DNA from: an uncultured Caryophanales bacterium
GTDB lineage: Bacteria; Bacillota_I; Bacilli_A; RF39; UBA660
Direction: 5' to 3'
Length of the DNA: 36,724 nucleotides
NCBI GenBank assembly: GCA_946408655.1
Contig: CAMJTE010000006.1
Coordinates: 1-36,724, forward strand
Shown here: piece after piece, positions 1-36,724 of the stretch
Layout of the letters: every line of letters begins with the position of its first letter
Position numbering within the stretch: position 1 is the first letter of the stretch
Notes under the pieces: model-generated
Told to the model about the DNA's origin: nothing
The model's database searches: none
The model's input: the letters and a program-made list of their open reading frames with translations, nothing else
Position numbers and translations under genes: made by a program

Positions 1-20
1 ATTGTACCAAATTGCTGGCG
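1..20 (+). repeat. Left copy of 20-bp inverted repeat of the IS91-like element
   Basis: attgtaccaaattgctggcg; reverse complement matches 2411-2430 at 19/20. Confidence 0.8.
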
Positions 21-128
21 CAAAGTCTATAAGCATCTAAAGTTCAATGCTTTAAATATAGTATTATTATGTATATGAAGTATAAAAATATGAAGTAAAA
101 GTCACATTCCTTACTTTAATTGAAAAAA

Positions 129-246
129 GAACGTGATTTATGGTAATATATATACCATTAACTTTTCCGGCAAGATAAAGTTAATCACGTTCGATATATA
201 TACTACCATAATTTAATAAGAATGTGAACCTCTTTCGGAAAAGTTA
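129..246 (+). repeat. Nested inverted repeats upstream of the recombinase (gaacgtgatt/aatcacgttc; ttatggta/taccataa; taacttttccg/cggaaaagtta)
   Basis: Direct reading of complementary arms at 129-138/183-192, 138-145/204-211, about 159-169/235-245. Confidence 0.75.
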
Positions 247-278
247 AATAAATTTTCGACGATGGGAGGTTTTTATTT

Positions 279-1133
279 ATGTCTGAAGATTTACAAAAAG
301 TTAAAACTCTGTTAAAAGTTAGAGGTTGTAGTGGTAGAACGGTAACCACCTACATCAGTTGTATAAACCGTTTTAAAAATTATTTTGAAGGAAGGGATTT
401 AGAAGATTTAAATGAAGAAGATATACTGGAATATATTAAAGTAAATTTTGTTGATTTAGATTATTCACCAGCTTCTATTAATGTTAATAGAGCTGCAATA
501 AAATATTACTATTTAGTTAATTTTAAAAAAGAACTTAATGATACATTATTACCATACTGTAAAGTTTATAGAAGGTATCCTTATATCCTTGATACAAGGG
601 ATGTAATAATTTTGCTTAATTCTACAAATAATTTAAAACATAAAATATGGATTGCTTTAGGTTATGGCTCTGGTCTTCGAGTACATGAAATTGCTAAACT
701 CAAAATAGGTGATTTTTCTCATAATCTTCACAAGATTAGGGTTGTTGGAAAAGGGAATAAAGAAAGATTTGTTCCATTTCCAGAATTCACCTATAGATTA
801 TTATTAAAATACTATGAAAAATATAAAAATGAAATTGAAAAAAATGATAATTGTTTATTTCCTAGCATAAGAAAAGACTATGATAGTATTCATGTTTCCG
901 AACAAACAATAAAAAATACTTTTTCAAAAACTAAGAAGAAATTTAATTTAGGACCTGAAGTAACTTTTCATACACTTAGACATTCTTTCGCTACAGATTA
1001 CATTAGAAAAGGTGGAGATGTTTGGAAATTAAAAAGTATGTTGGGCCATGATTCGATTAATTCAACTATGATATATCTTCATATGGCAAATGATTTTAGT
1101 GAAATCCATTCTCCATTAGATGAGGGATTATAA
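279..1133 (+). CDS. Tyrosine recombinase / phage-integrase family protein
   Basis: C-terminal motifs GSGLRVHEIAKL, HTLRHSFAT, LGHDSINSTMIYLH; SD gggagg upstream of ATG; stop overlaps the next start by 1 nt. Confidence 0.93.
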   Translation: MSEDLQKVKTLLKVRGCSGRTVTTYISCINRFKNYFEGRDLEDLNEEDILEYIKVNFVDLDYSPASINVNRAAIKYYYLVNFKKELNDTLLPYCKVYRRYPYILDTRDVIILLNSTNNLKHKIWIALGYGSGLRVHEIAKLKIGDFSHNLHKIRVVGKGNKERFVPFPEFTYRLLLKYYEKYKNEIEKNDNCLFPSIRKDYDSIHVSEQTIKNTFSKTKKKFNLGPEVTFHTLRHSFATDYIRKGGDVWKLKSMLGHDSINSTMIYLHMANDFSEIHSPLDEGL

Positions 1134-2251
1134 TGTATACAGTACAAGATATATTTAAATTATATGGGCCTACTTATATTCAAAATCATAATCTTTCTAA
1201 AGAAGAATGGAAAGTTTATAATGCAATTATGAATTGTAAAACAGGTAGTTTAGGATATCACACTATTACTTGTGAACATTGTGGAAATACTATTACTGCA
1301 TTTAATAGTTGTCGTAACAGGCATTGCCCTATGTGTCAAGTGTATGCAAGAGAAAAGTGGATTAATAAAGAATCAGAATTCCTTTTAGATTGTCCATATT
1401 TTCATATTGTTACTACAGTTCCACAAGAGTTAAATGAAATCGCTTTATATAACAAGAAGGTTTTTTATAATATTTTATTTAAAGCAACAAGTGATGCTAT
1501 TATGACTTTATCAGAAGATCCAAAATGGCTAGGCGCAAAAGTAGGAATCACATCTATTCTCCACACTTGGGGACAAACAATGGAATTTCACCCACATATT
1601 CATTCGATTGTTACTGGTGGTGGGATTAAGAATAATAAATGGATTAATAAAAATAATGAATATTTATTTAAGGTTCAAGTATTATCATCTTTATTTAAAA
1701 ACAAATTCTTGGCTTTACTAAAAAAAGAAAATTTAACATTTCCTGAAAGCTTATCACATTTAAATGATAATAGGCAGTTTAACAAATTTCTAGAACCGCT
1801 TTATAAAAAACAATGGGTAACTTACATAGAGCCACCTAAAGGTTCTCCAGAAAATGTTATTGAATATATTGGAAGATATTCATTTAGAATAACTATATCT
1901 AATGAAAGAATAAAAAGTATAGATAATGGAATGATAACATTTGAATATAAAGATTACAAAGATAATGGAAAAATTAAACTTATGACTATAACAGCAGAAG
2001 AGTTTATTAGAAGATTTCTAATGCATGTATTACCTGATAAATTTACCAAAATTAAACATTATGGAATACTTACCAACAGAAACAAAAAAAGTTTAATAAA
2101 ACTTTGTAGAATGTTAATAAAGCAAGCTATCTATAGTGACTTTACAAGTGCGATAACAAGAAAGAGAAAATTACCTGAATTTGAATGTTCTGAATGTGGT
2201 CATAAAAAATTTATCTATGCCTTTTACTATCGATCCAGATGTGCAATTTAA
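1133..2251 (+). CDS. IS91 family transposase (zinc-binding N-terminus, HUH Rep-like)
   Basis: N-terminal CEHCG...CRNRHCPMCQ zinc motif, HPHIHSIVTGGG HUH motif, YIGRYSFR tyrosine region. Confidence 0.92.
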   Translation: MYTVQDIFKLYGPTYIQNHNLSKEEWKVYNAIMNCKTGSLGYHTITCEHCGNTITAFNSCRNRHCPMCQVYAREKWINKESEFLLDCPYFHIVTTVPQELNEIALYNKKVFYNILFKATSDAIMTLSEDPKWLGAKVGITSILHTWGQTMEFHPHIHSIVTGGGIKNNKWINKNNEYLFKVQVLSSLFKNKFLALLKKENLTFPESLSHLNDNRQFNKFLEPLYKKQWVTYIEPPKGSPENVIEYIGRYSFRITISNERIKSIDNGMITFEYKDYKDNGKIKLMTITAEEFIRRFLMHVLPDKFTKIKHYGILTNRNKKSLIKLCRMLIKQAIYSDFTSAITRKRKLPEFECSECGHKKFIYAFYYRSRCAI

Positions 2252-2400
2252 CTATATTAATGAAACACTATATCCGCATATATTTGGGGGTAAGAGGGCT
2301 TTTACTCTAAAATAGAAATAATATAACTTTTAGTTAATAACAATTCATATTAACTATAAAAATTCAATGTTTAAAAATAATACTTTCCCCTATATAAAAT

Positions 2401-2475
2401 CTATAACGCTCGCCAGCAATTGGGTACAATAGCGTTATAGATAATTTTATGACTAAAATTATCTATAACTTTCTA
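2401..2475 (+). repeat. Right-end palindrome cluster: ctataacgct-[20-nt inverted repeat]-agcgttatag, then ttatagataatttta-tgac-taaaattatctataa
   Basis: Perfect 10-bp stem around the 20-nt IR copy, overlapped by a perfect 15-bp stem with a 4-nt loop. Confidence 0.85.
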
Positions 2476-2515
2476 GACATTATAACACATATAATAAATA
2501 AAAAAAAGCATTTTT

Positions 2516-3298
2516 TTATAAATACTTTTTTATAATATCAGTAACCACTTGATAACCACTATCATTTAAATGTAACCCATCATCGGAATAATCACTATTT
2601 AATTTATTATCTTTTAAAAGATCATCATATATATTTATGTATTGAGTATTTTTTTGTTCTTTGGTCATTTTTTTTATCTTTTTATTGAGAGCTACAATTC
2701 TATCGTTATCTCTAGTTTTAACCATAAATTCGTCTAAGTCTTTATTTACAGGATATATTGACTCAACATAAATTTTTGTTTGTGGACAAACATCCATGAT
2801 TTTAATTAATATTGTTTTTATATCATTAACTATTTTTTCATCATCATCATTCATTAATTGATTTGTACCAATAAGTAAAAACACCTTTGAAGGATTATAT
2901 TTATACACTCTATTATACATATCATTTATTATATCATCAGACACATTACCATTTATCCCACTATTTACAACATTATGATCTGGATAAAACTTATCTAAAT
3001 CATAAAAGTCTGTTATAGAATCCCCCAAAAAAACAAGGTTTTCAGCAACAATATCTTTATATTTTGTAACAGTTTTTATTTTTGTTTTATGATGATTAAA
3101 TGTCACAAAATGATAACTTATAAATATTATAAATATTAAAATCACAGCAAGTAATAATTTAACTAAAGAATTATAATACATTATATTATTATATGTAGGT
3201 ATTTTTGGAAAAAATGTCCTTCTATAATTAACTTTTCTTTTACTATTTTTATTCACAGCTAACCACTCCAATTCAGGCATTAAATTATTTTTACGCAA
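2516..3298 (-). CDS. Membrane-anchored SGNH/GDSL hydrolase (possible cell-envelope esterase)
   Basis: N-terminal TM segment; block I FLGDSITD, GINGN, GTNQL, block V DGLHLNDSGY. Confidence 0.85.
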   Translation of the reverse strand: MRKNNLMPELEWLAVNKNSKRKVNYRRTFFPKIPTYNNIMYYNSLVKLLLAVILIFIIFISYHFVTFNHHKTKIKTVTKYKDIVAENLVFLGDSITDFYDLDKFYPDHNVVNSGINGNVSDDIINDMYNRVYKYNPSKVFLLIGTNQLMNDDDEKIVNDIKTILIKIMDVCPQTKIYVESIYPVNKDLDEFMVKTRDNDRIVALNKKIKKMTKEQKNTQYINIYDDLLKDNKLNSDYSDDGLHLNDSGYQVVTDIIKKYL

Positions 3299-3472
3299 AC
3301 TAATAATAGATTACCACATTTTATTAAATGTGTAAATAGTATTATTTTAAATATAAAAATACGATTACTCATATTTATTATTACTATTTAATGATATCAC
3401 AATTTTTAATCACTCAAAATAGTAATTTTTAATTTTAATTTAATACATGTAAAAAAACGTAAAAAAAGAAGC

Positions 3473-4477
3473 TTAGTCTTTATAAGCATTCTTATATTCA
3501 CCAGATTTAATATTATTAATCCAATCTTGATTATTAACATACCAATCAATAGTTTCTTTAATACCACTTTCAAAAGTATATGTACGATTCCATCCAAGTT
3601 CTTTCTCTACTTTAGTAGAATCAATTGCATATCTTAAATCATGCCCTGGTCTGTCAGTTACATATTCTATTAAATCTTCTGATTTACCTAATTGTTTTAA
3701 TATAGTTTTTACTACTTCTAAATTAGTTCTTTCAGAATGTCCACCTAAATTATAAACTTCACCTACACGACCATTTCTAACAATTAAATCAACCCCAATG
3801 TTATGATCAATTACATGAATCCAATCACGAACATTCTCGCCTTTACCATATACTGGTATTTTCTCATCATTTAATGCTTTACTAATAACAACAGGAATTA
3901 ACTTTTCTGGAAATTGATAAGGTCCATAGTTATTAGAACAACGAGATATAGTTACAGGAAGTCCAAATGTTCTATGATATGCCATTACAAGTAAATCGGC
4001 ACTTGCTTTAGAAGATGAGTAAGGACTTGATGTATGTAAAGGTGTAGATTCAGTAAATAATAAATCTGGTCTATCTAAAGGTAAATCTCCATATACTTCA
4101 TCAGTAGATACTTGATGATATCTTTTAATATTATGACGTCTTGATGCATCCATTAATGTTTGTGTACCAATTATATTTGTTATTAAAAATAATCTTGGAT
4201 TCTTAATAGAATTATCAACGTGTGATTCTGCAGCAAAATTAATTACTATATCAAAATTTTCTTCATCAAATAATTTTTCTACAAACTCTGAATCAGTAAT
4301 ATCACCATGCACAAATTTATAATTATCTTTACCTTCTAAATCTTTAATATTATTATAATTACCTGCATATGTTAATGCATCTAAACATACAAAATAATCT
4401 TCAGGATACTTATTAACTACATAATGCATGTAATTACTTCCAATAAACCCTGCTCCACCAGTTACTAAAAACTTCAT
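3473..4477 (-). CDS. rfbB: dTDP-glucose 4,6-dehydratase (start at MKFLVTGGAGF rather than the longer ORF)
   Basis: MKFLVTGGAGFIGSN, SAADHVD-type SESHVDNSI, YSSSKASADLLV; first in-family Met at 4477. Confidence 0.95.
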   Translation of the reverse strand: MKFLVTGGAGFIGSNYMHYVVNKYPEDYFVCLDALTYAGNYNNIKDLEGKDNYKFVHGDITDSEFVEKLFDEENFDIVINFAAESHVDNSIKNPRLFLITNIIGTQTLMDASRRHNIKRYHQVSTDEVYGDLPLDRPDLLFTESTPLHTSSPYSSSKASADLLVMAYHRTFGLPVTISRCSNNYGPYQFPEKLIPVVISKALNDEKIPVYGKGENVRDWIHVIDHNIGVDLIVRNGRVGEVYNLGGHSERTNLEVVKTILKQLGKSEDLIEYVTDRPGHDLRYAIDSTKVEKELGWNRTYTFESGIKETIDWYVNNQDWINNIKSGEYKNAYKD

Positions 4478-4478
4478 A

Positions 4479-5378
4479 CTACACATCCTTTCTATGTTTA
4501 ATAAGAATTTTAGCTTCTTCTTTATCTTCATTAATTAATTCTTGTTTATATCTTAGAACTGCATCCTCCCAAGATGGAAGTCTTGAAAAGCCTGCATCAT
4601 CTAGAGATTTCTTACTTAATTTTGAATTAAGTGGACGAGTAGCTTTTTGTGGATAACTACTAGTTGGAATAGGATTTACTTCCATACTAATATTACTACT
4701 ATCAAAAATATACTTAGCAAATTCAGCCCAACTACAGAATCCCTCATTATTAGCATGATATGTACCATATTTATCAGTCGCAACCATATCAACTAAAAGG
4801 CGAGATAAATCAACTGTGTATGTAGGAGAACCTATTTGATCACAAACTACATTAAGACTATCTCTTGATTCAGATAATTTTAACATAGTACGAATAAAGT
4901 TCTTACCATTAATACCAAATACCCAAGAAATTCTTACTATAAAATGATTCGGATAACTTCTAACAGCCTCTTCTCCTTGAAATTTAGTTAATCCATAAAC
5001 ACTTAAAGGATTTGTCTTATCATCTACTTCATACATTCCTTCTTTAGTACCATCAAAAACATAATCAGTACTAATATAAACTATTTTTGCCCCAACTTCA
5101 CGAGCAGCATCTGCCATGTTTTTAGCGCCTATATAATTAACTTTTTCACATAATTCTTTATTATCTTCCGCACCATCTACATTAGTCCATGCCGCATTAT
5201 GAAATATAACATCTGGTTTTATACTTGTTACTTTTTCCATTACTGCATCTCTATCAGTAATATCCATATCAGCTACATCTGTAGGAAATATATCAGAATC
5301 AGCAACACCTCTATTTTTTAATTCACGAACAATATCATAACCTAATTGTCCATTATATCCTGTTACTAAATATTTCAT
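4479..5378 (-). CDS. rfbD: dTDP-4-dehydrorhamnose reductase
   Basis: MKYLVTGYNGQLGYD, STDYVFDGTKEG, YGLTKFQGE. Confidence 0.95.
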   Translation of the reverse strand: MKYLVTGYNGQLGYDIVRELKNRGVADSDIFPTDVADMDITDRDAVMEKVTSIKPDVIFHNAAWTNVDGAEDNKELCEKVNYIGAKNMADAAREVGAKIVYISTDYVFDGTKEGMYEVDDKTNPLSVYGLTKFQGEEAVRSYPNHFIVRISWVFGINGKNFIRTMLKLSESRDSLNVVCDQIGSPTYTVDLSRLLVDMVATDKYGTYHANNEGFCSWAEFAKYIFDSSNISMEVNPIPTSSYPQKATRPLNSKLSKKSLDDAGFSRLPSWEDAVLRYKQELINEDKEEAKILIKHRKDV

Positions 5379-5962
5379 TATTTATTCTCCTTATATGTAA
5401 AGTATTTTGGACTTTTTGATAAAACTAAATGTTTTTGATCCTTATCTGATAATAATGGTTCATTAATACCATATTCTTCAAACATTTCGTTCCATGGAAT
5501 ATTAAGTTCTGGATCATTCCATAGAATTCCTGCCTCTTTATCTGGCGCATAATCGTTATCAATTAAGTATTGAAAGATTGTATTATCTTCTAAACTTATA
5601 AAACCATGCGCAAATCCACGTGGAACAAATAATTGACGATTATTATCTGGAGTAAGTAATACACTTGTATACTTTCCATATGTAGGGGAACCCTCACGTA
5701 TATCTACAACAACATCAATTGCTTTTCCGTTTATAACTTCCACAATCTTTGCTTGACATTTAGGATCCTTTTGAAAATGTAATCCTCTAACAACACCTTT
5801 AGAACTTTTTGAACGATTTGCTTGTACTACACGTTCAAATTTTATTTTATTCTTATCATAATCTTCTTGAATAAAATAAGGTGAAAAATATCCTCTATCA
5901 TCACCAAATCTATTTGGTTCAATAATATAACAATCTTGTAATTCAGTTTCTATAATTTTCAT
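5378..5962 (-). CDS. rfbC: dTDP-4-dehydrorhamnose 3,5-epimerase
   Basis: DDRGYFSP, VVRGLHFQ, VPRGFAHGFISLED. Confidence 0.95.
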   Translation of the reverse strand: MKIIETELQDCYIIEPNRFGDDRGYFSPYFIQEDYDKNKIKFERVVQANRSKSSKGVVRGLHFQKDPKCQAKIVEVINGKAIDVVVDIREGSPTYGKYTSVLLTPDNNRQLFVPRGFAHGFISLEDNTIFQYLIDNDYAPDKEAGILWNDPELNIPWNEMFEEYGINEPLLSDKDQKHLVLSKSPKYFTYKENK

Positions 5963-6852
5963 TATTTTCTCCTCTTTTCAACTAATCTGCTTAAATACTG
6001 CCCATATTTATTCTTTCTCATAACTTTCGCACTTTCTAATACTTCATCTTTTGATAGCCATTTTTTCTCATACGCAATTGCTTCTGGACAGCAAACGATT
6101 TTATCCTTATTCTCCTCTACACTTCTAATCATATTTGCTGCATCAATCAAACTATCAAAAGTTCCTGTATCAAACCAAGTATATCCATCTCCAAGCAAAC
6201 ATGCTTTAAGTTTACCTTGAGCTAGATATTGTGCATTAAGTGATGTTATTTCTAATTCACCACGAGCTGAAGGTCTAACAAGTGCAGCCTCATCACTAAC
6301 TCCTTTTGGATAAAAATATAAACCAGTAATTGCATAATCACTCTTAGGTTCTGTAGGTTTTTCTTCTACACTCACAACATAAGTACCTGATTCTGATTCA
6401 TCAATTTCCATAATACCAAATCTCTCTGGATCTTTTACTTGATATCCAAAAATTGTAGCCTTACCATTCTCTGCATTAACAATAGCCTCTTTAAGTAATT
6501 TTTCAAAATCATTACCAAAGAAAATATTATCTCCTAAAACCATTGCGCATGGCTCATCACCTATAAACTCACGCCCAAGTAAAAACGCTTGAGCAAGTCC
6601 ATCTGGTGATGGTTGAATAACATAAGATAGTTTAACTCCTAATTTTTTACCATCTTCTAGTAATCTTTTAAAACTAGGTTGATCCTCCCTTGTCGTAATA
6701 ATTAGAATATCTCTAATTCCTGCTTGCATTAAAACAGATAGTGGGTAGTAAATCATTGGTTTATCATAAACTGGTACCAATTGTTTACTCTCTCCTTTTG
6801 TAATAGGATAAAGTCTTGTTCCAGACCCTCCTGCTAATATAATACCCTTCAT
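5962..6852 (-). CDS. rfbA: Glucose-1-phosphate thymidylyltransferase
   Basis: MKGIILAGGSGTRLYPIT, LGDNIFFG, EEKPTEPKSDYAITGLYFY. Confidence 0.96.
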   Translation of the reverse strand: MKGIILAGGSGTRLYPITKGESKQLVPVYDKPMIYYPLSVLMQAGIRDILIITTREDQPSFKRLLEDGKKLGVKLSYVIQPSPDGLAQAFLLGREFIGDEPCAMVLGDNIFFGNDFEKLLKEAIVNAENGKATIFGYQVKDPERFGIMEIDESESGTYVVSVEEKPTEPKSDYAITGLYFYPKGVSDEAALVRPSARGELEITSLNAQYLAQGKLKACLLGDGYTWFDTGTFDSLIDAANMIRSVEENKDKIVCCPEAIAYEKKWLSKDEVLESAKVMRKNKYGQYLSRLVEKRRK

Positions 6853-6910
6853 AATACCTCCCTTTCAATTATAACATGTTTTATGTATTATATTCAAATT
6901 TACACTTTTA

Positions 6911-7951
6911 TTACTTTTTATTAAAAATCACATTGGTATTTAATACTAAATATATAAATATAAACATTAATAGTCCATATATAATCATACCAATTAACTG
7001 ACTATATAATGTATATATGACTGATGCAATAGAAAATAAAATTGTAATTAAATATATAGTAAGCACAGTCTTTCTTTGTGAATAATTTTTCTTTAATAAC
7101 TGATGATGTATATGTGCCTTATCAGGAGTTGATATACTCTCACCCTTTAATTTTCTTCTAATTATCGCAAATGTCGTATCAAGTATTGGTACAACTAATA
7201 TAAACAAAGGTATAATTATCGCACTCATCATAGTTCCCTTAAAACCAAGAAGCGTAATAACTGCTATCATTAATCCCAAAAACATCGAGCCGGAGTCCCC
7301 CATAAATATCTTAGCTGGATTAAAGTTATGAAATAAAAATCCTACAGTTGAACCAAACATAATAAGAGTCAAAGTAGTTGCAAGTGCAAACTCTCCTTTA
7401 ATTACCCCGATAATACCTATAGTAAGAAAAAATATTGCAGATATCCCACCAGCTAGTCCATCTAATCCATCAATAAAATTCATACAATTAATACACCCAA
7501 GTATAAAAAACACAGTAACTACATAAGCAAACCAGCCAAAATTTATATATAATCCAAAGAAACTTACATCTCGTAATAATAAGCCTCCATAAACTACTAC
7601 AATCAGACTTGCAATAAATTGTCCTATTAATTTATAACGTGCCCGAAGTGGTTTTATATCATCTATCATACCAGTAATAAGTAATACAAAACTACTAATA
7701 AGTACCGAATTCATCAAATAAGTATGATTTCCAAATAACATATATCCAAGAAGAAATCCCGCAAATATACCAAGGCCACCAAGTCTTGGCATAGGTTTCT
7801 TATGAATTTTTCTTTCATTTGGAATATCTAATGCATTAACATGAAATGCAATTCTTTTAATAATCGGTATAAAAAATCCTACAAAAATCATCGGTATAAA
7901 TACCATCATTAGTATTACATAAATATTAGTTTCATCTAAATTAGTAAACAT
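6911..7951 (-). CDS. Undecaprenyl-phosphate GlcNAc-1-phosphate transferase, TagO/WecA/MraY family
   Basis: Polytopic; RKIHKKPMPRLGGLGI, NCMNFIDGLDGLAGG, GDSGSMFLG, DKAHIHHQLL. Confidence 0.92.
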   Translation of the reverse strand: MFTNLDETNIYVILMMVFIPMIFVGFFIPIIKRIAFHVNALDIPNERKIHKKPMPRLGGLGIFAGFLLGYMLFGNHTYLMNSVLISSFVLLITGMIDDIKPLRARYKLIGQFIASLIVVVYGGLLLRDVSFFGLYINFGWFAYVVTVFFILGCINCMNFIDGLDGLAGGISAIFFLTIGIIGVIKGEFALATTLTLIMFGSTVGFLFHNFNPAKIFMGDSGSMFLGLMIAVITLLGFKGTMMSAIIIPLFILVVPILDTTFAIIRRKLKGESISTPDKAHIHHQLLKKNYSQRKTVLTIYLITILFSIASVIYTLYSQLIGMIIYGLLMFIFIYLVLNTNVIFNKK

Positions 7952-8122
7952 ACATTATCATCCTTACTACACAATTTTTCTTCTTTAATTTATTTAATTA
8001 TATCATATTAAAACATATTTTGACAATAAATTAAAAAATTATGACATGATATGTAATATGCTTTTTTCTAATTAAAGTAGAAAACATAATTATATTAAAA
8101 AATACATTTTCACATATTATGC

Positions 8123-9277
8123 TTACTTATTATTAATTACACTACTAATAGGTATATAATAATTATTATCACCAAGTGGAATTAACTCTTCATAAAGAGA
8201 AATAAGTCCCCCAGTTCCTAATTTAACATTTGCTTTTTCTAAATACTTAAAGGTTTTAAGCATTGTTCTATTAGGATTAGCTGTCTTTTTAATTTCAAGT
8301 GGATATACTTTACTGTTTTTAGTAATAATTAAATCTATCTCTTCTATTTCTTTATTTCTAAAATGAGTTATATCAAGAGGAATTGAGTTATTATCATATG
8401 ATTTTATAATTTCAGAAACAATATACGTTTCTAAATAATTACCAGATTCACTACTTAATTGTAATTCCCTCGTGCTTGTAAATCCAGCAAGAAAAGAACA
8501 TAATCCAGAATCCATAAATACTATCTTTGGTAAATGAGTTAATCTTTCAATCTTTTTATTATGATAAGGCTCTAAAAGATAAATAATTCTACTCGATACT
8601 AAAACATTTACCCACTCTTTAATAGTATTAGAAGATACATCTACATCATTTGCGATATCAGAATAATTTAACGTCTTTCCGTTTCTAATAGCTAAAACTC
8701 TCATGAATTTATTAAAAGTTTCAATATTACCTACGTTTATAAGTTTTCTAACATCTTTTTCAATATAAGTATTTACATACGAAGCAAAAAACATGTTTCT
8801 ATCCATATTTTTTACACTACAAAGTTCTGGCATTCCACCATTATAGATAATTTCAAATAATTCGTTAACATTAATATTGTTACTCTTTTTAAGATTATCA
8901 GGATCAAATACTATATTATTAGTACTATTATTAATCTCTTTATATGTTAGCGAATTCATCTTTATAATTCCAACTCTTCCAGCAAGAGATTCCGTCACAT
9001 TCTTCATAAGTTCAAAAGTTTGCGAACCAGAAAGCCAATACTGTCCCCTAGAATTATCATTATCAACTTCCATTTTTATATAGGAAAATAGTTCTGGCGC
9101 ATATTGTATTTCGTCAATAAACAGAGGATTTCCAAAAGTTTGCAAGAACAATCTAGGATTAATTTTAGCTTCAGCGCGTAATGACTCATCATCAAGCGAT
9201 ACCATTTTCATATTATCAGGCATCATCTCTTTCAAAATTGTAGTTTTTCCAACTTGTCTTGGTCCAGTTACTGCCAA
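8123..9277 (-). CDS. AAA_14/DUF4143 ATPase, apparently missing its N-terminus (TTG start, no SD)
   Basis: Walker A GPRQVGKT, LFIDEIQYAPELF, HTH-like NDVDVSSNTIKEWV, C-terminal PLEIKKTANP; upstream frame closed by TAA directly in the repeat. Confidence 0.85.
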   Translation of the reverse strand: MAVTGPRQVGKTTILKEMMPDNMKMVSLDDESLRAEAKINPRLFLQTFGNPLFIDEIQYAPELFSYIKMEVDNDNSRGQYWLSGSQTFELMKNVTESLAGRVGIIKMNSLTYKEINNSTNNIVFDPDNLKKSNNINVNELFEIIYNGGMPELCSVKNMDRNMFFASYVNTYIEKDVRKLINVGNIETFNKFMRVLAIRNGKTLNYSDIANDVDVSSNTIKEWVNVLVSSRIIYLLEPYHNKKIERLTHLPKIVFMDSGLCSFLAGFTSTRELQLSSESGNYLETYIVSEIIKSYDNNSIPLDITHFRNKEIEEIDLIITKNSKVYPLEIKKTANPNRTMLKTFKYLEKANVKLGTGGLISLYEELIPLGDNNYYIPISSVINNK

Positions 9278-9281
9278 AACA

Positions 9282-9317
9282 TCAAATTAGTCAAATACTT
9301 ACTTCAAATTAGTCAAA
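9282..9317 (-). repeat. Pair of 14-bp direct repeats (tttgactaatttga on the minus strand), 22-bp period, at the 5' end of the DUF4143 gene
   Basis: tcaaattagtcaaa at 9282-9295 and 9304-9317. Confidence 0.9.
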
Positions 9318-9405
9318 AGAATATTTAACAACAGTCACGTAAAATCTATTAAAACTATTTCATTTTTATGATTTTTATTATATAATTTAACTAGGATGTG
9401 ATAAG

Positions 9406-10095
9406 ATGAAAAAAGATAAGAACAGATATATAGATTTATCTGATATAAAAGAAGATGAAATGGATAAAACTGCATCATTTACAGATTTAATGTCTAGAGA
9501 AGAATTAAAGGAAAGAAAAAGAATTAAAGAAGAAGAACAAACTCGTGAGTTAAAAGAGATATTAATGAACGATGATGATAAAAAAGAGTTAAGGAAAGAA
9601 CTAAAGAAAAAAGAAAAACGCGAAAAGAGAATTGCCAAAGAAGAGAAAAGATTGGAAAGTATTGCAACGAAAGAAATTAATGACAAAATAAAGGATAATA
9701 CTTTAGTAGATGATGAAGATTTAAAAGATTTAACTAAAACTCAAAAATTACTTGATTTAACTAATGAAATAAAAGTTTCAATGCTTAATAATGTTGATGA
9801 AAATATTAAGGTTGAAAAGAAAAAATTTGGTATTGGTAACATTTTAATATCTGATTTACTTATAATTATATCTTTAGCATTTTATATTTACTCAATACTA
9901 TTTACTAATTATCAGAATAATCAATTATACTTGCTTATAGGTGGTTTAATAATACTATCTATGATTATGTTTTTCTGTATATCAATTATAAGTAGTAAAA
10001 CATTGTCTAAAGTATTTTCTGTATTTATTTACCTTATATTTATAGGATACATATTATTTAATTTAATATTAGTACTTGGAATAATCACATTGTGA
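9406..10095 (+). CDS. Hypothetical protein: charged coiled-coil N-terminus, C-terminal TM helices
   Basis: SD-like aggatgtgataag before ATG; Lys/Glu-rich first half then hydrophobic segments. Confidence 0.75.
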   Translation: MKKDKNRYIDLSDIKEDEMDKTASFTDLMSREELKERKRIKEEEQTRELKEILMNDDDKKELRKELKKKEKREKRIAKEEKRLESIATKEINDKIKDNTLVDDEDLKDLTKTQKLLDLTNEIKVSMLNNVDENIKVEKKKFGIGNILISDLLIIISLAFYIYSILFTNYQNNQLYLLIGGLIILSMIMFFCISIISSKTLSKVFSVFIYLIFIGYILFNLILVLGIITL

Positions 10096-10099
10096 TTAT
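10079..10099 (+). terminator. Intrinsic terminator of the 9406 gene
   Basis: aataatcaca-t-tgtgattatt followed by a T run; the stop codon lies inside the stem. Confidence 0.75.
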
Positions 10100-10111
10100 T
10101 TTTTTGTACAA

Positions 10112-10132
10112 AAAAGTAGCTAAGCTACTTCA
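10112..10132 (-). terminator. Intrinsic terminator of the 10125 gene, back to back with the previous one
   Basis: Minus strand aagtagc-tta-gctactt followed by TTTT. Confidence 0.7.
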
Positions 10133-11438
10133 TGTTTTTAATTCTATTAAACAAAATTAGTAAGAATAACATTAACATTAATATTGATGTTGAAAGTATT
10201 GCGATAGTTACTAAATATTTATTGTTAAGAATAGATAAATTTTCTAAATCTTGAGTCTCATACCTTTGTAATGTCTTATCTTTACTATCGTATCTATACC
10301 ATCCTAAAGAACCTGTATTAACATTCATTCCATATACTAAGTAAAAATCACTTTTCTTATTAGCCTTATAGGAAGTAACTTTATCACCATTTATATCAAT
10401 ATTAACTTTCTTTAGTCCTTTTGGAACACTACTAGGTTTTGTATAATATAGTTTAATACTATTAAAAGTTATTTCATGATAAATAGAATAAGATTTACTC
10501 TTAGGATCATATATATATAACTTAATATTACCTTTTTCATCTTTTAAACCAACTAGTATATAACCTGTAATCTCATTATATAAAGCAGGCACTTTTTTAT
10601 TATCAATACCAGCTTCAATTGGACTAAAATTATCAGGAGCAGTTAGTTGTTCTACTTTTTTTACAACATTATAATTCTTTTTACCTATCTTAACTTTTAT
10701 TGGATCAATATCTTTAACGTTAATAGTTATGCTATATACTCTTTCATTACCATTTTCGGCAATAACAGTAATTTTTATATTATTAACTCCATCAGTAAGT
10801 TTAATACTACCCGTTCCAATAATATTTGCGTTATCGTCACTTGGAGTAGCTGTAATATTAACACTCGTTACATCTTCATCTACATCAAGAGTATATTCTG
10901 TTTTTTCTTTATCAAAATCTAATTCATATCCTTCTACTTTTAAACTAGATAAATAATTATCAGAACTATACTCTTTATTAATATCTATTGTATCATCACC
11001 ATAGTCATAAGATTGCTTATTCTTCTTACTGCTTGATGAACCATTATTATTAGAATTATTGCCTCTACTTGGTTCTACAACTCTAACTGTAATAGATTTA
11101 CTAGTTGTATAATCCTGTTCATTTCCAGGTTCCATTGTAGTTGCCGATATAGGCGTAACTGTTATTGTCGCACTACCAGCCTTTTTAGCCGTAAAATTCG
11201 CACTTACAAAACCACTTTCAATCCAGTCAGTTTGCATACCTCCATCTAAAACCGAAGTATCACTAGAGCTAATTCTAAATTTACCCTCAATGCCATTTAG
11301 ACTAACAGAGATAGTTACTCTATCAGATACAGTAGCAGTAGTAGGGCTTGCTGAAACATTCATTGATGCAGCAAGCATGTGGGGTAAAAACATAATACTA
11401 GATAAAACTATAGTTATAAATAATAATATTTTTTTCAT
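10125..11438 (-). CDS. Secreted, membrane-anchored protein with Big-like and cadherin-like beta-sandwich domains
   Basis: Signal peptide, LSSLKVEGYELDFDKEKTEYTLDV...ITATPSDDNANIIGTGSIKL...NGNERVYSITI, C-terminal TM helix. Confidence 0.8.
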   Translation of the reverse strand: MKKILLFITIVLSSIMFLPHMLAASMNVSASPTTATVSDRVTISVSLNGIEGKFRISSSDTSVLDGGMQTDWIESGFVSANFTAKKAGSATITVTPISATTMEPGNEQDYTTSKSITVRVVEPSRGNNSNNNGSSSSKKNKQSYDYGDDTIDINKEYSSDNYLSSLKVEGYELDFDKEKTEYTLDVDEDVTSVNITATPSDDNANIIGTGSIKLTDGVNNIKITVIAENGNERVYSITINVKDIDPIKVKIGKKNYNVVKKVEQLTAPDNFSPIEAGIDNKKVPALYNEITGYILVGLKDEKGNIKLYIYDPKSKSYSIYHEITFNSIKLYYTKPSSVPKGLKKVNIDINGDKVTSYKANKKSDFYLVYGMNVNTGSLGWYRYDSKDKTLQRYETQDLENLSILNNKYLVTIAILSTSILMLMLFLLILFNRIKNMK

Positions 11439-11445
11439 ACATCAC

Positions 11446-13515
11446 CTATTGTTCTATTGTTGACTTTCCAAGTACAACATTCTTTAATTTTCCATAATCA
11501 GCCGCAGTTACTGTTTTACTATGATTAACATCACTAGCTTCGATTTGAGCATCAGTTAAATTACTATTACCTAATACATAATTCTTAATTTTAGCATAAT
11601 CTACTGCAGTAATTTTACCATCACCATTAACATCACCATATACTACTGTTTTTAAAGTCTTTTCTTCATCTTTAGTTTTAATAGTTACACTATAACCTGT
11701 TTTAATAGTATCACTAGCAACTACTTTGCCAGTTGTATCTTTAATAGTAACAGTTGCATTACTTCCAATCTTATTTGTAATTTGATTAATATTAGAACCA
11801 ACACTAAATCCCATTAAATATTTATTATTATTCTTAATACCAGCGTTATTAAGTACATTCTCTACACTAACTTTATTATCTGAATTATCAGGAATAGGAG
11901 CAGCTTCTCTAATAATATTTATTGTGTAAGTACGTGTATCACCATTTTGTGCATTAACTGTGATATTATGTTTAGTATTATCACTTGTTAAACTAACATA
12001 ACCTGTCCCACTTATACTAGCATTAGAATTAACAGTTTCCGCATTTATAGTTACACTATTAACTCCACTTTTTACATAATAGTTATAATTAGTTACACCA
12101 CCATCAAATGATGAAACACTACTACCATTTATACTTAATGATTTTAAATAATTATTAGGATTTCCAGTATTAGGTAAACTAGTAGTTGCGGGCATATTAT
12201 TATAAACTGGAATGTAGAAGACAAATGAAGAGTCAAGTATTTTAGAATCATTATAAGATTTATATACTGAATTACCCTCAATCATTGGTGCTTGAATATT
12301 AGTTTGATATTGATGTTCAAAGTTATTACCACTTCTACTATTTACATTAGCAACTACATCCCATTTTTTAAAGTAAATTGTATTTTGTCCAATATTGATA
12401 TAGTTTTCACCAATCCATTTAGCCCCACCACGAATAGCTTTGTCTAAAGAATTCCATGGTCGATTATAAGTAGTAGTTTGATATCCACTACCTGTAGCCC
12501 AATAAAGACCATTGTATACTGGATTAGTTCCACTATATGCTCCTATATTATATGGATTATAAATACCGGAATAAGTATTTCCGTTATAAGTAAATGTTCC
12601 ACCACTTATTGCAGTAGTCGCATAACTATGTCCTCCTACTTCTTGTTTAGATAAAGAAGCAAGATATACTGGACTTACTTGTGACTCAGATGCCGCAGTT
12701 ATAAATGATGTTGCATAATTATTTAAATAATCTCCATTTAATAATTTTTGAACTACTGATAATGTTTGTAAATCTTTTTCATAAGCAAGTGCTTCAAACT
12801 GGAATACATACATATCAATTAAGAAATTTCTTGGATCCATATAGTAAGCAATAGTATCATAGTTAGCCGCAAACCAATCAGAACCATCATATGCTTTAAA
12901 TGTATCTGTATAGTAGTTATAAGAACCAGCCCAAGTATTTAGATAACCTACATTATTATAACCACCAGTTACCTCTAATAAACTATTTCCAAGAGTATTT
13001 TCACGACTTACAGCGTAATTAAAATCAATTCCTGTATTAACTGCAATAAACTTCCAATTAGGATGTGCAGCCTTTAAAATAGATAGTTTAGAAAAATAAC
13101 TCTCAGGAAATCCAGCATTAATAAATTCAGCCGTGTAGTTATTATCTACTTCCCCTTCTCTTTTTAGATTGCTATTACAGAAATATCCTGTATATACTTT
13201 AGATGGATTATTTTGAAATGAATAGTTAACTTTTACATAATAGGTATCACATCTAGTTTTATTAGGCGAAGCATAAGTTGCACCTTCTATTACGGTAACC
13301 TGATCTCCTGTATCAAGCCATACAACACCCGATACATATGAATCAAAATCAGTATCACGATATAAACACTTACCGGTTGAAGTACTTTTTAACTCACACT
13401 TAGCTCCATCAGTAATCAATACCGTTGCCTTATAATCAGCCTTAACAAAATTATTGAAAGCAAATACTGATACAAAGAAAACAAATATAAATATAAATCT
13501 CTTTAAACTATTCAT
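11446..13515 (-). CDS. Secreted N-acetylglucosaminidase-like protein with cadherin-like domain and C-terminal dockerin type I
   Basis: Glucosaminidase core (SPVYLASLSKQEVG...YNPYNIGAYSG...GGAKWIGENYI), cadherin-like block, GDVNGDGKITAVDYAKIKNYVLG...DVNHSKTVTAADYGKLKNVVLG dockerin repeats; ATG at 13515 preferred over GTG at 13524. Confidence 0.87.
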   Translation of the reverse strand: MNSLKRFIFIFVFFVSVFAFNNFVKADYKATVLITDGAKCELKSTSTGKCLYRDTDFDSYVSGVVWLDTGDQVTVIEGATYASPNKTRCDTYYVKVNYSFQNNPSKVYTGYFCNSNLKREGEVDNNYTAEFINAGFPESYFSKLSILKAAHPNWKFIAVNTGIDFNYAVSRENTLGNSLLEVTGGYNNVGYLNTWAGSYNYYTDTFKAYDGSDWFAANYDTIAYYMDPRNFLIDMYVFQFEALAYEKDLQTLSVVQKLLNGDYLNNYATSFITAASESQVSPVYLASLSKQEVGGHSYATTAISGGTFTYNGNTYSGIYNPYNIGAYSGTNPVYNGLYWATGSGYQTTTYNRPWNSLDKAIRGGAKWIGENYINIGQNTIYFKKWDVVANVNSRSGNNFEHQYQTNIQAPMIEGNSVYKSYNDSKILDSSFVFYIPVYNNMPATTSLPNTGNPNNYLKSLSINGSSVSSFDGGVTNYNYYVKSGVNSVTINAETVNSNASISGTGYVSLTSDNTKHNITVNAQNGDTRTYTINIIREAAPIPDNSDNKVSVENVLNNAGIKNNNKYLMGFSVGSNINQITNKIGSNATVTIKDTTGKVVASDTIKTGYSVTIKTKDEEKTLKTVVYGDVNGDGKITAVDYAKIKNYVLGNSNLTDAQIEASDVNHSKTVTAADYGKLKNVVLGKSTIEQ

Positions 13516-13581
13516 CACACACACCTACCTTCAATCTAATTATAACAAATTTCGACAAATAAATAAAGTAGTTCATGAAAA

Positions 13582-13604
13582 AAATAGGTATATTAAATAC
13601 CTAT
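13582..13604 (-). terminator. Intrinsic terminator of the type III toxin gene
   Basis: Minus strand aataggtat-ttaat-atacctatt followed by TTTTTTC. Confidence 0.75.
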
Positions 13605-14084
13605 TAGTTCTTTATCAATACTTAGTTCTTCTAGCATCATTTGCTTTATTTTATCAATATCCGGAAAGAATAAATTAATACCTTTTTTCTTTAAATTCAT
13701 CATTTCTTTAAAACTATTTAAAATTTTCTTTTGAATATACTCAGCAACTTTTGCTGGAATTCCATTAAAAACATGGACATGGTCTATATATTTTTCTAAC
13801 GTTGGAAATGCATTTTGAAGCAATATCGCATGTTCTCTTTCTAAAAACTTATCAATTAGTATTATATTACAAAAACCATACTTTTTTATTTTACTATCAA
13901 TGTTCTTCTTATATTTATCAACATTAGAACTTATTGGAATAAACCATAATATATCTTTATCTTTTATAGTAAAATATGTTGGACGTTTTTTACCACGTTC
14001 ATGATTAGTCATCAAATTATCATCATTAACAATATCAAAGAAACTATCTTTTATATGATACAGATATCCAGTTTTTACCTTCAT
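13593..14084 (-). CDS. cptN: Type III toxin-antitoxin endoribonuclease, ToxN/AbiQ superfamily (CptN-like)
   Basis: GYLYHIKDSFFD...RPTYFTIKDKDILWFIPISSNVDKYKK...AILLQNAFPTLEKYIDHVHVFNGIPA; preceded by terminator and tandem repeats as in ToxIN loci. Confidence 0.88.
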   Translation of the reverse strand: MKVKTGYLYHIKDSFFDIVNDDNLMTNHERGKKRPTYFTIKDKDILWFIPISSNVDKYKKNIDSKIKKYGFCNIILIDKFLEREHAILLQNAFPTLEKYIDHVHVFNGIPAKVAEYIQKKILNSFKEMMNLKKKGINLFFPDIDKIKQMMLEELSIDKELIGI

Positions 14085-14108
14085 TACAACACCTCTTAAG
14101 ATACAAAA

Positions 14109-14134
14109 GGAAACTTTAAATTAATAAAGCTTCC
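14109..14134 (-). terminator. Intrinsic terminator between the antitoxin repeats and toxin gene
   Basis: Minus strand GGAAGCUUUA-UUAAUU-UAAAGUUUCC (10 bp with one G-U) followed by UUUUGU. Confidence 0.85.
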
Positions 14135-14145
14135 AAATTTACCAG

Positions 14146-14237
14146 CAGGATTATTTATTACTCGCACCACCTGTAAGCGAGAAACATTGACTAACAGGAT
14201 TATTTATTACTCGCACCACCTGTAAGCGAGAAACATT
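14146..14237 (-). ncRNA. cptI: Type III antitoxin RNA: two perfect 43-nt repeats, 49-nt period (CptI-like)
   Basis: Identical copies at 14146-14188 and 14195-14237. Each RNA repeat has stem CUCGC/GCGAG, and loop ACAGG can pair with downstream CCUGU or CCUG, an H-type pseudoknot. Confidence 0.88.
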
Positions 14238-14261
14238 TACATTAATAATTAATGCAATTAA

Positions 14262-14290
14262 AGTATACTACTTTTTTTAAATAGTGTCAA
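14262..14290 (-). promoter_or_regulatory. Promoter of the antitoxin RNA
   Basis: TTGACA (14285-14290), 17-nt spacer, TATACT (14262-14267). Confidence 0.85.
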
Positions 14291-14311
14291 ATCAATTTTC
14301 TTGATATTTCA

Positions 14312-14695
14312 TCAAGTTATAATTAAACTTTTTTCTTTTAATCTATTGATTTTGCTTTGATTTACGGGATAAAAGGTAGCAAGATAATTATCTCCACTAT
14401 GTTTTAATTTTAATTTAACTACAATACAAATTTCATCTTTAAATTTACCAAAATATAACAAAGATTTTCTTTTCTTATCAAAATACACAAACAAAAGTTT
14501 TTTAATGATTTTATTAATATTAGACATTGCATAATTATAACTATCAATTGATGTAAACTCAGATATATGTTTATAAGTATGTTTATATAATCCACCAGAT
14601 TGAATAATTATTTGATTTTCATACTCTTGTAAATCATATTTCCTAGCAATTTTCCTACTAATTCTTCCAACAACTTTATTAAATTTCTTTTTCAA
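14312..14695 (-). CDS. Small nuclease-like protein, putative PBECR/BECR-fold toxin
   Basis: TTG start with SD-like agggga; GRISRKIARKYDL...GLYKHTYKHISEF...DEICIVVKLKLK...ATFYPVNQSKI resembles PBECR-type proteins; homology not searched. Confidence 0.5.
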   Translation of the reverse strand: MKKKFNKVVGRISRKIARKYDLQEYENQIIIQSGGLYKHTYKHISEFTSIDSYNYAMSNINKIIKKLLFVYFDKKRKSLLYFGKFKDEICIVVKLKLKHSGDNYLATFYPVNQSKINRLKEKSLIIT

Positions 14696-14730
14696 TATGT
14701 ATTTCCCCTGACTGTAAATTTAATAACTAA

Positions 14731-14749
14731 CCCACACAATAAGTGTGGG
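14731..14749 (-). terminator. Hairpin between the structured RNA and the small nuclease-like ORF
   Basis: Minus strand CCCACAC-TTATT-GTGTGGG; weak following T tract. Confidence 0.6.
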
Positions 14750-14914
14750 CATTAAGTAAATAAGGTAGTCTCCCAGTCCTACATGTATTCTTTCGGAATA
14801 TCCTACTCAAACTTATCAAATAAGCGTTAGTGCAAGAAGAAAATTTACACCCTCTTATTTACCTATTAATATTATATGACAACAAACATAAAATTAATGA
14901 TAAAATTTGTTGCT
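14750..14914 (-). ncRNA. Candidate structured RNA upstream of the 14312 ORF
   Basis: Long-range stem GUAAAUAAG (14854-14862) with CUUAUUUAC (14756-14764), internal hairpins CUUAU-UUG-AUAAG and UAUUC-CGAAA-GAAUA, 5' hairpin CAACAAA/UUUGUUG, promoter upstream. Confidence 0.6.
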
Positions 14915-14920
14915 AGAAAT

Positions 14921-14949
14921 AATTTAACATATTTTTAAACTAGTGTCAA
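14921..14949 (-). promoter_or_regulatory. Predicted promoter of the candidate RNA
   Basis: TTGACA, 17-nt spacer, TAAATT. Confidence 0.6.
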
Positions 14950-15076
14950 ATCACGTTTTTCATTAAAAATCTAAGTTTTTACAGTATAATATTTACAGTT
15001 TATCATAAAATGCTATACAATTTTTATTTTTTTGCACTATTTATAGCAATTATATTTTTTCAAATTTTCACCAAAT

Positions 15077-15811
15077 TTATTTATTTTCCTTAACATTTTT
15101 CTTAGGAATATACTCAACTTCATCTTGTTTATTACTAATATCAATTACTTTAGTTCCAGCAATATAATCATGAAGTCCTCTTGCATCACTTGTCATAAAT
15201 ATCATAATTAGAATTAGTATTTCAACTATAGATTGAATATTACTAACTACATAATTAGCCATGTAAAAATCATTAGCGCTAAATATATTAACAAAAATAA
15301 TTAAAACAAGATTAATAATTACACCATTTAATATCGCACATCTAATTAAATAATTAAATATAGTTAATTCTCCTTCTTTATTCTTAACTACTTTTAATTT
15401 CATAAGTTTTTTACCAACAGTTTGTCCATTCATAGAAAATTGAAATATACCAAAGTACGCAATAACTATCGCAATAGAAATAATAGTAGAAATAACAGAA
15501 TTCTTAGATATTTCGTAATTAAATTTCTTTATTTGTTTTTCATAACCTTTTTTATAATCATTATAACTATTTTTAATCTCATTATATTTTTTCTTAGTAA
15601 TCTTTTTATCCTTATATTTTTCTTTAGCATTCTCATATTTATTTTCTAACTTTTCATATTTATCAACATATACTTGATACTCTTTAGCTACCTTTTCATG
15701 ATTATCATATTGATAATTAATCTGTTTAATATTAGTAAGCCCAAATACAACTACACTAACTATAACCATATCGATAAAATATGCAGCAATTCTTTTAAAT
15801 CTTGTATTCAT
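15077..15811 (-). CDS. RDD family membrane protein with a coiled-coil insertion
   Basis: MNTRFKRIAAYFIDMVIVSVVV, NGQTVGKKLMKLKVV, RGLHDYIAGTKVI. Confidence 0.85.
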   Translation of the reverse strand: MNTRFKRIAAYFIDMVIVSVVVFGLTNIKQINYQYDNHEKVAKEYQVYVDKYEKLENKYENAKEKYKDKKITKKKYNEIKNSYNDYKKGYEKQIKKFNYEISKNSVISTIISIAIVIAYFGIFQFSMNGQTVGKKLMKLKVVKNKEGELTIFNYLIRCAILNGVIINLVLIIFVNIFSANDFYMANYVVSNIQSIVEILILIMIFMTSDARGLHDYIAGTKVIDISNKQDEVEYIPKKNVKENK

Positions 15812-15899
15812 AACACCATCTCCTTACTAAAACTATATCATACTTTTAATTTAAAATAAATATAATTATTAAAATTTAAAATAAATGATTATCACGCAA

Positions 15900-16799
15900 T
15901 CATATAAATCCAATTATTTTATTAATATCAGTAATTAATGAATTCTTTATACTATCGTCATGGATAATATCTATACTAGATTTTCTATATCCAATATGAT
16001 TTATAGAATTACCTGAATGATACACCTTATCTTTATCAATTATAAAATATCTGTCATGGAACGTATCATCATAATATACTTTTAAATTATGATAGTCACT
16101 ACTATATTTATCTATATCTAACTTAGTAAGTTTACTCCTCTTACCAGTTATAAGAATAACATTACAATCTAAATTTTTAATCATATCAAGTATAGTTTTA
16201 TCAGTATATCTATCTACTATAATCAATTCTTCTTTTGTTTCACTAAATATATCTAACACTTTAGAATATGCATCATAAATCTTACCATTAAAATATACTT
16301 CATTAATCTCTTTATCTTTCTCTAACTTATCAAGTGATTCTTGAATTATTTTAATATCATAATCATGTTCTAATACCATATTATTGATATATTTTTGTTC
16401 AAGTAAATTAGAAGATATATAATGTCTCATAGATACAAAAGCATCCATAATTCTAATACTAACTTCAACAGCAATTTTTGATTTCAAAATTGTACTTAAC
16501 ATAGCCACACCTTGTTCTGTAAAAACTCTAACTTTATATCTTCTACCACCATGCAACTTCTCATAACTTGAAGTCAAAATTTTTGACCTCAAGTTATCAT
16601 ACTCATCTTTTTCTAAAATCCATGAAAACCTTTCAGGAAACTTTTTAGGATTATTCTTTACTGCCTGATTAACTTCCTTTGTTCCATTTTTACATCCGTA
16701 AAGTAAAGCCAAATCTGAATCCAACATTACATATTTACCTCTAATCTCATAAATCATATCTTCTACTTTTACATCATTTTTAACAACAACTTCTTGCAT
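15900..16799 (-). CDS. ORF6N domain protein with a phospholipase-D-like C-terminal region
   Basis: IRGKYVMLDSDLALLYG...NPKKFPERFSW...RVFTEQGVAMLSTILKS; C-terminal FHDRYFIIDKDKVYHSGNSI; ATG at 16799 just downstream of a promoter. Confidence 0.82.
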   Translation of the reverse strand: MQEVVVKNDVKVEDMIYEIRGKYVMLDSDLALLYGCKNGTKEVNQAVKNNPKKFPERFSWILEKDEYDNLRSKILTSSYEKLHGGRRYKVRVFTEQGVAMLSTILKSKIAVEVSIRIMDAFVSMRHYISSNLLEQKYINNMVLEHDYDIKIIQESLDKLEKDKEINEVYFNGKIYDAYSKVLDIFSETKEELIIVDRYTDKTILDMIKNLDCNVILITGKRSKLTKLDIDKYSSDYHNLKVYYDDTFHDRYFIIDKDKVYHSGNSINHIGYRKSSIDIIHDDSIKNSLITDINKIIGFI

Positions 16800-16830
16800 T
16801 ACAAATACCTCCAACTCAAATATAATAAGT

Positions 16831-16859
16831 ACTCTAGCACACATCTAAACTACTGTCAA
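16831..16859 (-). promoter_or_regulatory. Promoter of the ORF6N gene
   Basis: TTGACA, 17-nt spacer, TAGAGT, consistent with the ATG at 16799. Confidence 0.65.
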
Positions 16860-17020
16860 ACAGGCACTTTATTAATAATTGATACCATATTTATACAATA
16901 TTTTAATTTTTGTATATCAGTATTTAAAATATTGTAAATAATACTGTACAGAATAACATAAAAGCAAAAAAAAATAGAAATTTTAATTCTATTTATACAA
17001 TCACAAACCACACAAAAAGC

Positions 17021-17060
17021 GGGTGCAAGAGAATCGACTAAAGCCGCTTCTCTTGCACCC
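17021..17060 (-). terminator. GC-rich hairpin, probable intrinsic terminator downstream of the prepilin gene
   Basis: 13-bp stem GGGTGCAAGAGAA/TTCTCTTGCACCC, 14-nt loop, followed on the minus strand by gcTTTTTG. Confidence 0.7.
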
Positions 17061-17122
17061 CCTATCCCTTCACTTACTCTGGTTGCCAAGTTTATGCCAT
17101 CATTTATTTCATCATGTAGTCA

Positions 17123-17196
17123 GAAAGTGCCAAGATTATATCTTGACACTTTCCTCCGAGCAAGACAAGCTTGCCTTACAAATCACTTCGTGATTT
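17123..17196 (-). repeat. Three consecutive hairpins downstream of the prepilin gene
   Basis: 17123-17153 (about 14 bp, 3-nt loop), 17160-17174 (gcaag/cttgc), 17180-17196 (aaatcac/gtgattt). Confidence 0.75.
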
Positions 17197-17236
17197 GCAT
17201 TAATCCATACTTTAATTAATCCCAAGCATCTACTTA

Positions 17237-18172
17237 CTAACTAACTTTAGTTATATCAGTAGATTTTGAGAGTTCAAGAACGGGACGGACCATATAACTG
17301 CTCGAAACACCGCCGTCGTCGCTGAGACCATTGACGAACACATTCCACACGTTAGAGGAGTCTGCTTTTGGAGTCATTGTCCAATACCAATAATTACTAT
17401 TATATACCCAAGTTGGGACATTTTCATTAACATCAGGATATACTCCAGCTCCTGCACTAGTTATACTCCAATCATATCCTAAATTAGGTAACAATTCATC
17501 AAATGTAATCAATCTTGCAGTTGCACTATCACCAGATTTAACCGCACCTTCTGCCCACTTATCTACTACTTGTTTTACTGTAGAAGTTGTGTAATCAACT
17601 GAACTTCCATATTGTACTTTTCCATATCCATTAGATTCTGATATAGTAATACCACTTAAATTTAAAGCATCCATTTCTGTTTTAGTAAGTGGATTTTCTT
17701 TTAATAGTTTTACTGTATCATTAGTAGTATCACTATCTTCTATTACATAGTATGTAACATTATTATATGATACATGATCACCTACAGTATATGCAGTATA
17801 AGTTGGAGCTGGTGGAGTCTTGTCAGTTCCATATGTATAATCTACTGTTCTTCCTCCTACTGTGCAACCTGTTAGATATACTGATGAATCAGAATTTAAC
17901 TGTGTAGTTGAACATTCAACTTTATTTCCACTATACTCAATAGTTAGTTGATCAACTGAAGTTGGGAATGTACCTGTATCTAATAAATATCCAGCAATTG
18001 CAAGTTCAATTGATCTACCATATGCATCAATGCTTCTTTTATCTGCTGCAATTCTAGCCTTTCTAATTATGTTCATTACCAGTGGGGTAACAATAAGAGC
18101 AAGTATAGCCATAATTACTAATACTGCAATCAATTCAATCAAAGTGAATCCTCTCTTTTTTAACTTTGTCAT
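17237..18172 (-). CDS. Type IV prepilin-like protein with a C-terminal lectin-like/DUF6273-like domain
   Basis: LKKRGFTLIELIAVLVIMAILALI class III signal; C-terminal WYWTMTPKADSSNVWNVFVNGLSDDGGVSSSYMVRPVLEL; ATG at 18172 with SD agagagg. Confidence 0.88.
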   Translation of the reverse strand: MTKLKKRGFTLIELIAVLVIMAILALIVTPLVMNIIRKARIAADKRSIDAYGRSIELAIAGYLLDTGTFPTSVDQLTIEYSGNKVECSTTQLNSDSSVYLTGCTVGGRTVDYTYGTDKTPPAPTYTAYTVGDHVSYNNVTYYVIEDSDTTNDTVKLLKENPLTKTEMDALNLSGITISESNGYGKVQYGSSVDYTTSTVKQVVDKWAEGAVKSGDSATARLITFDELLPNLGYDWSITSAGAGVYPDVNENVPTWVYNSNYWYWTMTPKADSSNVWNVFVNGLSDDGGVSSSYMVRPVLELSKSTDITKVS

Positions 18173-18311
18173 ATATATAACCTCTCTTTCTAATAAGGTA
18201 TCTTTGTTCCTTACCTTATGAATATAGTATACTATATATATATATTGCAAGCCTTTTTTTAAAATTTTACACATGATTTACAGTTTATATAAAAAGAAAA
18301 AGTAGAATTAA

Positions 18312-20078
18312 CTACTCTAATACTGCTTTTATTCTTCTAACACCTGCACTACTAGCTTCTTCTTTTTTTATTTTAAAGTGTCCTAGTTCTTTAGTGTTTT
18401 TAACATGAGGTCCTCCACATATTTCCATAGATACATCTCCAATTTTATATACATTAACAATATCTGGATATTTATCTATAAATTCATGTTCTGCGCCTAT
18501 CTCTACTGCTTTTTGTTTGGGCATTTCTTCTTTTGTAACAACAAGTTCTTCACCAATCCATTTATTAACTAGATTTTCAACTTGTTCTTTTTCTTCCGTA
18601 GTTAACTTATGATCACATGAAAAATCAAAACGCATTCTTTCAGCTGTAATATTAGAACCTTTTTGATGACAATCAGGTGATACTACAACTTTTAAAGCAG
18701 CATTTAGAAGGTGTGTTGCGGTATGATATTTAGTTTCAACCTCACCACTTGATGCAAGACCACCTTTAAACTTTCCTGCAGATGCTGTTCTTGATAATTC
18801 TTGATGTTTTTTAAATCTTTCTTTAAATCCTTCTACATCAACTTCTAAATTATTATCTTTAGCAAGTTCTTCCGTTAATTCAATTGGAAATCCATAAGTA
18901 TCATATAATCTAAATGCAACTGTTGCATCAATCATATTACCTTCTAAATTTCTTGTTGCCTTTTCAAACTCTCTTAATCCTTTTTCTAATGTACGATTAA
19001 ATTTAACTTTCTCATCACGAAGAACTGTAAGTACAACATCTTTATTCTCTTCTAATTCCTTATAATACTTCTTATACTCATCGATGATTGCAAGAGCAAT
19101 AACACTTTCAAAGTCACTATTAATATCTATTTCAAGTTTTTTTGCATGTCTAATTGCTCTTCTTATTAGTCTTCTTAAAATATATCCTTGATCAGTATTA
19201 CTTGGTTTTATTGATGCATAATCAGCTGAAATAAATACTGCAGTACGCATATGATCAGCAATAATACGCATGCTTTTCTCATTACCAACATAGTTTTTAT
19301 TAGATACATCTTCTATCTTTTTAATAATATTAGTCCAAATACTAGATTTATAGTTATCATCTACTCCTTCTAATACTGCTTGAACTCTCTCAAGTCCCAT
19401 ACCTGTATCAACATTTTTACGAGGTAGTTGTGAAAATGTATTATCAGGATTATGCATATATTCCATAAATACATTATTCCAAATCTCAACCCAATTATCA
19501 TCTTCTGGATCAAAAACTTTAGGCACATCTCCATCTGTTCTATAATAGAATATCTCTGTATCAGGTCCGCAAGGTCCAGTTAATTCCATATTAGGCCACC
19601 AGTTATTAGACTCATCCATATAAGCAATATGATCCTTACTTATACCAAGACTCTCCCAAAGTTTAGCAGAATACTTATCTGCATCAACTAAATCATTTCC
19701 TCTAAACACAGTAACTGCAAGTCTATCTGGATTAATTTTTAAAACATCTGTTAAAAATTCATAACTCCATGTAATACTTTCTTTCTTAAAGTAATCACCT
19801 AAACTCCAATTACCAAGCATCTCAAAAAATGTATGATGTGTTTTATCTCCTACTTCATCTAAGTCATTAGTACGAATACATTTTTGATAATCACATAGTC
19901 TTGTACCAAGTGGATGCTTTTCCCCTTTTAAATAAGGAATTAATGGCTGCATTCCAGCTGTATTAAATAGTACTGATGGATCATTTTCTGGTACCACTGG
20001 ACTAGATGGAATTTGTACATGTCCCTTACTTACAAAGAAATCTATATATAAATCTCTTAATTTTACAACTTTATTCAC
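18312..20078 (-). CDS. alaS: Alanine--tRNA ligase, short form without the DHHA1/C-Ala domain
   Basis: NTAGMQPLIPYL, KCIRTNDLDEVG, THHTFFEMLGNWSLGDYFK, editing-domain HTATH and CGGPH; ends after the editing domain at 588 aa. Confidence 0.93.
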   Translation of the reverse strand: MNKVVKLRDLYIDFFVSKGHVQIPSSPVVPENDPSVLFNTAGMQPLIPYLKGEKHPLGTRLCDYQKCIRTNDLDEVGDKTHHTFFEMLGNWSLGDYFKKESITWSYEFLTDVLKINPDRLAVTVFRGNDLVDADKYSAKLWESLGISKDHIAYMDESNNWWPNMELTGPCGPDTEIFYYRTDGDVPKVFDPEDDNWVEIWNNVFMEYMHNPDNTFSQLPRKNVDTGMGLERVQAVLEGVDDNYKSSIWTNIIKKIEDVSNKNYVGNEKSMRIIADHMRTAVFISADYASIKPSNTDQGYILRRLIRRAIRHAKKLEIDINSDFESVIALAIIDEYKKYYKELEENKDVVLTVLRDEKVKFNRTLEKGLREFEKATRNLEGNMIDATVAFRLYDTYGFPIELTEELAKDNNLEVDVEGFKERFKKHQELSRTASAGKFKGGLASSGEVETKYHTATHLLNAALKVVVSPDCHQKGSNITAERMRFDFSCDHKLTTEEKEQVENLVNKWIGEELVVTKEEMPKQKAVEIGAEHEFIDKYPDIVNVYKIGDVSMEICGGPHVKNTKELGHFKIKKEEASSAGVRRIKAVLE

Positions 20079-20608
20079 TTTATCACCTTCATTAAATCAT
20101 TAATCTTTTTATTTAAATCTTCTATACTACCATCATTGATAATTTCATAATCAAAAGAATCATAGTCATCTAAATCAACCTCAGTTGAATGTTTTTTCTC
20201 ATCATCCGTAAGTCCACTATCAAAATTAGGTCTTACAACTTTGATTGCAACAACATTATCAAAATTTTCTTTAACACTATCTATTTCCACTTTAAATCTT
20301 GCATCTGATATCGTAATTACGTCAAAGTAATGTCTGTAAACCATTATATCACCAATCATTCTTTTTACAAAGAATAATGGATCTATTTTCTTTCTTATAA
20401 CTTCACTACCCAATTCTTGTAATAATTCTCTTGGTTTATCAGTATCATCACCATCCCAATTAGATATCTTTTTAGCATACTCTTTTATATAAGATGAAAA
20501 CTGTAAATTAATACTTTTAATACCTTTTTCACTATAATATTTTCTAATCATACTACACACTGTATCTTTACCTTGTCTAGCTTTACCACCTATTATAAAT
20601 ATTTTCAT
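20075..20608 (-). CDS. P-loop dNMP/adenylate-kinase-like protein
   Basis: IIGGKARQGKDT P-loop, DVITISDARF, length 177 aa. Confidence 0.7.
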   Translation of the reverse strand: MKIFIIGGKARQGKDTVCSMIRKYYSEKGIKSINLQFSSYIKEYAKKISNWDGDDTDKPRELLQELGSEVIRKKIDPLFFVKRMIGDIMVYRHYFDVITISDARFKVEIDSVKENFDNVVAIKVVRPNFDSGLTDDEKKHSTEVDLDDYDSFDYEIINDGSIEDLNKKINDLMKVIK

Positions 20609-21786
20609 TCTTCCTCCATAATTTCTTCATTATTACTAAATATATGTAATTTAGAATCAACAAACTCTACTATTACTTTACCAACACTAATTATAGGTGT
20701 AGATAAAAGCATACCAACTATACCAAAGAAATGGCCAAATACAAGTAATCCTACAATGATTGTAACAGGATGTAGTTTAGTAGTTTTACTCATCACTATT
20801 GGAGATAGTATGTTACCTTCTAATGTTTGAATTACAATAATTGATAAAGTTACTCCAATACCTACTCCCATTCCTTGAGAGAATGCAACTATAATAGCTG
20901 GTGCACCTCCGATATAAGGTCCAGCATAAGGAATAACATTCATTAAAGCACAAAATAATGCGAATAATAATGGAGACTTTAAACCTATAAGTGCAAAAGC
21001 AATAGAACATGCAACAAATATGATAGTTGCATCAAATAGTGCACCATTTACATAACCTCTTAAAGCTTTAGTGATTTTAGTTGCTAATGCTTTAGTTGAT
21101 TTGTGAAGCTTCTTTGGTACAAATATCATTAATGAATCTCCTACATTATTAAATCCAAGAAGTAAGAAGAAACCAATTAACATACCAAGCAAGAATGTGC
21201 CTGCACCTGCTATAAAACCTCTTACTATACCAACTATATGATTAGGTAAATCATTATAAATTCCGTTAGCGTAACTATTTGTAATAGATAATAATTTATC
21301 TTTTAAATCACTTGTATTAATTGCATCAATATTATTAAAATGTCCTAGTATCTTATCAATTATCGATTCAATATTAGTTATTATTTTAGGAACTAACTGT
21401 GAAAGATCTGATATCTGATTATAAGCAAGAGGAATAATACTATTAAGTATTAAATAGATAATCGCAATTAAAACTACATAGGATAATGATACTCCAATTA
21501 TCCTTCTAATACCTTTTTTCTGCATGTAATTAACAACCGGATTTAAAAGCCAAGCTATAACTATACCAATAAACAAAGGTGTTAATATGGATAATATATT
21601 TAATATTATCTTAAATACACTTAACTCTTTAAATACTCTAAGACAAATATATACTGCAAGAACAATAATAAGTACCAAAAACACATTAAGTATTTTTTTA
21701 CTTATCTTTAGTATATCATTTAAATCTTTATAATTAACTTTCCTCTTATTCATAATATTATCTTTAATATCTTTTAACTTTTGCAT
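20605..21786 (-). CDS. AI-2E family transporter / PerM-like permease
   Basis: Multiple TM helices; NVIPYAGPYIGGAPAII, GNILSPIVMSKTTKLHPVTIIVGLL. Confidence 0.93.
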   Translation of the reverse strand: MQKLKDIKDNIMNKRKVNYKDLNDILKISKKILNVFLVLIIVLAVYICLRVFKELSVFKIILNILSILTPLFIGIVIAWLLNPVVNYMQKKGIRRIIGVSLSYVVLIAIIYLILNSIIPLAYNQISDLSQLVPKIITNIESIIDKILGHFNNIDAINTSDLKDKLLSITNSYANGIYNDLPNHIVGIVRGFIAGAGTFLLGMLIGFFLLLGFNNVGDSLMIFVPKKLHKSTKALATKITKALRGYVNGALFDATIIFVACSIAFALIGLKSPLLFALFCALMNVIPYAGPYIGGAPAIIVAFSQGMGVGIGVTLSIIVIQTLEGNILSPIVMSKTTKLHPVTIIVGLLVFGHFFGIVGMLLSTPIISVGKVIVEFVDSKLHIFSNNEEIMEEE

Positions 21787-21858
21787 AAGCCCTCCTTATA
21801 CTCTTTTTATTTTTCATGTTAGTCTTCCGATTATATCTCTTTAAAAAATCTTAATTAA

Positions 21859-22872
21859 TTACTTAATATCCGCATTCTTCATATCCAATATAAACTTATC
21901 AAAATCAGATTCAAAAACTTTATCTTGAACAACTCTATATTTTTCAAATTCTGATAGTGCAAAACTTTCTGCAATCTTATGTGTTACTTTACCAGGGTTA
22001 TTAAGCACTTCTCTTCCATTAAATTCTAAAAAAACATCTAATCTTTTCTTCCAATCATCCATTGTCATTGGTATATGCCTTTCCGCTTGGTCTTCAGCAT
22101 AGTCTAAATACATTGTAACAATTCTTTCTAAAGATTTTAACTCTTCTTTTGTTAAATAATTTTTAGCAATCACAACATCAGATACCATTATTTTACCATT
22201 AGGAGAGTTTTTCCGGTTTGTAAGTCCCATGTTTTCTTTTTTATGATTCGCTCTTTTGACTATAACCTCAGCTGCAGTGTTTCCGTGAGTTGCATAATGC
22301 ATTTTATTTTGAACTGTTTTAAAGAATTCTTTTGTAATAGGTGAAGATACATTATAATCTAAGCTGGTTGCATATATATCAGTAATTTTCTGATAAAAAT
22401 TTCTTTCACTAATACGTATTTCCCTTATTTCTTGTAATAAATCATCAAAATAATTTTCGTTTAGAAAAGCACCATTTTTTAATCTTTCTTTATCTAAAGC
22501 ATATCCTTTAATAGTATAATTTTTTAAAACATTAATTGCCCACAATCTAAAATCAATTGCTCTTTTACTATTAACTTTAAATCCAACTGCAATAATAGCA
22601 TCTAAATTATAATATTTAGTTTTATAATTTTTACCATCTCGAGCAGTATGTAAGAAATCCTTACATACTGAATTTTTATCTAATTCATTATTTAAAATAT
22701 TATTAAGGTGCATAGTAATATTATTTCTTGTAGTTTCAAAAAGTTCAGCAATTAATTTTTGACTTAACCATACTGATTTATCATCAACTATTGCCTCAAT
22801 AGATTTTTCTTTTTTCTGTTTAGTAAATATTAAAAATTCTGCTGTCGAATTTCTTATTTGTAATGTTTGCAT
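21859..22872 (-). CDS. RhuM family protein
   Basis: VWLSQKLIAELFETTRNNITMHLNNIL, YNLDAIIAVGFKVNSKRAIDFRLWA, HYATHGNTAAEVI. Confidence 0.9.
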   Translation of the reverse strand: MQTLQIRNSTAEFLIFTKQKKEKSIEAIVDDKSVWLSQKLIAELFETTRNNITMHLNNILNNELDKNSVCKDFLHTARDGKNYKTKYYNLDAIIAVGFKVNSKRAIDFRLWAINVLKNYTIKGYALDKERLKNGAFLNENYFDDLLQEIREIRISERNFYQKITDIYATSLDYNVSSPITKEFFKTVQNKMHYATHGNTAAEVIVKRANHKKENMGLTNRKNSPNGKIMVSDVVIAKNYLTKEELKSLERIVTMYLDYAEDQAERHIPMTMDDWKKRLDVFLEFNGREVLNNPGKVTHKIAESFALSEFEKYRVVQDKVFESDFDKFILDMKNADIK

Positions 22873-22903
22873 GAAAACCTCCTGATTACATATAAATATA
22901 TGA

Positions 22904-23149
22904 CTATTTTGCTACACTATCTATTTCTTGTAATTCAAATCTATACTTTTGTTCTACATTTGGATATTTCTTATGATCTACTTCACTTAGAAACATATCA
23001 AGTGGTCTAATCCAAAGACTATAATCACCATATAATCTTCTATAAACAACATACTTTTCCTTTGTTTCAGAGTGATTTGCAACATCAACAACTAAATAAC
23101 AGTCGCCTTTAAAGTGTTTATAAACTCTATTTATCTCAATTTCTCTCAT
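22904..23149 (-). CDS. DUF1653-like protein
   Basis: [50 protein letters not shown]. Confidence 0.85.
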
Positions 23150-24156
23150 AACTCCTCCTCAATATCAATATGTAATTCGATATCTTCTTTAGTTGGTAAT
23201 TCTTTTAATAAATCAGTAGATAGTTTATCAAATATCTTATATTCACTTACACCAACTGGTTTATTTATATATTTAAGAGTATAATCAACTATTTTATCAC
23301 TTTTATCTTGACATAATATAATACCAATAGATGGATTATCATTACCATCTTTAACCTCTTCATCAAGTGCAGTAAGATAAAAAGCCATCTTACTTGCAAA
23401 TTCTGGCTTAAATTCTACGACTTTAAGCTCTACTGCTATATAACACTTTAATTTCACATGATAGAAAAGTAAATCAATATAAAAGTCATGATTATCAACA
23501 GTAATTTTATACTAGTTACCAACAAACGAAAAGCCAGTGCCCAATTCTAATAAAACATTCTTAAGTCTATCTAACATTTTATTTTCTAATTCTTTTTCTT
23601 TATAATCATTATTTAATTCAATCAAATCAAATACATATGAATCTTTCATTAGGTTGTCCGCTAAATCGCTATTTTGTTTTAAAGTAATTTCAAAATTATT
23701 ATGTTTAATACTCTTTACTTGCCTTGTATATAGATCTGTATCTATTTGATATATCAGAATACTTTTTGACCATCCCTCTATAATACACCTTTCCATATAC
23801 CATTTACGAATTTTAAAATCTTTTACCTTTTCAATAAGTTTTAGGTTATGTTTCCATGGTATTTTTGCACCTAGGTGCAAAAATTCATCTTTATCCTTAT
23901 ATTCTTCATAAAAAGCCTTCATATAATTTAAATTTCTTGCAGAAAAACCTTTTAAACTAGGAAAAGAAATTTTTAATTCTAAAGCAAGAGTATCTACAAA
24001 CTTATTTCCCCATTTAAAATTATCAGATATAGTTTTACCAATGTTATAATATAAATGAATTAATTTTGCATTAGCATCAGCCATTATATCTAATTGAGTC
24101 TTACTAACCATATTTTTAATATTATCTGTTATCTCTTTAATTGAATTATCTAGCAT
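23146..24156 (-). pseudogene. DUF1016/YhcG-type PDDEXK nuclease interrupted by one in-frame TAG
   Basis: ORFs 23512-24156 and 23146-23457 are in the same frame, separated by TAG (23512-23514) and 18 sense codons YKITVDNHDFYIDLLFYH. Confidence 0.85.
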
Positions 24157-24197
24157 ATTACCTCCAAGAAATTTACTGTATTTAATAGAAAAACGAC

Positions 24198-24740
24198 TTA
24201 CACACTCATTAAGTCTTTTTCTTTTTCTTTAAACTTTTCATCAACTATTTTGTTATATTTATTGATTAGCTCTTGTACATCATCTTGACCTGCTTTGATT
24301 TCATCTTCAGGAAGTTCTAACTTTTTAATATCATTATTCGCATCTTGACGAATATTTCTTAAAGCAATACGACAATCCTCTGCACATCCTTTTGCTTGTT
24401 TTACATATTCACGGCGAGTTTCTTCTGTAAGTGCAGGAATATTAAGAATAATAACCTCACCATTATTATTTGGAGTAAGACCTATATTTGCTTCATATAT
24501 TCCTTTTTCAATTGCTTGTAAACTACTTTTATCAAATGGTTTAATATGCATACTTCTTGCTTCTGGTACTGATATAGTTGCAAGTTGTTTTAAAGGTGTA
24601 GGCGCACCATAATAATTAACCATAACTGAATCTAATATTGCAGGATTAGCTCTACCTGCTCTAATATTATTAAATCTTTTTTCTAATGCCTCGATTGATT
24701 TATCCATTTCTAACTCTACATTCATTAATATTTCATCCAT
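24198..24740 (-). CDS. frr: Ribosome recycling factor
   Basis: NIRAGRANPAILD, YYGAPTPLKQLA, LTEETRREYVKQAK; start MDEILMNVE at 24740. Confidence 0.96.
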   Translation of the reverse strand: MDEILMNVELEMDKSIEALEKRFNNIRAGRANPAILDSVMVNYYGAPTPLKQLATISVPEARSMHIKPFDKSSLQAIEKGIYEANIGLTPNNNGEVIILNIPALTEETRREYVKQAKGCAEDCRIALRNIRQDANNDIKKLELPEDEIKAGQDDVQELINKYNKIVDEKFKEKEKDLMSV

Positions 24741-24742
24741 AT

Positions 24743-25399
24743 TTATTCTCCTATTCCATCTATACAATTATCAATTATAAACTTTTTTAACTCTTTATTA
24801 TCATTAGTTTCATAATACTTAATCAAATAAGTAAAATACTGCCCAATTAACTCAACAGGAACATTAATAATACCAAGTCCATTTTTAATAAATTCCTTAT
24901 TAGCTACTAAATTAGCAACTCTCTTATTACCATCTTGAAACATTTGACTTCTCTGTATCCAGCAAAACAGATTAATTGCCATATCTTGCTTATCACTATT
25001 TTTTAGAATTTCTTCAAGTTCAGATTCATAATCACATTCACAAGGTAATTTTGGTCTCCAAGATGTACCAGTGATACCTACTCCATGTTCTCTATAATCT
25101 CCAAGTGGATAAACATTCTGTCCTTTACATATTTCAAAATGAATTTTCTTTATATAATCAATTGTCAACTTATCATCTATAGTATTTATAACATACTCCC
25201 ATGCATCCTTTAAACCTTTAAGTTTAAGCATATTATCTACCGATATATGTCCATTATTAACATTGTTATAAAAATCTACCGTATCAGCAAATGTAACTGC
25301 AATACCTTCAAGATTCGCACTTTTATAAATATTATCTATTATTTTTCTTTTCGCAAAAAATATATTATCTTCTTTAGTCATATTATATAACTGTTTCAT
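24743..25399 (-). CDS. Fic/DOC family protein with non-canonical motif QMFQDGNKR
   Basis: YREHGVGITGTSWRP upstream of RSQMFQDGNKRVANL, which aligns with HPFxDGNxR. Confidence 0.83.
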   Translation of the reverse strand: MKQLYNMTKEDNIFFAKRKIIDNIYKSANLEGIAVTFADTVDFYNNVNNGHISVDNMLKLKGLKDAWEYVINTIDDKLTIDYIKKIHFEICKGQNVYPLGDYREHGVGITGTSWRPKLPCECDYESELEEILKNSDKQDMAINLFCWIQRSQMFQDGNKRVANLVANKEFIKNGLGIINVPVELIGQYFTYLIKYYETNDNKELKKFIIDNCIDGIGE

Positions 25400-25406
25400 A
25401 AACCAC

Positions 25407-26834
25407 CTAATATTGTATTCCCCATATTACATTATGCTTAGCATCACTACCACAACATACACATTTACCTGTAATTAATTTATCTTCAGTAATACATCTA
25501 GATTTACAACCACGAATCTCTTTAATCTTCTCTTCACATTCCTTTTTACCACACCAATCTGCTTTAATAAATCCAGGTTGTTTATTAAGTATTTCCTCCA
25601 TCTCAGTTAAGTTAGTTGCAGTAAATGTTAATTCATCACGTCTTTTTAAAGCTCGCTCATACATATCTTTTTGAATAGTATCAAGCAACTCTTTAGTGTA
25701 ACTTACATAATCAATATTACTATCTACTACTATCTTTTCTCTTGTATCACGACGTGCAAAAGTTACTTTATTTTCCTTTAAATCACGCGCACCAATCTCA
25801 ATCCTTACTGGTATCCCATTAACTTCAGCTTCGGCAAACTTGAATCCAGGTGATTTATCTGTTTTATCTATATAAGTAGTAATACCATTATTATTAAGTT
25901 CATCTTTTACTTTTTCGCATAAACTATCTACTTCATCACTGTTTCCAATTGGAATAATTACAACTTGTTTTGGAGCGATTTTTGGAGGTAATACAAGTCC
26001 ATAGTCATCGCTATGTACCATAATTAATCCACCAATCATTCTAGTAGTAGTCCCCCAAGATGTTTGATAAGCATATTCTAATTTATTATCTTTATTAGAA
26101 AACTTAACATCATATGCTTTTGAAAACTTCTGCCCAAAGTAATGAGAAGTTCCTGCTTGCAAAGCAACACCATTATACATTAATGCTTCATTAGTTATAG
26201 TATACTCTGCACCTGCAAATTTTTCTTTTTCTGTTTTTAATCCAGAAATAGAAGGTATTGCAAGTATTTCATGGAAGAACCATTTATATACCTCAGCCAT
26301 TTTTCTCGTTTCTTCTTCTGCTTCAATACTTGTTGCATGCATAGTATGACCTTCTTGCCATAAAAATTCACGACTTCTTAAAAATGGTCTTGTTTCACGC
26401 TCCCATCTTAATACATTACACCATTGATTATAAAGCATAGGTAAATCACGATAAGATGTAATATGAGTTTTATAGTAATCACAGAATAATGTTTCTGAAG
26501 TTGGTCTAATACATAATCTTTCTTCTAATTTTTTAGAACCACCTTGTGTTACCCAAGCAACCTCAGGAGCAAATCCTTCTACTAATTCTGATTCTTTTTT
26601 TAGTAAATTTTCTGGAATTAATAGCGGCATAGAAACATTGGTGTGTCCTAACTCCTTAAATTTCTTATCTAATATATCTTGCATCTTCTCCCAAATAGCA
26701 TACCCGTTAGGTTCAATTGCCATACATCCTTTAACAGATGTATAATCACAAAGATGTGCAGATCTAACTACATCAGTATACCATTTAGCAAAATCTTCAT
26801 CTCTTTTTGTAATACTTTTATTTTGAGCATTCAT
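25407..26834 (-). CDS. proS: Proline--tRNA ligase (eukaryote/archaeal-like type)
   Basis: DFAKWYTDVVRSAHLCDYTSVKGCMAI, RPTSETLFCDYYKTHI, RFLRSREFLWQEGHTMHA-like, C-terminal zinc-binding-like Cys residues. Confidence 0.95.
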   Translation of the reverse strand: MNAQNKSITKRDEDFAKWYTDVVRSAHLCDYTSVKGCMAIEPNGYAIWEKMQDILDKKFKELGHTNVSMPLLIPENLLKKESELVEGFAPEVAWVTQGGSKKLEERLCIRPTSETLFCDYYKTHITSYRDLPMLYNQWCNVLRWERETRPFLRSREFLWQEGHTMHATSIEAEEETRKMAEVYKWFFHEILAIPSISGLKTEKEKFAGAEYTITNEALMYNGVALQAGTSHYFGQKFSKAYDVKFSNKDNKLEYAYQTSWGTTTRMIGGLIMVHSDDYGLVLPPKIAPKQVVIIPIGNSDEVDSLCEKVKDELNNNGITTYIDKTDKSPGFKFAEAEVNGIPVRIEIGARDLKENKVTFARRDTREKIVVDSNIDYVSYTKELLDTIQKDMYERALKRRDELTFTATNLTEMEEILNKQPGFIKADWCGKKECEEKIKEIRGCKSRCITEDKLITGKCVCCGSDAKHNVIWGIQY

Positions 26835-26902
26835 AAATACCTCCTCAAGCTATATTGATTATATAATAAATAGTAAAAAATGTAAATTGTTTTAAAGAAA
26901 AA

Positions 26903-26918
26903 AGAAGCGATTGCTTCT
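26903..26918 (-). terminator. Intrinsic terminator downstream of the SpoIIP-like operon
   Basis: Minus strand AGAAGC-AATC-GCTTCT followed by TTTTTTC. Confidence 0.75.
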
Positions 26919-26945
26919 AACTAAAAATGAATAATTAAACAACTA

Positions 26946-27278
26946 CTACTCTTCTGCTAAACGCGCAATAGTATCAAAGAAACCAACTACTCCTTTATTA
27001 ACTAAAGTACTTACTCCATTTGAAATACTATAACCAGCATTAGATAACTTATTACTATAGTTTTTAGTTGTTGTAGTTGTATATTTAGTAAGATCTACTT
27101 TCTTGCCAGATTTAACATCATTTTCAAACTCTTTAATCTTTTCTTTAGTAAGACTCATTTTCTTATAATTTTGAAAATCCATATATCCAGATTTTTGTGA
27201 TGTATAAATTGTAATATAGGCAATAAATAAAAATATAAATATTACTTTAAATACTTGATTTTTCTTTTTATTACTCAT
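26946..27278 (-). CDS. Small membrane protein of unknown function
   Basis: Single N-terminal TM; overlaps the end of the SpoIIP-like gene. Confidence 0.7.
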   Translation of the reverse strand: MSNKKKNQVFKVIFIFLFIAYITIYTSQKSGYMDFQNYKKMSLTKEKIKEFENDVKSGKKVDLTKYTTTTTKNYSNKLSNAGYSISNGVSTLVNKGVVGFFDTIARLAEE

Positions 27279-28248
27279 TTATATACTCTCCTATAATTTC
27301 TACAAGTACATCTATTGTATTAGTAACCTCTTCTAAATTATTCTTATCACCTCCTAGTTCAATTAAAATAATATTATCTTTTAAATCTTGATTATATACT
27401 CCATTTACTCCGTATCCTTCTTTTTGTAATACTCCTCTAGATAGTGTAGGATATTTAGATGTTATTCTATCATTAATGCTACTTGCAACAGCTAGATTAG
27501 ACTGATATGTATCATACTCTTTACCTATTACAAACATTACTTTAGCATAGTTTTTAGAATCTATTGTTGTAGTAGATACATCTTTAGGTGTAGAATCTCT
27601 ATGCAGGTCAATAAATAATTTTACAGTAGGATATTTATCTAATGCAGGCTTTAAATAAAACCTACTTGCTTGATAAGACTTACTATAATCAAGTTTATTA
27701 TTATCTAAATAAGCAGTTATATCATCTTCCATAACTATTGTTTTAATACCCTTATTATTAAGCTTTTCTTGCATAATATGACTAGCCAAAAACACATTAG
27801 GTTGAACATTATAATCTTCCATATACTCTTTACTATATTCTTCTTTTTGATGAGAATTATATATATAAATAAGAGCATCATCACTTACTTTTTCATTTTT
27901 TTCTTCATTCTTATCTTTGCTAACTACAACACTTTCTTCTTTTACATCATCTTTATTCTTACTACCACTAGGAATTTCTTCTTTATAAACTGCTCTATTT
28001 ACTAACATATTACTTGGAGTATTAATTATATTTTCTTTAGCATAATCATAAAATTTACTAAATATATTTTCATCCTTTTTATCATAACTATACTTTCTAT
28101 CTAGAAACATAGAACTAATTACTAAATCTTTATGACGAGCAAATAAATTAGTAATGAACTTGAATATAAATATCGTAATTATTATTAATAATATCGCTTT
28201 AAATAGAGCCATCTTTTTTACTCTTCTTTTTGGTTTAAATCGTTGCAT
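27271..28248 (-). CDS. SpoIIP-like N-acetylmuramoyl-L-alanine amidase
   Basis: N-terminal TM, IYIYNSHQKEEY, FIDLHRDS, IGKEYDTYQSNL, IELGGDKN. Confidence 0.85.
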   Translation of the reverse strand: MQRFKPKRRVKKMALFKAILLIIITIFIFKFITNLFARHKDLVISSMFLDRKYSYDKKDENIFSKFYDYAKENIINTPSNMLVNRAVYKEEIPSGSKNKDDVKEESVVVSKDKNEEKNEKVSDDALIYIYNSHQKEEYSKEYMEDYNVQPNVFLASHIMQEKLNNKGIKTIVMEDDITAYLDNNKLDYSKSYQASRFYLKPALDKYPTVKLFIDLHRDSTPKDVSTTTIDSKNYAKVMFVIGKEYDTYQSNLAVASSINDRITSKYPTLSRGVLQKEGYGVNGVYNQDLKDNIILIELGGDKNNLEEVTNTIDVLVEIIGEYINE

Positions 28249-28310
28249 ATCATCACCATTTATAATATAATACAAATAAAATTAAAATTTTGTCATTTAA
28301 TGGAGGCTAC

Positions 28311-29066
28311 ATGAATATTAAAAAATACCTAAAAACATTTAAGATTGGCACTAAAACTATGTTTAAAGAATTCTTTAATAAAGAAACTAATAAAAGACAA
28401 AGAGCAAACATGTGGACATTTCAAAGATTAATTATCCCAATAGTTACTTTAATTACATCATTAATTGGTTTAATTAATGGAATAATACCTTTACTAATTC
28501 TTTCTAGCGCACTCATTGGTTATGGTGGACTTACTGATTATTTTGATGGTAAAGCAGCAAGAAAATACGGCGCAACAAGTGAGTATGGTAAATTACTTGA
28601 TCAAGTATGTGATAAATTTTTTGCTGGAATGGTTAGTATTTCTATTTCTATTATTAATCCAATATATATTCCAATAATTTTATTTGAACTTGGTATTGCA
28701 GGAGTGAATATGTTTTATAAGCATAAATATCCAAATATTAATGATAAAAGTTCTCTAATAGGCAGGATTAAACAATGGCCATTATTCTTAAGTTTATTTT
28801 TAGGTTTCTTATCACCAATAAATCAAGCGCTAAATATAATTACTACAATAATTGTATTAATAACTACATTACTTCAATCAGCAACACTAACAGAATATAC
28901 AATATCAAAATATAAACAAGCAAGTATTATTGATAGTAACAAAAAGAAAGTAATAAATATTCCTAAAGAAAAAAATAAAACTAATTCAAAAACAAAAATA
29001 ATAACTTATAAAAAAACATTAACTTATAAAAAATATAAAGTTAAAGTAAAAAAAAAAGATTACTAA
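28311..29066 (+). CDS. CDP-alcohol phosphatidyltransferase family protein
   Basis: GGLTDYFDGKAARKYGATSEYGKLLDQVCDK matches the DGx2ARx8Gx3Dx3D-type motif; SD tggagg before ATG. Confidence 0.88.
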   Translation: MNIKKYLKTFKIGTKTMFKEFFNKETNKRQRANMWTFQRLIIPIVTLITSLIGLINGIIPLLILSSALIGYGGLTDYFDGKAARKYGATSEYGKLLDQVCDKFFAGMVSISISIINPIYIPIILFELGIAGVNMFYKHKYPNINDKSSLIGRIKQWPLFLSLFLGFLSPINQALNIITTIIVLITTLLQSATLTEYTISKYKQASIIDSNKKKVINIPKEKNKTNSKTKIITYKKTLTYKKYKVKVKKKDY

Positions 29067-29082
29067 TCTTGGGTAATCTTTT
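29054..29082. terminator. Bidirectional terminator between convergent genes
   Basis: aaaagattac/gtaatctttt 10-bp stem, A run on the left, T run on the right. Confidence 0.7.
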
Positions 29083-29737
29083 CTAATGCCTCAGAAAAAC
29101 TATTTACATGGTGTAAGAATTTATTATTATTACTTTCTATTACATATGAATTATACTTTGCAAGTGATATATCATTATCATTTTTGCATATTGTATATAC
29201 TTTATTATCACTTAAGTTATAATAATTAATTAAATAATCTAATGTACTTGCCTTAGATACTTTACTATTTGTAATATTAATAAAGTTGTTAGATACATAA
29301 GTATTTAGTCCATGAAACTTATCATTTAAAGCCTTTTCTATCTTTTCTGCTACAGTTCTATTACTATACTTAGCAACTATCTTATTAGCTGATCTAAAGT
29401 AATCACTAACAAAACCTGTTGATACATCAATTTTAACATAGTCAATATATTTACTTGATTCAAGTGCATTATAAATAGGTCTTACATACTCTTTATCTAT
29501 ATCAACTCTATATATTACATTTAAAAACTGATCAAATATAGTCGCACCATCATTACATATATAATAATTACATTTTAATTCTTTATTATTAATTATACTA
29601 TTTACATTACTAATATTCTTACCAGTATCTATTATAAACATATTTCCATCATCTACAAATTTATTAACTAACTCTATATTCTTATCTAATTCATTTACAA
29701 ACACTATATCACTAAAAGAACTAACCAATATCTTCAT
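29063..29737 (-). CDS. HAD-like (Cof-type) protein, probably catalytically degenerate
   Basis: Cof-like layout ending CKNDNDISLAKYNSYVIES, but motif I reads SSFSDIVFV instead of DxDGT. Confidence 0.5.
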   Translation of the reverse strand: MKILVSSFSDIVFVNELDKNIELVNKFVDDGNMFIIDTGKNISNVNSIINNKELKCNYYICNDGATIFDQFLNVIYRVDIDKEYVRPIYNALESSKYIDYVKIDVSTGFVSDYFRSANKIVAKYSNRTVAEKIEKALNDKFHGLNTYVSNNFINITNSKVSKASTLDYLINYYNLSDNKVYTICKNDNDISLAKYNSYVIESNNNKFLHHVNSFSEALEKITQD

Positions 29738-29744
29738 AACTAAC

Positions 29745-30275
29745 CTACCCAACTATTATATTACTAATAAAATCTAATAAATTATTAAATGTATCACTAA
29801 TTAAATAAATTAAATTTTTAAACTTACTACTTTTTGCATTACTGTTATCTATTATAATTAATTTAGTATTATCATATTCTTTAATACTAATCTTACTATT
29901 ATACCTTTTATATTTAAGTAAATAATCTGTATCTATATCTGATGTTACATAAAAATATATAACACCTTTAGATAAATAAATAGAATCTTTAAATACATAT
30001 TTATAATGCTTCATAATCTGTTCATAATCGCAAATGATATAATTAATACTATTCTTTTTAAAATACTTATGTAATTTCTTTATATTAATACTTTTACCAT
30101 TAGATTCTAACTTCCTTTTTTTCTTTTGAAATAAACTAATTCTTTCACTCTTACTTATTTCATAAGCATTAACCTTTTTATTCTTTTTTAATACATTAAT
30201 TAGTTTATCGTCTATGCCTAGTGCAAGAACATTACCTTCCATCTTTTTTATTTCATCGAATAAATATTTAAACAT
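29745..30275 (-). CDS. Hypothetical protein
   Basis: ORF between adjacent minus-strand genes with short overlap of the upstream gene. Confidence 0.6.
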   Translation of the reverse strand: MFKYLFDEIKKMEGNVLALGIDDKLINVLKKNKKVNAYEISKSERISLFQKKKRKLESNGKSINIKKLHKYFKKNSINYIICDYEQIMKHYKYVFKDSIYLSKGVIYFYVTSDIDTDYLLKYKRYNSKISIKEYDNTKLIIIDNSNAKSSKFKNLIYLISDTFNNLLDFISNIIVG

Positions 30276-30945
30276 GCAAATCACCTACTATATCATTGAT
30301 TATATAACTTGTAATTAGTAATCCTGCTGTTGCAGGTACAAAGGAATTAGATGGAATTGTTTTAATACCTTTTTTTATAGGTAATTCCTTACTACATACA
30401 ACAGTTAATTTTTTAATCCCCATCTTCCTACAATTACTTCTTATTATCTTTGCAAGTGGATCATAATTTGTTTTATAAATATCCGTAACTTGAAGTAGTG
30501 ATGGATTCATTTTATTACCTGTACCCATAGATGATATTAGTTTAATACCTAACTTATTACATACTCTAATAATACTTAACTTAGTCTTAACTGTATCACA
30601 TGCATCAACTACATAGTCATAATCAGTAATAATAGCATCTATATTACTATCATCAACAAAAGTATTAATAGCAGTAACATTACAATCAGAATTAATAGAC
30701 TTAATTCTTTTTTCTAATACTTCTACTTTAGATAAGCCAATGTTATCGTGTGTCGTCATAAGTTGCCTATTTAAATTAGTTATATCAATTACATCATTAT
30801 CTATAATAGTAATATTTGATATACCACATCTAACCAGTGATTCAACAGTATAACTACCTACTCCACCTACACCTATTACTAATATTTTCTTGACTTTAAT
30901 ATCATTTATTTTATCTCCAACTAATAATTCAAATCTTTCAAACAT
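30268..30945 (-). CDS. tcdA: ThiF/TcdA-type E1-like protein (tRNA threonylcarbamoyladenosine dehydratase-like)
   Basis: VIGVGGVGSYTVESLVRCGI, DNDVIDITNLNRQL, DACDTVKTKLSI, SSMGTGNKMNPSLL. Confidence 0.9.
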   Translation of the reverse strand: MFERFELLVGDKINDIKVKKILVIGVGGVGSYTVESLVRCGISNITIIDNDVIDITNLNRQLMTTHDNIGLSKVEVLEKRIKSINSDCNVTAINTFVDDSNIDAIITDYDYVVDACDTVKTKLSIIRVCNKLGIKLISSMGTGNKMNPSLLQVTDIYKTNYDPLAKIIRSNCRKMGIKKLTVVCSKELPIKKGIKTIPSNSFVPATAGLLITSYIINDIVGDLHV

Positions 30946-31011
30946 ATTATCACTCTCTAAATAACTATCTAAATTGTATCATATTTAATAAAAATTATAA
31001 ATAGAAAAAAA

Positions 31012-31025
31012 TACGATTTCTCGTA
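31012..31025 (-). terminator. Intrinsic terminator of the 31118 gene
   Basis: Minus strand TACGA-GAAA-TCGTA followed by TTTTTTT. Confidence 0.7.
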
Positions 31026-31117
31026 CTTTAATCTTGCCATTTACTACTATAGTAATAATATTTACCATCTGATTGTTTTTTAAATGTCCAGATGTATGTG
31101 TGTGATTACTTTTTTTA

Positions 31118-31831
31118 TTAACCTTCACTGTAATATTGAAGACTTGCAAGGTTTTCAGTCAAATCATAGAAACTGCCATCAGAACGAAGTGCAACTATAG
31201 AATGATATCCGCCACCAGGACTTTTTGGACTAACACCTACTGATAAAAATTTTGTAACGTTCGTAACACCATCAATTTTTCCATATGATTTTATATTATT
31301 GTTTTTTAATGCATAGAATAAAGGTATATATTCTACACTACCATCTTCTAAAAGTATTAACACCGTACTACAACTTGCAGATTGTCCCATACTATCTGTG
31401 AAAACATCTACTATTTTACCAGATATATTTTCAATTTTTATATCTTCATTTCCACTTTTTTCAGAATTTAAATTAAAGTAATCCTTATTTACAAAATCCC
31501 AATTAATTGAAATCATACAAGTATTACTATTACAATCAACATAAATACCATTCATTGTATAATTAGTTGTTACTCTATAACTCATTTTTTCAGTGTCAGA
31601 ATTAAGGCTTTTACTTTCATCAAGACTAATTGTAACTAATTTATTCTCATTACCCGAATCAACTGCTTTATTTGTATTATCTTCTTCTTTTTTTTCTGCA
31701 ACATTATTTTTTTCAATCTTGCTTTCTCCTTTAATACCAAATAAATTCTTATCATATGCAATAAACACACACAATCCTAGTATGATTGCAATCAGTAATA
31801 TAACTATTACTATAAAACTTTTCTTGTTCAT
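31118..31831 (-). CDS. Membrane-anchored hypothetical protein
   Basis: N-terminal TM helix followed by acidic linker and extracellular region. Confidence 0.75.
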   Translation of the reverse strand: MNKKSFIVIVILLIAIILGLCVFIAYDKNLFGIKGESKIEKNNVAEKKEEDNTNKAVDSGNENKLVTISLDESKSLNSDTEKMSYRVTTNYTMNGIYVDCNSNTCMISINWDFVNKDYFNLNSEKSGNEDIKIENISGKIVDVFTDSMGQSASCSTVLILLEDGSVEYIPLFYALKNNNIKSYGKIDGVTNVTKFLSVGVSPKSPGGGYHSIVALRSDGSFYDLTENLASLQYYSEG

Positions 31832-31904
31832 TTTTCTCCTACCTTTCTACAGTAATAGTACAATACATCTTAAAAAAATACAATCATTTTAGATAAAAAT
31901 AAAA

Positions 31905-31931
31905 CTAGTTTACACTTTTTATGTAAACTAG
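31905..31931 (-). terminator. Intrinsic terminator of the DUF4143 ATPase at 31940
   Basis: ctagtttaca/tgtaaactag 10-bp stem, 7-nt loop, followed on the minus strand by TTTTAT. Confidence 0.75.
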
Positions 31932-31939
31932 ATAATTAT

Positions 31940-33217
31940 CTATGGTCTAAGTGAAGTAATTGGAATAATATAAATACCAGTTTCTTTATCTTTGACTATT
32001 GCTTCATAGTGACCTACTATAATACACATAAACTTAGGTTTTTTATGAACATTTTGATAAAACTTATTTAAACTATTTTTCGCTTCTTCAATACTTTTGT
32101 CATTTAGTTTAATTTCAACTGCAGCATATTCTCCTGATGGAAATTCTAATATTGCATCTACTTCATCACCAGATACATTATCTCTAAAGTGATATAATTC
32201 GCCATCTAAATAATCCATGTATATTTTTAAATCTCTTTCTACTAAAGACTCAAACATTAAACTAAATGTATTAAGATCATTAAATAGTTTTTCTTTAGTT
32301 AAAGCGAGTGCAGCACATGCTAAAGAAGGATCTACTAAGTGTCTTTTAGCAGTTTTACCTACTCTTTTAGAAGAACGATAGTTTATTTCAAAAGCTTCTT
32401 GATTATTAATGAGAAATAAATCATCTAAGACACCTAAGTAGTCAGCTATGGTTTGTCTACTTTCAATTAATTCAGTTTCATTTTCATATTCTTCAATATC
32501 TTTTACAATTGTATTATAACTAGCTAAAGAAGACTCATTTCGTGCAAGAGAACGAATTAGCATTCTCATTTTACGACTATTCCTTTTTTTATCTTTTCTC
32601 TCATGAATATCTTTTGTAACAATTGATTCAATGTAATCCTTAGGAATTAAATCGATATTTTTCTTTCCAACATTTGCTGGCCAACCACCTCTAATAATTA
32701 AATTAGCAAGTTCATCGAGTTCTACTTTTCTTTCATATTTACATTCAACTTTATCATTAAACATATCAGTAATTGATACATTTCCAGATGAATCACCTGA
32801 CTCATATAAACTCATTGGATACATGTGCATACTTGCAATTCTACCTGTACCAGAGTGAAACACTTCATCCTCTTTTTCTTCTTTACTGAGTGTTGTTGAA
32901 CTTGTTAATATAAATTTACCTGTATCTTGAGTTTTATCACATTCGTGTCTTACCAAATCCCAAGTGCTTGGAACTATTTGCCATTCATCAATCAACTGTG
33001 GCCACTCATTTATAAAAATATATTTAGGATCAACCTGTGCAAGTTCTCTTGATGGTTTTTCTGTTAAATAAATAACACTATTAGCATGATTTAATGAAGT
33101 CCAAGTTTTTCCACACCATTTTGGCCCCTCGATCGAAACAGCTCCAAAAACATCTAAATACTTACTTATTCTTTCATCTACTAATCTTTTTTGATAATTA
33201 TCATTTTTTAAGCTCAT
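31940..33217 (-). CDS. AAA_14/DUF4143 ATPase
   Basis: EGPKWCGKTWT Walker A, FINEWPQLIDEWQ, LIRGGWPANVG, DEVDAILEFPSGEYAAVEIKL. Confidence 0.92.
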   Translation of the reverse strand: MSLKNDNYQKRLVDERISKYLDVFGAVSIEGPKWCGKTWTSLNHANSVIYLTEKPSRELAQVDPKYIFINEWPQLIDEWQIVPSTWDLVRHECDKTQDTGKFILTSSTTLSKEEKEDEVFHSGTGRIASMHMYPMSLYESGDSSGNVSITDMFNDKVECKYERKVELDELANLIIRGGWPANVGKKNIDLIPKDYIESIVTKDIHERKDKKRNSRKMRMLIRSLARNESSLASYNTIVKDIEEYENETELIESRQTIADYLGVLDDLFLINNQEAFEINYRSSKRVGKTAKRHLVDPSLACAALALTKEKLFNDLNTFSLMFESLVERDLKIYMDYLDGELYHFRDNVSGDEVDAILEFPSGEYAAVEIKLNDKSIEEAKNSLNKFYQNVHKKPKFMCIIVGHYEAIVKDKETGIYIIPITSLRP

Positions 33218-33254
33218 AAATTTTATTCTCCTTCAGTTATATTGCATCATATTG

Positions 33255-33292
33255 TTTAACCACTTTCAATGCTTTTATTTAACCAGTTTCAA
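33255..33292 (-). repeat. Pair of 15-bp direct repeats upstream of the 31940 ATPase
   Basis: tttaaccactttcaa (33255-33269) and tttaaccagtttcaa (33278-33292), 14/15 identical, 23-bp period. Confidence 0.85.
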
Positions 33293-33339
33293 ATTTGCTG
33301 CTTATCAATTTTTAGAGAAAAACTATTTAGTTAACTTTT

Positions 33340-34416
33340 TTACATGTCCCTTTCATATGGAGTAAACTCAAAATCAAAATATATATAATAACCACCATTA
33401 GGTTTTCTTAAATAGTTATATATTAATTCATCTGCACACTTAGATACTTTATTAATTCTAATACAACCATTCTCAGTTAATACAAGTGGTACTACATATC
33501 TTTTTTTAGCTTTTACATCTGTTATATATTTATTATCAATATAAGTATCACTTTTGTAAACCTTAGTTGCACTCCTAAATTTTTTAAAACTATCTCTTAT
33601 ATACTTATCTTCACAGTTTATTATTTTATTAATTATTTCTTTTTCTGATAATGTATATAAATCATCTATAGTAAGATATCCAGCGTTATTCATTGATTTA
33701 CAAATATCTGCTAAAAATTGCATAACACATCTATCTTTATCACTAACCCATTCTGGCCATAATCTTGATACTGTACGGATATATTCTTCACAAACTTCTT
33801 TATCTTTAAAAGTTAATTCTATAATTCCGTCTTCATTTTTAGCTATCACTACATTATTATAGATTTTCCTAATTCTATCTAAATCCCAAACTCTAAAAAA
33901 TGTTAATCCACTTGAAAAATTATACTCAAATCTATCGGCAGATAATTTAGGTGTATCGTTATCAGCAATTGGATATATCTTATAATCAGTAACACTTTCT
34001 AATTTTATATTATCTCGATTTAACAAACTCATTATTTCTTTTGAGTTTCTAATCATATCAGTTGTACGTTCTTCAGTTGATTCTTGAGTTAAAGAGTCCC
34101 CATTCATAAAATCAATACAATGTTTAAATACTGGCGTTGCGATATCATGAAATAAACCAGCTAAAGTCTGCTTTTTATCATGTGTAAAATGCCATATAAT
34201 AAGCGCTACTGCCACACTATGATCTAAATTAGAATAAAAGTATTTAACATCAAAACATTTAGAATAATCAGTTCCACAGCTCATACTTATTTTACCAATT
34301 CTATCCATTTCTTTAGTATTAATATAATCAAATAACCACTCCGGAAATTCTGGTGATAATATTTTAAAGTATTCTTTTATCTCTTCATTTAAATTAATAT
34401 AATATTCACTATTCAT
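33340..34416 (-). CDS. HD superfamily phosphohydrolase
   Basis: NLDHSVAVALIIWHFTHDKKQTLAGLFHDIATPVFKH. Confidence 0.88.
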   Translation of the reverse strand: MNSEYYINLNEEIKEYFKILSPEFPEWLFDYINTKEMDRIGKISMSCGTDYSKCFDVKYFYSNLDHSVAVALIIWHFTHDKKQTLAGLFHDIATPVFKHCIDFMNGDSLTQESTEERTTDMIRNSKEIMSLLNRDNIKLESVTDYKIYPIADNDTPKLSADRFEYNFSSGLTFFRVWDLDRIRKIYNNVVIAKNEDGIIELTFKDKEVCEEYIRTVSRLWPEWVSDKDRCVMQFLADICKSMNNAGYLTIDDLYTLSEKEIINKIINCEDKYIRDSFKKFRSATKVYKSDTYIDNKYITDVKAKKRYVVPLVLTENGCIRINKVSKCADELIYNYLRKPNGGYYIYFDFEFTPYERDM

Positions 34417-34432
34417 ATTCGTAGTAGCTTTT

Positions 34433-35731
34433 CTATAAGAATATAGCCATATATAAAGGAATACTAATTACATTATCAGATATGCCTATATTTTTAGATG
34501 ATAACTTAAATCCTTTTTTTACACCCCATTTATCAATAATTGATCTCATTGATTTTGATTTAGTATTATCTGCAGACTTAACTTCAATTGCAACAGCACA
34601 ATCATCATATCTTATAAAGAAATCCATTTCAATTGTTGAATTGTGTTCAAAATAGTATAGTTTCTTACCAAGTTTTGCAAATATATCACCTATTACATTT
34701 TCATATATTGCACCCTTATATATCCCTAAATTACCATTCAGAACTTCCTTTGCAGAACCATCTTCAAGCATCGCCATTAAAAGTCCGGTATCTCTCATAT
34801 ATACCTTAAAAACATCTGATTTAGCATTACCTTCAAAAGGTAGAGATGGTGTAGATAAATTATAGCAAAAATTAATTATGTTAGCATCATATAACCATTG
34901 TAAACTTCCTTGATACTTCTCTGCCTTGCCACCACTACTAACTAGATTATAACGAAATTTTTTATAATCTTTAGATAAATGTTTAGGTATTGATAAAAAA
35001 CAATCTCTAATTTTTGCTTTTTCACTTTCTTTAGCATATTTTCCTATATCCATCTTATAATCTTCAATGATATCTTTCTGTATTTTTAATACGTTTATAA
35101 AATTATGACTATTTACAAATTCTGAAACAACTGCAGGCATTCCACCAACAATTATGTATTCTTTAAATAACTCCATCATTTTATTATGAATAGAATCTGG
35201 TATTGTTTCTAATTTATCAAAATACTCTTTCAAATAAACAAGTGCATCTTTATTCATTCCATTTGCAATACAAAATTCTTCAAAATCCATAGAATGCATC
35301 TCTAAATGTTCCACATAACCAACTGGATATGATGGTACTTCGTCTCTATAGTTAAGTCCTAATAACGAACCACTTGCAATTACATCAAACCTTGCATCCA
35401 TTGTTAAAAATTTTAATGCTGTAATCGCGCGAGGACATTCTTGTATTTCATCTAAAAATATAATTGTTTCATTTGGAACTAAATTAATGTCAGGTATTAT
35501 TATAGTTAATCTTTTTATAATATTATCAACATCTAATCCACCATCAAATATAGAAGCATATTCATCATTTTCAAAAAAGTTAATCGCTACATAGTTTTTA
35601 TAATTTTCACGACAAAACTTATCAATTATATATGTTTTTCCTACTTGTCTTGCACCTTTTACAATCAAACTTTTTTTATTTTTATTCTTTTTCCAATTAA
35701 GCAAATCTTGATATATTTTTCTTTCTAACAT
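34433..35731 (-). CDS. AAA_14/DUF4143 ATPase
   Basis: KGARQVGKTYI Walker A, IIFLDEIQECPRAI, IIVGGMPAVVSEF, MDFFIRYDDCAVAIEVKSADN. Confidence 0.93.
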   Translation of the reverse strand: MLERKIYQDLLNWKKNKNKKSLIVKGARQVGKTYIIDKFCRENYKNYVAINFFENDEYASIFDGGLDVDNIIKRLTIIIPDINLVPNETIIFLDEIQECPRAITALKFLTMDARFDVIASGSLLGLNYRDEVPSYPVGYVEHLEMHSMDFEEFCIANGMNKDALVYLKEYFDKLETIPDSIHNKMMELFKEYIIVGGMPAVVSEFVNSHNFINVLKIQKDIIEDYKMDIGKYAKESEKAKIRDCFLSIPKHLSKDYKKFRYNLVSSGGKAEKYQGSLQWLYDANIINFCYNLSTPSLPFEGNAKSDVFKVYMRDTGLLMAMLEDGSAKEVLNGNLGIYKGAIYENVIGDIFAKLGKKLYYFEHNSTIEMDFFIRYDDCAVAIEVKSADNTKSKSMRSIIDKWGVKKGFKLSSKNIGISDNVISIPLYMAIFL

Positions 35732-35787
35732 AAAATCACCACAGTTATTGTATCACATAATTTTAATAATAGATAGCATTTCGCCAT

Positions 35788-35837
35788 TTTTTCAAAGGAA
35801 TGTTGTATGCACTATCGAGATTTTTCAAAGGAATGTT
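35788..35837 (-). repeat. Pair of perfect 17-bp direct repeats upstream of the 34433 ATPase
   Basis: tttttcaaaggaatgtt at 35788-35804 and 35821-35837, 33-bp period. Confidence 0.92.
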
Positions 35838-35864
35838 AGTTATTTAATGCTTTTTTAGTATTTT

Positions 35865-36669
35865 TTACAACAAATATTCTAAAAACTTCTTAGTTGCAAA
35901 TGTTAAGTTAATACCTTTATTAGTAGCTAATATAATATCTACTCTAGGAATATCTTTATTAATGTTTAATTCTTTTAGATTAGGATAGTTCCTTTGTGCT
36001 AAATCAATTAGAGTATAACCAATACCAAGTCCGGCATTAGTAAACTCAAGCACTAACTCTTGACTTACTACTTCCATCTTAGGTTTTAGTATAATTCCGT
36101 TAGAAAGGCAATAATTATCTAAACTTTTTCTGCTATTTGACTCTTTCTTTTGTAAAATTAAAGGATAATTATTGATATTATTTATAGAATTTATATCATC
36201 TTTATAGTGTTCAGGATTATAAATAAAACCTTCTTTTAATTTTTTAATTACTTTTAATTCAATACCACTCTCTTTAATATCACTTTCATTATATATAACA
36301 AAATCTAATTTACCTCTTTTTAAATCTTCAATTAGATTACTTGTAAGTTCGTTAGTAATTTTAATATCTATATTAGGATAATTCTTATGAAATTCTTGTA
36401 TCTTATCCATTAATACTAATTTAGTTAAAGTTGTTGATATTCCTATTTTAATTTCTCCTTTATCTAAATCCTTAAAAGATGTAAATTCTGCTTCAGCATT
36501 ATTAATTAATTCAAGTGCATCTTTAATATAACTATAAAACATCTTTCCCTCTTCGGTTAATTCCATACCTTTATTACTTCTTAAAAATAGTGTTCCACCA
36601 AGTTCTGATTCCAACTTTTTAATTGATTGACTAATTGCTGGTTGTGATATAAATAACTCTTCACTAGCG
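35865..36669 (-). pseudogene. LysR family regulator, N-terminus interrupted near the window edge
   Basis: SEELFISQPAISQSIKKLESELGGTLFLRSNKGMELTEEG plus substrate-binding domain; reading frame closes (TGA) just beyond the break and homology stops at about 36670. Confidence 0.75.
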
Positions 36670-36670
36670 C

Positions 36671-36724
36671 GAGGCTGCTGAAAAAGTCAAACTAAAAAAG
36701 ATGATATAGAACATTCTGTTCAGA
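36671..36724. mobile_element. Possible end of an insertion sequence (truncated by window)
   Basis: gaggctgctgaaaaagtc resembles IS termini of the (g)ggctgttgaaaaa type; lies exactly where LysR homology is lost. Confidence 0.45.

Follow-up and report, generated by a model that had tools for sequence, protein, structure and literature searches.

Introduction

The described system closest to the locus reported here is CptIN of E. rectale, a type III toxin-antitoxin system with a known toxin structure (PDB 4RMO). The E. rectale toxin CptN cuts after A45 (GA↓AAGUUU, the arrow marking the cut), the scissile adenine being specified by Ser85 and Asp81, and its antitoxin RNA, CptI_Er, derives from two repeats and requires A29 and the kink nucleotide U30 for antitoxicity (PMC4627078). 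Co-evolution of the enzyme with its RNA substrate was proposed in the same study, on the basis of structural comparison and the absence of cross-protection (PMC4627078). ToxIN, known from P. atrosepticum, B. thuringiensis and E. coli, and AbiQ share the type III layout and a MazF-like endoribonuclease fold; ToxN_Ec cleaves GAAAU after the A (PMC8860590, PMC5086642). TenpIN, the third type III family, has the same genetic layout, and the type II toxins MazF/Kid and CcdB, which are paired with protein antitoxins, have a distantly related fold. Here we describe a CptIN locus in a stretch of 36,724 nucleotides (the window) from an uncultured Caryophanales bacterium, and a coupling in its family between one toxin residue and one nucleotide of the antitoxin RNA.

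Organisation of the Locus

The CptIN locus lies on the minus strand throughout, in the interval given correctly, without a strand, by the preliminary description. The promoter, the two repeats, the 10-bp hairpin, the open reading frame and the final hairpin were all found as described there (Table 1). The promoter-like site ranked first among 22 such sites in 2 kb and is unchanged in the sister genome G002. The repeats are spaced at 49 nt, the longest exact run common to both being 43 nt; S1 pairs CUCGC with GCGAG, and S2 pairs ACAGG with CCUGU in repeat 1 and CAGG with CCUG in repeat 2. A ribosome-binding-like sequence, AAGAGGTG, lies between the 10-bp hairpin and the toxin reading frame. The toxin carries R34, S52, S53, N54 (usually K/R) and H85 (usually S/A). 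The window also carries chromosomal housekeeping genes, and the upstream neighbour of the locus (14312-14695) matches PBECR3, a phage nuclease family of the Barnase/EndoU/ColicinE5/RelE-like kind (Pfam E 5e-10).

Table 1. Parts of the CptIN locus, in coordinates of the window.
Feature	Position	Strand	Remark
Promoter-like site TTGACA-17-TATACT	14262..14290 (TTGACA 14290-14285, TATACT 14267-14262)	-	11/12 consensus match
CptI repeat 1, predicted 49-nt processed unit	14190..14238	-	unit ends placed by homology with the GA↓AAGUUU cut of E. rectale (PMC4627078)
Repeat 1 elements	S1 14230-14226/14214-14210, S2 14223-14219/14198-14194, A-rich L2 14209-14199	-	
CptI repeat 2, predicted 49-nt processed unit	14141..14189	-	
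Repeat 2 elements	S1 14181-14177/14165-14161, S2 14174-14170/14149-14145 (one mismatch), L2 14160-14150	-	
Predicted scissile U, junction 1, GU↓AAAUGUUU	14239	-	by homology
Predicted scissile U, junction 2, GU↓CAAUGUUU	14190	-	inferred
Predicted scissile U, junction 3, GU↓AAAUUUGG	14141	-	covaries with toxin residue 85
Attenuating terminator hairpin, 10 bp, in the antitoxin/toxin gap	14109..14134	-	-11.9 kcal/mol, z -4.37 (predicted); weak U-run
cptN toxin gene, 163 aa	13593..14084	-	NF047359; 4RMO by sequence and fold
Terminal hairpin, 9 bp, with U7, at the toxin 3' end	13578..13605	-	-9.6 kcal/mol, z -3.66

The Toxin Is a Member of the CptIN Family

The family search that the preliminary description had proposed as a check placed the toxin in the CptIN family (NCBIfam NF047359, an equivalog) with 150.4 bits against a cutoff of 90. 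Its similarity to E. rectale CptN was significant by sequence (E 2e-18) and by a profile of 48 rows (E 7e-30). An AlphaFold2 model built from the toxin alignment (pLDDT 91, pTM 0.86) had 4RMO as its sole PDB match at E <0.001, with TM-scores of 0.80 and 0.84, followed by MazF, CcdB and ToxN_Bt. No entry of Pfam or PADLOC matched the toxin. Rfam yielded nothing at the gathering threshold and only chance matches below it. A ToxN/AbiQ-family toxin was ruled out by the lack of a Pfam or PADLOC match and by the structural comparison, in which CptN was the best match and ToxN_Bt far weaker. Although the ToxN structure 4ato was among the structural matches, ToxIN and AbiQ differ from the window locus in having a toxin of another family by sequence, 34-36-nt repeats and a heterohexameric complex. 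The toxin likewise showed no match to TenpIN, its NCBIfam match being CptIN, and no protein antitoxin of the kind that accompanies MazF/Kid and CcdB was seen adjoining it.

In comparison with E. rectale CptIN, the window locus has a homologous toxin (about 30% identity), two tandem repeats upstream, a hairpin 5' of the toxin, an apparent H-type pseudoknot with an A-rich L2 containing AUAAAU, and the conserved Ser-Ser and R30/R34 residues. It differs in its units of 49 nt (45 nt in E. rectale), its L1 of about 2 nt (1 nt) and its GU↓ junction (GA↓), and its toxin has His85 for Ser85, His104 for Tyr104 and Asn54 for Arg53. By the features tested, apart from Asn54 in the active site, the window locus is a member of CptIN. 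The earlier assignment to a CptIN-like type III system is thus borne out by the matches to NF047359 and 4RMO, the layout and the covariation of S2.

Relatives and Antitoxin RNA

Relatives of the toxin are encoded at 185 loci in species genomes, 80 of which were retrieved; further relatives came from whole-genome searches: of 386 genomes belonging to the order, 115 were positive. In the resulting comparison set of 150 distinct toxins, about 130 showed the order of two repeats, hairpin and toxin, and the recurrence of this order and of the S2 pairing was far beyond chance. Where the upstream sequence was long enough, nearly all relatives showed a pair of repeats of 49-51 nt followed by the hairpin and the toxin, and E. 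rectale CptI likewise derives from two (PMC4627078); two repeats are therefore the family norm, and the suggestion that "only two" is a peculiarity was rejected. Some loci depart from the usual arrangement. Three (L002, L037 and L045) have a tandem pair of complete CptIN modules that are separated by about 850 bp and differ in their antitoxin stems. In two (L069 and L076) the usual pair of repeats is preceded, at a distance of about 200 nt, by extra CptI repeats, across a gap too short for a toxin gene. In same-class genomes, L234, L235 and L236 are open frames of about 275 aa that lack upstream repeats and resemble CptN weakly over part of their length.

An alignment of 84 distinct repeat cores showed S2 to be paired in 94.0% of cells, as compared with a mean of 78.0% and a maximum of 81.0% in 1000 shuffles, and with at most 64% when slid. 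The S2 pairs vary on both sides (GC/AT, CG/TA), and the outer pairs of S1 co-vary as well (CT/AG, TT/AA, TC/GA). L2 is near-constant among relatives, UAAUAAAUNAU, and has AUAAAU in common with CptI_Er. Minimum free energy folding of the repeats gave S1 only, or pairing between repeats, single-strand folding being unable to show a pseudoknot. Taken together, the covariation of S2 among relatives supports the pseudoknot claimed in the preliminary description, and the repeat RNA appears to form an H-type pseudoknot with an A-rich L2.

Coupling of Residue 85 with the Junction Nucleotide

Most relatives have the junction GA↓CAAUG or GA↓AAAUG. The window has GU↓ at all three junctions, and its toxin has His85. 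In the raw table of 3' junctions, Ser, Ala, Thr or Val85 occurred with A in 115 of 118 cases, and His, Gln, Asn or Glu85 with U or C in 22 of 23 (Fisher p 2e-21 for residue 85 against the junction-3 nucleotide). With three misparsed loci dropped (L049, L199 and L217) and the window added, the table had 140 rows, in which Ser/Ala/Thr/Val85 went with A and His/Gln/Asn85 with U at the predicted cut; residue 85 and junction 3 agreed in 138 of them, the exceptions being L124_63 (Val/U) and L200 (Ser/U). The 5' junction of repeat 1 discriminates less between the toxin classes. One RNA sub-class has NGAAAUG as its inter-repeat junction alongside either toxin class, so that the coupling there rests on the 3' junction.

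Outside the main set, distant loci carry Arg or Lys85 together with C (L229/L230, L241, L244 and L271); L229/L230 have Arg85 and GC junctions. L233 (Ser/A) fits the coupling, and L228 (Ser85, U) is contrary to it. Read by eye, the plasmid loci of Megamonas and Oscillibacter (both Arg) and of Planococcus (Lys) have C at the corresponding place. These data suggest that residue 85 in the CptN pocket probably acts as a base selector, with Ser, Ala, Thr or Val selecting A, His, Gln or Asn selecting U, and Arg or Lys selecting C, and that the two traits have switched jointly at least about 10 times. Since the window locus combines His85 with U, its toxin should cut after U.

Alternative Explanations

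Shared ancestry, with no mechanical link between the two traits, could in principle produce such an association, as toxin and RNA are inherited together and many branches of the tree are weakly supported. When column 85 was left out of tree building, the two traits changed 12 times each and the joint state 13 times, and 11 of 12 switches of residue 85 and the junction nucleotide coincided. The Pagel test gave a likelihood ratio of 61.9 (p about 1e-12), and the FastTree tree gave 61.7 and a similar joint count. Whereas column 85 shared 11 changes with the junction nucleotide, the next-best toxin column shared 5, and among 59 RNA positions the two junction nucleotides carried 0.574 and 0.314 bits about residue 85, with at most 0.083 bits at the others, so that the positions flanking the junction show no association. 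Branch support was modest, the starred branches leaving 4 independent pairs, of which 3 agree and 0 oppose. In the closest cross-class pair, 88% identical, both traits differ (L209 Ser/A, L211 Asn/U). Moreover, residue 85 is a known contact of the scissile base (PMC4627078), and the distant plasmid loci follow the same trend. We therefore regard ancestry alone as very improbable, and prefer residue 85 as the selector of the base.

Concerning the window locus itself, the earlier description of it as complete holds for its anatomy; the toxicity of its CptN is made uncertain by Asn54 and by the broken toxin of the sister genome. Residue 54 directly follows the active-site serines and is Lys in 144 and Arg in 2 of 150 relatives. 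Rao et al. describe an active-site triad [Ser]-[Ser/Thr]-[Arg], the Arg of which we infer to be R53 of E. rectale CptN, the residue at the position of window Asn54; Lys55Ala abolishes toxicity in ToxN_Ec (PMC8860590), although the equivalence of Lys55 to window position 54 is not certain. In G002, whose alaS is 98% and whose CptIN locus is 99% identical, the locus (L144, G002:C8:34500-37800) has a 202-bp toxin deletion corresponding to window 13828-14029, with a 7 bp end overlap, which frameshifts the toxin after residue 18 and leaves the promoter and both repeats unchanged. A third CptN copy in the window's own genome (L087, G000:C40, ~270-735) is frameshifted and has a single degenerate repeat. 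These findings would fit a decaying remnant in which the toxin is attenuated and the array alone still works, perhaps as a guard against other copies of CptN. We nevertheless consider this unlikely, as the window reading frame is full length with R34, S52 and S53 intact, His85 still fits all three junctions, and residue 54 departs from K/R in other toxins too (Asn in the intact loci L002 and L168, Gln in L192). Protection of other copies is further disfavoured by the second intact CptIN of the same genome, on contig 26, whose array differs in stem and loop and has GA junctions, and by the lack of CptI cross-protection between known members (PMC4627078). As to the role of the locus, the preliminary description had inferred a dedicated abortive-infection module against phage. 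Phage defence by the window locus is possible, by analogy with the ToxIN and TenpIN relatives that provide it (PMC5086642, PMC4627078), and the window holds the PADLOC candidate families PDC-S01, S02, S04 and S05. However, such a role is not to be presumed for CptIN: in E. coli, CptIN_Er stopped none of more than 200 coliphages and stabilised a plasmid instead (PMC4627078), and the neighbours of 81 loci included no conserved defence gene; a dedicated defence module is thus doubtful. We prefer to describe the locus, with a probability of roughly 90%, as a CptIN type III toxin-antitoxin module on the chromosome, belonging to a His85/GU↓ sub-class.

Proposed Function and Genomic Context

In the module as we envisage it, one promoter would transcribe the two CptI repeats, most transcripts ending at the hairpin and the remainder reading through into cptN. 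CptN, a predicted endoribonuclease of the Kid/MazF fold, would release 49-nt H-type pseudoknots by cutting the precursor at its junctions, after which two toxins and two RNAs would close into an inactive heterotetramer, as known from E. rectale. A falling RNA supply would leave free CptN to cut cellular RNA. With His at residue 85 in the scissile-base pocket and GU↓ junctions, the cut would fall after U, as opposed to A in E. rectale.

The kind of locus is ordinary; what is new here is the predicted specificity class, together with the link between residue 85 and the junction nucleotide. Neither this coupling nor a U-cutting type III toxin was found in the literature searched, which lacked most subscription journals. 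The coupling reduces the co-evolution proposed for E. rectale CptIN to a single residue and a single nucleotide that have switched repeatedly in nature, so that exchanging one of them becomes a test of specificity change and of orthogonality in type III systems. A further prediction from it concerns the RNAs, cellular or phage, that are open to cutting by such toxins.

No conserved third gene was found among the neighbours of the 81 loci (L001-L081). The commonest neighbour, at 29 of them, resembles pyruvate phosphate dikinase; CptIN lies directly downstream of this gene, at a recurrent chromosomal site. The phage collection contained no phage-borne CptN, and one IMG/VR contig carries a CptN relative (L081). 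Within the window, a YhcG/DUF1016 gene (PDC-S02) occupies two frames, at 23146-23457 and 23512-24156, and is apparently broken.
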